Shown here: positions 1 to 64,000 of the stretch, in pieces | Numbering within the stretch: the stretch's first letter is position 1 | How the letters are laid out: each line of letters begins with the position of its first letter | NCBI GenBank assembly: GCA_029246415.1 | Contig: JAQWNF010000003.1 | Location: 1-64,000, forward strand | Source: Glaciecola sp. | GTDB taxonomy: Bacteria > Pseudomonadota > Gammaproteobacteria > Enterobacterales > Alteromonadaceae | Reading direction: 5' to 3' | Length of the DNA: 64,000 nucleotides | The notes under the pieces: generated by a model | The model's database searches: none | What the model saw: the letters and a program-made list of their open reading frames with translations, nothing else | What the model was told of the DNA's origin: nothing | Program-made: the position numbers and the translations under genes

Positions 1-613
1 TGAATGACAAGATGTCAGGATGAAAGCACAATGCCAGCTGTGTTTGGTTAAACGCGATCGAGCAATGAAATAAGCCTTGGTAATGTTTAATAAAACTTGG
101 GCTTGGTTCTGCGGTGGGGAAAAAAATACTGCGAATACTCAAGGGCATTTCAATGATTTGTTGCAGCACATGGAAGGAGAATGATACTGCATATTCACAA
201 AAAGCCGTATTTTGTATGATATTCGGATCGTCATGGTTAAAACTCACCATAAAATTATCTAAATGTTGCTGCTGACTGATACTCAAGCCTGGAATGATAC
301 TTTGCACATAGGTTTGCAGTACGTCTAATAACGCTTGAATGTTGTGACAGGATTCTAATTTAGGGATCAGGGGGCCAAATACCGATATGTCTTGTTGCTG
401 TGCTAAAAGCAGCGCTATGGACTTGCCACGCGGTTGGTTACGTGTATGGGTTAATAATGTCACAAATTGTCTCAGTGGCAGAACTGAGTATTCTTGAGTA
501 ACAACTTTCTGAGATAAGCCAACTGCTTTTAACAATTCAACAGGATCAAGATTATTCTGACGCGTTAACCTTACAAAATGTCGTAAAAAATGATTAGAAA
601 TATAATGCTGCAA
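1..613 (-). CDS. AraC-family transcriptional regulator, N-terminal ligand-binding (Arabinose_bd-like) region; C-terminal HTH lies beyond the left edge
   Basis: Not in ORF track (partial). Reverse-strand frame open from TTG at 613 to the edge, AGGAGG Shine-Dalgarno just upstream; translation LQHYISNHFLRHFVRLTRQNNLDPVELLKAVGLSQKVV...ISVFGPLIPKLESCHNIQALLDVLQTYVQ resembles AraC-type sensor domains. Confidence 0.75.
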   Translation of the reverse strand, partial: MQHYISNHFLRHFVRLTRQNNLDPVELLKAVGLSQKVVTQEYSVLPLRQFVTLLTHTRNQPRGKSIALLLAQQQDISVFGPLIPKLESCHNIQALLDVLQTYVQSIIPGLSISQQQHLDNFMVSFNHDDPNIIQNTAFCEYAVSFSFHVLQQIIEMPLSIRSIFFPTAEPSPSFIKHYQGLFHCSIAFNQTQLALCFHPDILSF

Positions 614-636
614 AGTTACTATCCTCCTATTTTTTT

Positions 637-682
637 CCCTAGGATTTTCATGACCTGTTAATAGGTCTTAAAAATCCTAGGG
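637..682. repeat. Long inverted repeat CCCTAGGATTTT...AAAATCCTAGGG with inner GACCT/AGGTC arms
   Basis: Read directly: 12-bp perfect outer arms, 5-bp inner arms, GTTAAT centre. Confidence 0.85.
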
Positions 683-729
683 GTAAGATACACCATGTAT
701 GCTAGTGTAGACATAAAACGATCCATGTT

Positions 730-813
730 GACGTAATAAATCAATAATATGTCATAATAAATCAATTATATGTCGTGAAAAGTCAACCAAAGGTCGTCAT
801 AAGTCAAATTAAA
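730..813. promoter_or_regulatory. Four tandem 21-bp direct repeats (consensus GTCRTNAWAARTCAA), candidate regulator operator array
   Basis: GACGTAATAAATCAATAATAT / GTCATAATAAATCAATTATAT / GTCGTGAAAAGTCAACCAAAG / GTCGTCATAAGTCAAATTAAA, exact 21-bp period. Confidence 0.75.
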
Positions 814-878
814 TACTGTTAAATGCTTATAATTTTATCAAATAGACAAACTAAATTACGCAATTTACAGGTAATTAT

Positions 879-1988
879 ATGAACTTATTTACTTACAAAC
901 CAAGCATACTAAGCAATAAACAGTATCTATTAGAACATTGGCTGCGTTATGACTGGGTAACCCTAGCAATGTTTGGTGCAGGCATGGTCGGTTATTGCTT
1001 GTTACTTGCAAGTGTCATCTTCAATATTTTGCCACCCTTAATCAATATTATGCTGAGTATCAGCTTAGTGTACATCGCATTTACTGTCTTACATGAATCT
1101 GTGCATGACAATCTATTTGCCGGTGATACACAACGTCAATGGCTTAACGATAGCATTGGTTGGGTTGCAGCTATTCCTTTTGTGATTATCCCTAGTGCAC
1201 TATTCAAAACACTGCATTTACAGCATCATGCATTTTTGAATGAGCCTGAACGCGATCCTGATTATTTTTGTCATGCCCGACATCCACTCCTCGCCTTAGG
1301 CAAATGCACCATTTTAAATTTTCATTATTTAGTCTGGTACACACGTTTGCTCTATAAGGAGCAATTAGCGATTACTAATATCCTCTCATCTAGCCTGTAT
1401 TTTTGTGTGTGGGCGCTCATTATTGGCGCGTGCGTTAGATTTGAATGGTTAAGCGAATTAGCGCTATACGTGCTGTTACCAGCATGGATAACGAGTATTA
1501 TATTGGCCTGGGTATTTGATCATATTGTGCATCAACCGCACACAGAGCAAGATAGTTATAATGGCACCAATGCGTATTATTTTATCGGAGCAAAATGGCT
1601 GACTTTAGGCCAAAATAGCCATGTGGTTCATCATGTTAATCCACGTATTGCTTGGCATCGCTATGATCAGCATTTACGTGATATTCAACAAACACATACA
1701 CAACAAATACAATCTCAGCTAGAGCAAGAAACCATATTGGAGTCGGCATTAAGACACAATATTGCGTTGCCCCACCTATGTAAAAAAGGCGTTTGTGGTC
1801 AATGTAAAATTAAAATAGAAGTAGGGGAGTATCAACTGTTAGGGCAGTATGAAGGGGTAAAAAATAGAGCAATAACACCGACAGAACAAGCACAAGGATA
1901 TGTACTTGCCTGTCAGTCAGTCGCTAATCCAAAGGGTAAAGATGAAATTAACACATGGTTAAGTCAACGTTATCCATCAGACCAGTAA
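879..1988 (+). CDS. Membrane fatty-acid desaturase fused to C-terminal 2Fe-2S ferredoxin domain
   Basis: His boxes HESVHD, HLQHH, HVVHH; C-terminal CKKGVCGQC...C (CX4CX2C) plant-type ferredoxin motif. Confidence 0.85.
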   Translation: MNLFTYKPSILSNKQYLLEHWLRYDWVTLAMFGAGMVGYCLLLASVIFNILPPLINIMLSISLVYIAFTVLHESVHDNLFAGDTQRQWLNDSIGWVAAIPFVIIPSALFKTLHLQHHAFLNEPERDPDYFCHARHPLLALGKCTILNFHYLVWYTRLLYKEQLAITNILSSSLYFCVWALIIGACVRFEWLSELALYVLLPAWITSIILAWVFDHIVHQPHTEQDSYNGTNAYYFIGAKWLTLGQNSHVVHHVNPRIAWHRYDQHLRDIQQTHTQQIQSQLEQETILESALRHNIALPHLCKKGVCGQCKIKIEVGEYQLLGQYEGVKNRAITPTEQAQGYVLACQSVANPKGKDEINTWLSQRYPSDQ

Positions 1989-1993
1989 GACGG

Positions 1994-3337
1994 CTAGATT
2001 AGGCCGAGTTTTTTTTCAAGGTAGTGGATGTTAGTCCCACCCGCGAAGAAATTCTCATCAGCCATAATGGCTTTTTGTAATGGAATGTTAGTTTTAATTC
2101 CATCAATGACAAGCTCATCTAGTGCATGACGCATTCGAGTGATCGCTTCATCACGACTTTCACCGTAAGTAATCAATTTACCAATCATCGAGTCATAAAA
2201 CGGCGGTACCGAGTAACCAGAATAAATATGAGATTCCCAACGAATACCTAAACCACCTGGAGCATGAAACATGTTGATTTTGCCTGGACTAGGCATAAAC
2301 GTGTCAGGATCTTCAGCGTTGATACGACATTCAATCGAGTGGCCTTTGATTTTTATTTGAGATTGATCTAGCGATAGTGGCTGACCAGCAGCAACACGTA
2401 ATTGTTCTTTAATCAAATCCACACCAGTGATCATTTCTGATACTGGATGTTCTACTTGAATACGTGTGTTCATTTCGATGAAATAGAACTCGCCGTTTTC
2501 ATATAAAAACTCAAATGTACCCGCACCGCGATAGCCAATTTCTAGACAAGCTTTACGGCAACGCTCACCGATTTTTTCACGCATTTGGTCTGATACACCT
2601 GGTGCAGGTGCTTCTTCGACGACTTTTTGGTGACGACGTTGCATTGAACAATCGCGTTCACCTAAATGGATCGCACCACCTTGACCGTCAGCTAATACTT
2701 GGATCTCAACGTGACGTGGGTTTTCTAGGAATTTTTCCATGTAAACTACGTCATTGTTAAATGCTGCACCGGCTTCAGCTTTAGTCATTTCAATGGATTG
2801 TTCTAACTCGGCTTCACTACGAACGACACGCATACCACGACCACCACCGCCACCAGAGGCTTTGACAATGATTGGATAACCGATACGTTTAGCGATAGCT
2901 TTATTGCGGTCAGTATCTCCAGTCAATGGGCCATCAGAGCCTGGTACACAAGGTACGCCGGCACTTTTCATCGCATTAATCGCAGAAACCTTATCACCCA
3001 TAAGGTTAATAGTTTCAGCTTTAGGGCCGATAAAAACAAAACCGCTTTTTTCAACCGCTTCTGCAAATTCAGCACTTTCGGCTAAGAATCCGTATCCAGG
3101 GTGGATCGCCACTGAGTTGGTGACTTCTGCCGCAGCAATAATACGCGGGATATTTAAATAACTTTCTTTGGCTGAAGCATTACCAATACAGATAGATTCA
3201 TCTGCAAGTAAAACGTGCTTGAGCTGTGCGTCAGCAGTAGAATGTACGGCGACAGTTTTGATACCAAGTTCTTTACACGCACGTAAGATGCGTAATGCAA
3301 TCTCGCCGCGGTTGGCAATTAAGACTTTATCTAACAT
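1994..3337 (-). CDS. accC: Acetyl-CoA carboxylase, biotin carboxylase subunit
   Basis: [43 protein letters not shown]-grasp motif, adjacent to accB. Confidence 0.97.
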
Positions 3338-3352
3338 GTTAGAAATCCCGTA

Positions 3353-3808
3353 TTATTCAATCACAAATAAAGGTTGGTCAAATTCAATAGCATCTTGATT
3401 GTTGACTAAAATCGCTTTTACCACACCGGCTTTATCAGACTCGATTTGGTTCATCATTTTCATTGCTTCAATGATACATAAGGTATCACCGACATTAACT
3501 TGTGAGCCGACTTCAACGAATGGCTTAGCTTCTGGAGATGACGCACGATAAAAACTACCAACCATTGGCGATTTAACGGTGTGACCCGCTGCTGCAGGCG
3601 CAGCTTCGGCTGCAGGAGCAGGAGCTGCGGCAGCTACTGGATCAGCTGGCGCGGCAAATTGAGCAGGTTGTTGTGCATAAACAGGTGCAATCGGAGCAAC
3701 ACCACCACGGTGGATTCGTACTGATTCTTCACCTTCAGTGATTTCTAATTCTGCAATACCAGATTCTTCGACAAGCTCGATGAGTTTTTTAATTTTTCTA
3801 ATGTCCAT
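3353..3808 (-). CDS. accB: Acetyl-CoA carboxylase biotin carboxyl carrier protein
   Basis: [13 protein letters not shown] biotinylation motif, Ala/Pro-rich linker. Confidence 0.97.
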
Positions 3809-3814
3809 GACGTT

Positions 3815-4264
3815 CTACCTGTTTTTCTGTTGATGACTAAATTGATGATCGGCACTGTTAATAGCTAATTGATAGCCATAAGTACCACAACCGACGATAA
3901 CCCCGGAGGCCACATCGGATAAATAAGAATGTTGGCGAAAATCTTCGCGGGCATGCACGTTTGAGATATGGACTTCAATAAATGGGATTTTCACACCTAA
4001 TAAAGCATCGCGTATAGCAACACTCGTATGAGTAAACGCTGCTGGATTGATGATGATATAATCCACAGAGTTCATTGCATTATGTATAGCATTGATGAGT
4101 TCATGTTCAGCGTTAGACTGAATATGACTAATAGTATGACCAAGTTGCTTGGCATAAAGCCCGCAATAGGTCATCACGTCTTCTAAAGTTTGCGAGCCGT
4201 ATAAGCCGGGTTCGCGTTTACCTAGAAGATTTAGGTTTGGTCCATTTAGGATGAGAATATTCAC
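3815..4264 (-). CDS. aroQ: 3-dehydroquinate dehydratase, type II
   Basis: [21 protein letters not shown]; synteny with accBC. Confidence 0.97.
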
Positions 4265-4369
4265 GATAATCCTTATATCTTGTGTTTAACGTGCAAGATA
4301 TATCGGATTATAGTGATTTTTTTTGATTACGCAGTAAATTACTGGTCTTATCAGGTGGATTTTTATAAA

Positions 4370-4930
4370 TTAACTATTTTTTGCCGACGTTTGAGTCTGT
4401 TTAACGGTTATTTGTACTTTATATGGGTCAGTTTGTACAATTAGCATATCGACATCAACCGGTGTGTTGAAATATTCGGCACCGCCTTGAATTAATCCTG
4501 CTGCTAATGTCTCTAATTGACGCGGTGATTGATACAGCATTTGAATCATGCCAGGGCCTTCACTCAATATACTAAAGGTCGGCAATGTCGCATTGGGGTA
4601 TAACTTTAGCACTTCGACGTGAATATTCGAATCGAGTTGTGCAAGTAGTTCAAATAATGATGCGTCTGCTGAAACAATATGCTTGTGACCTTCCATTAAT
4701 TTCGGAAACAGATATTTGCCAAACGAAAATATCAAATCATTTGGGGCAATATCCGTTTTTTGTGACAATAATGTCACTATCTCAACGACATCTTCTAGTG
4801 GATAGTGGCCCACAGAAGTAAATACGCCATCAGATGATAACTTGGCTTCTTGTAAAATCTCGTCGGCCATTTCATATGAAACTGTCGTTTCAATCATTTC
4901 AACCAGATTAGTAAAAATTATCCCTAACAT
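4370..4930 (-). CDS. H-NOX (heme NO/O2-binding) domain protein
   Basis: Candidate proximal His in GHYPLEDVVEIV; YQSPR = YxSxR heme propionate motif. Confidence 0.9.
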   Translation of the reverse strand: MLGIIFTNLVEMIETTVSYEMADEILQEAKLSSDGVFTSVGHYPLEDVVEIVTLLSQKTDIAPNDLIFSFGKYLFPKLMEGHKHIVSADASLFELLAQLDSNIHVEVLKLYPNATLPTFSILSEGPGMIQMLYQSPRQLETLAAGLIQGGAEYFNTPVDVDMLIVQTDPYKVQITVKQTQTSAKNS

Positions 4931-5006
4931 ATGTACCCTTAATTACGATTGCTATGTTTTATTCTATACAGGATTTTATCGACTATACTGAGATTAAGTT
5001 TAATTT

Positions 5007-5363
5007 TTGCAATCTATTTTACATCGCTTAGAACTGAGTATTGATGAGCAATTAATTTCGGATATTGATTTATTGATGAACCAAATCATCGGGTTTGCTC
5101 AATCACCCAATAATCTAATGTTAGTCGCCACTCCTACTTCATCTAGTATGCTCGCTTACCAACAAGTTGAAAAATTAACTGCAGAAGTAGAACAAGATGT
5201 ATTAAATGAAACCATAGAAGTCATTGGGATTGTGTTAGAGCAAGATATTATTATTGCGATCATTGCTGATGATAGAGCGGTGAGTTACTCAGTGCAAAAA
5301 TTACTCGAAAGTTTTAATTTTAGGGCACAGGTATTTAATAGTATTGACGAGTTTCTTGTGTGA
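5007..5363 (+). CDS. Small protein ending in a partial receiver-like segment
   Basis: TTG start; C-terminus IIAIIADDRAVSYSVQKLLESFNFRAQVFNSIDEFL resembles beta1-alpha1-beta2 of FixJ-type receivers, then stops. Confidence 0.45.
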   Translation: MQSILHRLELSIDEQLISDIDLLMNQIIGFAQSPNNLMLVATPTSSSMLAYQQVEKLTAEVEQDVLNETIEVIGIVLEQDIIIAIIADDRAVSYSVQKLLESFNFRAQVFNSIDEFLV

Positions 5364-5826
5364 TCCGTGAAATTTGCACATATTCTAGGCTATTTTCTGA
5401 AAGGTTGCGTATAACTAAGTCATGCTGTTGGGAAATGAGTTTTTGCAGTGCAACAAAGTTAGTGCTGATTAAGTCCACAGCGTCTGTTTGTGAACTATTA
5501 ATATCGTCTAAACTAACTTCACACTCTCTGATCATGTTATTGATTTCTGTCGCTAATAAGTTCGAAAGTGATTGTTGTTCTTCCTTGCGTTTAACGAGCT
5601 TAGCCTCAAACCCTTTACTAAATCGTTGTAATTCAGAGATGAGATAAAATGACATCAAAATAGAGGTAATAGTAATGACGAGTATCGGCGCTTGGTAGCT
5701 GGAAAAAAATCCAACCACGACTGATGTTAACGTGACGGCTAAAGATAGGTAGATATATTTAAATTGCAGGCCCATGCGCTTTATGCGTTCCTTGTCCAAA
5801 GAGTGATCATCTACTACTATTAGCAT
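5335..5826 (-). CDS. Membrane protein of unknown function, possibly the N-terminal part of an MCP-like protein
   Basis: Two hydrophobic segments then a Ser/Asn-rich helical region. Confidence 0.4.
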   Translation of the reverse strand: MLIVVDDHSLDKERIKRMGLQFKYIYLSLAVTLTSVVVGFFSSYQAPILVITITSILMSFYLISELQRFSKGFEAKLVKRKEEQQSLSNLLATEINNMIRECEVSLDDINSSQTDAVDLISTNFVALQKLISQQHDLVIRNLSENSLEYVQISRITQETRQYY

Positions 5827-5946
5827 ATATTCAGGTCCTAAGATAAACGCGAATACATAGCTGCGTAATATTATATAAAGCGAGGCGCTGGCCTAACTGT
5901 AAATATTATAGTGTAGTTGCCTTTGGCTGATTTTGCGCAAAGGTAA

Positions 5947-7812
5947 TTAATTACTCTTATCGGAAAAAATTCCATTTACATGAGTAGCAAATTTAGCTGC
6001 AGGTAACATTCCTGTAATGCGAGCTTTAGTTAATTCATTTCCTTGTGTGTCAAAAAATAAAATCGTAGGCAGGCCTGTGACGTCAAACTCATTTTGAAAT
6101 TCTAAGTTAGTTGGCGTGTTATCAGTCATGTCTATTTGCATCCATACAGTATTAGCCAGCGCGGATTGCACAGCGCTGTCCGGAAAAACGTATTTTTCAA
6201 ATTCTTTACATGCCACACACCAATCTGCATATAAATCAACCATGACACTTTTACCAACAGCATTGGCTTGGGCAATTTTGGCAGCTAAGTCACCTAAGTC
6301 TTTGACTATAATAAATTTAGGGTGATCTTTGGCATTTAAAGGCGTGCGAGCTTGTCCATTTTCGAGCTGCGTAGGCCCAGCTGTTGTGGATAATGGTGAT
6401 GGCGCGACAGCTTGGTAGCCATACGCAAATGATAATAAGATTCCTGTTATGATCACTGCATTGCGCATGCCTTTGGCAAATGTCGTTTCAGTGGCTTGGT
6501 TTAATGTGAAATAATACACAAACAATGCAAGACCAACTCCGGCCCATAATAAATCCGTTAACGGGTGAACTATGATGCGCTCGACAAATAAGATGGCAAC
6601 CGTGAGCATCATAAAGCCAAAGGTGACCTTGACGATATTCATCCAGTTACCTGCTTTAGGCAGTAGTTTTCCACCGGTCATACCAAAGATAATCAACGGT
6701 ATCCCCATACCTAAACTAAGCGCATACAATGCGGAGAAACCCAGTAATAAATCCCCACTTTGGGCAATAAACAGCAAAATACCGGTTAACGGAGCAGTCG
6801 TACAAGGGGAGGCAACTAAACCAGATATCACTCCCATTACGAATACGCCGACAAGATTGCCGCTACGCTGTTGGTTAGCAATACCATTGAGTTTGGCTTG
6901 CCAAGCGGAGGGAAGCTGGATCTCGAATCCTCCAAATAATGCCGCTGCAAGGATCACAAACAACCCAATAAAAATGCTCAGTAATAACGGAGATTGCAAT
7001 GCGGCTTGAAACTGGACACCTGCTGAAGCGACCACGAGTCCTAATATTGAATAAGTGATCGCCATACCTTGGACATAAACAAACGATAAAACAAATGCAC
7101 GTGATAACGACATATTTGTGCCTTGTCCGATCACCAAACCGGATAAAATCGGATACATAGGAAAGACGCAAGGGGTAAATGCTAAGGCGATACCAACTAA
7201 CAAGAACAATGCTAATTTGTAGCCAAGATTGCCGTCGGCTAATAAAATATCGAGTAGTTTGTATTGCTCTGATGCCGATGCAGATCCTGATGCCGTTGAC
7301 TCCTTGGTCACATCGGTTGTTGTAGCTGTACTGGCGATAACCTCGGATAAATAAATCACTTTCGTGGTTGGCGGGTAGCACAAGCCTGCTTCAGCGCAAC
7401 CTTGAAAACGTATTTTCACTACGCCATCGGAAATGGATTCAATAATCGGGTAGGTTACATCAACCGTATCAAAAAACACATCGGAGATACCAAAGAATTC
7501 ATCTTCTATTTGTGTAGGCGCAGGACTGTAATTCGGTTCGCCGATAGTGGCGTTTTTAGTGACGGTCTTAAATTGTTTTTTGTATAAATAATAGCCATCT
7601 GCAATAGCCCAATTCACGCTTAATTGATCATTTTTTTGTGAATAATCCATCACAAACGCATCATCGACCTTGAGAAATTGAGGTTCGTCATCAAATATAG
7701 AAGATAAAGGCTGAGTTTGTGCGCTAACCATTGTAGATAAAATCAGGCATGCGATACTGAACAGAGTAATCAAAGAAGTATGTAAAGCACGGCTATAAGG
7801 TGTGTTAGGCAT
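5947..7812 (-). CDS. dsbD: Thiol:disulfide interchange protein DsbD
   Basis: Signal peptide, N-terminal domain (CAEAGLCYPP), TM domain (FTPCVFPMYPILSG), C-terminal thioredoxin WCVACK. Confidence 0.95.
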   Translation of the reverse strand: MPNTPYSRALHTSLITLFSIACLILSTMVSAQTQPLSSIFDDEPQFLKVDDAFVMDYSQKNDQLSVNWAIADGYYLYKKQFKTVTKNATIGEPNYSPAPTQIEDEFFGISDVFFDTVDVTYPIIESISDGVVKIRFQGCAEAGLCYPPTTKVIYLSEVIASTATTTDVTKESTASGSASASEQYKLLDILLADGNLGYKLALFLLVGIALAFTPCVFPMYPILSGLVIGQGTNMSLSRAFVLSFVYVQGMAITYSILGLVVASAGVQFQAALQSPLLLSIFIGLFVILAAALFGGFEIQLPSAWQAKLNGIANQQRSGNLVGVFVMGVISGLVASPCTTAPLTGILLFIAQSGDLLLGFSALYALSLGMGIPLIIFGMTGGKLLPKAGNWMNIVKVTFGFMMLTVAILFVERIIVHPLTDLLWAGVGLALFVYYFTLNQATETTFAKGMRNAVIITGILLSFAYGYQAVAPSPLSTTAGPTQLENGQARTPLNAKDHPKFIIVKDLGDLAAKIAQANAVGKSVMVDLYADWCVACKEFEKYVFPDSAVQSALANTVWMQIDMTDNTPTNLEFQNEFDVTGLPTILFFDTQGNELTKARITGMLPAAKFATHVNGIFSDKSN

Positions 7813-7955
7813 AATATTGGTTTATTCTCAGGTTAAAAAAGGTGGATAAAACTAAAAGACCGTTGAAAGTCTACCTTGCTTTCATATCGGCTTTCAATCA
7901 ATTACAGTAACATAACTTTAGCAAGTGTGGATTAAACGAAACTTAAGGAAGTCTT

Positions 7956-8516
7956 TTGGGTAAATTATTTTTGTTGTTTGTGATCATGCCGATTGCAGAA
8001 ATCGCGGTTCTCATCAATGTAGGCGAAATTATTGGTGGTTGGAATACGGTATTACTGGTTATCTTGTCCGCCATGATTGGGGCGTATTTGGTCAAACGCG
8101 AGGGCGTTTCGACGTTGGCACAAGCTCAGATAAAATTGCAACAAGGGCAAGTACCAGCCGAAGAAATAGGGTCAGGGTTAATGTTATTAGTAGCGGGTGT
8201 ATTACTGGTGACACCGGGTTTCATTACCGATGTATTTGGACTGCTGTTGACCTTGCCATTCACGCGCAAGAAAATTGGTGGAGTGTTGTTTCATGCACTG
8301 AACGGCAAAATGCATGCATCGGCGCATTTTTCTCAGTCAGGATTTAGCCAGTCGGGATTCTCTCATTCAGATTTTGGTCAGACTCATGCGCAAAATGATG
8401 ACATCATTGATGGTGAGTTTCGTGAAACTGCTTCGGAGGATACGGTACAAATATCCAAAATACCGACGGAGCGAAGTGAGGACGATCAGCCTACTAACCC
8501 CAAAAATGACAAATAG
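7956..8516 (+). CDS. fxsA: FxsA family membrane protein
   Basis: TTG start; GKLFLLFVIMPIAEIAVLINVGEIIGGWNTVLLVILSAMIGAYLVKREG. Confidence 0.88.
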   Translation: MGKLFLLFVIMPIAEIAVLINVGEIIGGWNTVLLVILSAMIGAYLVKREGVSTLAQAQIKLQQGQVPAEEIGSGLMLLVAGVLLVTPGFITDVFGLLLTLPFTRKKIGGVLFHALNGKMHASAHFSQSGFSQSGFSHSDFGQTHAQNDDIIDGEFRETASEDTVQISKIPTERSEDDQPTNPKNDK

Positions 8517-8586
8517 TTGCATTGTAGCCTGAAATTGATAGTCTGAGCATCAATGGATGTTAACTATAAATATAAAGAGGCTTATT

Positions 8587-9972
8587 ATGCATTTACGTAA
8601 TATCTGTCGTACATCTATCATCGCATTATCTATCGTGGCAGCTAGCTTTACCGTTACTGCGCAAGAATATAAGGCATTAGTTGGCGGTCGCCTGATTGAT
8701 GGTTTTGGTCATCAACCTCTCGCCAACAGCGTAATTTTAATTAAAGATAACGTTATCCAATCGGTAGGTACAGTTGCTACCTTGCCCGTTCCTGATGGTT
8801 ATACCGTTATTTCCACTGAGGGAATGGATGTCCTTCCTGGATTGTGGGAAGCACACGCTCATCTAATGCTCAATGGCCATGCAGATTATGCGCATTGGCA
8901 TCCAACATACAAAGACCGTTTAGCAGATGAAATTATGCCAGCAAGTGCAGTGCAACTCTTGTTAGCCGGCGTGACTAGCACTCGCGATCTCGGTGCGCCG
9001 TTAGAACCTTCTTTATCGGTAAAACGTCGTATTAACAGCGGAGAAATTCCCGGCCCTCGACTGTATATCTCCGGTCCATTTATTCAACATGAGCCCTATC
9101 CAGGGACTGAGCGTTATCGCTGGGGAGTCGCTAATGTTGCGCAAGCACAGGCTAAAGTGAGCATGCTTGCTGAAGCTGGTGTGGATGTCATTAAATTGAT
9201 TGATCACGATGTCATGTCTTTGCAAGTGGCTCAAGCGGTCGTTGATGAAGCGCATAAGCATGGCCTAAAGGTAGTAGGCCATTCGCATAAACCCGATGAA
9301 ATCCGTCGAGGCCTAGAAATTGGTATTGATAACTTTGAACATACTGGTTTAACGACTGCACCACAATACCCGCAAGATATTATGGATATGCTCAAAGAGC
9401 GCACCGCCAAAGGCCGAATAGCAGGTGGCCCTTTGTATTGGACACCTACTGTTGAAGGATTATTTAATTACTCTCGAACGGTTGCCAATCCCGAAAAGCT
9501 CGATAACACTTGTTGGCAGCGCGGTTTAAAAGCTGACACAATTGCAGATATTAAAGCCTCGTTAACTAATCCTGGTCAATTAGAGTACATGCAGCTCACA
9601 CCCTTGCGTCAGCCGACTTTAGAACAAAAGGTCAAACAGTTAAAAGACGCGGGCGTAATCTTATTGATAGGTACTGACAGTGGTATCCCGACCAAATTTC
9701 ATTGTCAAAGTACGTGGAATGAATTGGCCGTGTGGGTCGATGATTTTGGTTTTGATCCTATGTATACCATACGCGCAGCCACATATTGGCCTGCTGTCAT
9801 GATGGGCGTAGCAGATAAAGCTGGTACGATTTCTAAAGGCAAATTAGCGGATATTATAGCGGTTAAAGGCGATGTATTACGCTATATTAACTTATTACAA
9901 AATGTCGATATGGTGATGAAAGATGGCGTGCTGTATAAACAAAACGGTCAGCCAGTAGAGGCAAATCTGTAA
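8587..9972 (+). CDS. Secreted amidohydrolase family protein
   Basis: Start moved to ATG 8587 (signal peptide MHLRNICRTSIIALSIVAASFTVTAQ); HAH metal motif, GTDSG. Confidence 0.88.
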   Translation: MHLRNICRTSIIALSIVAASFTVTAQEYKALVGGRLIDGFGHQPLANSVILIKDNVIQSVGTVATLPVPDGYTVISTEGMDVLPGLWEAHAHLMLNGHADYAHWHPTYKDRLADEIMPASAVQLLLAGVTSTRDLGAPLEPSLSVKRRINSGEIPGPRLYISGPFIQHEPYPGTERYRWGVANVAQAQAKVSMLAEAGVDVIKLIDHDVMSLQVAQAVVDEAHKHGLKVVGHSHKPDEIRRGLEIGIDNFEHTGLTTAPQYPQDIMDMLKERTAKGRIAGGPLYWTPTVEGLFNYSRTVANPEKLDNTCWQRGLKADTIADIKASLTNPGQLEYMQLTPLRQPTLEQKVKQLKDAGVILLIGTDSGIPTKFHCQSTWNELAVWVDDFGFDPMYTIRAATYWPAVMMGVADKAGTISKGKLADIIAVKGDVLRYINLLQNVDMVMKDGVLYKQNGQPVEANL

Positions 9973-9993
9973 CTTATCTTGAGTATCAATCTT

Positions 9994-10038
9994 AATTTTC
10001 CCTTTTTGCGTCATTTTTGATAAAAAAAGGGAAAATTT
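9994..10038 (+). terminator. Stem-loop AATTTTCCCTTTTT...AAAAAGGGAAAATT
   Basis: Inverted repeat after the amidohydrolase stop. Confidence 0.6.
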
Positions 10039-10050
10039 TCTTCCTCCTCC

Positions 10051-10078
10051 CTTGAAAGATTCCGCATTAACGCCATAT
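10051..10078 (+). promoter_or_regulatory. Sigma-32 type heat-shock promoter for groESL
   Basis: CTTGAAA - 13 nt - CGCCATAT. Confidence 0.75.
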
Positions 10079-10177
10079 CAACGAACATAGCTAAGTAATT
10101 ATCTATTTAGCGATTAAAGCCGGCCCAATTGTGGGTTTGTTATTATCATTAAATAATTGAAAATCGGAGAAATAAAA

Positions 10178-10468
10178 ATGGCAATTCGTCCTTTACACGA
10201 TCGCGTTATTATCAAACGTGCTGAACACGAAAGTAAATCAGCCGGTGGTATTGTTTTAACAGGTTCTGCTGCTGAAAAATCAACTCGTGGTGAAGTTATC
10301 GCAGTAGGTAACGGTCGCATTTTAGAAAACGGTGATGTACAAGCATTAGCGGTTAAAGTGGGTGATACGGTTATTTTCAGTGAAGGCTACGGCGTTAAGT
10401 CTGAAAAAATCGACGGCGAAGAAGTTCTGATCCTTAGCGAAGGCGATATTCTAGCTATCGTTGAATAA
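10178..10468 (+). CDS. groES: Co-chaperonin GroES
   Basis: [44 protein letters not shown]; start at ATG 10178. Confidence 0.98.
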
Positions 10469-10489
10469 CATTCATTAATCCATTTTTGA

Positions 10490-12184
<1,695 letters not shown>

Positions 12185-12215
12185 TGCGACAAGAGTCGGC
12201 TTAAATACCTCTCTA

Positions 12216-12252
12216 AAAAAAGCCCTAACAAGTTAATGTTAGGGCTTTTTTG
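12216..12252 (+). terminator. Rho-independent terminator of groESL
   Basis: AGCCCTAACA...TGTTAGGGCTTTTTT. Confidence 0.9.
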
Positions 12253-12282
12253 TTTACCGCCACAATTAATTACATAAAGCGC

Positions 12283-12996
12283 TTACTCAGCTAACTTGCT
12301 TGCTATTTCTTTAATAGATGAATGTCTCACATCCAAGCCTTTTACCAAATAGATAACGTGCTCAGCGATATTACGGCTGTGATTGCCCATTCGTTCTAGT
12401 GAACGTAACGCCGATAGTATGTTCATGGCGCGTTTGATAGATTTAGGCTCATCTATCATGTAATTAACAATGGTACGCATCGCGCTTTTTAATTCACGAT
12501 CGACTTTTTTGTCGGCTTTAGCCACGTCTAATGCGAGAGTGACATCTAACTGAGAAAATGCACTCAACGCAGAACTTAGCATGCTTTGTACCAGCCCACC
12601 CATATGGGCAACTTCTTCATATCCGGCTGGAGCAGCGCCTTTTTTCTCAAGTCTTATTGCCATCTTAGCAACTTTTTGTGCTTCGTCGCCAATACGCTCA
12701 AGATCACGGATGATCCTAGTCGCAGACAACACCATGCGTAAATCAAAGGCCGCGGGTTGACGACACGCTAATACTTCTGTGCAGAGTTCGTCTAAACGAA
12801 CTTCACGCATATCCACGTCGTCTTCCACTTGCACGACTTTCTGAGCAAGTTCTTTATTAGTTGATATGATTGCTTTGACCGAATCAACAATTTGTTGTTC
12901 GACGATGTTACCCATTTCTAATATTTGAGTAATGATGGTTTCAATCTCATTATCGAAACTATGTGAGATATGTCTATCTAAAAACTTCTTATCCAT
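12283..12996 (-). CDS. phoU: Phosphate signalling protein PhoU
   Basis: PhoU-like protein in pst locus. Confidence 0.95.
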   Translation of the reverse strand: MDKKFLDRHISHSFDNEIETIITQILEMGNIVEQQIVDSVKAIISTNKELAQKVVQVEDDVDMREVRLDELCTEVLACRQPAAFDLRMVLSATRIIRDLERIGDEAQKVAKMAIRLEKKGAAPAGYEEVAHMGGLVQSMLSSALSAFSQLDVTLALDVAKADKKVDRELKSAMRTIVNYMIDEPKSIKRAMNILSALRSLERMGNHSRNIAEHVIYLVKGLDVRHSSIKEIASKLAE

Positions 12997-13034
12997 TTTA
13001 TGTTCCTGTTTTACCTATCTAAGGTATAAAGTAA

Positions 13035-13898
13035 TTAACCAAAGCGACCGGTAATATATGCTTCAGTGAGCTCATGCTCTGGATTAGTAAATACGCGCTT
13101 GGTATCGTTCACCTCAATGAGCTTACCCATATGGAAATACGCGGTGCGGTCAGATACACGGGCTGCCTGTTGCATCGAGTGAGTCACAATCGCAATCGTA
13201 AAGTTTTGGCTTAACTCAGCCATCAGCTCTTCAATTTTAGCTGTTGCTATAGGATCAAGTGCTGAGCATGGCTCATCCATTAAGATTACTTCTGGACCTA
13301 CCGCAATGGTACGTGCAATACACAAGCGTTGTTGCTGACCACCGGATAAACCTGTGCCTGGCGCGGTTAAGCGGTCTTTGACCTCTTCCCACAAACCGGC
13401 TTTACGCAAACTGACTTCAACAATTTCATCTAAGTCAGTTTTATTGTTAACTAAACCGTGAACCTTAGGGCCATAAGCGACATTGTCATAGATTGATTTA
13501 GGAAACGGGTTTGGCTTTTGAAATACGATCCCGACGCGAGCGCGAAGTGCAACCACATCTTGTTTTGGGTGATAAATATCACTGGCTTCAAGTTTAAAAT
13601 CACCTTCGATACGACAGGTATCAATCGTGTCATTCATGCGGTTCATACAACGTAAAAAGGTAGATTTACCACAGCCTGATGGGCCGATCATCGCTACTAC
13701 TTCATTTTTACCTATATCTAAGCTGACGTCATGAATCGCTTGTTTTTCGCCATAAAATACGTTGACGTTACGCATCGACATTTTTGCATTATCAGAAAAA
13801 ATATTTCCGACCGTTTCTAGGTTTGACACATCTTGAGAGATCTGTGGATCGTTTTCTTTTTGTACTTGTTTCATTATAATAATTCCTGTTCTTACCAA
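13035..13898 (-). CDS. pstB: Phosphate ABC transporter ATP-binding protein
   Basis: [35 protein letters not shown]. Confidence 0.97.
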
Positions 13899-15211
13899 CG
13901 ACGCTCAAGGCGTTTGCGTAGCCATATTGCTGCTGTATTCATGGTTATAAGAAACGCCAACAGCACCATAATGGCCGCTGATGTACGCTCAACAAATGCG
14001 CGTTCTGGACTGTCAGACCATAAGAAAATCTGGACAGGTAATGCCGTAGCCGGATCGGACACGCCACCAGGAATATCCACAATAAATGCGACCATTCCGA
14101 TCATTAATAACGGCGCAGTCTCACCTAATGCTTGTGCAAATCCAATGATGGCTCCGGTTAACATACCCGGCATTGCAAGCGGCAATACATGATGCAAAAT
14201 AACCTGCATCTTTGATGCTCCCAAACCTAATGCTGCGTCGCGGATGGATGGCGGTACTGACTTAATTGCCGCACGACTCGAAATAATAATCGTGGGTAGG
14301 GTCATTAATGACAACACTAACCCGCCAACTAACGGTATAGAGCGATGCATTTCGAAGTAGCCAATAAAAATCGCCAAGCCCAGTAAACCAAAAATGATAG
14401 AAGGTACTGCGGCTAAGTTGTTAATGTTCACTTCGATAAAGTCAGTGAGTTTATTTTTAGGTGCATACTCTTCCAAATATACTGCCGCCGCTACACCAAT
14501 TGGAAAGGAGAGTGCGATGGTGACTAACAGGGTGAATAGAGAACCCGCCATTGCGCCCATGATCCCTGCTTGTTCTGGCTCGCGTGAATCCCCTGATGTA
14601 AAGAAAGTCGTATTAAAACTTTTCTTCAACTGTTGATTGCCAATCCATGTTTCTACCCACGCCACCTGTTGTGGGTTTAATCGACCGATGAACGCATCTG
14701 CTTGGTTATCGCCGCGGCTTTTATAGTAGGTATCAATATCATCATCAGCTAATACCCAAACACCAGTGGTTTGATTGAGTAATGCTGGATTTTCTTCGAG
14801 TGATTCACGTAATGTAAAGCTTGCCCCATTACTGACTAAGCCATAAAGGTTACGACGTTGTTTGCGACTTTTGGCATCGGTGAACTGCTCACGCAACGCG
14901 CTTTTTACAAGCGCTGAATAATCTGCCATTGCCAATTGTTGCGGGTCAGTTACGTCTGTGATCTCAAGTGCATCGGCATCATAATTGACTTCCAAATAAA
15001 CATAAGTCTGTAAAAATGCAGAATGACCTTTGCCAATGATGTCACTAAACAATATCACCAAACATGCTAAGCCAAACAAAATGGCAGTAACGCCATATGC
15101 TTTAAAGCGTTTTTCTGCGCGATAGCGCTTAGTTAGGTTTTTGTTGACCAGCTCGATGGTGCTAGGTTTTTCTGCACTGTGTGTATTTTGATTAGATTCA
15201 TTTTTCATCAT
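13892..15211 (-). CDS. pstA: Phosphate ABC transporter permease PstA
   Basis: Permease domain, overlaps pstB start. Confidence 0.93.
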
Positions 15212-15213
15212 TA

Positions 15214-16602
15214 TTACTCGTACTGCTCACGATATTTTTTAACTACCATTAAGGCAATGCTATTGAGGATCAGCGTGATCACAAACAACATTAATCCAAG
15301 TGCAAACGCAGATAGTGTCTTAGGACTATTAAATTCTTGATCGCCGACTAACAAAGTCACAATTTGGACAGTTACTGTGGTTACCGATTCCATTGGATTA
15401 GCGGTGAGATTAGCGGCTAGACCCGCTGCCATCACCACGATCATGGTTTCACCAATTGCTCTTGATACGGCCAACAATATCCCGCCAACAATACCGGGTA
15501 ATGCTGCCGGAATAATCACTTGTTTAATCGTTTCAGACTGTGTTGCACCTAGCCCAAATGAACCATCACGTAAAGACTGCGGCACGGCATTGATAACATC
15601 ATCAGACAGAGAGGAGACAAAGGGAATGATCATCACGCCCATTACTAATCCTGCCGCTAATGCACTTTCAGAAGAGACGCTTAATCCAAACATGCTACCG
15701 GTTTCACGTAAATAAGGTGCAACTGTCAATGCGGCAAAGAAGCCATATACGACAGTTGGGACACCTGCTAATACTTCTAGGGCCGGTTTAACGAATGTTC
15801 GTACTTTTGGTGATGCGTATTCAGACAAATAAATCGCCGCCATTAAGCCTGCTGGCACCGCAATGATCATTGCAATTGCTGAAATGAGCATAGTACCGGC
15901 AAATAAAGGCACAGCACCAAATGCGCCAGAACCACCTATTTGCCCCTCTCTAATTGCCATTTGAGGACTCCATTGAAGACCAAAAATGAAATCAAAAAAG
16001 GGTACAGTCTGAAAGAATTTGACAGATTCAAATATAACCGAGAAAACAATGCCTGCAGTGGTAAAAACGGCAATACTGGCACACATTAACAAGGCAATTT
16101 TGAATACGTTTTCTACTTTGACTCGTGCTTTTAACTTTGTGTTGACACGCAACCAAGAAAACAAGGAAAGTCCCATCGCCGCACAGATAAACACAACCGT
16201 TAATGCCATTTGGCTGATCGCCTGTAAGCTGTTTAAACGCTCGGCAGCTGCAATGATATATGGCTCAGCTGCTAAGGTAGAACTATCATCTAGTGCAATA
16301 TTACTAACAGTGTTGAGCAATAAGCCAAGTTCTGATTCGGTTAATGCTTGAGTACTGGTGGGCAATTCTTGAATGATGATTTGTTTGATCAGGTAATCAT
16401 CAAATAATACCCATACGACAAGTATCAAAATACTCGGTATACCACACCATAGCGCTGAGAGTATGCCGTAATAGCTAGGTAACGAGTTAAGGTTGCGGAT
16501 CCCTTGGCTACCGCCTGCCACGGCGATAGAACGTTTACGTCCTAAAACAAAAGCCATTGCCATTAATAGCACGGCAAGGATTAATAACATTGATGTATTC
16601 AT
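15214..16602 (-). CDS. pstC: Phosphate ABC transporter permease PstC
   Basis: Permease domain, directly upstream of pstA. Confidence 0.93.
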   Translation of the reverse strand: MNTSMLLILAVLLMAMAFVLGRKRSIAVAGGSQGIRNLNSLPSYYGILSALWCGIPSILILVVWVLFDDYLIKQIIIQELPTSTQALTESELGLLLNTVSNIALDDSSTLAAEPYIIAAAERLNSLQAISQMALTVVFICAAMGLSLFSWLRVNTKLKARVKVENVFKIALLMCASIAVFTTAGIVFSVIFESVKFFQTVPFFDFIFGLQWSPQMAIREGQIGGSGAFGAVPLFAGTMLISAIAMIIAVPAGLMAAIYLSEYASPKVRTFVKPALEVLAGVPTVVYGFFAALTVAPYLRETGSMFGLSVSSESALAAGLVMGVMIIPFVSSLSDDVINAVPQSLRDGSFGLGATQSETIKQVIIPAALPGIVGGILLAVSRAIGETMIVVMAAGLAANLTANPMESVTTVTVQIVTLLVGDQEFNSPKTLSAFALGLMLFVITLILNSIALMVVKKYREQYE

Positions 16603-16675
16603 ATTGCCTCTATCGTTTACTTTACTCCGGTGACATCTCCCGGAAACAGCGCAAAGTAACGAGTGTAAATTAAGT

Positions 16676-16712
16676 AAAAAAGCCAGCCGAAAATAATCGG
16701 GCTGGCTTCACA
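16676..16712 (-). terminator. Stem-loop with U-run between pstS and pstC
   Basis: Minus strand GAAGCCAGCCCGATTATTTTCGGCTGGCTTTTTT. Confidence 0.8.
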
Positions 16713-16742
16713 TTTTGTTTACTGCGTATAACTATAGAATAG

Positions 16743-17831
16743 TTATAGTTTCACTGGTGTTAATCTTTTTACATCAGCTTTAACTTGCTTACGCAAATCG
16801 TCGTTCAATGGGATCATGCCTTTGTCTGCCAAGTAACCTTCTTGCCCAGAAGCTTTGTTACTAATAAACTCAGCAAGAAACTCTTCGATACCCGGAACAA
16901 CACCGATGTGATCTTTCTTCACATAGAAGTATAACGGACGTGAAACAGGATAAGTACCTTCAGCGATATTTTCAAAGCTCGGTTCATAGCCATTAATCTT
17001 AGTCCCTTGAATTGTATCAGAATTTTGGTCTAGGAAACTAAAACCAAAGATACCAAATGCATTTGGGTTTGCGTTTAATTTTTGCACAATTAAGTTGTCG
17101 TTTTCGCCAGCTTCGATAAATGCACCATCATCGCGTACACTGTGACAAATCGATTTAAACTTGTATTTAAGATCTTTGGATAGCTCAGCATTACCCGCTT
17201 TGCCTGCAGCTTTAGATTGTTTGCTAATATCCGCAATCCAATCTATTTTTTTACAACCACCTTCTAAAGCTAATTCAGAAAATGCATCACGAGTACCTGA
17301 TGTAGGTGGTGGGCCTAGCACTTCAATTTTGTGCTTAGGAAAACTCGGGTTGATATCATTCCAAGTTTTATATGGGTTAGTGACTAATGTTTGTGAACCA
17401 TCTGGATTAGGCACTTCTTTGCCTAACGCTAAAAATAACTCTTCCAGCGTAATGTTCATTCGCTCAGCGGTGTTTGCATTACCAATGACAATACCGTCAA
17501 AACCAATTAATACTTCAACCACACCGGTCACACCGTTATCTGCACATAACTGTACTTCAGATGGCTTGATACGACGTGATGCGTTAGTGATATCAGGGAA
17601 TTGAATACCAACGCCCTGACAGAAAAGTTTTAAACCACCGCCTGAGCCAGTTGACTCTACTTTTGGTGTTTTAAATTGAGTGGACTTACCAAAACGTTCA
17701 GCAACCACTGTTGAGAAAGGGTAGACGGTAGACGAACCGACGACGTTAATATAATCGCGCGAGGCGTGCGCAACATTTGCAACTAACAACGATGATAAGA
17801 CTACCGATGCTGAAATTAAAAACCTTTTCAT
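16743..17831 (-). CDS. pstS: Periplasmic phosphate-binding protein PstS
   Basis: Signal peptide MKRFLISASVVLSSLLVANVAHA; VVGSSTVYPFSTVVAE; start probably 17831 rather than 17846. Confidence 0.95.
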   Translation of the reverse strand: MKRFLISASVVLSSLLVANVAHASRDYINVVGSSTVYPFSTVVAERFGKSTQFKTPKVESTGSGGGLKLFCQGVGIQFPDITNASRRIKPSEVQLCADNGVTGVVEVLIGFDGIVIGNANTAERMNITLEELFLALGKEVPNPDGSQTLVTNPYKTWNDINPSFPKHKIEVLGPPPTSGTRDAFSELALEGGCKKIDWIADISKQSKAAGKAGNAELSKDLKYKFKSICHSVRDDGAFIEAGENDNLIVQKLNANPNAFGIFGFSFLDQNSDTIQGTKINGYEPSFENIAEGTYPVSRPLYFYVKKDHIGVVPGIEEFLAEFISNKASGQEGYLADKGMIPLNDDLRKQVKADVKRLTPVKL

Positions 17832-17880
17832 ATTTTTGTTCCACATACTAATTAATTAAGACGCAGAAAGTATATGACGA

Positions 17881-17924
17881 GGCTGTGACACATATATGAC
17901 AGCAATATGACACTTTTGTGACAG
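17881..17924 (-). promoter_or_regulatory. Two tandem Pho boxes upstream of pstS
   Basis: Minus strand CTGTCACAAAA GTGTCATATTG CTGTCATATAT GTGTCACAGCC, exact 11-bp period. Confidence 0.9.
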
Positions 17925-17941
17925 AGTTAACCCTACAATGA

Positions 17942-18640
17942 CTAAGGCTTTATCGCAATCTTTAGCACGCCATCGCGTTGGTGCATAAATAAATCATACG
18001 CCTCCACAATGTCATCTAGCACATAGGTATGTGTCACCATTTCGGATAAATCGACGCGTCCTGTCTCAATCACATTCATCAACGACATCTACTTCCGTGT
18101 AGTTAATGGTGATATCTGCGCCTAATTTTTTGGCCATCGCTAAGCGTTCATTGTTGGCATCAACAGCAATAATCAGCGAAGCACCTTTTAATTTTGCACC
18201 TGCGGTGGCACATAATCCAATCGGACCTTGGGCAAATATAGCCACCACATCACCAATTTGAATATTGGCATTTTCAGCACCTTTAAAACCAGTGGACATA
18301 ATATCAGGGCACATCAACACTTGTTCATCCGTTAAGCCATCTGGCACTGGGCATAAATTAGCTTGTGCATTCGGCACTAACACGTATTCAGCTTGTGTGC
18401 CATCAATATGATTACCAAAGCGCCAGCCACCCGTTGCTTTATAGCCATGGCACGAACATTTACCACCAGCATCTAAATAGCCCCCATCTTGTGCGGGTAA
18501 ACCATCCTGACTGGCGTAAGAAGTATAGGATGGGCAAATTGCACCGGCAACAACACGTTGACCCTCGCTATAACCCATTACCGCGCTACCAAGTTTTTCA
18601 ATGGTACCGACAGGTTCATGACCTATGGTTAACCCTTTTT
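17942..18640 (-). pseudogene. Decayed zinc-dependent alcohol dehydrogenase
   Basis: N-terminus missing (starts at LTIGHEPVGTIEKLG with an upstream in-frame stop), middle deleted after KKLGADITINYTEVDVV, C-terminal LMNVIETGRVDLSEMVTHTYVLDDIVEAYDLFMHQRDGVLKIAIKP* in another frame. Confidence 0.88.
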
Positions 18641-18720
18641 AACAAAAGTATAACAACCTGTATTAAAGAAACTTTGATGGAGGTCAATGTTTGTTTGGTA
18701 AGCCCTGACATTAAAATAAA

Positions 18721-18748
18721 ACCCCAAGAACATCGCTGTTTTTGGGGT
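18721..18748 (-). terminator. Stem-loop terminator downstream of PL17 gene
   Basis: AACCCCAAAAACAGCGATGTTCTTGGGGTTTTATTTT on minus strand. Confidence 0.7.
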
Positions 18749-18774
18749 TGGTATTTAGCTAGAACCGAAATTAG

Positions 18775-21015
18775 TTACTGGTAGTAAAATGCACCAGTCC
18801 AATCATAAATCGTGTCAGCAATTTTTAGGCTATGTTTACTTGAAGCTGCCGCATCTTGATTAGCAAGAATAAATAACTGTGTATTGCCTGCTAAATCAGT
18901 AATTTGGATCGCTGTATACTGTGTATCATCGTGCACAATTGCAAGGTTAGCAATATTACTCGATGAGTTTAATGACGCTTCAGTAACAGGACTATAGCTG
19001 CCATGAGGCTCAATTACAGTTGCAAATGTGGTATCAGCAGTGTCATTACGACGGATCATGAAAGCCGCTTCACGACGAATATTAAACTCAGGATCCTTTG
19101 CCCCCATGCGGGTAAACAACAATTCATCGCTAGTATTCGTTGCAGCAGTCAACGTAAAGAATTTGCCTTCAGTTAACCAAGATAATTTAGTGTTATTTGT
19201 TTTAGGTTGACCTTGACCTTCTAAGTATAAATGTTGATAACCGTTTTTCGTACCAAGCGGAGCTAGCGTGTTGGGTGATGCATAGTCAAAATTGGTGTCA
19301 ATGACTTGGCCTAAGAAATAATAAGGTAGGTCATAATCTTGCTTAGCATTCGTGTCCACTTTCATGATGTCGAGTAAGAATGCTTTTTCAAAATTCTCGT
19401 CTTTGATCATGACCATAGTACGATGCATTTTGGTCCCTGGGTATGCATTGGTTTCAGTCGCACTCACTACTTGCACTTCTGGGCGCGAGTCATCATAGAC
19501 ATGTAATTCGGAATGATGCTGACTGCCTACCGCATATTTACCCTGAAAATGCATTTCTTGATTAAGTGATAAAGTATTGTGAGCAATAGTGGTTTTTGCC
19601 CACGTTGTGTTTTCTTTTAGATAGTTACCACCGCCTTTTTGACCAATATTAACAAAACGCGATAATCCGTAATCTTGCAATACTTCAGCGCCTTTTGCAT
19701 ATAATGAAAAAGATAACTTGTCGTAATGACCGTGGCTTAAGCCTTGGGCTGCATATTTAAATACATTGGTAAGTTCTTCGTTACCATAACGTAATACAGC
19801 AACGCCACCCTCATCACCGTTAGCACCATCAGTAAGATTAACCGATGTTTTGGCAAAAGGTTGGGCCTTGTTATCACGCACACCAATAGCGACGGCTAAA
19901 CCCGCTTGGTCGAGTAGCACTTCATTTTGAGTTTGTGCAATGCTTAGTAGCTGTGGATCTTGATTACCATAGTGATATGCAACGTTAACCGCAGTAACTA
20001 ATGACGGCGTAAAATAAGACATGCCTTTTTGACCGTCATTAAGTGGGAAGAACTCTCCATCAGCATCGGTCAAATTCAATAACGCATCTACACCTTTGAG
20101 CAGTACATTGTCTTTATGCTGCATCACGCCTAATTCTGGCTTAGCATTTTCCATTCCCAATGCAAAGATTAAGAACGGGTACATAGCATAACGTTGGTAA
20201 TACGGACCTTCGGTATAGTAACCATCAGGTGAAAAGGGCTCTTCGAGATTAGCTAAAAAGCCGCGACGTTGGCCTTCTGTTTTAATTGTACCGCCGTCAT
20301 TATCAACGCCACCAACTTCTAAGCCATCATCTTCGATGCCATATAATGCGCGTTGGATCAGTTCTTTATCATCCATTACTAGACCAATCATACCTACTGC
20401 GGCATTACCCCAAGTACTATGATTGTGTACGCGGTTGAAAAACGCAGGGTTTTCTAACGAGATAAAATCTGCGAATGGACGAAATAAATTATTCTCTAAA
20501 ACAGAGCGTTCAGAATCAGACAAAAAATTATAGATAGTGTCGTAGGCTTGGCTCATATACACCAGCCAGTTACTGTCATTTAGGCACTGCCAAAATAACT
20601 TACCTCTTGAATAGGAACGTTCTTGGGGATGTAGGGGCAAGTTTTTGTACATTGCTTCGTATTGAAACAACATATCACGCACATAAACGGCATATTTATC
20701 GTCTTGTAAAATTTGATATAACACACCAGCTTGTTGGGCAATGATAAAATTTTGTTTATGACGGTAATGGGTATAACCACCAGAGAAATCTTTAGGGATT
20801 GGCGTATCAATGCCCGCAGCAATTTCTGCATCAACCACTTGTTTAACCTTGACTAAACTAGCGTCAAACAATGGGACTTTACCAAGGTTTTTGCGGATTT
20901 GCTCCACTCCGTCTTGCGTCAAAATAAGATTTGGATGTTCTTTGGCTGACAGCGATGGCACGTTGATTAATATCAACACCATCAGTAATAAACTTTTCAT
21001 CATTCTTATTGGCAT
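18775..21015 (-). CDS. Oligoalginate lyase, PL17 family (heparinase II/III-like C-terminal domain), secreted
   Basis: Signal peptide; PKDFSGGYTHYRHKQNF, LFSPDGYYTEGPYYQRYAMYPF (read as LEEPFSPDGYYTEGPYYQRYAMYPF), NTTWAKTTIAHNTLSLN, GLSHGHYDKLSFSLYA resemble Alg17C-type enzymes. Confidence 0.88.
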   Translation of the reverse strand: MPIRMMKSLLLMVLILINVPSLSAKEHPNLILTQDGVEQIRKNLGKVPLFDASLVKVKQVVDAEIAAGIDTPIPKDFSGGYTHYRHKQNFIIAQQAGVLYQILQDDKYAVYVRDMLFQYEAMYKNLPLHPQERSYSRGKLFWQCLNDSNWLVYMSQAYDTIYNFLSDSERSVLENNLFRPFADFISLENPAFFNRVHNHSTWGNAAVGMIGLVMDDKELIQRALYGIEDDGLEVGGVDNDGGTIKTEGQRRGFLANLEEPFSPDGYYTEGPYYQRYAMYPFLIFALGMENAKPELGVMQHKDNVLLKGVDALLNLTDADGEFFPLNDGQKGMSYFTPSLVTAVNVAYHYGNQDPQLLSIAQTQNEVLLDQAGLAVAIGVRDNKAQPFAKTSVNLTDGANGDEGGVAVLRYGNEELTNVFKYAAQGLSHGHYDKLSFSLYAKGAEVLQDYGLSRFVNIGQKGGGNYLKENTTWAKTTIAHNTLSLNQEMHFQGKYAVGSQHHSELHVYDDSRPEVQVVSATETNAYPGTKMHRTMVMIKDENFEKAFLLDIMKVDTNAKQDYDLPYYFLGQVIDTNFDYASPNTLAPLGTKNGYQHLYLEGQGQPKTNNTKLSWLTEGKFFTLTAATNTSDELLFTRMGAKDPEFNIRREAAFMIRRNDTADTTFATVIEPHGSYSPVTEASLNSSSNIANLAIVHDDTQYTAIQITDLAGNTQLFILANQDAAASSKHSLKIADTIYDWTGAFYYQ

Positions 21016-21313
21016 GATAGGTAGTTCCTTGTGTATAAAAGCGTTTAAAAATTCTGCCTTAATACTAACAGGACACGGCTAAACTTTCTAATATTAACAG
21101 ACCAAAATGTAGTTTTTTTTGGCATGAAATATTACCAATTTGTGTGACCAAAAATATGTGTCTAATTAGTCATTTATTATAGATGGTCAACGGGAGTAAT
21201 TTAGGCAAATCACAGATACGTACTAACCACATTAAGCTACGCGTATCCTCTTATATCTGATTAGCGAGCGGTGCTATAACATTTAAAGACGATTCAATAA
21301 AAAAGCAGGGATA

Positions 21314-21772
21314 ATGATGCGTTTCGAGAATGCCCGTTCAGCTATGCAACACGCAAAAACATTTCATCAACAATTAGGTGATTTTTATCACTCATTATCT
21401 TCGCAAGTGACGCAGCCAAAAGCTAAATTATTACTCGACTATATCACGCAGCAAGAAAGGTCCTTGGTTGATGCGTTATCGGCATTTGAGTCCAGCACAC
21501 CTAAAGGGGTATTAGATACCTGGCTGCAATATGCTAATGACAGTGAAATATTGAAACTGCCTGCTATAGCGTCATCCAAAGCGATCCACACTGCTGAAGA
21601 TATATTAAATATTTCGACACAGATGAGTGATGAGTTACTGAGTTTATATGCTCAAGTAGAGGAACAGATAGACGAAGAACAAGTAAAAGCGATTTTTCAT
21701 AATTTGGCAGATATGCAAGTGCAAAAACAAAAGAAAATTACCATGAATTATGATCGCTTGATGGATATGTAG
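21314..21772 (+). CDS. Conserved hypothetical helical protein
   Basis: Intact ORF upstream of cbpA; no family recognised with confidence. Confidence 0.5.
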   Translation: MMRFENARSAMQHAKTFHQQLGDFYHSLSSQVTQPKAKLLLDYITQQERSLVDALSAFESSTPKGVLDTWLQYANDSEILKLPAIASSKAIHTAEDILNISTQMSDELLSLYAQVEEQIDEEQVKAIFHNLADMQVQKQKKITMNYDRLMDM

Positions 21773-21838
21773 ATGCTTTAAATCAAGAGGGCTGATTGGC
21801 TGCTGAAGGCAATAGTACCCTCGTCTAATAGGATAGAT

Positions 21839-22786
21839 ATGGATTTTAAAGATTATTACAAGATCTTAGGTGTCGCAGAAGATGCTGATATCAAAGCAAT
21901 TAAAAAAGCCTATCGCAAATTGGCATTAAAACTACACCCAGATGTAAGTGCAGAAGCGGATGCCTCAGACAAGTTTAAAGAAGTCGCAGAAGCGTATGAA
22001 GTATTAAAAGATCAAGAAAAACGCGCTGAATATGATCATATCAAAAAATATGGTGCTCCCCAACAGCAATCTGGCTCACCGTTTTCTGGTCGAGGTCAGC
22101 ATGCCTATAGTGGCGGATTTGAACAGGCTCAAGGTGATTATTCTGACTTTTTTCGTCAAGTATTTGGGGGACATACAAACGGCTATAATCGCCACTATCA
22201 ATCTGAACCTGATATGTTTAAAGGCCAAGATATTGAGATGGAAGTGCCCTTGTTTTTAGAAGACTCTGCAATAGGAGTTAGTAAGTATATTGAGTACATG
22301 ACACCGGATCATTCATCGGGTATCGAGAAGCAAATAAAAAAATCTATCAATGTTAAAATACCACAAGGAACTAAGGATGGAGAGCGTATTCGCTTGAAAG
22401 GGCAAGGCGGGTTAGGCAGTCAACAGGGTTTACATGGTGATTTGTACTTACATATTCGGTTGGTACCGCATCCGTTATTTGATGTCGATGGATCGAATAT
22501 ATTATTAACGGTACCTTTACTACCGTGGGAGGCTGCGTTAGGCACTTCGTTAGAAGTTCCCACATTGTATGGCAAAATAAAACTTAATATTCCGGCCAAT
22601 AGTCAGTCTGGGAAAAAACTACGCATTAAAGGAAAAGGCCTTAAAACCAAAAGCACACAAGGTGATATGGTCGCCATCCTCAATATTGAAATCCCAACAA
22701 CACAGTCAGATGAAGCAAATAAATTATGGCAGCAATTAGCAGATCAAAACACGGATAATCCCCGTTCGGAATGGGATGGTCGATAG
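21839..22786 (+). CDS. cbpA: DnaJ-class curved DNA-binding protein CbpA
   Basis: DYYKILGV J-domain with HPD, no zinc-finger, DnaJ C-terminal domains. Confidence 0.92.
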   Translation: MDFKDYYKILGVAEDADIKAIKKAYRKLALKLHPDVSAEADASDKFKEVAEAYEVLKDQEKRAEYDHIKKYGAPQQQSGSPFSGRGQHAYSGGFEQAQGDYSDFFRQVFGGHTNGYNRHYQSEPDMFKGQDIEMEVPLFLEDSAIGVSKYIEYMTPDHSSGIEKQIKKSINVKIPQGTKDGERIRLKGQGGLGSQQGLHGDLYLHIRLVPHPLFDVDGSNILLTVPLLPWEAALGTSLEVPTLYGKIKLNIPANSQSGKKLRIKGKGLKTKSTQGDMVAILNIEIPTTQSDEANKLWQQLADQNTDNPRSEWDGR

Positions 22787-22860
22787 GTGAGTCGTAACTC
22801 GTTACAAAGTGCGTAGGCATAAATTTTCTGTTTATAAGCATTATAGTTTACTATCATGCT

Positions 22861-23412
22861 ATGAAATTACTTAAAACTCGCCCCGATTGGCACTACCTAG
22901 TTCTGGTGAGTGCCATTTTATTTGTCATTGAGATCATCAATGTACTCTCTGGTCGTTGGCTTAATCAGTTTAGTATTGTGCCACGAGATATTACTTCACT
23001 CCCTTATATAATCACTGCACCTTGGCTGCATATTTCTATTGCCCATTTTGGGTCAAACTTTGTGACCTTAGTTATATTGTCGTTTTTGCTCTTAGAATTT
23101 GGTTTAAAACGCTATGTACTAGTGAGCCTATTACTGATTGTTAGTACCGGTGTATTTGTGTGGACATTTGGTCGCACTGGTCACCATCTTGGGGCAAGTG
23201 GGATTGTGTATGGTTATTTTGGTTACTTAGTGCTGGCGGGTTGGCTCAGTAAACGGATTTGGTTAGCGCTGATTTCTGTAGGTGTCGTATTTTTTTATGG
23301 TGGGTTGATTTGGGGTGTATTACCGACTCAACCTTATATTTCATGGGAGTCGCATTTGTTTGGTTTTGTTAGTGGGTTGTTTTTTGCCTATAAATTACGG
23401 AATCACAAATAA
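22861..23412 (+). CDS. Rhomboid family intramembrane serine protease
   Basis: HLGASGIVYGYFGY (GxSG serine) and SHLFGFVSG (catalytic His) in a polytopic protein. Confidence 0.8.
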   Translation: MKLLKTRPDWHYLVLVSAILFVIEIINVLSGRWLNQFSIVPRDITSLPYIITAPWLHISIAHFGSNFVTLVILSFLLLEFGLKRYVLVSLLLIVSTGVFVWTFGRTGHHLGASGIVYGYFGYLVLAGWLSKRIWLALISVGVVFFYGGLIWGVLPTQPYISWESHLFGFVSGLFFAYKLRNHK

Positions 23413-23477
23413 TTGATATACCGCTAATAACTATACCGCTGAGTAACTAATCATTCTTTAATCTGCAAGCATAAAAA

Positions 23478-23508
23478 AAGGCATGTCATCTAAGATGGCA
23501 TGCCTTAC
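23478..23508 (-). terminator. Rho-independent terminator of the TonB-dependent receptor gene
   Basis: AGGCATGcCATCTtAGATGaCATGCCTTTTTTT on minus strand. Confidence 0.85.
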
Positions 23509-23543
23509 TATTTTATATACTAGTGTTGTTTTAAGCTAGTTGC

Positions 23544-26500
23544 TTAGAACGTGTAGCTAGCACCAAAAGTGATACGACGGTCAGCTAGACCTTGGAAACA
23601 AAGGATTGCGCCTTCGTTAACACAAGACTGAGTTACGCCTTCTTTTGTTAGGTTAACTGCTTCAACACCAACGTTAAGCTGTTCGTTTACATCATAGCTG
23701 AAGCTAGCATTAAGCTGACCACGGTCATGAGTATAAACTGGGAAACCTAAAGTAGAGTTACGTGATGCACCACCAGCTGTATCATCTGTACGGAACGCTT
23801 CACGCCATGTGTAACGAACACGAGCACTGATACCATACTTTTCATAGTATGCAGTTACGTTATAAGCATTTTCAGAGAAGTCTAATAGACCTTGAACCGC
23901 TGATACTTTAACAAAGTCTGCATCGTCATAAATACCATTGATAGCATTGAAGATATCAGTACCACGACCCGCAGATTGGTTAACAACTGAACCACCTTTG
24001 TATTCTTGGATAGTGTAGTTAGCCATGAAACCAAAACCAGATGCCCAGCCAAGGTCTTTTTCAAACGCTGACAAGTCATACTGTACAGCCATCTCAATAC
24101 CCGTTTGAGTAGTGGTTGCTGGATCATTAACTTGTGTGTCTAAATCAGCACAGGCACCAGTTACACCTAGAGGAGCACGGAAATCATCACCTTGAGCAGC
24201 AGGGTTATAAATACCACCAGCGGCACAAGTTGTGTCATTCGTCGCTACGAAACCATTGGCATCTGTAGGCGCTGATTCTAGCGTTGATACAAACAAGTTA
24301 CCGATTTCTTTATCAAAATAACCGATACTTACAACAGCTGCTTCTGCAAAATACCACTCAGCAGATAAATCTAACGTAGTGATTTCTTGTGGCTCTAAAC
24401 CAGGGTTACCAACAGAAACTGATTGGTTGATGTTCGCTGGGAATGATACAGATGTATTCAAATCAGAGAAATTAGGACGACGGATATCTTGTCCATAACC
24501 TAAACGTAGTACAACATCATCATGCGGTGTGTAAACGACATTTAACTTAGGTAATGTAAACGAGTAATCACCAGTTACAGTAGTAAGTGTATTAGTACCA
24601 TCAATATTTGTGTTACCTGTAGAATCTACAGTTGTTTTAATATGACGTACACCAAAGTTACCAACAACGTTTTCAAACTCAAAGTTTGCTTGCGCATATA
24701 ACGCTTGAGTCTCTTCTTCGATGTTGAAGAATGCAGACGCTGATGGAGAAAGATTTAATAAATCTGGTGATGGATCATGTGCAATTAACGCAGCTTCTAA
24801 CGTATCAATTACTTGATCTGGATTACTAAATGCCATATCAGGATTGATGATGATGAAGTTACGTAATGCTAGTTCGCGACCATCCGCATCGCCAAAGTTG
24901 CTTGGACCAGCTACTAACAGGTCAGAGAACAATGAACCGCTTGGACTGTCTTTCAACTTGCTGAAACCACCAATACGGTCAGTGATTTGGTTGTAAGTAC
25001 TTTCACGCTTGCTTACACGGAAACCAAAATCAACAGATGTTACTGGTGAATCTTCTAAGAAGTATGTGAAATCGGCACGGATAGCATCTAATGAGTTATT
25101 AGTTTCGTTTGCGCCTACGTCAACTTGATCAAGAACTACGTTTGCTGGATCCATTAGCTGAGGGATCGTCGGAGCAAACGGTGAGGCAAAGTTGATACCA
25201 AATGTTAATGCACCGCCTGTAAGATCATAAATGAACGGAACAGCGTTGTCATTACTTGTGCTATCAGTTGGGTTGCCATCAGCATCAAGACCATCTAAAG
25301 GTGCATTAGGGTTGATGAAGTTTAACGTTGTGCTTAGGTTTGGATTAGTTGTATCTGAACTCGCTGAAGAGATTTCAACGCTAGCAAACAAGTTATCACC
25401 CTGCCACTCACCACCAAGACGGAAAAGAGATGTGTCAGTTAAACGTGCACCTGTATCAGAACTGAAACGTAGGTTTGGATCATCGTCATCCTTCGCTAGG
25501 TCTGGTTCGATTGTACCGCGAACTGCTGCTTGGATACTACCAAGGTTAACACCGTCTAAAGAACCGTAATTTACTGTTTCAAACTGAGTTGGTAAGTTTT
25601 GATTAAGCACTGAACTTACACCAGAACCTTGTACACGAGTACTGTCTTGACGACGCTCTTGGTCAGTTAAAACAACATCTAAGAAAAACTTAGTGTTATC
25701 AGTTGGGGCAAACTCAAACGTAGTTGAGATGTTAGTTGTTTCATATTCGAAGTTTTCATATTCTTGGTTTAAGAATTGAATACCTAGGAAATCAAAATCT
25801 TGACATACTGGACGAGCAGATACGTCTTCAGTGTTACCACTTCGTACTACAACTGCATCACAGTTTTCTACTAGACTACCGTCGCGGTCAACACGTGGAC
25901 GGAAAGAAGAAGCTTCTTGTTGTGTAACACTACCACTGAAAACAAAACCGAATTTACCAGAATCTGTATCCCAGTTATCACCAAATGCAGCAGACACACG
26001 TGGCATAATACCATCAGTGGTTAAGCTGCTGTCTTCGCCTTGAACACGTACGTTGATTAAACGGTCGTCAAGTTCTAAAGGACGGATTGTACGAAGGTTA
26101 ACAGTACCACCGACAGAACCTTCGATAGTTTTGGCTTCTGACGCTTTAGTTACTTCAACACCGGCAATGATCGATGCAGATACATCTTCAAAGCTAATAC
26201 CGCCACGGCCAGTACCAGCACCAACAGTTTGAACTCCGTTAATTAGTACGTTGTTCGAGTTAGAACCACGAATTTGAACACCCGTACCAACACCAGCTGT
26301 ACGTGTGATTTGAATACCTGTAATGTTTTCTAATACTTCAGCTAAGTTTTGATCAGGTAGTTTACCGATATCTTCAGCTTCAATAATTTCTACTAGGTTA
26401 GTAGATGAACGTTTTTCAGCAAGTGCGTTAGTTAGTGAACTACGAATGCCTGATACTTCGATGACTTCAACATCAGCAGCTGCATCTTGTGCAAGTACTG

Positions 26501-26567
26501 GAGCAGCCATATTTAGTGCTGAAGCAGATAATACTGCTAAAGTAATCTTAGAAAGTTTGTGACTCAT
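23544..26567 (-). CDS. TonB-dependent receptor
   Basis: Signal peptide, plug (EDIGKLPDQNLAEVLENITGIQITR), terminal ITFGASYTF. Confidence 0.93.
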   Translation of the reverse strand: MSHKLSKITLAVLSASALNMAAPVLAQDAAADVEVIEVSGIRSSLTNALAEKRSSTNLVEIIEAEDIGKLPDQNLAEVLENITGIQITRTAGVGTGVQIRGSNSNNVLINGVQTVGAGTGRGGISFEDVSASIIAGVEVTKASEAKTIEGSVGGTVNLRTIRPLELDDRLINVRVQGEDSSLTTDGIMPRVSAAFGDNWDTDSGKFGFVFSGSVTQQEASSFRPRVDRDGSLVENCDAVVVRSGNTEDVSARPVCQDFDFLGIQFLNQEYENFEYETTNISTTFEFAPTDNTKFFLDVVLTDQERRQDSTRVQGSGVSSVLNQNLPTQFETVNYGSLDGVNLGSIQAAVRGTIEPDLAKDDDDPNLRFSSDTGARLTDTSLFRLGGEWQGDNLFASVEISSASSDTTNPNLSTTLNFINPNAPLDGLDADGNPTDSTSNDNAVPFIYDLTGGALTFGINFASPFAPTIPQLMDPANVVLDQVDVGANETNNSLDAIRADFTYFLEDSPVTSVDFGFRVSKRESTYNQITDRIGGFSKLKDSPSGSLFSDLLVAGPSNFGDADGRELALRNFIIINPDMAFSNPDQVIDTLEAALIAHDPSPDLLNLSPSASAFFNIEEETQALYAQANFEFENVVGNFGVRHIKTTVDSTGNTNIDGTNTLTTVTGDYSFTLPKLNVVYTPHDDVVLRLGYGQDIRRPNFSDLNTSVSFPANINQSVSVGNPGLEPQEITTLDLSAEWYFAEAAVVSIGYFDKEIGNLFVSTLESAPTDANGFVATNDTTCAAGGIYNPAAQGDDFRAPLGVTGACADLDTQVNDPATTTQTGIEMAVQYDLSAFEKDLGWASGFGFMANYTIQEYKGGSVVNQSAGRGTDIFNAINGIYDDADFVKVSAVQGLLDFSENAYNVTAYYEKYGISARVRYTWREAFRTDDTAGGASRNSTLGFPVYTHDRGQLNASFSYDVNEQLNVGVEAVNLTKEGVTQSCVNEGAILCFQGLADRRITFGASYTF

Positions 26568-26979
26568 GTTGTGTTCTCCTGTGTGATTGCTGGCACTTAA
26601 AGTGTCATGACAACCGCATCATTTGTTAACGTGTGTTGTATGTAACTCATTGAAGTAATTAATACGTGTGTTTGTTTACATAAACATGCAATCGTATGCA
26701 ACGAGTTAACGCTATCTTTACAATTAATCGCTCAAAGGTCAACCATTTTGGTAAAATAATTGTGAATATTATGTGCTATGATGGTCTTACAATGAGCAGG
26801 GGGTGGTGACTGTAATTGTGTTTTCATCACTAAAAAAAAGTAGGGCTAAAGTTTAATGGACATTAATTTTAGTGGGTTTGACTTGCTTTTTTACTGCATG
26901 TGGCGCAACTGTTTATAGTCATTGTTGTATTGTTTTAAAATAATAAAAAATAATAACAAATAAGATTTTTATTTTTTTA

Positions 26980-26993
26980 TTGGTCGACCAATT
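26980..26993. promoter_or_regulatory. Palindrome ATTGGTCGACCAAT, candidate GntR (UxuR/ExuR-like) operator for the uxuA operon
   Basis: Perfect 14-bp palindrome upstream of uxuA; TTGGTnnACCAA core. Confidence 0.6.
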
Positions 26994-27096
26994 GCTGTTT
27001 TATTGGTTTTTGGCTACATTTTTGCCGAACAGACCGATATACTGCCATACATTAATCCTATCCTTTCCCTGTAATATTTAACTTAGAGAGATAATA

Positions 27097-28341
27097 ATGC
27101 GCGAATCTTGGAGATGGTTTGGTCCTAACGACCCAGTAACAATCGCTGATATAAGACAAACTGGTGCGACCGATATTGTTAGTGCCCTGCATAATATACC
27201 GACAGGTCAAGCTTGGCCGTTAGCTGCGATTCAAGAGCATCAGGCTTTAATCGAAGATTGCGCTGCCGATTTATCGCCATTGACTTGGAGTGTCGTAGAA
27301 AGTATCCCGGTACATGAAGATATTAAATTAGGTCGCCCAGGTCACCAGCAGTACATAGATAGCTGGATCACTTCAATGGAAAATCTAGCCGAGTGTGGCA
27401 TTAAAACTATTTGTTATAATTTTATGCCTGTTATTGATTGGACGCGAACCGACCTTAATTACAAGCTTCCTAATGGTGCTTATGCGTTACGCTTTGATCA
27501 GCCTAAGTTTGCTGCGTTTGATTTGTTTATTCTGCAACGTGAAAATGCTCAAGCAGAATATAGTGCTGAAGAAATTACAGAAGCCCAAGCGGTATTTGAT
27601 GCAATGGATGATGCCGAACGTACACAGCTGACCAATAATATCATTGCTGGTTTACCAGGCAAAATGACGGATGCCTATGGATTAGATGATTTTCGTCAAA
27701 TGCTAGGCAACTATATAGATATGGATAGTGCCGGTTTACGCAGTAACTTGTTTGCTTTTTTATCTCAAGTGTTACCGCGTGCAGAAGCGTTAGGGATTAA
27801 ATTAGCCATTCACCCTGATGATCCACCTAGAGATATGCTTGGTCTACCTCGGATCATTTGTACTGCAGCGGATTTGGATATTTTATTTGCTGCGTTACCT
27901 AGCCCATCCAACGGTATTACTTTGTGTGTAGGTACTTATAGTAGTCGTCCAGATAACAATTTACCCGAAATGGCAAAGCAATTTGGTCCGCGTATTCATT
28001 TTTCGCATTTACGTGGTGTCAGTCGCGATCCCCAAGAGCAACGTTCCTTTTATGAAGCGAGTCATTTAGATAGCGACATTGATATGATCCAAGTTGTACA
28101 AGAATTATTGTTAGAAGAACAGCGTCGCCGCGTGGATCTCTCTGACGAACAAGGCATCGACGAAATCTTTATTCGTCCAGATCATGGTCATCAAATGATG
28201 GATGATATTGGTAAGACTGTTAACCCTGGCTACTCTGGCATCGGTCGGATGAAAGGCTTGGCTGAAGTACGTGGTGTGATCCGTGCTCTTTCTGCGCAGA
28301 TATCTGCTTCGTCCCAAACGAACAAAGGGAATCCAGCATGA
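27097..28341 (+). CDS. uxuA: D-mannonate dehydratase UxuA
   Basis: MRESWRWFGPNDPVTIADIRQTGATDIVSALHNIPTG...CYNFMPVIDWTRTDL. Confidence 0.95.
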   Translation: MRESWRWFGPNDPVTIADIRQTGATDIVSALHNIPTGQAWPLAAIQEHQALIEDCAADLSPLTWSVVESIPVHEDIKLGRPGHQQYIDSWITSMENLAECGIKTICYNFMPVIDWTRTDLNYKLPNGAYALRFDQPKFAAFDLFILQRENAQAEYSAEEITEAQAVFDAMDDAERTQLTNNIIAGLPGKMTDAYGLDDFRQMLGNYIDMDSAGLRSNLFAFLSQVLPRAEALGIKLAIHPDDPPRDMLGLPRIICTAADLDILFAALPSPSNGITLCVGTYSSRPDNNLPEMAKQFGPRIHFSHLRGVSRDPQEQRSFYEASHLDSDIDMIQVVQELLLEEQRRRVDLSDEQGIDEIFIRPDHGHQMMDDIGKTVNPGYSGIGRMKGLAEVRGVIRALSAQISASSQTNKGNPA

Positions 28342-29420
28342 GTCAAATAATCAAGTTCGGTCCCAACCGTGTGTGGCGCACCTATCAAGGTGGTAAGCAG
28401 TTAGACATTATTGAAGGCAAAGAAGATCCGCAAGACTCTAGCTTTCCAGAAGATTGGATTGGCTCAACGGTTGCGGCTAAAAATATAGGCCGAGAGCACA
28501 TTTCAGAAGGGTTAGCATTGGTCACCGATACGAGTGGGCAAACCGTTCCTTTTAGAGATGTATTACAACAAAATCAATCTTATTACTTAGGTGAAACCGA
28601 TGCTGGTCCAAGTGGTATGGATGATATTCCGTTAGTGAAATATCTCGATAGTGCAACGCGATTACATTTTCAAGCACATCCAACACGTGAGTTTGCACAA
28701 GCACGTTTGGATTCACCACGTGGTAAGACTGAAGCATATGTGATTTTAGAAATTCGTGACGATGTAACCGAGCCCTATATTTATGCAGGTTTTCAGCGTT
28801 CACCTAGTCGTGCGGATTTAAAGGAATGGATCGAAACGCAAAACATCGATGCGATTGAACAGTGCTTTGATAAAATTCCGGTCAAACCTGGCGATGTGTT
28901 CTTACTTCCCGGTGGACGTCCTCATGCATTAGGTGAGGGGATTTTAATGCTAGAAATCATGGAGCCATCTGATCTAGCGGTACGATTTGAATTTGAACGT
29001 TGTGGTTACGTGATCCCTGAGAAAGCCCGTTTTATGGATCGCGGCATTGAAACCGCATTAGATGTGTTTAATTTTGACCCTGTCCCACCGACTCAGATTG
29101 ATTCTGAATTTCGCTGTATACCTACTATTATAAATCAGGATAGTAGCGCGAACACATTAGAGCAACTTATCGGTCCTGATAAAACCTCGTGTTTTACGGT
29201 TAAGCGTGCAAACGTTCAAGGTGAGTATATACGTTGTGAGGACGAGTTTTTCTACGGTGTTGTTACGGCCGGATCAGGCAAGATGCAAATTGGCGATGAA
29301 ACTATTGTGTTGCAACAATGGGAGAGATTTTTCTGTCCTGCAGGGGTAACCGATTTTACCTATGAATCGACTTCGGGAATGACAATCTTAGAATGTTATC
29401 CAGGTAGTGAATTAAAATAA
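28338..29420 (+). CDS. Class I mannose-6-phosphate isomerase-like cupin enzyme
   Basis: LHFQAHPTREFAQ (QxH), GKTEAY, PGDVFLLPGGRPHALGEGILMLEIMEPSD; ATGA overlap with uxuA. Confidence 0.85.
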   Translation: MSQIIKFGPNRVWRTYQGGKQLDIIEGKEDPQDSSFPEDWIGSTVAAKNIGREHISEGLALVTDTSGQTVPFRDVLQQNQSYYLGETDAGPSGMDDIPLVKYLDSATRLHFQAHPTREFAQARLDSPRGKTEAYVILEIRDDVTEPYIYAGFQRSPSRADLKEWIETQNIDAIEQCFDKIPVKPGDVFLLPGGRPHALGEGILMLEIMEPSDLAVRFEFERCGYVIPEKARFMDRGIETALDVFNFDPVPPTQIDSEFRCIPTIINQDSSANTLEQLIGPDKTSCFTVKRANVQGEYIRCEDEFFYGVVTAGSGKMQIGDETIVLQQWERFFCPAGVTDFTYESTSGMTILECYPGSELK

Positions 29421-29465
29421 GCACTATTGACCAGTACTACTGACCAGCACTAGGGGAATAACAAC

Positions 29466-30941
29466 ATGCAACGTCTTAATCAGGCTAGTTTAGCAACACT
29501 TCCGGCGAATATTACAGCGCCTAAATATGCCCCGGTCACGGTTTCATCGGGAATATTACACTTTGGCGTAGGTAACTTTCACCGTGCTCATCAAGCCATG
29601 TACTGTGATGAGCTGCTAAATAAAGGTGAATTAAAGTGGGGCATTACAGGTGTGTCTCTGCGTTCGCCGGATATGCGTGATCATTTGGCAGCGCAAGATT
29701 ATTTGTACACACAAGCGACTTTAGGTGAGCAAACTCAGTATAAAGTCGTTGGCGCGTTGCAACATATATTAGTGGCACCAGAAGATCCGCAAGCGGTGCT
29801 CAGTGAGGTCGCAAACAGTAATATTCAATTAATCACAATGACGATTACCGAAAAAGGCTATGATTTGGCTAATGGCGAACTCAATGGGACAGCATCAGGG
29901 GTCGCGCATGATCTTCTGGATTTGAGCCAACCCAAAACGATTTATGGATATATAGCCGCGGGACTTATTCAACGTTGTACAAAACAAGGCTCGAAATTAA
30001 CCGTATTGTGCTGTGACAATATGCATGCCGGTGGTGAGGTTGTAAAAGCTGGCGTGATGGTACTGTTAAATCAACATAGTCCTGAAACCATCGCTTGGGT
30101 TGATGAGAATGTTGCCTTTGCGTCTTCTATGGTTGACCGCGTAACACCTGCCACCAGTGAGCAGCTCAAGCACGATGTTACGCAAGCATTAGGCTTTGTC
30201 GATGCGGCTCCTGTGGCTGCTGAGCCATTTACACAATGGATTATTGAAGATAATTTTGCCGGTGAGCGTCCGCCCTTTGATCGTGTAGGTGCATTATTCG
30301 TTGATGATATTACTCCGTTTGAAAAAGTGAAATTGCGTTTTTTAAATGCAAGTCATTCTATGCTAGCGGCAATGGGGTATTTAGCGGGTGATCAATTTAT
30401 TCATGAAGCTTTACGCCGTAGTGTACTAGCGCAATTTGCTGAGCAAGCCTTAAAACTCAATATATTACCTGTAACTCATGTGCCACAAGGTATGTCAGGG
30501 GTTACTTATATAGATGAAGTGTTAGCGCGTTTTCGCAATCACCATTTACCGTATGCGGTATTGCAAGTGGGTACCGATAGTTCACAAAAAATTCAACAAC
30601 GTTGGTTTCCTGCTACTGATGATGCATTGCGTGTTGGAAGAGCGAGTGCTTATTTGGCGTTTGCCGTGGCTGCGTGGGCGAGTTTTATACGTAAAGCCCT
30701 CGAAAATAATGACCTCAATGATCCATTGTCTGAAGCATTGGCTCAATCTAGTGAAATAACCAATACAGATACTACGGATTTTGCAACACGCATGCACGGT
30801 TACTTACGTCTAGCGGGTGCTGAAAGTTTTGATTTTTATAGCAATCGAGCGTTCATGGATCGGGTGACTCAATGTCATATCAGTATAGAAGGTTTAGGTG
30901 TTGAACAAGCGCTTAGCGTTGATTTAGCCCTTAGCAAATAA
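29466..30941 (+). CDS. uxuB: Mannitol dehydrogenase family; fructuronate reductase UxuB-like
   Basis: LHFGVGNFHRAHQAMYCDELL, TITEKGYDL, KLRFLNASHSMLAAMGYLAG; adjacent to uxuA. Confidence 0.88.
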   Translation: MQRLNQASLATLPANITAPKYAPVTVSSGILHFGVGNFHRAHQAMYCDELLNKGELKWGITGVSLRSPDMRDHLAAQDYLYTQATLGEQTQYKVVGALQHILVAPEDPQAVLSEVANSNIQLITMTITEKGYDLANGELNGTASGVAHDLLDLSQPKTIYGYIAAGLIQRCTKQGSKLTVLCCDNMHAGGEVVKAGVMVLLNQHSPETIAWVDENVAFASSMVDRVTPATSEQLKHDVTQALGFVDAAPVAAEPFTQWIIEDNFAGERPPFDRVGALFVDDITPFEKVKLRFLNASHSMLAAMGYLAGDQFIHEALRRSVLAQFAEQALKLNILPVTHVPQGMSGVTYIDEVLARFRNHHLPYAVLQVGTDSSQKIQQRWFPATDDALRVGRASAYLAFAVAAWASFIRKALENNDLNDPLSEALAQSSEITNTDTTDFATRMHGYLRLAGAESFDFYSNRAFMDRVTQCHISIEGLGVEQALSVDLALSK

Positions 30942-30957
30942 CAATAAAAAATAACTT

Positions 30958-32250
30958 TTGAGGTCGTCTAACATGGAACAAGTAGCAGCATCATCATTGA
31001 AACAAACATTTGCCAAATGGTTAGCGTTATTTTTGCCAGGTATTTTTTTACTTGGTTTTAATATTGGTACCGGCAGTGTCACTGCGATGGCTAAAGCAGG
31101 TGCAGATTACGGTATGACGTTGTTATGGACGATTGTCGCCTCGTGCTTATGTACTTTTTTCATGATCAACCTGTATGGGCGTTATACGTTAGTGACGGGG
31201 GAAACCGCACTACAAGCATTCCGCAAGCATATTCATCCAAGCGTCGGCATCTTTTTCTTAATTGCGTTAACGACTGGCGTGTGCGGCAGTGTGATGGGTG
31301 TAATGGGAATAGTCGCTGATATTTGTTATGAGTGGTCAAAATCGGCTGTAGAAGGGGGCATTGCGCCGATTTATTTTGCGGCGTTTTTTGTTGCTTTGGT
31401 GTATTACATTTTTTGGAATGGTAAAACAGAGTTTTTTGAACGCAGTTTAGCGGTGGTTGTTGCGATCATGTCTGCATGTTTCTTGGTGAATTTTTTCATT
31501 ATGATGCCGCCGCCTGTGGAAATAATCAAAGGTCTTGTTCCAAGTATCCCTGAAGTTTCTACCAGCACAGGTAAAGGGCCGTTTTTAGTTATTGCGTCAA
31601 TGATCGGTACGACGGTGTTTTCTGGATTATTCATTATCCGTACAACATTGGTAAAAGAAGCCGGTTGGACGTTAGCGGATTATGCTAAGCAACGCAATGA
31701 TGCGATATTTTCGGTGTGTTTGATGTTTATCATCAGCGCGTCGATCATGGCTGCTGCTGCCGGAACCTTACATGTTGAAGGGATTAGTTTGACCAATGCG
31801 TCACAGATGATTGGGATTTTAGAGCCGTTAGCGGGCTCATTGGCGACGGCTATTTTCGCTTTTGGTTTGGTTGCTGCAGGGGTGTCTTCACAGTTTCCAA
31901 ACGTACTGATGCTGCCTTGGTTATTGTGTGATTATAATGACACACAACGTGATATGACCTTAACTAAATACCGTATTATTGTGTTTTTAATCTCCTTGTT
32001 GGGGCTAGTTGTACCTATATTTGATGCACGTCCAGTACTGGTCATGATTATCTCGCAAGCATTCAATGCGGTGATTTTACCGATTACCGTCGCCTGTATT
32101 TTTTATCTAGGTAATCGCAAAGACTTGATGAAGTCTCATACAAACACATGGGTCGCTAATAGCATTTTAGCTGCTATCTTAGTGTTCTCGATCTTTACTT
32201 CTTTCATCGGTGTGAAGGGCGTGTGGCAGTTGATAACAGCGACTTTATAA
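30958..32250 (+). CDS. Nramp-fold (SLC11-like) transporter lacking DPGN and MPH motifs
   Basis: LPGIFLLGFNIGTGSVTAMAKAGADYGMTLLW aligns to Nramp TM1; IGTTVFSGLFIIRTTLVKEAGW aligns to TM6. Confidence 0.8.
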   Translation: MRSSNMEQVAASSLKQTFAKWLALFLPGIFLLGFNIGTGSVTAMAKAGADYGMTLLWTIVASCLCTFFMINLYGRYTLVTGETALQAFRKHIHPSVGIFFLIALTTGVCGSVMGVMGIVADICYEWSKSAVEGGIAPIYFAAFFVALVYYIFWNGKTEFFERSLAVVVAIMSACFLVNFFIMMPPPVEIIKGLVPSIPEVSTSTGKGPFLVIASMIGTTVFSGLFIIRTTLVKEAGWTLADYAKQRNDAIFSVCLMFIISASIMAAAAGTLHVEGISLTNASQMIGILEPLAGSLATAIFAFGLVAAGVSSQFPNVLMLPWLLCDYNDTQRDMTLTKYRIIVFLISLLGLVVPIFDARPVLVMIISQAFNAVILPITVACIFYLGNRKDLMKSHTNTWVANSILAAILVFSIFTSFIGVKGVWQLITATL

Positions 32251-32264
32251 GTCCGATATAAATA

Positions 32265-32284
32265 GGTTTACCTTTTGGTAAACC
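32265..32284 (+). terminator. Hairpin GGTTTACC TTTT GGTAAACC after the Nramp-like gene
   Basis: Perfect 8-bp stem; weak T-tract. Confidence 0.4.
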
Positions 32285-32414
32285 ATTTATCAAAAATAGC
32301 CAACCAAATTGGTTGACAACGGTTGGGTTAATTGTTTTAATAATGTTAAATAAATTGTATAGTTTGTGTTTGTGCTTAACGTTTATTTAATTATTATGTT
32401 TTCATAGTGTCTTG

Positions 32415-32440
32415 GCTCCTTTTTTAAGGAGCTTTTTTTT
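32415..32440 (+). terminator. Rho-independent terminator of the uxuA operon
   Basis: GCTCCTT TTTT AAGGAGC TTTTTTTT. Confidence 0.85.
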
Positions 32441-32445
32441 GTCTG

Positions 32446-33294
32446 TTATTTTGTGATCGCATTGACTGTTTTTGTAATATCGATGTGCTGAGTTGATTCG
32501 ATAAACCCAATTGAAAAACGCTGAGGGGTATTGAGGTATTTGTTCTTTTCACTGCGTCCAAAACCTAGGACCGTCATGTAGGGGCGGCTAACATAATTAT
32601 CTGGATGTTGGTCATCTTCATGGTGCAATACATAGAGCATACGCGAACTGTTTGTATCGCCAAAGGCAAACCATTCTGGTGCAGGTAAATCGCCTAAAAA
32701 GGATTCATTAATTGGGTGTGACTTTGAATCGATGGATGCATACCAGAAATCACTTTCATCCATATTACCATTGGGCACGCCTTCAAATTGCACCCAGTAG
32801 TTATATCCAGCACTGACTTGGGTCATAGTAAAATCGAGTCTATCGCGATAAAAGTCATATTGACCGATCCACTTACCATTTGCTGAAGTAACATCAATTC
32901 GAATATGTTGCGGGGTATCAATGACAATATTTGTAGCAGCTAGGTCGGTTTTGGCATTCATTGCATGAAAATAATTGCCATCTTGTCTATGAACGGCATT
33001 AGGAAAACCGCGATATTCACCTTTCCAACCTGAGCCGGGGGTATTATTAAAACCTATCCAATCCACGCCATCAGCATCGAGCATACTCGATAAACCGCCA
33101 CCGGTTTTTTCTAAATAAAATGTCGCATTATCTATCTCAACAATAAACGCAGGTAAATTGCCAGCAGACTCATCGAAACCATCTGTTAGTTGTATACTTC
33201 TTTGAGAACTACAAGAGACTAGACCTAAACTTAAGCAAATCGCTGTGGCTAGTGGCGCTAGTCTGTTAAATGAAGGTTTAGGTGTAAATATCAT
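32446..33294 (-). CDS. Lipoprotein of unknown function in carbohydrate operon
   Basis: Lipobox LVSC at the end of a signal sequence; FYLEKTGGGLSSMLDADGVDWIGF...GEYRGFPN. Confidence 0.65.
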   Translation of the reverse strand: MIFTPKPSFNRLAPLATAICLSLGLVSCSSQRSIQLTDGFDESAGNLPAFIVEIDNATFYLEKTGGGLSSMLDADGVDWIGFNNTPGSGWKGEYRGFPNAVHRQDGNYFHAMNAKTDLAATNIVIDTPQHIRIDVTSANGKWIGQYDFYRDRLDFTMTQVSAGYNYWVQFEGVPNGNMDESDFWYASIDSKSHPINESFLGDLPAPEWFAFGDTNSSRMLYVLHHEDDQHPDNYVSRPYMTVLGFGRSEKNKYLNTPQRFSIGFIESTQHIDITKTVNAITK

Positions 33295-33297
33295 GAT

Positions 33298-35049
33298 TTA
33301 TATAGTCCTTTGGCGAGCACTGCGCTTTAATAATAAACCTATAGTGAGGATAGTCATAGCACAGCCAACAAATACGAGCCTGCCCCATAATGGATTTGGG
33401 ATCAAACACATCAATAATACACCGACGCCCATTATCAGCACCATAGCGCCGAGCTTATCCCGCTGATGACGGTCATAATCGCCTTGTTCAGCATCGGCTA
33501 TAAACGGTGTTTCGACATCGTTAAAGAAGGCTTCACGTTCTACTCGATATTCATCTGTGGCTTCGTTATAAAACAATGTTGTCGAACAGAAAAATCCTGC
33601 TGTAATGACTAAATGCGCTGCAATAGTGATCATTAAGTTGAGATCGATATATTCACGGCGGGTTAATGCTTGATCCAATCCGATGATGTCGGCAAAGACA
33701 TTTGGCGTAAATACATTCATCACAAACCAAGACACAAACAACCCTAATGCAACTGTTACCCATGGTGCCCATTTAGGAGTTTTTTGGATAAACAAGCCAA
33801 AGATCAATGGAATTAAAAGTGGTACTTGGATCATTGTTGACACGCTCATCATCAATTCAAACAAGCTTAACTGTGTGAGTGACTTAAAGAACAACGCCAC
33901 GACGATGACCAAAATACCACTGATAAAACTAATTAAGCGACTGACCTTAAGTAAATGCTTATCATCCACGTATTGTTTGCGTTGGCTTAACCAAGGCTGA
34001 TAGATACTGCGGACAAAAATACCTGCATTTTTGTTGAGTGCCGAATCCATTGAAGACATAGAGGCGGCAAATAAGCCAGCGAGTAATAAGCCTACAGTAC
34101 CTATTGGCATTGCGTTTCGGGTAAATACCAAATACACGGCATCAGCAGCTTTGTTGCCTAACTCTGGATAAGCTGCTGCTGCATCTGGATATAAAATGGC
34201 TGCCGCCCAAGGCGGGATAAACCAAATAATACTGCCTGCCGCCATTAATATCATAGCTAGTAGTGCAGCTTTGCGGGCATTGTCAGAATCTTTGGCATTT
34301 AAAAATCGGAATGAATCATGGATGTTCATGATTGTTATCAGTTGTTTAGCTAAAAAAAACACAAATGTACCAACTAATAATACACCATAGTTCATATCTG
34401 GACCCATCATAAAATCAGAAGGGAACTGAGTGACTAGGGCGACGGGGCCGCCAACTTTTATTAGAGCAACTATGGCACAGGCAATCGAAATGACTGCCAC
34501 AATCAAAGTTTGTACAAAGTCTGATGCGACCACGCCCCATGCACCAGATAACACTGATACGAACAATACCGCGAGACCTGTCGCGATAATTGTGACACTG
34601 ATATCTGCATCGAATACTACGCTGGTAAAGACTCCTAATGCATTAAGCCACACGCCTGCGTTGATAAAACTAAAGACAATTAATGCCCAAGCAAAGAATG
34701 TTTCATTGCTGCGACCAAAGCGGCGTTTAATACCTTCTGTTGGCGTATCGACACGCATTTGCCTAAAACGAGCGGAGAAATATGCCCAGCCACAAAAATA
34801 TGCAAAGGTATTGGCAAAAAAGACTAAACTAATCGAAAAGCCATCAGTGAAAGCTTTACCAGCAGCTCCAGTAAACGTCCAAGCTGAAAATTGTGCCATA
34901 AACGCAGTTGAACCAACCATCCACCACAACATCCGACCGCCGCCACGAAAATAGTCACTGGTCGAGTTTTTCGCCATTTTAGAAAAGGCAAATCCGATTC
35001 CAAGGATCAGTAAAAAGTATCCTACAATGACTATGTATTCATAAAACAT
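33298..35049 (-). CDS. Sodium:solute symporter (SSS) family transporter
   Basis: FRGGGRMLWWMVGSTAFMAQFSAWTFTGAAGKAF; about 13 hydrophobic segments. Confidence 0.9.
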   Translation of the reverse strand: MFYEYIVIVGYFLLILGIGFAFSKMAKNSTSDYFRGGGRMLWWMVGSTAFMAQFSAWTFTGAAGKAFTDGFSISLVFFANTFAYFCGWAYFSARFRQMRVDTPTEGIKRRFGRSNETFFAWALIVFSFINAGVWLNALGVFTSVVFDADISVTIIATGLAVLFVSVLSGAWGVVASDFVQTLIVAVISIACAIVALIKVGGPVALVTQFPSDFMMGPDMNYGVLLVGTFVFFLAKQLITIMNIHDSFRFLNAKDSDNARKAALLAMILMAAGSIIWFIPPWAAAILYPDAAAAYPELGNKAADAVYLVFTRNAMPIGTVGLLLAGLFAASMSSMDSALNKNAGIFVRSIYQPWLSQRKQYVDDKHLLKVSRLISFISGILVIVVALFFKSLTQLSLFELMMSVSTMIQVPLLIPLIFGLFIQKTPKWAPWVTVALGLFVSWFVMNVFTPNVFADIIGLDQALTRREYIDLNLMITIAAHLVITAGFFCSTTLFYNEATDEYRVEREAFFNDVETPFIADAEQGDYDRHQRDKLGAMVLIMGVGVLLMCLIPNPLWGRLVFVGCAMTILTIGLLLKRSARQRTI

Positions 35050-35060
35050 GAAGAACCCTT

Positions 35061-36197
35061 TTATTGCAGATGGCTAACATCAACCCAATTATCATTTTTG
35101 CGGAGCAAGTCTATTAATTGTTGATACTGCGCACCTTCTTTGAAGGTTTGATAAGGTTCGACGGGTTCACCTTGAATATCTTTGACTAATTTATTGATCA
35201 AGTAGCGCCAATTACGTTCTGTATCGCCTTTTACAGTCGGGATCCCTGCTACAATATCATCGGGTAATGCACGCTCAATCCACTCGCCATTTTTATAAGT
35301 GTAAAGCGGACCACTCGCGTAGTGACCTTTAATATAAATTGCTCCTTTACTGCCATAAATCACGACATGGTCTTCGTTGAACCTAGGGTGCAGACCACCG
35401 TGTTTAAATAGCACCGATACAGGTTTAGCCGCAAACGGACTGGCTAATTGTGCTAGTACGGTATACGACCACTCTACATTGGACTCGCCCCATTTTAGTT
35501 CGGGGTCATTGAGATCAGAGGGAATAAAGTCACGACGCGTTTTAAAATTATGCACTCCATCGACAATAGGGGCCTTACCCAGATCATCACGTACTTCGCC
35601 CATAATCGATAGAATTTTTTCGCCAACGATGGAGGTCACAATAGATAATTTATGGGTAAAATTGTTGTTTAAGCGGCCACCGCCATCTTCTTTACGATGT
35701 GACCAACCGAACGGAATATCTCGTTCGAGGTTAAAATGAGAAATGCATTCTACTTCTAACGGCTCACCAATTATCCCTTCACTGACTAAGCGTTTGGCAT
35801 GAATGACATCAGGCATATAGCGAAAACTGGAAGCAAAGGCGGTTTTGACTTGTTTGGCGACGGCTAATTCGTAGAGTGCTTGGGCGCTAGCACCTTCCTC
35901 CGTTAAGGGTTTGTCACTAAATACGTGGCAACCAAATTCAATGGCTTGGCGAATAGGCGTTTCATGTGCGCCGCCTGGAGTGGCGATAGACACCACATCC
36001 GGTTGACAGTCAATTAAGGCTTGTGCCCAATCAGTGCCAGCATAAGGGATCTGCATATCTGCGGCTACTTGTTCCACGACACTTGGCGTGCGGCCAACAA
36101 TACCTACGACTTCGACACCAACATAGCGAAAGGCTTCTGCATGACCTTGTCCAGCAAAGCCGGTACCATGAATTAATACACGTAATTTTTTACTCAT
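35061..36197 (-). CDS. Gfo/Idh/MocA family oxidoreductase
   Basis: Rossmann GTGFAGQGHAEAF, VSIATPGGAHETPI, FSDKPLTEEG (EKP-like). Confidence 0.9.
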   Translation of the reverse strand: MSKKLRVLIHGTGFAGQGHAEAFRYVGVEVVGIVGRTPSVVEQVAADMQIPYAGTDWAQALIDCQPDVVSIATPGGAHETPIRQAIEFGCHVFSDKPLTEEGASAQALYELAVAKQVKTAFASSFRYMPDVIHAKRLVSEGIIGEPLEVECISHFNLERDIPFGWSHRKEDGGGRLNNNFTHKLSIVTSIVGEKILSIMGEVRDDLGKAPIVDGVHNFKTRRDFIPSDLNDPELKWGESNVEWSYTVLAQLASPFAAKPVSVLFKHGGLHPRFNEDHVVIYGSKGAIYIKGHYASGPLYTYKNGEWIERALPDDIVAGIPTVKGDTERNWRYLINKLVKDIQGEPVEPYQTFKEGAQYQQLIDLLRKNDNWVDVSHLQ

Positions 36198-36234
36198 AAT
36201 GGTTTTTCCAATATTAATTTAATGACGCTGGTGG

Positions 36235-37452
36235 TTACCAGTTCCATAAAGTGCCGTCTTCTAATCGACTGACAGGTAAATAAGAGCGTTTGTAAGGATA
36301 TTGTTGTGCTGCCGTTTCATCAAAGTCTACGCCTAATCCAGGAGCTTCACTCACATATGCCATGCCGTCACTCACGGTGACAGTAGAGGTAAATATTTGT
36401 TTTACTTGTTCATTACCCAATCCAACAAACTCTTGAATACCAAAATTAGGCGCCCAAGTATTGAGGTGCATATGAGCGGCAAAACAAATCGGTGACAGAT
36501 CGGGCGCACCATGGGGCGCGGTTTTAACATTATAAATATTGGCAAAATCACCTATTCTGCGTAATGCGGTAATGCCACCTGCATGGGTCGCTGCGACACG
36601 AATGTAATCAATCAGTTGATTTTGGATCAGGTCTTTACAATCCCAGATGGTGTTATACGTTTCGCCAATCGCTAATGGGGTCGTCGTGTGTTGGCGAATG
36701 ATCTTGTAGCTATCTTGATTTTCGGCGATGGATGCATCTTCTAAAAATAGTAAATCATAGGGTTCGAGCAATTTACCTAAACGTGCTGATTCGATGGGAG
36801 TTAAGCGACTATGCACATCATGTAATAAGTGGATGTCGTTACCAAAGCGCTCGCGTGCTTGCTTAAACAGCTCAACGACAAGATTAAAATATTTCTTAGT
36901 TGACCATTGTTCTTCTGGTGGAAGCGGGCGGTTACCTTGTAATTCGTAGTAGTCTTTTTTATCGCCTAACACGCCATACGTGACAGGTAGACCTGGGATG
37001 GCAGATTGCAACCGGATTGCTTTATAGCCTTGATCTATAAGCTGTGCGGCTTTATCTAACGTATCTGCAATATTTTCGCCACTAGCATGAGCATACAAGG
37101 TCACGCCTTGACGACTTTTACCACCCAGTAATTGGTAAACCGGTAAGCCAGCAGCTTTCCCTTTGATATCCCACAACGCCATATCGATTGCGGCGATGGC
37201 AGCGAGGTTAACCGCCCCTTTGCGCCAGTACACGCCTTTGTATAAATACTGCCAAATGTCTTCGATGGCATGCGCATCACGACCGATTAAACAAGGTGCG
37301 ACATGTTCTTCTAAATAGGTCACTACGGCCATTTCACGACCATTTAATGTGGCATCACCGATGCCATAAATACCCGCATCGGTATGGATTTTTACGGTGA
37401 CAAAGTTTCTGCCTGGGCTACAGACAAACACCTTAATGGCTGTGATTTTCAA
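36235..37452 (-). CDS. Enolase-superfamily D-mannonate dehydratase (ManD/RspA-like)
   Basis: [83 protein letters not shown]. Confidence 0.9.
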
Positions 37453-37539
37453 CGTGAGGCCTCTTTATAATGATTCAATAGTGCGGGAATAGTTTGCAAA
37501 TAGTGCTGCAATAACGCGAAAATGCGGATTAAACAACTT

Positions 37540-37555
37540 ACTAAACCGGTTTAGT
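37540..37555. promoter_or_regulatory. 16-bp perfect palindrome ACTAAACCGGTTTAGT, candidate LacI-family operator
   Basis: In the divergent intergenic between ManD and the LacI regulator; CG-centred. Confidence 0.85.
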
Positions 37556-37624
37556 TGATAAATTTAGCATAATGTAGGATTATGTCAACATCGTAATGTT
37601 TACACTCCAACAGACTCTTTCTTA

Positions 37625-38635
37625 ATGGCAAAAGTAAAATTAATTGACGTGGCTCAATTAGCCGGTGTGTCGAAAAGCACTGTATCCCAATACTTGAATG
37701 GACGGTTTGAATACATGTCCAAAGAGACGCAAGCGCGTGTGCGAGCCGCGGTTGATCAACTGGATTTTGTACCGAATCCGATTGCCCGTAACCTCAAAGC
37801 GACCAAGACGAAAACTATTGGTGTGATAGTGCGTGATATTAGTGGTTTTTATACGAGTAAAGCCATTCGTGGTATTGATGATTATTGTAAAGCGCACGGC
37901 TATCATGCTGTGATTTACAATACGGATTTTGCCTCAGAGACTGAAGCGACCGCATTAACAGCGTTGTATCAGTTACGAGTCGATGGGATCATCATTGCCT
38001 CTTCAGGTAACAATCCTGCACTCATCGAACAATACATCCAAAAAGGTATGCCGATTGTGCAGTTTCAGTTAGAGCATGATGGCACTGAAAAAAACATCAT
38101 TATCTCTGATTACCAACAAGCTGCGTATGCTGCGACGGAATATTTGATTGAATTAGGGCACCGCAGGATTGGGTTTGTCACCCAAGATTTTAAACACGTG
38201 AAATCCAGAAATGAGCGCTATCAAGGTTATGTGGCGGCATTACACAAACATGGCATTGAGCAAGATCCTGCATTGATACAATATTGGGATCGGGAAACTG
38301 GCTTTGCGCACAGCATCCATCATATCTTACAACAAGGTGCGCCTAGTGTTTTGTTTACTCAGCATTTAGCTATTACTACTGAGCTGTTGACCGAACTTAA
38401 TGCAGCTGGAATTGTTATACCGCAAGACGTGTCATTATTGGGGTTTGATGAGATCCCTATGGCTGAGTTCTTCAAAGTTCCGATTACTGTGGTGCAACAA
38501 GAACCTTATCAAATTGGTCAAGAAGCCGCTAAATTACTTTTTAGTCTTGTCGATAAGCCAACCCAAGCAGCGCAACGCATTATGGTTGATTGCACCATGG
38601 TTAAGCGCGATTCTTGTCAAAAAATCACAGGTTAA
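37625..38635 (+). CDS. LacI-family transcriptional regulator
   Basis: VKLIDVAQLAGVSKSTVSQYLNGRFEYMSKETQARVRAAVDQLDFVPNPIARNLK. Confidence 0.95.
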   Translation: MAKVKLIDVAQLAGVSKSTVSQYLNGRFEYMSKETQARVRAAVDQLDFVPNPIARNLKATKTKTIGVIVRDISGFYTSKAIRGIDDYCKAHGYHAVIYNTDFASETEATALTALYQLRVDGIIIASSGNNPALIEQYIQKGMPIVQFQLEHDGTEKNIIISDYQQAAYAATEYLIELGHRRIGFVTQDFKHVKSRNERYQGYVAALHKHGIEQDPALIQYWDRETGFAHSIHHILQQGAPSVLFTQHLAITTELLTELNAAGIVIPQDVSLLGFDEIPMAEFFKVPITVVQQEPYQIGQEAAKLLFSLVDKPTQAAQRIMVDCTMVKRDSCQKITG

Positions 38636-38708
38636 TCATATAAATGCACTTTTCCTACACATTTATTGTATATGCTTTTGGTGTTATAGATTGTTATATT
38701 AAGTAGTC

Positions 38709-39204
38709 ATGAACATATCAAAAAAATTAACCCTATCATTTGTTGGCTTAACCAGCGTGATCCTACTTGCGACATTAGTGTTGACTCGTTGGAGTTTTGA
38801 ACGAGGCTTTACGGAGTTTTTGCATGCCCAAGAAATGGATCGTCTGAGTCGTATCGCTCAAGATATTACTACTGAGTATTTGACGGATGTTTCTGATATT
38901 AAGCAATATCAAAACATTTATGTAAATAAACAAAAGCTTGAGTGTTTAGTGCAAGGTAAACCGATTGAGTTAACTCAAGTAGAATTTAAACTGCTGTTTA
39001 CTTTGATGACTAAGCCGGGAAATGTGTATGCGCGTGAAATCTTAATGTCGCATAGTTATGATGATGGAAGAATTGTTAGTCATAGAACCATTGATAGCCA
39101 TATTAAAAATTTACGCAATAAAATTTACGCAATAAAATTACTTCAATAGATGCCACCAATAACCTGATACATTCTATTTACGGAGTAGGCTATAAAATCG
39201 AATG
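38709..39204 (+). pseudogene. Fused remnant of a BaeS-like histidine kinase N-terminus and BaeR-like response-regulator C-terminus, frameshifted by a 14-bp tandem duplication
   Basis: MNISKKLTLSFVGLTSVILLATLVLTRWSFERGF joined to LTQVEFKLLFTLMTKPGNVYAREILMSHSYDDGRIVSHRTIDSHIKNLRNKI; out-of-frame continuation ITSIDATNNLIHSIYGVGYKIE*. Confidence 0.88.
39108..39135. repeat. 14-bp tandem duplication AATTTACGCAATAA x2
   Basis: Read directly; displaces the response-regulator reading frame. Confidence 0.95.
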
Positions 39205-39237
39205 ATTTTCCCTGCGTTCTGACCTATTATTGCCCCT

Positions 39238-39561
39238 ATGAGCAAAACTACCAAAAAACTCGATAATAATGTCATCAAAGCCTTAACCATAGTTTGTGAG
39301 GCGGCTAAAGCACAAATCGATGGCTTTGTTTGGCTGACGCACACGGCAGATTACTCTCGCTTTCCAGGATCCTTGAAGATTATTTGTGTCTTTGCGACGG
39401 ATGCACAGATGACTCGAGCACAATCTCAAAGCGCGGATCAGCGCTTGATTCAAGACGTTCAACAAACCTTATTTAAGGCTGGGATATTGCTTAAAAACGC
39501 CAAGCAACATGTTACGTTCGACACTGAAGAATCTGGTGCTGAAGCAAGATGGCTAAACTAG
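39238..39561 (+). CDS. Conserved hypothetical protein
   Basis: Intact 107-aa ORF. Confidence 0.55.
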   Translation: MSKTTKKLDNNVIKALTIVCEAAKAQIDGFVWLTHTADYSRFPGSLKIICVFATDAQMTRAQSQSADQRLIQDVQQTLFKAGILLKNAKQHVTFDTEESGAEARWLN

Positions 39562-39633
39562 TAAGATCACGCTTATTAAAATTTGAACTATACTCATTAA
39601 CAAGATAAAAGTTAGATAGTAAGTTAGGATTTT

Positions 39634-40434
39634 TTGAACAATACAATAATACGCAATAATGTTAAGACTCTGGGTAACCCTAGTAACCCAACACTGATAC
39701 TCGCGCATGGCTTTGGTTGCGACCAAAATATGTGGCGCTTTATGCTGCCTGCTTTGCAAGAGAGTTTTTATTTACTGTTATTTGATTATGTCGGCTCTGG
39801 TCAGTCAAAGCTGGCTGATTATACAACTGAAAAATATTCTTCGTTAGACGGCTACGCTCAGGACATCATCGATATCATTGAAGCGTTAGAACTGCATGAT
39901 GTAACCATCGTTGGGCACTCCGTTAGTGCGACGGTAGCTGGCTTAGTTTCATTGCAGCTTCCTGAGGTTGTAAAGAAAATCATCATGATCTGCCCATCCC
40001 CTTGTTTTTTAAATGACCCGCCCGCTTATGAAGGGGGATTTGAGCGCAGTGATTTAGAAGAGTTATTAGGATTGATGGATAAAAACTACATTGGCTGGGC
40101 CAATTATCTTGCCCCATTAGTGATGGGGACAGCTAACTCTGCTGCGTTGATTGGGGAGCTTTCAGATAGTTTTTGTAGTACCGATCCGATTGTCGCGAAA
40201 ACATTTGCGCACACTACATTCTTTTCTGATTATCGCAATATGTTACCGCGCTTAACCCCTTCAACTTTAATACTACAAAGCCGTTCTGATAATCTTGCAG
40301 GCATCCATATTGGCCAATATATGCAACAACAAATCACGAACAGCGAACTACATATTGTAGAGGCACAAGGGCACTGTTTACACATGACTCATTACGACGA
40401 TATAGCTCCTATGATATTAGCGTTTCTTGAGTAG
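39634..40434 (+). CDS. RsbQ-like alpha/beta hydrolase
   Basis: TTG start; HGFGCDQNMWRF, GHSVSAT nucleophile elbow, SRSDNLA, GHCLHM. Confidence 0.88.
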   Translation: MNNTIIRNNVKTLGNPSNPTLILAHGFGCDQNMWRFMLPALQESFYLLLFDYVGSGQSKLADYTTEKYSSLDGYAQDIIDIIEALELHDVTIVGHSVSATVAGLVSLQLPEVVKKIIMICPSPCFLNDPPAYEGGFERSDLEELLGLMDKNYIGWANYLAPLVMGTANSAALIGELSDSFCSTDPIVAKTFAHTTFFSDYRNMLPRLTPSTLILQSRSDNLAGIHIGQYMQQQITNSELHIVEAQGHCLHMTHYDDIAPMILAFLE

Positions 40435-40440
40435 ATAAAC

Positions 40441-41340
40441 GTGGATCCGTTAGACTTTCAAGTCGTGCAGTCATGGTTTGATGAATTTAATTCAGGTCAT
40501 CTTATTCTAGATAAAGACCGTAATATTGTTTTTTGTAATCAGTATGTGGAGCAGTTACATCACTCTCAACCTAGCGATATGTTACATAAACCGATTGCGA
40601 ATTTTTTAAGTAAAGCATCGATTATATTTCTAGATACCTATATTTACCCAATGTTGTTAACTGAACCGATCTATTCAGAAGGACAAATGTCATGGATTGA
40701 TGGTGCAGGAGTTAGCATACCGATAGTAGTGAATATTAAACTGGCTGAAAACGGATCATCTTTATGGTCATTATATGTTTGTATTAACCGAGATAAATTA
40801 CACGATGAATTGATTCAAACGCGCGATAAGCTAGTCCACCAAACCAAAAATTTATATGCATTAGCAACGACTGATTCATTAACGGGGCTATTAAATCGTC
40901 GAGAGTTATTGGCTCAAGCTCAAATAATTACGGCTCATGCAAAGCGTAACCAATCAACCTATGCAGTGCTTGCGCTTGATGTGGATCATTTTAAACAAGT
41001 CAACGATACGTATGGCCATCAAATTGGGGATGATGTACTAGTGTCATTAGCCGATTCACTAACAGGCAATTTAAGAATCAATGACCTAGTGGCTCGGGTC
41101 GGCGGTGAAGAGTTTTTGGTTGTAATTTGTGATATTAATGTGGATGATGCGTTTGAAATAGCTGAAAAAATAAGACTGAATATCGCTTCTTGTCTTCTTA
41201 ACGATATAGCTGTGACAGTCAGTATTGGAGTTGGATTATCTCAAGCTAATTATTCATTTACTGACGTATGGAAACACGCAGATATCGCGCTTTATCAAGC
41301 CAAAAATAATGGACGCAATCAAACAATCATCGCGCAATAG
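40441..41340 (+). CDS. PAS domain diguanylate cyclase
   Basis: N-terminal PAS-like region, DSLTGLLNRREL, RVGGEEFLVV. Confidence 0.9.
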   Translation: MDPLDFQVVQSWFDEFNSGHLILDKDRNIVFCNQYVEQLHHSQPSDMLHKPIANFLSKASIIFLDTYIYPMLLTEPIYSEGQMSWIDGAGVSIPIVVNIKLAENGSSLWSLYVCINRDKLHDELIQTRDKLVHQTKNLYALATTDSLTGLLNRRELLAQAQIITAHAKRNQSTYAVLALDVDHFKQVNDTYGHQIGDDVLVSLADSLTGNLRINDLVARVGGEEFLVVICDINVDDAFEIAEKIRLNIASCLLNDIAVTVSIGVGLSQANYSFTDVWKHADIALYQAKNNGRNQTIIAQ

Positions 41341-41348
41341 GAATTACC

Positions 41349-42017
41349 ATGCTCAACATGGATTTTGCTCAACAACTTGTTATCAATACCCAAGCGCAGC
41401 CTTGGCTACCAAGTCCTATGACTGGGGTAGATCGGAAACCACTGGCCCGCGAAGATGTTGAGTCAGGTCATGCTACTAGTATTGTGCGCTATGCTCCTAA
41501 CTCACATTTCAATACGCATACACACCCGAAAGGGGAAGAGATATTAGTGTTGGCAGGGGTGTTTAGTGATGAGCATGGAGATTATCCTGCCGGTACTTAT
41601 TTGCGTAATCCTCCAGGTTCAACACACGCACCATTTAGTACAGATGGGTGTGAGCTATTCGTTAAATTATGTCAATTTGCTGCGGACGATATGGCAACGG
41701 TAAGAATCGATACGAATACTACCGCATGGTTACCTGGGCAAGGAGGTTTGCAAGTCATGCCCTTACATCAACACCATAGTGAGCATGGCAATGAAGGCTG
41801 TGCGCTGGTTAAATGGCCTGCTGGTGAGCGTTTTCAACCTCATCGGCATTTTGGTGGAGAAGAGATATACGTGATTTCAGGAACCTTTATGGATGAACAC
41901 GGTGCTTATCCTCAAGGCAGTTGGCTGCGCAGCCCACACATGAGCGCACATCATCCCTTTGTCGAAGAAGAAACGGTTATATGGGTTAAAACCGGTCACT
42001 TATTGTTGCTTGACTAA
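41349..42017 (+). CDS. ChrR-like double cupin protein
   Basis: Two cupin repeats HTHPKGEEILVLAGVFSDEHGDYPAGTYLR and HRHFGGEEIYVISGTFMDEHGAYPQGSWLR. Confidence 0.85.
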   Translation: MLNMDFAQQLVINTQAQPWLPSPMTGVDRKPLAREDVESGHATSIVRYAPNSHFNTHTHPKGEEILVLAGVFSDEHGDYPAGTYLRNPPGSTHAPFSTDGCELFVKLCQFAADDMATVRIDTNTTAWLPGQGGLQVMPLHQHHSEHGNEGCALVKWPAGERFQPHRHFGGEEIYVISGTFMDEHGAYPQGSWLRSPHMSAHHPFVEEETVIWVKTGHLLLLD

Positions 42018-42057
42018 GCAGCGGTGCTTGCTGAACCGGCGGGCTGGCGCGCAAAAT

Positions 42058-42993
42058 CTATGACGTCAGAATATGGCTAACACTATACATACACCAATCA
42101 TTGCCGCCATTGAGTTTGGCTTCTGTTAACGCGGTATGCGCATTATCATGAATGGTCATAATTTCCGTATTACCTTCAGGATATAATGAGGCTACGCCAA
42201 TACTTACGGTAACTTGAATCGGCAAACTTTTAGGTCTCATTATAATCTGCAATGCCGATATTTTAGCGACGATCTCTTTGGCACAATCAACCGCATGAGA
42301 GATCTGTGAATCGGATAGTAATATCGCAAACGTCGCCGGATTAATGTGTGCAACCGAGTCTCCGGGTCGATTACCTATATCGCGGATCGCATTGGCTATT
42401 GCCAACATGATCTGAGACGCTTGCTCCGCGTCTAAGGGGGCTAGGATTTCCTGTAAATGATCGATCTCACAATGTAACAAAGTTAAGGGATAATCGTAAC
42501 GCTTACATAGATCCCATTCGGTTTTAAGATCTTGTAAGTATTTATAATAATTACTGAATTTAGTAATGGATTCTAACGTGGGCAAGGTTTTAATGGTATT
42601 TGATTGGCGTGATATTTTTACGTGATTGTTAATCCGTAAAGTGAGCTCTTGTGGATCTATGGGTTTGACAATATAGTCAACACAGCCAATATTAAATGCT
42701 CGCGTTTTAGTGTTTAGGGTGTTGGTTCCGGTTAAAAATATGATTGGAATATGTGATGTTTCTGGGGCTGTGGTGAATTTTTCACACAATTCAAACCCAC
42801 TCATATTGGGCATATGAATATCAATTAAAAAAATGTCGGGTTGTGGCTGTTGGAAGGCATAGATAAGCGCTTCTTTACCATTATTGGCGAAAGTGAACTC
42901 AAACTGATCTGATAGTTGATTTAATATGATTTGCAAATCCAGTGGATTGTCATCGATATACAAGACTTTGAGTTTTGATTGTTGATCCATCAT
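42058..42993 (-). CDS. Response regulator with degenerate GGDEF domain
   Basis: Receiver (LYIDDNPLD, IFLIDIHMPNMSG, KPIDP) plus GGDEF-fold with HINPATF in place of GGDEF. Confidence 0.82.
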   Translation of the reverse strand: MMDQQSKLKVLYIDDNPLDLQIILNQLSDQFEFTFANNGKEALIYAFQQPQPDIFLIDIHMPNMSGFELCEKFTTAPETSHIPIIFLTGTNTLNTKTRAFNIGCVDYIVKPIDPQELTLRINNHVKISRQSNTIKTLPTLESITKFSNYYKYLQDLKTEWDLCKRYDYPLTLLHCEIDHLQEILAPLDAEQASQIMLAIANAIRDIGNRPGDSVAHINPATFAILLSDSQISHAVDCAKEIVAKISALQIIMRPKSLPIQVTVSIGVASLYPEGNTEIMTIHDNAHTALTEAKLNGGNDWCMYSVSHILTS

Positions 42994-43145
42994 AACTAAT
43001 AGAGTGCGTTCCTAGTAAATGTAACGTTATCTGTTATTAATATTAGGAAAATTTCAAGTAATCGCAATGTTATCGCATAAATAATTTCGACATTAGGCTT
43101 GGTCGGATTATAATAGTTTTTTTGTCACTCAACTGAGCAGAATCG

Positions 43146-45092
43146 ATGACTAATTTTCTCAATTCTTCGACACAATCTTCAACAAAATGGGATCGCGAAA
43201 CCGCGGATGCTTTGTATGGTATTTCTAAATGGGGTGCCGGATATTTTGCTATTAGCGATAACGGTAATTTATGTGTTACTCCTGACGTTGAAAAGCCGCA
43301 TATGCAGATTGATTTTGCGTCGGTAATTGCTGAAATCCAACAACAAAAAATTCAATTTCCTGTTGTTGTGCGTTTTCATGATGTATTACGCGCACAAGTT
43401 GTGCATTTAAATAAAGCCTTTAATGACTGCATGGCTGAAGCCGAATACCAAGGTTTATACCGAGGTGTATATCCGGTAAAAGTAAACCAAATGCGCGAAG
43501 TGGTTGAAGAAATCGTTGATGCAGGTAAAGCCTATCATTATGGTTTGGAAGCCGGGTCGAAAGCTGAGCTATTGACTATTATGGCCTACAACACGACACC
43601 TGAAGCATTGACCATCCTAAATGGTTATAAGGATGAAGAATTTGTGCAACTGGCTTTTTTAGCGCAAAAACTGAGTCGTAACGTATTGATCGTGGTAGAG
43701 AAGTTCTCTGAAATAAAGATGATTGTCCGTATTGCCAAAGAACTTGGTGAATCGCCGATGATTGGTCTACGCGCCAAAATGAGTGTCAAAGGCCGAGGTA
43801 AGTGGGAAGGTAGTGGCGGTGATCGAGCCAAGTTTGGACTTACGATCAGTGAAATTATCAATGCTGCTAAGTACCTTGCTGAAGAAGGTATGGGCGATTG
43901 CTTAAAACTATTACACTTTCATATCGGTAGTCAGTTAACGGATATACGTGCAGTAAAAGAAGCCATTAATGAAGGTGCTTTGATTTATGCGGAGTTACGC
44001 CATCTTGGATTTAACCTGCAGTATGTTGATATCGGTGGTGGTTTAGGTATTGATTATGATGGTACCAAATCGACTAATGATTCTTCGCGGAACTACTCGA
44101 TTGAAGAGTATGTCGCGGATGTTGTGTACGGCATGAAAGAAGTGTGCGATTTAGAAAAAGTACCACACCCAACAATAGTCAGTGAATCAGGGCGTGCGAT
44201 TACCGCTCACCACAGTTGTGTGATCACTGAGATCATGGGTGAAATTAGACCTGATTCCTCGCAAGCAGATTTAACTATTGGGCATGATGAGCATATCATC
44301 TTGACGAATATGCGTGAGTTAGCCGCTTCGATGGATACGGCGACCAATCTACAAGAAGTATTTAATGATGCATCTCAGTATAAAGAACAGGCCAATGATG
44401 CATTCAAGTTTAGGGTAATAGGTTTAACCGAATTAGCTCAGGTTGAAACGCTGTATTGGCAGATCATGCAAAAGCTGCATTTACGCTATGCTGGCGCGGA
44501 GTTTATTCCGGAAGAAATCCAAGCATTGGCCTTTAATTTATCGAGCCAATACTTGTGTAATTTCTCGGTTTTTCAATCGGCGGCAGATACATGGGCGATT
44601 GATCAAATTTTACCGGTTGTGCCTTTGACCCGATTAGATGAAGCGCCAACTGTTAATTGCTCATTGGTGGATATTACCTGTGATTCTGATGGTAAGATTG
44701 ATCAGTTTGCGGTAGGCCGTGAGATCTCTAATGTCTTACCAATGCATCCGTTAAGAAAAGATGAAAAATACCATTTAGGGTTGTTTTTGACTGGTGCTTA
44801 TCAAGATGTGATGGGCGATATGCACAACTTGTTTGGGCGCTTAAATGAAGTGCATATTTTTAGTTATGATGATGATCCGCAGGATTTTTATATCGAAGAA
44901 GTCGTGCATGGGTCGTCGGTAGAAAATGTGTTATCAGTGATGCAATACAACCCTCACTCTATGGCGATTGATGTTAAACGTGAAATCGATCGTCGCGTTG
45001 CCCAAGGGGTAATGAAACCAAGAGAAGGGGTGAAGTGGACCGATTTTTACGAAGACTGCCTTAAAGGGTATACCTACTTAAAAACTCAATGA
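43146..45092 (+). CDS. speA: Biosynthetic arginine decarboxylase
   Basis: VYPVKVNQMREVVEEI PLP lysine, HFHIGSQ, ESGRAITAHHS. Confidence 0.97.
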   Translation: MTNFLNSSTQSSTKWDRETADALYGISKWGAGYFAISDNGNLCVTPDVEKPHMQIDFASVIAEIQQQKIQFPVVVRFHDVLRAQVVHLNKAFNDCMAEAEYQGLYRGVYPVKVNQMREVVEEIVDAGKAYHYGLEAGSKAELLTIMAYNTTPEALTILNGYKDEEFVQLAFLAQKLSRNVLIVVEKFSEIKMIVRIAKELGESPMIGLRAKMSVKGRGKWEGSGGDRAKFGLTISEIINAAKYLAEEGMGDCLKLLHFHIGSQLTDIRAVKEAINEGALIYAELRHLGFNLQYVDIGGGLGIDYDGTKSTNDSSRNYSIEEYVADVVYGMKEVCDLEKVPHPTIVSESGRAITAHHSCVITEIMGEIRPDSSQADLTIGHDEHIILTNMRELAASMDTATNLQEVFNDASQYKEQANDAFKFRVIGLTELAQVETLYWQIMQKLHLRYAGAEFIPEEIQALAFNLSSQYLCNFSVFQSAADTWAIDQILPVVPLTRLDEAPTVNCSLVDITCDSDGKIDQFAVGREISNVLPMHPLRKDEKYHLGLFLTGAYQDVMGDMHNLFGRLNEVHIFSYDDDPQDFYIEEVVHGSSVENVLSVMQYNPHSMAIDVKREIDRRVAQGVMKPREGVKWTDFYEDCLKGYTYLKTQ

Positions 45093-45967
45093 TCACCCAT
45101 ATCAATGTGACCCAACCGTATAACTGGGCAATGGTGCAGGCGTTTTTAGCACGCCGTGCCATTGCTGGTGTTGAAACGAGTGGGCCATTGAGTTATGCAC
45201 GCTATTTTGATGAACGTCCTTTTTATTCTGAATATACCTGTCTAGAGTCGGCGCTACCTTCGAGCTGGTTTTGTGCTACTTATGATCCTGATTTAGCAAG
45301 ATTTACTGTTGAGTTGCGTTTGCACTCTCAAGCCTGTGCCGATGCAGTCTTAGCGAATATTACCCGTGTATTAGATGCACACCAAGATATGCCGGTGATC
45401 AACAAAGCACTGCTGAATGCTGGATTTGCACCTGATAGTCTCACGCATGGTATCCGCCTTCCGGCAACCTGGTCTCCTTTTGAGGCGCTGGTTCGTGCAA
45501 TAGTCGGACAACAAATCAGTGTCACCGGTGCGGTCAATATTCTCAATCGCTGGGTGGGGGATATACGCAGTGATGAGCCTGTGACAGGCATAAGCGCTTC
45601 AAGTAGGGCACTGCAGCAGTTGCATTTTCCTAATCCCCATGAAATAGCGGCCTTTGATACATCTAGTTTACCTATGCCAAAAGCACGCCAACTGACGTTG
45701 AATGTCGCTGGCACGTTTGCTCAAAATAATGCATTATCAACTGTCGATAATGTACAAGCATTGTTAGCGCTAAAAGGTATTGGTCCTTGGACGGTTAATT
45801 ATGTGTTGATGCGCGGTTTATCTGTACCAGATGTGTTTTTGCATAATGATTTGGTCGTTAAAAATCAGCTAAAACATTTAGCCTCGTTTTCACCGATTAG
45901 TCCTGAATTAGCTAGTCCTTGGCAAAGTTATGTGTGTATTCAATTATGGGAGCATGCTAATACATGA
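45089..45967 (+). CDS. alkA: DNA-3-methyladenine glycosylase II (AlkA-like)
   Basis: VGQQISVTGA, HhH-GPD LKGIGPWTVNYVLMRGLSVPDVFLHNDL. Confidence 0.9.
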   Translation: MITHINVTQPYNWAMVQAFLARRAIAGVETSGPLSYARYFDERPFYSEYTCLESALPSSWFCATYDPDLARFTVELRLHSQACADAVLANITRVLDAHQDMPVINKALLNAGFAPDSLTHGIRLPATWSPFEALVRAIVGQQISVTGAVNILNRWVGDIRSDEPVTGISASSRALQQLHFPNPHEIAAFDTSSLPMPKARQLTLNVAGTFAQNNALSTVDNVQALLALKGIGPWTVNYVLMRGLSVPDVFLHNDLVVKNQLKHLASFSPISPELASPWQSYVCIQLWEHANT

Positions 45968-46443
45968 TGTATCAACAAATCTTACAGACTCCACTGGGCG
46001 AACTTGCGGTTAGGGCGAACGAGCTGGGGATCACCCATGTCCAGTTTTTAACTTTTTCGGATGAGGCTGGTGGTCAGCATGCGGGTAATGCGATTACGGC
46101 CATGGGCACTAGCCAGTTGAGCGAATACTTTGCTGGTGAGCGCAAGACATTTTCCTTGCCATTGGCACCTCAAGGGACTGAATTTCAACAAAAAATATGG
46201 GCAGCACTACAAACGATAGAGTTTGGAGTGACGTGCAGTTATGGCGATATTGCCAAGTATATCCAACAACCTACTGCGTCTCGTGCGGTCGGGATGGCAA
46301 ATGGTAAAAACCCGATTGCGATTGTGATCCCATGTCATCGTGTGATTGGTCAAAACGGAACGTTAACCGGTTATGCTAGTGGATTAGATAAAAAATCTTG
46401 GCTGCTGCAACATGAGCAAGTCCCTTTTAGATTAATAGATTGA
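45964..46443 (+). CDS. ogt: Methylated-DNA--protein-cysteine methyltransferase
   Basis: GMANGKNPIAIVIPCHRVIGQNGTLTGYASGLDKKSWLL. Confidence 0.95.
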   Translation: MMYQQILQTPLGELAVRANELGITHVQFLTFSDEAGGQHAGNAITAMGTSQLSEYFAGERKTFSLPLAPQGTEFQQKIWAALQTIEFGVTCSYGDIAKYIQQPTASRAVGMANGKNPIAIVIPCHRVIGQNGTLTGYASGLDKKSWLLQHEQVPFRLID

Positions 46444-46485
46444 TAAGCCAATAAATTAATAGGTTAAAAAACAGGTTGATGTCTC

Positions 46486-47379
46486 TTGCCAATTAAATAC
46501 TTTGTAGAATTACTCTTGCTAGGGGCGATCTGGGGATCGTCTTTTATGTTGATGCGTATTACGTCTCCTGATTTTGGTATCTGGGCGGTCGTTGAGTTAC
46601 GTGCACTGCTCGCGACATTAGTGTTATTACCGTTTGTGATCGCGAAGCGCCAGCTTGGTGATATACGTGTATTTGCGAAACCGATTTTTGTGGTGGCGTT
46701 GACCAATACTGCGATCCCTTTTAGTTTATTTACTTATGGAAGTCTTCATTTGCCTTCTGCGTTGACGGCGTTATTGAACGGCACTGCGCCTATGTTCGGG
46801 GCATTATTAGCATGGTTATGGCTCAAAGAATCGATGACCAACTTGGCCAAGTTGGGCTTTGTTTGCGGTTTTGTTGGTGTGTACTTACTAAGCTATGAGA
46901 CCTTGAATTTTCAGGGGGTGAGTCTTTTGCCTGTGATGGCATGCTTATTAGCAACCTTTGGTTATGGTTATGCGATTTGTTATATCAAACGCCATTTAGC
47001 GCAGACAAAACCGCTTGCGATTGCCGCCGGTAGCCAAGCGATATCTGCATTAGTGTTACTGCCAATGGCGTTATATTTTCCGATGCCTGGTACACCGGAT
47101 TTACAAAGTTGGTTTGCGGTTGGCTTTTTAGCGATTGTCTGTACGGGTGTCGCATACATGTTGTATTTCCATTTGATTGTGAATATAGGGCCATCCAAAG
47201 CGATTTATGTTGGATATTTAGTGCCAATGTTTGGTTTGATTTGGGGCGCGTTAATTTTAGATGAAATCATTTCGGGCTATATGATTGCCGGTGGTTTGAC
47301 GATTTTATTAGGGATAGGACTCACTTCAGGGGCGATATCGCTTTCTCGTTTACGACGAAAAACTGTGGTAAATCAATAG
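46486..47379 (+). CDS. EamA/DMT family transporter
   Basis: Duplicated EamA-type TM domains; LLLGAIWGSSFMLMRI; TTG start. Confidence 0.9.
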   Translation: MPIKYFVELLLLGAIWGSSFMLMRITSPDFGIWAVVELRALLATLVLLPFVIAKRQLGDIRVFAKPIFVVALTNTAIPFSLFTYGSLHLPSALTALLNGTAPMFGALLAWLWLKESMTNLAKLGFVCGFVGVYLLSYETLNFQGVSLLPVMACLLATFGYGYAICYIKRHLAQTKPLAIAAGSQAISALVLLPMALYFPMPGTPDLQSWFAVGFLAIVCTGVAYMLYFHLIVNIGPSKAIYVGYLVPMFGLIWGALILDEIISGYMIAGGLTILLGIGLTSGAISLSRLRRKTVVNQ

Positions 47380-47434
47380 CCGTTCACCCTGCTTTTTGGT
47401 ATATTTTCGCCAATTATTTTATAAAGGACTTATT

Positions 47435-48838
47435 ATGGCATTGTCTGTCGTGATTCTTGCTGCTGGAAAAGGCACAAGAATGCAATCTTCTCTTCCCAAA
47501 GTGCTTCACCCGATTGGCGGAGTGCCGATGGTACAGCGCATTATCAACACCGTTAATAAATTAGGTTCAAATAAATTAGGGTCAGACCCAATTTATGATA
47601 TCGACGTTAATTCAATTAATCTTGTCTATGGTCACGGCGCTGATTTACTAAAAACAGCTTTATCGGACAATGCAGTGAATTGGTGTTTACAGGCGGAGCA
47701 ATTAGGCACAGGCCACGCTGTCCAACAAGCTGCTGAGTTTATTGATCCTCAGGATGATGTATTGGTTTTAGTAGGCGATGCTCCATTAATTAAAGCGGAG
47801 ACATTACGCAAACTACACGCGGTGAAAGCCAATGCTGATGTGGCATTACTGACCGTTGATCTAGCTGATCCTACCGGTATGGGACGCATTATCCGCGATG
47901 CCAGTGGCGACAATATTACTGCGATAGTCGAGCATAAAGACGCGACGGATGCACAGCGCAAAATTACCGAAATCAATACTGGTGTCATGATCCTCAACGG
48001 TGCTGACTTGCTAGGTTGGTTAGATGGATTAGAAAATAACAACGCTCAAGGCGAGTTTTATTTGACTGACGTAATTGCGATGGCTGCGGCACAAGGTAAG
48101 TCGATTCAATCTGCACAACCTGAGTCTGCAGTTGAAGTCGAAGGGGTCAATAATCGTGTGCATTTGGCAAAACTAGAACGTGCGCTGCAATTAGAAAATG
48201 CACAACAAGCGATGCTCTCAGGGGCGACCTTGGCCGATCCGGCACGCTTTGATGTACGCGGAGAATTGACAGTAGGTAATGACGTGTTTATTGATGTGAA
48301 CTGTGTGTTTGAAGGCACAGTGACACTAGGTAATAATGTGCGCATTGGCCAAAATTGCTTACTGCAAAACTGTACCGTTGCCGATGATACTGTCATTGAA
48401 GCTAATTCTATTGTTCAAGATGCACAAGTTGGCGAGGCATGCCAAGTAGGGCCTTATGCCCGCTTACGTCCTGGCTCTGTATTGTCCAAAAAAGCCAAAG
48501 TCGGTAACTTCGTTGAGATGAAAAAATCGACGTTAGGAGAAGGCGCCAAAGCCAATCACTTAACATACTTGGGTGATGCGACAGTCGGTGCTAACGCCAA
48601 CATTGGGGCAGGTACCATTACGTGCAACTACGATGGCGTCAATAAATCACAAACGGTGATTGGTGCAAATGCGTTCATTGGATCGAACAGTTCATTGGTC
48701 GCGCCAGTGACGATTGGTGATACTGCGACTGTAGGTGCTGGTTCTGTAGTGACTAAAGATGTCGAAGATAACACATTAGCAATTGCGCGTGCCAAACAAC
48801 GTCATTTGTCTGGATGGGAACGCCCAAGTAAAAAATAG
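47435..48838 (+). CDS. glmU: Bifunctional GlmU (UDP-GlcNAc pyrophosphorylase / GlcN-1-P acetyltransferase)
   Basis: MALSVVILAAGKGTRMQSSLPKVLH, QLGTGHAVQQA, left-handed beta-helix hexapeptides; start at ATG 47435. Confidence 0.97.
   Translation: MALSVVILAAGKGTRMQSSLPKVLHPIGGVPMVQRIINTVNKLGSNKLGSDPIYDIDVNSINLVYGHGADLLKTALSDNAVNWCLQAEQLGTGHAVQQAAEFIDPQDDVLVLVGDAPLIKAETLRKLHAVKANADVALLTVDLADPTGMGRIIRDASGDNITAIVEHKDATDAQRKITEINTGVMILNGADLLGWLDGLENNNAQGEFYLTDVIAMAAAQGKSIQSAQPESAVEVEGVNNRVHLAKLERALQLENAQQAMLSGATLADPARFDVRGELTVGNDVFIDVNCVFEGTVTLGNNVRIGQNCLLQNCTVADDTVIEANSIVQDAQVGEACQVGPYARLRPGSVLSKKAKVGNFVEMKKSTLGEGAKANHLTYLGDATVGANANIGAGTITCNYDGVNKSQTVIGANAFIGSNSSLVAPVTIGDTATVGAGSVVTKDVEDNTLAIARAKQRHLSGWERPSKK
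47555..47596 (+). repeat. REP-like half-element plus 11-bp direct repeat inside glmU
   Basis: AATAAATTAGG repeated at 47555 and 47570; TTAGGGTCAGACCCAATTTAT (47576-47596) matches 18/21 to arm 1 of the 51.6 kb element. Confidence 0.75.
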
Positions 48839-48881
48839 TTTTTGCCCTAATGATGAAAAAATGATGGCAAATCGGCATCAT

Positions 48882-48921
48882 AAAAGACGATTGTATATGT
48901 ATTGTGTACAATCGTCTTTTT
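48882..48921 (+). terminator. Rho-independent terminator of glmU
   Basis: AAAGACGATTGTA...TACAATCGTCTTTTT. Confidence 0.85.
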
Positions 48922-48992
48922 GTAAATTCATATTGTGTTTTCGATAGCATAAGTTATAATTCGAAACTTATCAGCTAATATGAAACTTATAA

Positions 48993-49802
48993 ATGTCACG
49001 AAACTCTCAACGCACCAATGCCAACTTACAGTATATTAGCGACTCTGTAGCTCTTGATGGTCGCGTAAACGTCATCGAACTATCTAAATCATTATCTGTT
49101 TCAGAAGTTTCGATTCGAAAGTATTTATCGGCTTTAGAGCAACAAGGTGTACTGATCCGCACACATGGTGGTGCTGTGGTGAATGTTAAACCAAACAGCA
49201 GTACGCCAAATACCATATCCACATTATCTCAGCCTGCGATTGTTGACAATGATCCATGCAAGCTTGCTATTGCGGCTAGCGCTGCACAGTTGATTAAGCC
49301 TTTTTCCCGTATCGTAGTGGACAGTGGCAGTACGACTGCACACCTTTTACCTTATTTACAACAAATTGAAGGCTTGGTAGTGATGACCAACTCTTTGCCG
49401 ATCGCGACTGCGTTAACTCAAAAAAGTAATAATGCGACCGTTTTAATGAGCGGTGGGACGTGGGATCCATTATCGCAATCTTTCCAAGGGCAAATGTCGG
49501 AAAAAATGATTGCTTCGTACAATTTTGAGATGGCGTTTGTGGGGGCTTCGGGCCTTGATCTTGCCAAAGGTACGACGACATTTCACGAGTTAACCAAACT
49601 TAGTCAAGTAATGAGTGATTCATCTGAACAAACCATCGTATTGGCTCAATCAGATAAGTTATTCAAAAAAATGCCAAATATAGAGCTATCGTGGGGCAAA
49701 ATTTCTACGTTAGTGACCGATAACCTATTAAATGATGATGCGCAGCGTCATATACAAAACTATGGTGTGACTGTGATGTGCACACCGCCAATGGAGAAAT
49801 AA
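48993..49802 (+). CDS. DeoR-family transcriptional regulator
   Basis: N-terminal HTH ([34 protein letters not shown]), DeoR sensor domain. Confidence 0.92.
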
Positions 49803-49803
49803 G

Positions 49804-51637
49804 CATGTGTGGAATAGTGGGCGCTGTCGCCGAACGTAATGTTGTTGAGATTTTATTAGAGGGACTAAAGCGCCTAGAGTATCGTGGTTATGACTCTGCT
49901 GGTGTCGCTTTGTTAAGCGCGAATGGTGCATTTTCGCGCGTCCGTCGTACTGGCAAAGTTCAAGCGTTGGCCGATGCGATAACCCCTGAAAACGGTGTGG
50001 GTTCGACAGGTATCGCACACACGCGTTGGGCGACGCACGGTGGTGTGACTGAAAATAATGCCCATCCGCATGCTTCATCTGATCGCATTGCGGTAGTGCA
50101 TAACGGTATTATCGAAAACTTCGCAGATTTGCGTATGCGTTTACGTGACAAGGGCTACACGATCAGCACGGACACAGATACTGAAACGATTGCCCATACA
50201 GTGCATTCATTACTTGATTCTAATGATACATTATTAGCTGCTGTGCAAGAGGCCGTGACTCAATTTACTGGTGCGTACGGCACGGTGATCATGGATCGCG
50301 AAGATCCTTCACGCGTGATTGTTGCTCGTTCAGGCAGTCCACTGGTCATCGGTTTAGGTGTCGGTGAAAACTTTATTGCATCCGATCAAATGGCGCTGTT
50401 ACCTGTTACACGTCGTTTTATTTTCCTAGAAGAAGGGGATGTGGCTGAAATCACGCGTCGAGAAGTGAATATCTATGATGTAGATGGCCAACCTGTGGAG
50501 CGTGAAATTGTTGAATCAACCGTCGAGCACGATGCCGGAGACAAAGCCGGATATCGTCACTATATGCTCAAAGAAATTCATGAGCAGCCAACGGTAATGC
50601 GTAATGCGTTAGCGGGTCGCGTCAGCTTGGATGGGTTAGCGCCTGGGATTTTTGGTGACAATGCGGATGAGTTACTTAGCAAAATCAAACACGTACAAAT
50701 CATTGCCTGCGGTACGTCATATCATGCAGGAATGACGGCACGTTATTGGTTAGAGCAATATGCAAATGTGTCGTGTAATGTTGAGATTGCGTCTGAGTTT
50801 AGATATCGCAAATCTGTTGTGCATCCGAACAGTTTATTAGTCACGATTTCCCAATCTGGTGAAACGGCAGATACGTTAGCAGCGCTGCGCTTAGCAAAAG
50901 AATTAGGCTATACAGCGAGTTTGACGATTTGTAATGTCGCAGGATCGTCATTAGTGCGTGAATCGGATATGGCGTTTATGACCAAGGCTGGGGCTGAGAT
51001 TGGTGTTGCATCTACCAAAGCATTTACTACACAGCTAGGTGCATTTTTAATGCTGACATTAGCACTAGGCCAACACAATGGTATGAGTGATGTTGCGCGC
51101 ACTGATATTTTACATGGCTTACAAAGCTTGCCATCTAAGCTAGAAGAAACCTTAGCATTAGCAGAAGAAATCGCAGATTTAGCGGAAGAGTTTGCCGATA
51201 AGCATCACTCGTTGTTTTTAGGACGCGGTGAGCAATATCCTATTGCGATGGAAGGGGCGTTAAAGCTCAAAGAAATTTCGTATATTCATGCTGAAGCCTA
51301 TGCATCGGGTGAGCTTAAACATGGTCCTTTGGCTTTGATCGATGACGAAATGCCAGTGATTGTGGTTGCGCCAAACAATGAGTTATTAGAAAAACTCAAA
51401 TCCAACGTTGAAGAAGTACGTGCTCGTGGCGGCATCATGTATGTGTTTGCCGATAAAGATGCGCAGTTTGAGTCAGACGAGACGATGCGTGTGATTAATG
51501 TGCCGCATTGCGCTGAATCTGTGGCACCGATTATTTATACCTTACCACTACAATTACTGTCATATTATGTGGCGCTGATTAAAGGAACAGATGTGGACCA
51601 ACCGCGTAATTTGGCGAAGTCAGTTACAGTGGAATAA
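49804..51637 (+). CDS. glmS: Glutamine--fructose-6-phosphate aminotransferase
   Basis: [36 protein letters not shown] domains; start at ATG 49804. Confidence 0.98.
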
Positions 51638-51641
51638 TAAT

Positions 51642-51694
51642 TGGGGTCAGAGCCGATTTATTCAAAACAATAAATCGGCTCTGACCCCATTTAT
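51642..51694. repeat. REP-like palindromic element (21-bp arms, 6-nt loop)
   Basis: TGGGGTCAGAGCCGATTTATT CAAAAC AATAAATCGGCTCTGACCCCA TTTAT. Confidence 0.9.
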
Positions 51695-51768
51695 CAAAAT
51701 CTGTTATAATCCAATCTTACCAGCAGTCGCGTCGATTGCATTGGAACTACCTAAGACTAGGAACTACT

Positions 51769-52239
51769 TTGACTAATAATGATATTTTACGCCGTTTACG
51801 TTATACCTTTGATTTATATAACGCCACTATGATCAAGATTTTCGCGTTAGCGGACTTGGCTGTAACGGATGTGCAAATCAATGCTTGGCTTAAAAAAGAT
51901 GATGATCCTGCGTTTATCGCCATCACTGATACTGAATTTGCGACATTTTTAAACGGATTCATTAATCTAAAGCGTGGCAAGCGCGAAGGTGAACAGCCTA
52001 AGCCTGATAGCCATCTGAACAACAACATCGTATTTCAAAAACTACGCATTGCGTTGAACCTAAAATCAGAAGATATCATTGATATTTTACTATTGGCTGA
52101 ATTGCGTTTCAGTAAGCATGAGCTAGGTGCTTTTTTCCGTAAACCAGATAATAGACATTATCGTGAATGTAAAGATCAGGTTTTACGTAATTTCTTAAAA
52201 GGCCTACAAATACAGCTACGTCCAAACCCTGCAAAGTAA
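51769..52239 (+). CDS. DUF1456 family protein (YehS-like)
   Basis: Probable TTG start LTNNDILRRLRYTFDL; duplicated DUF1456 domain. Confidence 0.82.
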   Translation: MTNNDILRRLRYTFDLYNATMIKIFALADLAVTDVQINAWLKKDDDPAFIAITDTEFATFLNGFINLKRGKREGEQPKPDSHLNNNIVFQKLRIALNLKSEDIIDILLLAELRFSKHELGAFFRKPDNRHYRECKDQVLRNFLKGLQIQLRPNPAK

Positions 52240-52251
52240 GTCACTATGCAG

Positions 52252-52482
52252 TTACCGTATTAATGGCTGCAACATTGGCTCAAGTCCATTGAGTTTAATC
52301 TCATACATTTGAGCCAATTGTTCCCCTAGTTTACCGTTTGGATAGCCTTTTTTATTGAACCACACCAAATATGGTTCAGGTAAATGCAGTAATTTAGTAC
52401 CCGCATATTTGCCAAATGGCATCGGCGTATTTACTAGTGCAATCAATTCTTGTTGCGCACTATCGTCAAAATCAATATTCAT
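52252..52482 (-). CDS. DUF3820 family protein
   Basis: MPFGKYAGTKLLHLPEPYLVWFNKKGYPNGKLG. Confidence 0.85.
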   Translation of the reverse strand: MNIDFDDSAQQELIALVNTPMPFGKYAGTKLLHLPEPYLVWFNKKGYPNGKLGEQLAQMYEIKLNGLEPMLQPLIR

Positions 52483-52585
52483 TTTCTCACTTCCATTTCT
52501 AATTTATATATGTAAAATACTACATATGTAATATATCGTATATGTGTGAATCAATATACTGGAACATATAAGTAGGGAAAACAGC

Positions 52586-52918
52586 ATGGATCCCGTTAAA
52601 TTTTTCAAATGCCTAGCGGACGAATCGCGTCTCAATCTGATTTTGCTGATAACGCATGTTCAGTCTGCGTGTGTCTGTGATTTGATGCAAGCCCTATCAT
52701 TAGACCAACCCAAAACATCACGTATTTTGGCGCAATTACGTCAATGCGGAATTGTCCAAGACGAACGTCGTGGCAAGTGGATGTATTATTCATTACATCC
52801 TGATTTACCCGAGTGGTCACATGCGGTTATCACTCAAACAGCCCAACAATCTACCCCATTGCTTAACAATGCACTCAAAAAATTACGAGCATTACAGCTT
52901 TCTATTAACTGTTGTTAG
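52586..52918 (+). CDS. arsR: ArsR family arsenical resistance repressor
   Basis: ACVCDLMQALSLDQPKTSRILAQLRQCGIVQDERRGKWMYY. Confidence 0.93.
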   Translation: MDPVKFFKCLADESRLNLILLITHVQSACVCDLMQALSLDQPKTSRILAQLRQCGIVQDERRGKWMYYSLHPDLPEWSHAVITQTAQQSTPLLNNALKKLRALQLSINCC

Positions 52919-52931
52919 TGAGTATTATCAC

Positions 52932-53399
52932 ATGAAAATTTTATATATTTGTACCCATAATCGTTGCCGCAGTATTTTATCTGAAGCAATTACTAATCAT
53001 GCATCACGTGGCTTAATTCAAGCTAAAAGCGCTGGCAGTCAACCCGTAGGCGAAGTGCACCCTTTATCAATCAAGTATTTAGCACAATCAGGTATCTCGG
53101 TTGACGGTTTGCAGAGTCAATCTTGGAATGAATTTGAAGCATTTGCCCCGGATGTTGTCGTCACTGTTTGTGATTCCGCTGCGGCAGAAACTTGTCCAGT
53201 ATGGTTTGGTGATACGATTACCTTGCATTGGGGCTTGAGCGACCCATCCAAAATTGAAGGTAGTGAACAAGATATCGAAGCTGGATTTTTGGAGTGTATC
53301 GCATTGATCACCGAACGTGTTGAACAGTTAACCCAAATTGCGCAACAAGACTTGTCGCCAACTGACCTTAAGCAAGCATTGTCAGCATTAATTAAATAA
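52932..53399 (+). CDS. arsC: Arsenate reductase ArsC (LMW phosphatase fold)
   Basis: [20 protein letters not shown]; start at ATG 52932 (track start at 52752 is too long). Confidence 0.92.
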
Positions 53400-53421
53400 C
53401 CAATCGCCAGGATATACTACT

Positions 53422-54171
53422 ATGTCACTTAAAGATTTAACCAACGATTTACCTAGCGATTTACCCAATATTGACGCAGACGAGTTTGCTATCCCTGCTA
53501 GTGACTCACTGCAGATGGATACAGGCAGCCATAAACCTCGCATATTACTTTTGTATGGTTCATTGCGCGAACGCTCATTTAGCCGCTTAGCAATAGAAGA
53601 GAGTGCGCGTTTGCTTACTGCTTTTGGTGCCGAAGCTAAGATTTTTGATCCTCAAGGACTACCTCAGCCAGACTCGGATGATGGCTCACACCCTAAAGTT
53701 CAAGAACTACGTGAACTGATGATTTGGTCGGAAGGTCAAGTGTGGTGTTCACCAGAACGTCATGGCTCGATGACCGGCATTATGAAAAGCCAAATTGATT
53801 GGGTGCCCTTAAACATGGGTGGGGTTAGACCAACACAAGGTAAAACTTTGGCTATTATGCAAGTCTGTGGTGGCTCTCAGTCATTTAATGCTGTCAATCA
53901 AATGCGTATTTTAGGGCGTTGGATGCGCATGTTTACTATCCCTAACCAATCATCCGTCGCCAAAGCCTTTTTAGAATTTGATGAGGCAGGACGCATGAAA
54001 TCTTCTCCTTATTACAACCGCATCGTTGATGTGATGGAAGAATTGATGAAATTTACCTTGTTGCTTCGCGATAACAAAGACTATTTAGTGGATCGTTACT
54101 CTGAGCGCGTAGAAACTGCCGAACAAGTCAGTCAACGAGTCAATCAAGCATCAACGGGAGACACTAAGTAA
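53422..54171 (+). CDS. arsH: NADPH-dependent FMN reductase ArsH
   Basis: [45 protein letters not shown]. Confidence 0.93.
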
Positions 54172-55187
54172 TGGGATTATTCGAACGTTATTTATCAGTA
54201 TGGGTAGGTTTGGCGATTTTGCTAGGTATTGGTCTGGGGTATGTCGCTCCTGATGCGTTTGCTGTGATTGCCGAGTGGGAATACGCCCATGTGAACATTG
54301 TCATAGCAGTCCTAATTTGGTTAATGATTTATCCAATGATGGTGCAAATTGATTTTACCTCAATCAAAGATATTGGCAAAAAGCCGCAAGGGCTGGTGTT
54401 AACATTAGTCATTAACTGGTTGATTAAACCCTTTTCAATGGCTTTGCTAGGTTGGTTGTTTTTTAAAGTATTATTTGCACCTTGGGTCGACCCACAAACC
54501 GCAAGTGAATATATCGCGGGTATGATTTTATTAGGCGTGGCACCTTGTACTGCAATGGTATTTGTGTGGAGCCAGATGACCAAAGGTGATGCTAACTATA
54601 CCTTAGTTCAAGTATCGATTAACGATGTCATCATGATCTTTGCGTTTGCGCCAATTGCGGGTTTGTTACTGGGGATGACAGATATAACCGTGCCGTGGGA
54701 TACCTTGGTATTATCGGTAGTATTGTATGTGTTGATCCCATTATTAGCAGGTGTGGTGACCCGTAAACAACTCAATTGTAATGGTGATGAATCCAAATTA
54801 AATCAATTATTAACGACGCTCAAACCCTGGTCGATTATTGGTTTATTATCAACTGTTGTGTTGTTGTTTGGCTTTCAAGCGCACACTATTTTAGCCCACC
54901 CAGAAGCGATAGTATTGATTGCTATTCCTCTATTGATTCAAACCTACGGGATTTTCTTTATTGCCTATTATGCGGCTAAAAGAATGAAGTTAGCGCACAA
55001 TATAGCTGCGCCAGCGTGCATGATCGGCACGTCTAATTTCTTTGAACTTGCAGTTGCTGTTGCGATATCGCTGTTTGGCCTTCACTCAGGTGCAGCCTTA
55101 GCAACAGTGGTAGGGGTGTTAGTAGAAGTGCCTGTCATGTTGTCACTCGTGTGGTTCGCTAATCGGACTAAACATTGGTTTGATTAA
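54171..55187 (+). CDS. ACR3-family arsenite efflux transporter
   Basis: [39 protein letters not shown]; ars operon context. Confidence 0.93.
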
Positions 55188-55273
55188 TAGCAATACATCC
55201 TTTCCGACTATCTTTATAGGTAGCTGTTTTATAATAAAAAGTACGCAAGGGAGTGCGTAGGCAAAGGATATTC

Positions 55274-55967
55274 GTGAAATTACACCAACACATTTGCATT
55301 AATTTGCGCAGTGGGATTACCGGTTTCTTTGTATCGGTGGTCTGAGATAGGTTTTCAGCCTATTTTCATTCATCATATTGTCTTAAGTTTAATTGTATTT
55401 GCAGCTGCATTATGCAAAAAAACCGTAAAAGCGTTACACCTCATTATTATGGTCGTCATCATTACCTTGGGCTATATGTTTACCCACAACATCATCCAAT
55501 ATCAAGTTGACCCTAGTATTTATGCGTACATGCCTTCTGCACGGGCTAAACGAAATAATAGTTTGGTTGCCATGTTATTTATTGATGTGAATAAATTTAA
55601 ACTCATCAACGATGTTCACGGGCATGCTGTCGGCGACCAAACCTTGGTCGATATTGCGACTAATTTGAAGGCACAACTGCGTGAATACGATTATGCGATC
55701 CGTGTAGGCGGAGATGAGTTTATAATATTATTAAATGATGTCACCTCATCAGAGCAAGTACTTGAAATCACTGATCGCTTAGTGCAGCAATTAGAAATAA
55801 AATCGGCTCTGACCCCATTTATTACACCTAAAATTAGTATGGGGATTGCCATATATCCAAAAGATGGCAGTACATTTACAGAGTTAAAACAGAAAGCCGA
55901 TAGTGCCATGTATCAGGCGAAAGAAGATGAATTATTAAAAATTTGCATAAATAATAAAAAAGTTTGA
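55274..55967 (+). pseudogene. Degenerate membrane GGDEF protein carrying an embedded REP-like arm
   Basis: ORF 55311-55967 keeps RVGGDEFIILL but lacks the DxLTGLxNR segment; N-terminal region split between frames. Confidence 0.6.
55800..55822 (+). repeat. REP-like arm AAATCGGCTCTGACCCCATTTAT
   Basis: 23/23 nt identical to 51672-51694. Confidence 0.95.
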
Positions 55968-56031
55968 ACTAACTTCAAAACCCTCAGTCTATTAAGGTGT
56001 ATGTGTTTTATAGTGTGTTCCTATGTAAGTT

Positions 56032-56059
56032 AGCCCTGATTATTTCAGGGCTTTTTTTT
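56032..56059 (+). terminator. Rho-independent terminator
   Basis: AGCCCTGATTATTTCAGGGCTTTTTTTT. Confidence 0.85.
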
Positions 56060-56099
56060 GGTCAAAAAAACCTTTCTAAAACCGAGTAAGTAATTGTAT

Positions 56100-56687
56100 C
56101 TAGTACTCTTCTAATTGCGAAATAGCAGCCGCCATACTCTCGTCTTTAGCTGGCATAGCGAGTCCCTCAGCATAAACAAAATCGATATCTTGTAAGCCTA
56201 AAAATGCAAAGAAGTCACTTAGATAAGTAGTCTGGGTATCCAGCGGAGTGCCTTGATAGATGCTGCCTCTAGCTGCCACTACGATCACTTTTTTATTTTT
56301 TAATAAACCGACCGGGCCTTCAGCGGTATATTGAAAAGTAACTCCCGCTCTGGCGATTCGGTCGACCCAAGCTTTAAACGTCGAAGGCACGCCAAAATTA
56401 TACATCGGCATCCCAAGTACGATGGTATCTGCAGCCAGTACTTGTTCGATATAGGAATCGGAAATCTGTGCTAACGCTTTTTGTTCTGGGCTTCTGTCAT
56501 TTGCATCTGTCATCCACGCTTGCATTTCAGCACCGCTTAAATGGGAGATAGCTCCTGCGTAGAGATTAACTGTGTGTACATTCGACTGGTATTTGGCAGA
56601 TAAATGTTGCGCAAGATGCTTGGTTAACTTTGCCGAGTTTCCTTGCTCCGCGTTTAATGATGAATTTATTATTAATACATTTTTCAT
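56100..56687 (-). CDS. azoR: FMN-dependent NADH-azoreductase
   Basis: VLIINSSLNAEQGNSAKL, MPMYNFGVPSTFKAWVDRIARAGVTFQYT. Confidence 0.93.
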   Translation of the reverse strand: MKNVLIINSSLNAEQGNSAKLTKHLAQHLSAKYQSNVHTVNLYAGAISHLSGAEMQAWMTDANDRSPEQKALAQISDSYIEQVLAADTIVLGMPMYNFGVPSTFKAWVDRIARAGVTFQYTAEGPVGLLKNKKVIVVAARGSIYQGTPLDTQTTYLSDFFAFLGLQDIDFVYAEGLAMPAKDESMAAAISQLEEY

Positions 56688-56890
56688 GTTTGTTACCTAA
56701 TGGCTAAGAATAATTAATTGATACAGTAGACTTTAGGTAATTACTAAATAGAATTAAAGCACAATAAATGCTACTAAACATTCGATTTTATAGAAAGTAA
56801 ATGTACCATTGGATTAATCTAGATCAACCTTTCATGCTGATGAGATGACTATACTTTTAATAGGTAACTTACGTCATAAAGGTAACGATT

Positions 56891-57151
56891 ATGCATGCTT
56901 CAACCGTTTCTGATGCTAGTTTAATTAAAGGACTTAAAATCGCAATGGCTACTGGCATTTGCTTGATTTTACTAGGTGTGTATTTTCACAACTTTAGTGA
57001 AACGATTGAAGCAATGGGCGTGACGGGCATTATTATTTCGGCTTGTTGTGTGGCGATTGGTATGATTTTATCTATTCCCACTAAAATGTATTTAACTTTT
57101 TTGTTAGTTAAGCGTGAAGCGGATATACATCAGAGCCCCGATCTTAAATGA
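56891..57151 (+). CDS. Small two-TM membrane protein
   Basis: Intact ORF, two hydrophobic segments. Confidence 0.5.
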   Translation: MHASTVSDASLIKGLKIAMATGICLILLGVYFHNFSETIEAMGVTGIIISACCVAIGMILSIPTKMYLTFLLVKREADIHQSPDLK

Positions 57152-58395
57152 ACACAGGTCTGCGCGCAGGACTGACCATTGATTTGTATTTCAAAGCGGT
57201 GCTCGCCGGGATAATAAGTTCTGGTCGTCACAGGTTTAAATGAATGTTGTTTGTATAATGTCTCCGTCGCGCCAGGTGGTATTTGCAGTTGTTTCCATTT
57301 AAATACTTTTGGACTAGTGCTGCCATTGGCTTTTTGATGGTACACCACATAATCCACCAATAGCGCTTGGGTAGATTTTGTTGGGTTGTGAATCACGCAT
57401 TCGAGCTGCACACTCCCCCCCATTTTGATTACTCCCTTTACTAACGTAAATGTGACATCGACCTCGGCATCAGCATAACCAAATATAGCTAATGTAGAAC
57501 GATTTCCTTGTTTGATGAGAGTGCGACATGCATGTTTTACTAATTTAGCAAGCTGTGGCGAACTGGGCATTTCATTGAGCCATCGCTGGGCAATGCCATT
57601 GACTACATCAGGGTGGTCTTTGGCGATATCATTGAGGTGATTGGATACGGATAATCTGACATACTCCTCAGGATCGTTTTTTAATTGTTCCAAAAAAATG
57701 AGTGTAGGTGTTGGATCAAGCACTTGTGCTTGCAAACGGATCCCCCATGGTAGACGCGGACGGGAGCCTTCACTGACCAGTCTACGCACATGTTTATCCG
57801 AGTCGAAAACCCATTGTTGTAACACTGCAAAAGTTTGTTCAGGCATAGAAGCGATAAATGGACGAATTGCAAACTCAGCAGAGAAACGCTTAGTCATTGC
57901 GTGCAGTGCTTCCATGCTCAATGCAAAATTTTCAGGGATAGTTTCGTTAGTGCCGTGTAGTGCAATATAATCTGCGCAAGGCATAATCAACCAGCTACCA
58001 ATGCCTGCCTCTGAAGCCAGATTATTTGTCCAACCAGAAGAATCAGTATCAATGTCATGAACTGGAGCAAGGGCTGCGATTAATATTTTTGTGGCGTGCT
58101 TGAAATCGCTAGGCAAGGTATCATCTAGCGCACTGACAATTTGATTGGAACGTGCCTTCATTTCTAAACGAGATAAATCATATGATGCTAACGCGATAAA
58201 TCGAGGTTGGTCAAAATTAGACCAAACCTGAGAAATTGCCTGCCCCATATGCGCAATCGACGAAGGATTAAACACATCTTTAAATAATGTCGTCACATGA
58301 ACCCTTTGATTATTACCAAAAATAATTATTTGGTTAGAATTTTGCACTTCAGATACCCTTAGACCATAGCATTGTGCGTGCAAAAAAAGTATCAT
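57130..58395 (-). CDS. DNA alkylation repair protein, AlkC/AlkD-like HEAT-repeat glycosylase (true start probably internal)
   Basis: HVRRLVSEGSRPRLPWGIRLQ, EEYVRLSVSNHLNDIAKDHPD, extra C-terminal beta-rich domain. Confidence 0.8.
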   Translation of the reverse strand: MILFLHAQCYGLRVSEVQNSNQIIIFGNNQRVHVTTLFKDVFNPSSIAHMGQAISQVWSNFDQPRFIALASYDLSRLEMKARSNQIVSALDDTLPSDFKHATKILIAALAPVHDIDTDSSGWTNNLASEAGIGSWLIMPCADYIALHGTNETIPENFALSMEALHAMTKRFSAEFAIRPFIASMPEQTFAVLQQWVFDSDKHVRRLVSEGSRPRLPWGIRLQAQVLDPTPTLIFLEQLKNDPEEYVRLSVSNHLNDIAKDHPDVVNGIAQRWLNEMPSSPQLAKLVKHACRTLIKQGNRSTLAIFGYADAEVDVTFTLVKGVIKMGGSVQLECVIHNPTKSTQALLVDYVVYHQKANGSTSPKVFKWKQLQIPPGATETLYKQHSFKPVTTRTYYPGEHRFEIQINGQSCAQTCVHLRSGL

Positions 58396-58424
58396 ACGCG
58401 CAATATTTTTATTTAAGGCTTCTC

Positions 58425-59897
58425 ATGAAAGAATTATCGGATATTGGTTTAGTTGGTTTGGCCGTGATGGGAGAAAATCTCATCCTAAATATGGCGTCCA
58501 AAGGCTTTACTGTCACGGCGTTTAACCGCAGTTATGACAAAGTTGAGAAATTTCTCAATGGTCGTGCGCAAGGTGAAAGTATTCGCGGTGCTAAAGATAT
58601 TCCTGAGCTAGTCGCATCGTTATCCAGCCCTCGCAAAATTATGTTGATGGTGAAAGCGGGTCAGCCAGTGGATGATTTCATTGAGCAGTTGATTCCTCAT
58701 TTAGATGCCGGCGACATTATCATTGATGGCGGTAATACCCATTACCCAGATTCAAATCGCCGTACTGCATATCTAGCTGAAAAAGGCTTACATTACATTG
58801 GTACTGGTGTATCTGGTGGTGAAGAGGGCGCATTAAAAGGCCCATCAATCATGCCTGGCGGTGCAAGAGCTGCATGGCCTCACGTAAAAGATATTTTTCA
58901 GTCAATCTCTGCAAAAGTAGCAGATGAAAATGGTGAAATGACCGTACCTTGTTGTGATTGGGTCGGTGATGACGGTGCTGGGCATTTTGTAAAAATGGTC
59001 CACAACGGTATCGAATACGGCGACATGCAATTGATTTGTGAGGCGTATCATATTTTACATGATTTAATTGGCCTAAATGCCGATGAAATCGGTGATGTGT
59101 TTGCAGAGTGGAGCAAAACAGAACTAGACAGTTATTTAGTAGATATTTCGATTGATATCTTCCGTTACAAGGATACCGACGGTGCACCATTAATTGAAAA
59201 GATCCTAGATACAGCCGGTCAAAAAGGTACAGGTAAATGGACTGGAGTTACCGCTCTAGAGTTAGGTGTGCCTTTGACATTGATCACTGAATCAGTGTTT
59301 GCACGTTGTATTTCAGCTCAGAAAGACGCACGTGTGCATGCATCGTCCATTTTAACCGGTCCAAGTGTTCCTGAGTTTGTTGGTGACAAGACACAGTTTA
59401 TCGAAGCACTTCGCCAAGCACTGTTAATGGCGAAAATGATCTCTTATGCGCAAGGTTATGATTTGATGACCGAAGCGGCGAAAGAGTTTGGATGGGAGTT
59501 AAACTACGGTGGCATCGCATTAATGTGGCGTGGTGGTTGTATCATCCGTTCGGCTTTTTTAGATAACATCAAAACGGCTTACGATAACAATCCACAGTTA
59601 TCTAACTTGTTACTTGACCCTTATTTTAGCAACACGGTTGTCAATGCTCAGTCGGGTATTCGTAAAGTTATAGGTAATGCAACAATCGCTGGTATTCCTG
59701 TGCCATGTTTAAGTGCCGCGTTAACGTATTTTGATAGCTTAAGAACTGCTCGTTTGCCAGCTAATTTATTACAAGCACAACGCGACTATTTCGGTGCCCA
59801 TACTTATGAGCGTTTAGACGGTCCTCGTGGCGAGTTCCATCACACTAATTGGACTGGTCGCGGTGGTGATACCGCATCAACGACTTATGATGTGTAA
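58425..59897 (+). CDS. gnd: 6-phosphogluconate dehydrogenase, decarboxylating
   Basis: DIGLVGLAVMGENLILNMASKGFTVTAFNRS, GTGKWTGVTALELGVPLTLI; start at ATG 58425. Confidence 0.97.
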   Translation: MKELSDIGLVGLAVMGENLILNMASKGFTVTAFNRSYDKVEKFLNGRAQGESIRGAKDIPELVASLSSPRKIMLMVKAGQPVDDFIEQLIPHLDAGDIIIDGGNTHYPDSNRRTAYLAEKGLHYIGTGVSGGEEGALKGPSIMPGGARAAWPHVKDIFQSISAKVADENGEMTVPCCDWVGDDGAGHFVKMVHNGIEYGDMQLICEAYHILHDLIGLNADEIGDVFAEWSKTELDSYLVDISIDIFRYKDTDGAPLIEKILDTAGQKGTGKWTGVTALELGVPLTLITESVFARCISAQKDARVHASSILTGPSVPEFVGDKTQFIEALRQALLMAKMISYAQGYDLMTEAAKEFGWELNYGGIALMWRGGCIIRSAFLDNIKTAYDNNPQLSNLLLDPYFSNTVVNAQSGIRKVIGNATIAGIPVPCLSAALTYFDSLRTARLPANLLQAQRDYFGAHTYERLDGPRGEFHHTNWTGRGGDTASTTYDV

Positions 59898-59949
59898 AAA
59901 CGCTTTTTAATACTATTTTTTACATCTTCAAGCATGTAAATGTTAAATT

Positions 59950-59982
59950 AAAGGTCACTGCAGTTATTGAGTGACCTTTTTT
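59950..59982 (+). terminator. Rho-independent terminator of gnd
   Basis: AAGGTCACT...AGTGACCTTTTTT. Confidence 0.88.
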
Positions 59983-60203
59983 GTTCCTAGTCTAAACATC
60001 ATTTTCAATGCAAACAGTAAAATGTGCCCCTTCCACTAAAACCCTGATGCATCAGGCATATATATGAGTAATTAATCCTTTACACTTTCACATATCGGAC
60101 ATTAGCGAAGATTGTTTATCCCATAGATTACGGTTATATTTAGGATTAGTTACTTTTTTTTAACAAAACGTTGATATTTTTTGTTAATTATTTATACTGG
60201 CTA

Positions 60204-60261
60204 TGGAAGCGCTTACATTTACGTTTCTATTTTTTTGGAAAATAGATGTAAGCGCTTACAT
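60204..60261. promoter_or_regulatory. Two CG-centred palindromes (TGGAAGCGCTTACA and ATGTAAGCGCTTACAT), candidate LacI-family operators
   Basis: Second copy is a perfect 16-bp palindrome; centres 43 bp apart upstream of the GH16 gene. Confidence 0.85.
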
Positions 60262-60296
60262 TAGCTAAGCACGTTTTTCTTAATAGGGTTGAACAC

Positions 60297-63200
60297 ATGA
60301 AAAACAAAATGACAAAATTCACCAAATTAGGTGCAGTACTGTCTGTACTGACGTTAACTGCCTGTGGCGGTGGAACGGAAACTAAGACTGATCTAAACGC
60401 AGTTAATCCTACAGCACCCGTTGATGATTGGCGATTGGTGTGGAGTGACGAATTTGATGGTAACGCTATAAATACAGACAATTGGTCGCATGAAGTCAAT
60501 TGTAATGGTGGCGGCAACCAAGAAAGGCAATGTTATACCGATACTACAGATAACTCATTTGTTAGTGGTGGCATGTTAAAAATTGTCGCAAAAACAGCAG
60601 AGGAAGGTGCAAGCCAACCTTACACCTCTGCGCGAATGACAACTCAAAACAAAATGGATTTTCAATACGGTCGTGTTGAAATGCGTGCTAAATTACCAAA
60701 AGGACAAGGCGCATGGCCTGCTTTTTGGATGATGCCAACTGATTCTGTTTATGGTGGCTGGCCTAAGTCGGGTGAAATCGACATTATGGAAGCCGTTAAT
60801 TTAGGTACGCAGCGTGCTGATGGTACTGAAGAAAAAAATATTTACGGAACCATTCATTATGGTGCCGGCCCGGGTAGTGACTTCTCAGGAAGTTCTCACT
60901 CTCCGTCCACTAATCCAGGTGATTCTTTTAATACCTATGCAATAGAGTGGCAAGAAGGCGAAATTCGTTGGTATTTCAACAATGAGCTATACGCAACCCA
61001 ACGCCAATCAAAGCTTCGTACAACGGGTGATGGAACCATATTGGGACTAAGTCATCGTGGTTGGTATGCTGAATTATACGATGTGGCGACTGGCCAATTA
61101 GGTACTGATTATTCTCCAGCTCCATTTGATCAAGACTTCTTTATGATCTTAAATGTCGCAGTCGGTGGACAGTGGCCTGAAGGTGTAAATGAAGGGGGAG
61201 TAGACGCTGCAGCTTTTGCTGATGGTCAAACTTTAGAAGTTGATTACGTACGCGTATATAAATGTTCAGCAGATCCTGACACTGGACGCGGATGCGAGAC
61301 AGTCGCTCCAGGCTATGATATAGACAAAGCTGATGGCGGGATGTTAGTGGAAGGTCGCGCTCCTGCGCCAACACTAGTTGCCGGTGCGCCAAATCCAATT
61401 ACTATTTTTGATGATGAAATCAATATTAACTGGGTTGCTTGGGATTGCTGTGGAGGTTCTACACCTGGCTTAGTTGCTGACGACGCTGAACGCGGAAATG
61501 TTTATGAATTTGCAGTGCAAAACGGTAACGATGGAACAGTATTTGGTGTCATCACTCGTTCAGCTTTTTTATCTGCAGATCCAACTTCTCCTTCAAGAGC
61601 AACGCCACATAATGCCTTAGGTATGATTGATGGCGGCTACGTTACATTCGATTTAAAAGTAGTGAATGCTCCAACTAATCCAGATTCTGTATGGAAATTT
61701 AAGATTGAAGCAGATGAAGCAGCCGGTGGTGCTTGGGAAGCTGATCTAACAACATTTGGCGACGCGCCAGTAGTCGGGCAATGGTCAACATACCGTATAC
61801 CATTACAAGATGTTGCAGATAATGGTGTAGATATTTCGTTAATCGATGTACTTATGGTATTTCCAGCATGGGCGACCGGAGCTGATGCAGTATTTCGCTT
61901 AGACAATATCGCTATATTACAAGATACCGTTGGTGTGTCTTATCCTGAATTCCCTGTCTCAACTAACACAGATTGGGCATTGTGGGATTGTTGTGGTGGT
62001 TCAACACCTGCAGTAGTAGCAGATGCAGAAAAAGGCCAAGTGGCTGAATTTGCAGTGTTAAATGGTAGCTCAGGTACCGTGCTAGGTTATAACACTCGTA
62101 GTGACAGTGGCGGTAATGATGCACCTTTAAACGTAACTGAAATTGCTGCTAACGGCGTATTATCTTTCGATTTGAAAGTCATAAATGCTCCGGCTGCGGG
62201 CAATGAAGCTTGGATGTTGAAGGTTGAGTCTGCTGGTGCAACTGGTGCAACAGAAGTGAACTTAAATACAAGCTCAGAAGGTGTAAATCCATCTGATGCA
62301 TGGCAAACATTTACCTTTCCAATTTCAGAATTGATGGACGCAGGATCTATCGATCCAAGTGCGTTAGATGTCATTATGATATTCCCTGCATGGGGTTCGG
62401 GTGCAGACGCGGTATTCCGTGTATCTGATGTTAAGTTCCATGTTCCTGGATCTGGTTCGGCTGCGCCGATAGCACCACTTGCAACATTTATTGATGCAGG
62501 TTCTGTTAATGAAAACTGGGCATTGTGGGATTGTTGTGGTGGTTCTACACCTGCATTTGTTGATGATGCGACAAATGGTTCAGTTGCTGAATTTGCTGTT
62601 TTAAATGGTAGCTCAGGTACTGTACTGGGTTTAAATTCACGTACTACTGACGGTGGTTCAGGTGTATCGGTTGATGCATCTAGTCTATTATCTACTGGTG
62701 TGTTCCGTTTTGACCTAAAAGTAATAAATGCTCCAGCGGCAGGTAATGAAGCTTGGATGTTAAAAATTGAATCAGCGGGCGCTACAGGAGCCGTTGAAAT
62801 TAATTTGAATACTAGCAATGAAGGGGTTAACCCTTCTGCAGAATGGCAAACATTTACCTTTAGTTTGTTAGAACTTTTAGACGCTGGGACATTAGATCCA
62901 AGTGATATTGATGTCATTATGATATTCCCAGCATGGGGCTCAGGTGCTGATGCGGTTTTCCGTGTTGACAACATGGAAATTATTGATGGTTCAGCATCTA
63001 GTGCACCTTCTACACCTGTAACTCCGCCAACGGAACCAACGGAACCAACAGAACCAACGGAACCAACTGAACCGACTACACCAGAAGGTCCAAGCGATAC
63101 AGCAACGTTAGCACCATTGTTTACAGATAGTGCACGCACAGGTTGGATTGTATGGGATTGTTGTGGTGGATCAACACCAGCACTAGTTGCAGATGATGCA

Positions 63201-64000
63201 CGTGGACAGGTTGCAGAGTTTACGGTTACAGCTTCTGGTGAAACTGTTCAAGGTTTCTCTACTCGCTCTGCAGTAGGTGGAAGTGATGCGGCACTAGATG
63301 TAGCTGCTGCTGAACTGAATGGTTCGTTGTCCTTCGATTTGAATGTGGTATCAGCTCCTTCTACAGCAACTGCCTGGATGATTAAAATTGAATCTAATGG
63401 CGGTGCTGATAATGGTGGAACAGGTGAAGCAGTAGAATTAAACATTAATACTTCTAATGAAGGTATTGATCCAGTTATAGGTCAATGGCAAACCTTTACT
63501 TTTGATTTAATTGATTTAACGAATGCGGGTTTAGATATATCCGCTATAGATGTAGTGCTGATTTTCCCAACTTGGGGTACAGGTGGTGGTGCAGTTTATC
63601 AAATTGATAATCTTCAAGTTAATAAAGATAGTACAACCACACCTGTTACATCTGATGCTGCGATAATGGTACCTTTCGATGGTTCAGGTGCTGAGCTTGA
63701 TGGAACAACATTTACTGTTCCTACAAGTGCTGTTGATTGGGCTGGATTTGCTAATGATAATACCACAATCTACCCACTGAACTTTGCAAATGGCGGTACG
63801 ATTACATTTACTGCTTCAATCCCGGAAGGTGGTGTGGATACATCTGTACGCTTTAGATTTGAAAAAGCACCATATCCTGATGTCGCGCCTGCATTTGATG
63901 CAGGTACTGCAGTGGTTAATTCATCTACAGCAACAACTTACACTATTACAATTCCAGCACAAGATGCAGCTAATACTTATAGTTCATTCTTGATGTATGT
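60297..64000 (+). CDS. GH16 family glucanase (laminarinase-like), lipoprotein, with four C-terminal repeat modules; truncated by right edge
   Basis: Not in ORF track (no stop in window). MKNKMTKFTKLGAVLSVLTLTACGGG lipobox; WSDEFDGNAINTDNW, GEIDIMEAV catalytic motif; four WDCCGGSTP modules. Confidence 0.93.
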   Translation, partial: MKNKMTKFTKLGAVLSVLTLTACGGGTETKTDLNAVNPTAPVDDWRLVWSDEFDGNAINTDNWSHEVNCNGGGNQERQCYTDTTDNSFVSGGMLKIVAKTAEEGASQPYTSARMTTQNKMDFQYGRVEMRAKLPKGQGAWPAFWMMPTDSVYGGWPKSGEIDIMEAVNLGTQRADGTEEKNIYGTIHYGAGPGSDFSGSSHSPSTNPGDSFNTYAIEWQEGEIRWYFNNELYATQRQSKLRTTGDGTILGLSHRGWYAELYDVATGQLGTDYSPAPFDQDFFMILNVAVGGQWPEGVNEGGVDAAAFADGQTLEVDYVRVYKCSADPDTGRGCETVAPGYDIDKADGGMLVEGRAPAPTLVAGAPNPITIFDDEININWVAWDCCGGSTPGLVADDAERGNVYEFAVQNGNDGTVFGVITRSAFLSADPTSPSRATPHNALGMIDGGYVTFDLKVVNAPTNPDSVWKFKIEADEAAGGAWEADLTTFGDAPVVGQWSTYRIPLQDVADNGVDISLIDVLMVFPAWATGADAVFRLDNIAILQDTVGVSYPEFPVSTNTDWALWDCCGGSTPAVVADAEKGQVAEFAVLNGSSGTVLGYNTRSDSGGNDAPLNVTEIAANGVLSFDLKVINAPAAGNEAWMLKVESAGATGATEVNLNTSSEGVNPSDAWQTFTFPISELMDAGSIDPSALDVIMIFPAWGSGADAVFRVSDVKFHVPGSGSAAPIAPLATFIDAGSVNENWALWDCCGGSTPAFVDDATNGSVAEFAVLNGSSGTVLGLNSRTTDGGSGVSVDASSLLSTGVFRFDLKVINAPAAGNEAWMLKIESAGATGAVEINLNTSNEGVNPSAEWQTFTFSLLELLDAGTLDPSDIDVIMIFPAWGSGADAVFRVDNMEIIDGSASSAPSTPVTPPTEPTEPTEPTEPTEPTTPEGPSDTATLAPLFTDSARTGWIVWDCCGGSTPALVADDARGQVAEFTVTASGETVQGFSTRSAVGGSDAALDVAAAELNGSLSFDLNVVSAPSTATAWMIKIESNGGADNGGTGEAVELNINTSNEGIDPVIGQWQTFTFDLIDLTNAGLDISAIDVVLIFPTWGTGGGAVYQIDNLQVNKDSTTTPVTSDAAIMVPFDGSGAELDGTTFTVPTSAVDWAGFANDNTTIYPLNFANGGTITFTASIPEGGVDTSVRFRFEKAPYPDVAPAFDAGTAVVNSSTATTYTITIPAQDAANTYSSFLMY

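Follow-up and report, generated by a model that had tools for sequence, protein, structure and literature searches.

A candidate D-mannuronate isomerase related to class I mannose-6-phosphate isomerases in an alginate-associated uxuA–uxuB operon of Glaciecola

D-Mannuronate is one of the two monomers of alginate; it differs from mannose-6-phosphate only at C6, and is likewise anionic. Mannose-6-phosphate isomerases (PMIs) turn aldoses of the manno configuration into the corresponding ketoses. D-Mannuronate is itself manno-configured at C2, and its isomerisation yields D-fructuronate, on which UxuB acts. In textbook accounts, alginate breakdown is described for the unsaturated monomer DEH alone. 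From fructuronate, the general pathway runs through UxuB and then UxuA to KDG (PMC6353982). In the alginolytic systems of Alteromonas, an Nramp gene is drawn as a metal-ion transporter (PMC6431674). Our literature search found neither a report of a mannuronate isomerase nor a gene through which saturated D-mannuronate would enter KDG metabolism by isomerisation. A candidate for such a gene is found in the window analysed here, a stretch of 64,000 nucleotides from Glaciecola sp. (contig JAQWNF010000003.1).

The uxuA–uxuB operon and its surroundings

Four genes, in the order uxuA, PMI-like, uxuB and Nramp-like, occupy positions 27097–32250, all on the + strand. The first (27097–28341) encodes a D-mannonate dehydratase that scores 484.9 bits with TIGR00695, against a cut-off of 199.55, and is 52% identical to E. 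coli UxuA. The second (28338–29420) encodes a cupin isomerase of 360 aa, proposed here to act on D-mannuronate. Its ATG start overlaps the uxuA stop by 4 nt as ATGA, as the initial annotation had observed, and the same overlap is seen in three related loci (L020, L022 and L029).

The third gene (29466–30941) is uxuB-like; its product is of the mannitol dehydrogenase family (PF01232 and PF08125), shares 34% identity with E. coli UxuB and is a proposed fructuronate reductase. Its best NCBIfam model is indeed fructuronate reductase, at a score below the cut-off, and a D-arabinitol 4-dehydrogenase model scores almost the same. Since the protein fits two dehydrogenase models almost equally, its substrate is taken from its operon partners. 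The best PDB match is 1lj8, a mannitol dehydrogenase. Because of this match, and because brown algae hold mannitol, we considered a mannitol route, in which the UxuB-like protein would be a mannitol dehydrogenase working with a fructose/mannose isomerase; it was set aside, since the coupled UxuA needs mannonate.

The fourth gene (30958–32250, with the ATG at 30973 being the more likely start) encodes a protein of the Nramp family (PF01566), which NCBIfam would name a divalent metal transporter, the score of 67.8 exceeding the cut-off of 50. Aligned with E. coli MntH, the protein of the window and every relative included carry GTGS instead of DPGN and have no MPH motif, as is also seen against 10ky. 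Judged by these motifs, the protein is not expected to bind metal in the manner so far known. The Nramp-like gene adjoins the isomerase gene in most relatives and is its most constant neighbour, so that uronate import is a natural guess; the protein is probably a uronate importer, possibly a sugar-acid carrier with an Nramp fold. A terminator-like stem is found at 32414–32433, where such stems are only slightly above chance level.

Divergent from the operon, on the − strand, lies a gene for a TonB-dependent receptor (23544–26567), whose sequence suggests a probable role in oligo-alginate uptake and whose homologues are likewise divergent in most of the gammaproteobacterial relatives. Also on the − strand, a PL17 alginate lyase of the oligoalginate lyase type (18775–21015) gives 1167 bits to PDB 7bjt, ‘Alginate lyase, family PL17’. 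The anatomy of the operon is ordinary; what is probably new is an enzyme activity within known pathway logic.

Other features of the window deserve mention. A second mannonate cluster (32446–38635) comprises genes for ManD (36235–37452), a Gfo/Idh oxidoreductase, an SSS transporter, a LacI regulator and a protein of 282 aa to which neither Pfam nor NCBIfam gave a match. A zinc-alcohol-dehydrogenase-like ORF of 170 aa (18066–18578) has about half the usual length and is probably a truncated gene. A long GTG-start ORF on the − strand (62087–63139), with GSVGSVG repeats, is possibly no more than the antisense image of a repetitive gene on the opposite strand.

A probable isomerase of the PMI type

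The initial annotation had assigned the product of the second gene to the class I PMI family, with the QxH, E and H ligand positions retained. The ligands hold, as described below, but plain membership does not: the protein falls below the cut-offs of TIGR00218 (60.1 against 116.2 bits), NF011710 (19.4 against 571) and PF21621 (24.4 against 27), and a Pfam profile search gave no match to PF20511. On these Pfam and NCBIfam scores, it is a divergent relative of class I PMI rather than a plain family member.

An AlphaFold model was built from 44 relatives, with a mean pLDDT of 86.6 and poor loops at residues 127–129 and 209–214. When this model was compared with the PDB by Foldseek, the first 17 matches were all PMIs, the best and nearest solved structure being 1qwr (E = 4e-17). 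In an alignment to E. coli ManA, to which the protein is 25% identical, the metal and catalytic positions match one to one. The metal ligands Q112, H114, E132 and H196 correspond to Q97, H99, E134 and H255 of PMI (Salmonella/E. coli numbering), and the catalytic residues K101, K130, E206, D212 and R216 to K86, K132, E264, D270 and R274; all are invariant in the 44 relatives. Ser95 of ManA, in contrast, is replaced by His110, and histidine occupies this position in 44 of 44 relatives. The equivalent serine of the Candida PMI presumably lines the phosphate site. Given that the fold and the catalytic and metal residues are kept while Ser95 has become His110, the protein looks, on sequence and model, like a competent PMI-type isomerase whose anion pocket is probably changed with respect to PMI.

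Is it, then, an ordinary mannose-6-phosphate isomerase that sits in this operon by chance? All the catalytic residues of PMI are kept, and a genome-wide search turned up no further PMI of type I in Glaciecola. Against an ordinary PMI speak the presence of a type II MannoseP_isomer protein in the genome, the scores under the PMI cut-offs, the invariant His110 and a linkage to uronate and alginate genes that extends over many genomes. The plain ManA reading is disfavoured by the cut-offs and the context, and we think it quite improbable.

Association with alginate and relation to UxaC

The distribution of the gene was followed in 26 distinct gammaproteobacterial genomes with orthologues of about 65% identity or more, and in an order sample of 248 genomes, 10 with the gene and 238 without. 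Alginate lyases of family PL7 occur in 26/26 of the ortholog genomes, as against 43/248 in the order, and the association of PL7 with the gene within the order sample has p = 6e-7, a statistic that ignores relatedness. Among others, Paraglaciecola, Pseudocolwellia and Marisediminitalea have PL7, PL6 or PL17 lyases adjoining the gene. PL17 homologues are next to the operon in six loci (L020, L023, L026, L028, L035 and L038), and in L035 a PL17-type gene is placed between the PMI-like gene and uxuB. In a more distant group, at about 50% identity (L004 and L005), PL7 is directly adjacent.

UxuA and UxuB accompany the isomerase in most loci. Neither uxuA nor uxuB is found alongside the orthologue in L023, L024, L026, L028, L038, L045 and L046. 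Of the 26 ortholog genomes, 25 encode UxuA or ManD as a mannonate dehydratase; UxuA is missing from four, three of which have ManD and one of which does not.

A Paraglaciecola alginate cluster beside the operon (L021, 9212–17037) has a second Nramp-like gene, an RbsD/FucU mutarotase, an SDR and a small GntK-like kinase between its PL7 and PL6 genes, and has the look of a parallel branch serving a different alginate monomer.

The palindrome TTGGTCGACCAA (26980–26991), 117 bp upstream of uxuA, is a candidate operator of the ExuR/UxuR type; the E. coli operator of ExuR/UxuR is of the form TTGGT-N2-ACCAA. Exact TTGGTNNACCAA sites are present in the gap between receptor and operon in 8 of 27 gammaproteobacterial loci (L020, L021, L022, L027, L029, L034, L045 and L046), and, among L020–L054, only in the gaps of these eight. 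They also occur upstream of the isomerase gene in L004, L005, L007 and L008, in the last case between the gene and a GntR/FCD regulator. The Glaciecola genome has seven such sites, four inside unrelated ORFs and three intergenic. These three are at the operon described here, at a locus of SDR (DehR-type), GntR, PL6, MFS, KdgK and Eda genes, and at a second PL6 gene. For the GntR of that locus, the ExuR and UxuR models give the highest scores, which stay under the respective cut-offs. Genome-wide counts of TTGGTNNACCAA show no enrichment over a reversed control, and so the operator argument rests on the position of the sites. We regard TTGGTNNACCAA as a candidate operator common to the PMI-like operon and the alginate loci, to which a regulator would bind.

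The initial annotation had noted uxuA and uxuB but no uxaC in the operon, and had proposed that the isomerase could act on a uronate (or a free sugar) as a candidate replacement for UxaC. The first point extends to the whole genome: a PF02614 search of the assembly (2.96 Mb, 99% complete) found no UxaC; an intact uxaC elsewhere, together with high activity on mannose-6-phosphate only, was what that annotation had named as evidence against its proposal. PF02614 likewise has no match in the PMI-like protein itself. UxaC is also absent from 16 of the 26 ortholog genomes, and UxuA and UxuB are the enzymes that would follow, as would suit a functional replacement that converts D-glucuronate to D-fructuronate. 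In the other 10 of the 26, however, both genes occur together, which rules out strict replacement of UxaC as a general rule. Across the order there is no sign of displacement, UxaC being found in 4/10 genomes with the gene and in 71/238 without it (p = 0.50). Moreover, PMI works on the manno, not the gluco, epimer, and alginate is a polymer without glucuronate. The gene tracks alginate rather than UxaC status. Given the co-occurrence, the lack of an order-wide association, and the alginate neighbourhood, lyases and candidate operator, the enzyme probably does not take the place of UxaC on glucuronate, a role that we consider unlikely, while the proposed role as a uronate isomerase is supported.

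Outside the gammaproteobacterial set, orthologues of 58–66% identity in Opitutales (L043 and L047–L054) are followed by a 2-hydroxyacid dehydrogenase, not by UxuA and UxuB, and often also by a DUF2264 protein with relatives among glucuronate dehydratases of solved structure; heparinase-type lyases are nearby. Here the uronate theme persists in the absence of UxuA/UxuB, and a substrate of the DEH type is conceivable. A KduI-like enzyme would convert DEH to 2,5-diketo-3-deoxygluconate, which the UxuB-like protein would reduce to KDG. The C1/C2 isomerisation chemistry is the same, alginate DEH is manno-configured at C2, and the link to alginate lyases is tight. Such an activity would also suit the Opitutales partners and those genomes in which the transporter is the sole neighbour, with no uxuA or uxuB. 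Against it, the coupled UxuA would be left without a role, and a DehR-type SDR is already encoded in the alginate locus of the Glaciecola genome; we judge a DEH isomerase to be rather improbable.

A proposed route for saturated mannuronate and its relation to known systems

Since PMI acts on manno sugars and isomerisation of mannuronate gives fructuronate, D-mannuronate suggests itself as the substrate, and the neighbourhood, the co-occurrence with lyases and the common candidate operator point to alginate and hence to the same sugar. We infer, with moderate confidence, that the gene product is a D-mannuronate isomerase, metal-dependent and descended from class I PMI, which feeds UxuB and UxuA to form KDG. 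The enzyme would interconvert D-mannuronate and D-fructuronate via a cis-enediol, as PMI does with mannose-6-phosphate and fructose-6-phosphate, with a carboxylate instead of a phosphate at C6. UxuB would then reduce fructuronate to mannonate, and UxuA would dehydrate mannonate to KDG. This KDG would join that made by DehR from the unsaturated alginate units, and the pool would pass to KdgK and Eda, encoded in the locus that shares TTGGTNNACCAA. Such a route would salvage saturated mannuronate set free from alginate, presumably from the non-reducing chain ends in exolytic degradation, in which case the flux may be modest. Alongside the substrate, we infer the direction of the reaction, the specificity of the reductase, the cargo of the transporter and the binding of a regulator to the site.

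The translational coupling of the gene to a genuine UxuA supports mannuronate as the substrate. What counts against it is that genomes lacking UxuA keep the gene, that some loci have neither uxuA nor uxuB and that Opitutales use other partners. By family score, too, the UxuB-like protein is not clearly a fructuronate reductase, with 1lj8 as its best match, and little saturated mannuronate is set free by lyases. More tentatively, the whole may form a dedicated module for alginate-monomer salvage, in which the PMI-derived D-mannuronate isomerase and an Nramp-fold uronate carrier that has lost its metal site would act with UxuB and UxuA (or ManD) to yield KDG. If the mannuronate reading is true, it adds an enzyme activity to marine alginate catabolism and explains the presence of uxuA and uxuB in genomes without uxaC. 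In that case, genes of alginate clusters are probably misnamed where they carry the label ‘mannose-6-phosphate isomerase’ or ‘Nramp metal transporter’.

How does the proposed enzyme compare with known systems? KduI, the 5-keto-4-deoxyuronate isomerase, is also a cupin-fold aldose-ketose isomerase of uronate catabolism, but the PMI-like protein has no KduI family match in Pfam or NCBIfam and a different expected substrate. With UxaC (PF02614), it shares the proposed product, D-fructuronate, which feeds UxuB and UxuA; UxaC, however, is of an unrelated, amidohydrolase-type family and often co-occurs with the PMI-like gene. The alginolytic systems AS1 and AS2 of Alteromonas hold alginate lyases, a TonB receptor, DehR and the Nramp gene in the same clusters, and their account, unlike our proposal, mentions no isomerase, mannonate or fructuronate step (PMC6431674). 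Finally, the class I PMIs (B. subtilis 1qwr, Salmonella 3h1y and E. coli ManA) have in common with the Glaciecola protein the fold, the Q/H/E/H metal ligands and the catalytic Lys and Arg positions, from which it is set apart by its low identity to ManA, its scores below the family cut-offs, His110 in place of Ser95 and its place in an alginate/uronate operon.

Follow-up and report, generated by a model that had tools for sequence, protein, structure and literature searches.

The described systems closest to the transporter investigated here are the Slc11/MntH importers of manganese and iron (DraNramp, EcoDMT, and ScaDMT), the NRMT magnesium transporters (EleNRMT), and the YcsG/PxpT proteins. 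NRMTs retain the TM1 Asp (DxxG) (PMC8806188). YcsG and PxpT are needed for growth on 5-oxoproline (PMC13274462), and YcsG has also been claimed as the Mn2+ importer MntG, raising cellular Mn2+ (PMC10448178). In the sections of Cellier's work cited here, PF01566 is divided into Slc11, NRMT, and an outgroup without the hallmarks of Mn2+ and proton transport; this outgroup ("orphan") is treated there as a phylogenetic outgroup, without an assigned substrate or operon (PMC9606685, PMC10606218). According to Shin et al., the outgroup may connect transporters of non-metal substrates to the metal transporters (PMC4072509). Finally, the legend of figure S3 in a description of the alginolytic systems of Alteromonas sp. 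76-1 lists a "Nramp, metal-ion transporter" in alginate clusters that also contain PL, KdgF, and DehR (PMC6431674). In the open-licence literature we found no uronate or sugar-acid assignment for any Nramp-family protein, and this legend was the only result that connected an Nramp to mannonate, to uxuA, or to an alginate lyase.

Here, we compared these systems with a locus from Glaciecola sp. (contig JAQWNF010000003.1, positions 1 to 64,000; this whole stretch of 64,000 nucleotides is referred to as the window). The locus encodes an Nramp-fold (PF01566) transporter of 425 aa (30973-32250, + strand), a proposed hexuronate importer. It shares the PF01566 domain and the fold with Slc11/MntH, with 6d91 as the best PDB match (probability 1.00, TM-score 0.79), and it retains Gln378 and Arg353 of DraNramp as Q362 and R334. 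In contrast to Slc11/MntH, however, it lacks the DPGN motif of TM1 and the MPH motif of TM6 with its metal-binding Met, carries Ile113 in place of the proton-path residue Asp131 and Arg223 in place of His237, and lies on a separate branch (100/100); the structural alignment with DraNramp gives 19-20% identity. EleNRMT likewise combines PF01566 and the fold (7qia, TM-score 0.77) with an altered metal site, but the transporter has Gly32 at the TM1 Asp, lacks the DxxG-TxxA/T signature, and falls outside of the NRMT clade (separate clades, 100/99 and 100/100). YcsG/PxpT is also a motif-less PF01566-related protein in a small-carboxylate catabolic operon, but it belongs to a different clade (IGPGFLTQ, beside pxpA) and is very distant in sequence. 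Compared by description, the transporter resembles the Slc11 outgroup in belonging to PF01566 without Mn2+ and proton-transport features; the Alteromonas protein differs in being named a metal-ion transporter. Since a motif-less PF01566 outgroup was already known, a missing motif by itself is less unexpected than an earlier note on this DNA had assumed. For an Nramp-fold clade that lacks the metal ligands and is bound to uronate catabolism, we found no description in the open-licence literature.

The transporter gene and its operon

The open reading frame at 30958-32250 was confirmed, with its stop at 32250. The TTG at 30958 is the mechanical start only; the likelier start is the ATG at 30973, which is preceded by TGAGG. 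The PF01566 profile matches with 193 bits (curated cut-off 29.8) over 356 of its 357 positions, and the closest relatives of solved structure by sequence are Nramp proteins. Confidence in the AlphaFold2 model is medium (pLDDT 75.7), and pLDDT drops below 50 at residues 188-215, which include TM6a. The helices of the model are interrupted at residues 31-32 in TM1 and 214-216 in TM6, in keeping with a LeuT fold. A Foldseek search of the PDB gave only Nramp, NRMT, NRAT, or YcsG among its first 29 matches. The full-length alignment with MntH/Nramp proposed in the earlier note is thereby borne out. In NCBIfam, the protein scores 67.8 bits (cut-off 50) as a divalent metal transporter. The model behind this label, NF037982 ("equivalog" Nramp_1), clears its cut-off on several clades that lack the metal ligands, so that the annotation spreads the name of divalent metal transporter.

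The gene is the last of four on the + strand, separated by small gaps. It is preceded by uxuA, encoding D-mannonate dehydratase (27097-28341; PF03786 383 bits, TIGR00695 484.9 bits), by a gene for a ManA-like isomerase related to class I PMI (28338-29420; TIGR00218 60 bits, below the cut-off of 116), a proposed mannuronate/fructuronate isomerase, and by a uxuB-like fructuronate reductase gene of the mannitol dehydrogenase family (29466-30941; PF01232/PF08125, NF011611 291 bits, below cut-off). Gene order, strand, and gaps agree with the fourth place in a uxuA / PMI-like / uxuB operon that had been assigned to it. UxaC was not found in the genome of the window, which makes the PMI-like enzyme the likely isomerase. 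The genome contains one second PF01566 gene, of the GPGT type.

Upstream of uxuA, the palindrome ATTGGTCGACCAAT (26979-26992) is a candidate operator; it lies in an island conserved upstream of uxuA in related loci (L033-L036) and presumably resembles the boxes of GntR/FCD uronate regulators. A terminator-like hairpin with a T run, a consensus match only, follows 3' of the operon (32414-32433, + strand). Divergent from the operon lies a gene for a TonB-dependent receptor (23544-26567, - strand; TIGR01782), and related receptors flank many related loci. Further away, a PL17-type alginate lyase is encoded at 18775-21015 (- strand), as judged by its Alginate_lyase and Hepar_II_III_C domains. On the other side, a convergent cluster comprises ManD, a D-mannonate dehydratase (36235-37452, - strand; NF043051 684.7 bits, above cut-off), an oxidoreductase, and a sodium:solute symporter (33298-35049, - strand; PF00474, TIGR00813). 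This symporter is the nearest other transporter, 1 kb away, so the assertion that there is no other transporter is right for the operon but not for its neighborhood. Between the two clusters, 32446-33294 encodes a 282-aa protein with a lipoprotein-like start and no Pfam or NCBIfam match, which also accompanies the symporter/oxidoreductase/ManD cluster in another locus (L051).

Linkage to uronate genes among close relatives

A scan of one genome per species, covering 85,462 species, returned 53 loci with 68-94% identity from four phyla (Gamma- and Alphaproteobacteria, Flavobacteriia, Saprospiria, Planctomycetota, and Verrucomicrobiota); beyond Pseudomonadota, the sampling of the clade comes from these 53 scan loci. 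Core uronate genes lie within 3.5 kb of the transporter gene in 44 of the 53, whereas the 21 loci examined for other Nramps in the same family had none within 8 kb, and the 46 other PF01566 loci of Pseudomonadota had none within ~3.5 kb. The comparison of 44/53 with 0/21 gives a Fisher p of ~1e-11, a value that overstates the evidence because the loci are related and hence not independent. A recurrent link to uronate genes, which the earlier note had set as a test, was therefore observed. The notion that such neighbors are merely typical of these bacteria was rejected on the 0/21 result for same-family Nramps.

The linkage persists through changes of gene order and of phylum. Adjacent genes on the same strand are most often uxuA (18 loci), followed by those for the PMI-like protein (12), an AGE isomerase (8), and UxuB (7). 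In many gammaproteobacterial loci uxuA is directly upstream of the transporter gene. Among Bacteroidota, the PMI-like gene is directly downstream in 8 of 10 loci, and most loci have the isomerase beside the transporter with uxuA not nearby. In eight loci of Alphaproteobacteria, an AGE-family isomerase gene takes the downstream position in place of the PMI-like gene. In several loci, the gene belongs to a full alginate cluster that includes PL17, PL6, KdgF, SDR, and KDG kinase.

Counted over all loci, the isomerase beside the transporter is PMI-like in 20 and of the AGE family in 8, with both in none. The two unrelated families, represented by 28338-29420 of the window and L043:2505-3689, thus substitute for each other at this place, and both are candidates for a D-mannuronate isomerase.

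Metal-site residues and the GTGS clade

The alignment with DraNramp places G32-T33-G34-S35 (31066-31077, + strand) on D56-P57-G58-N59 and F216-S217-G218 on M230-P231-H232; the altered TM6 stretch, which continues to Arg223 at the position of His237 in TM6b, is encoded at 31618-31641 (+ strand). The replacement of DPGN by GTGS and of MPH by FSG had been read exactly. More specifically, the metal ligands D56, N59, and M230 correspond to G32, S35, and F216, and the replacement at the first two positions is without exception in the alignment rows examined. GTGS is present in 26/26 sampled clade members and in every one of the 53 close relatives that covers the TM1 region, so that the motif loss reflects neither chance nor error. 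FSG is found in all covering relatives except one (L071, with SSS), and the TM6 sequence GTTVFSGLFIIRTTLV is almost identical letter by letter wherever it is covered. The position of Arg223 holds Arg in all 26 rows of the uronate clade, in a second GTGS sub-clade, in the E. coli member, and in the divergent member L170. The 53 close relatives, too, have this Arg wherever the position is covered.

The tree was rebuilt with the TM1 and TM6 motif columns removed. The 33 GTGS rows still form one branch (100/100), 26 of them making up the uronate clade, and the MntH, NRMT-like, GPGT, and GPGF rows each fall into clades of their own. As the same clades are recovered, the idea that the GTGS clade is a product of its own motifs was rejected. 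The earlier note had counted placement among demonstrated metal or Mg2+ transporters against its proposal; the GTGS rows stand apart from both MntH and EleNRMT-like rows (100/100). The transporter of the window shows all the features by which we propose to delimit the GTGS clade, namely the TM1 motif GTGS, an Arg that aligns with His237, and membership in the single clade.

Divergent members of the branch differ in their surroundings. The second GTGS sub-clade (L156, L168, L169, L171, and L172; 37-39% identity) lies beside PL6, SDR, and LacI genes; L169 also has PL7, and its PL6/PL7 lyases occur without uxuA nearby. L170 (5408-10073) has a 41%-identical GTGS Nramp between an SDR gene and uxuA-like and UxaC genes in one operon, with an EDD-type dehydratase near it and no lyase found nearby. 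In E. coli, 547 of 5,426 complete genomes encode a GTGS-type Nramp, which carries the annotation of divalent metal transporter. In strain AGR5151 it is located between dnaB and qorA (L186:7019-8248), flanked by a CoA-transferase/enoyl-CoA hydratase pair, a FAD oxidoreductase, and a LacI regulator, and no uronate genes were found among its flanks. It is a tractable member that probably has another acid as its substrate, and given its place in a CoA-transferase cluster, part of the clade may fall outside the term sugar acid. One of the records, CP054241.1 (L181), is an 834-kb sequence labelled as an E. coli plasmid; since it contains the alr-dnaB-qorA-dusA region of the chromosome, it is possibly a chromosome fragment under a wrong label.

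Other motif-less branches of PF01566 are linked to different genes. GPGF-type rows (L161-L165 and L210) adjoin pxpA (5-oxoprolinase), and some GPGT-type rows (L139, L173, L129, L184, and L192) adjoin pxpA or the hydantoinase/oxoprolinase genes hyuA/hyuB; these clades span bacteria and a haloarchaeon. None of the uronate-clade loci gave a pxpA match. In Bacillus badius, the order PxpA - NRAMP - hydro-lyase equals pxpA-ycsG-ycsI of B. subtilis, and this agreement links the GPGF clade with YcsG. When the PDB was searched by phmmer, a pxpA-linked relative used as query gave no match, so this link is founded on gene order and sequence type. Growth on 5-oxoproline depends on a PF01566 relative (PMC13274462), so the fold is apparently able to carry a carboxylate.

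Substrate, proposed mechanism, and competing explanations

As far as sequence reaches, these results support the earlier interpretation that the protein has left metal transport and may carry a uronate or aldonate. We infer from gene linkage that it is an inner-membrane LeuT-fold importer on the non-metal side of PF01566, and that its cargo would be a manno-configured six-carbon sugar acid, with D-mannuronate as the first and D-mannonate as the second candidate (probability roughly 0.66). UxuA, the commonest neighbor, converts D-mannonate to KDG; together with an isomerase and UxuB, it makes up a complete route from D-mannuronate. Both the PMI-like and the AGE isomerase families act on manno-configured aldoses. 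The linkage to UxuA, together with the distribution of the isomerases, leads us to commit to a manno-configured hexuronate or hexonate. Glucuronate was rejected as a general substrate, as 13 of 16 other genomes lack UxaC in addition to that of the window.

The order of the two candidates is qualified by 12 genomes that carry the transporter and in which a genome-wide search limited to PMI-like genes, UxuB, and UxaC returned none of the three. The isomerase route is consequently not universal, and D-mannuronate is weakened relative to D-mannonate. These 12 genomes would need a direct mannuronate reductase, another candidate isomerase, or uptake of mannonate. Direct reduction of mannuronate to mannonate is known as EC 1.1.1.131, and owing to the symmetry of mannitol, reduction of D-mannuronate at C1 yields D-mannonate.

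In the proposed pathway, the divergent TonB-dependent receptor would admit alginate fragments across the outer membrane, the PL17 lyase would cut them, and the saturated monomer would be imported by the Nramp-fold transporter. The co-transcribed isomerase would convert mannuronate to fructuronate, UxuB would reduce fructuronate to mannonate, and UxuA would dehydrate the latter to KDG. Within the transporter, the substrate hydroxyls may be held by the unwound GTGS segment of TM1, Thr213/Thr214, and Gln362, and the invariant Arg223 of TM6b may pair with the substrate carboxylate. Coupling to H+ or Na+ would be expected from the fold. The MFS transporters of full alginate clusters or the nearby sodium:solute symporter could import the uronate instead.

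UxuA requires Fe2+ or Mn2+ and PMI requires Zn2+, so a transporter that still imports a divalent metal might be co-transcribed with these enzymes in order to supply their cofactor. The NCBIfam match, the retained Gln362, and the report of motif-less YcsG as a Mn2+ importer (PMC10448178) speak for such a role. The same NCBIfam label, however, is also given to clades adjoining oxoprolinase genes, and the ligands D56, N59, and M230 are replaced by Gly, Ser, and Phe, the first two invariably. Furthermore, the gene accompanies the isomerase where uxuA is not nearby (most Bacteroidota), PL6/PL7 lyases in L169, again with no uxuA nearby, and CoA enzymes in E. coli, and it lies outside of the MntH and NRMT clades. 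We therefore regard metal import as unlikely.

Import of DEH rather than of a saturated acid would fit the many loci in which KdgF, SDR, KDG kinase, PL17, and PL6 share the cluster, as well as the second GTGS sub-clade beside PL6/PL7 and an SDR. Yet the tightest neighbors, uxuA, uxuB, and the isomerases, act on saturated acids and not on DEH, the MFS transporter of full alginate clusters could serve DEH, and the L170 operon has UxaC with no lyase found nearby; DEH as the cargo appears quite unlikely. We consider it very improbable that the protein carries a carboxylate with another specificity or in another direction, for instance by exporting an overflow product, and stands outside uronate uptake despite the shared operon. 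LeuT-fold proteins are able to run in either direction and the E. coli member sits in a different pathway, but the uronate linkage across phyla, with rearranged gene order and different isomerases, points to a shared role.

Import of a manno-configured sugar acid remains our preferred reading, and a broader and more doubtful proposal extends it to the family. PF01566 beyond MntH and NRMT may largely consist of small-carboxylate importers, with hexuronates for GTGS, 5-oxoproline and similar compounds for IGPGF/IGPGT, and a CoA-activated acid for the E. coli GTGS member; Arg223 would then be the carboxylate anchor of the GTGS clade, and metal one specialization among others.

Nramp/SLC11 is regarded as a family of metal transporters, and in automated annotation such genes appear as divalent metal transporters. 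If the branch described here carries uronates, these names are wrong, a missing importer for saturated alginate monomers of marine bacteria would be found, and a part of the long-known Slc11 outgroup would gain a substrate. A comparison of GTGS and DPGN sites on one fold would reveal how a transporter can change over between metal ions and organic anions as its cargo.
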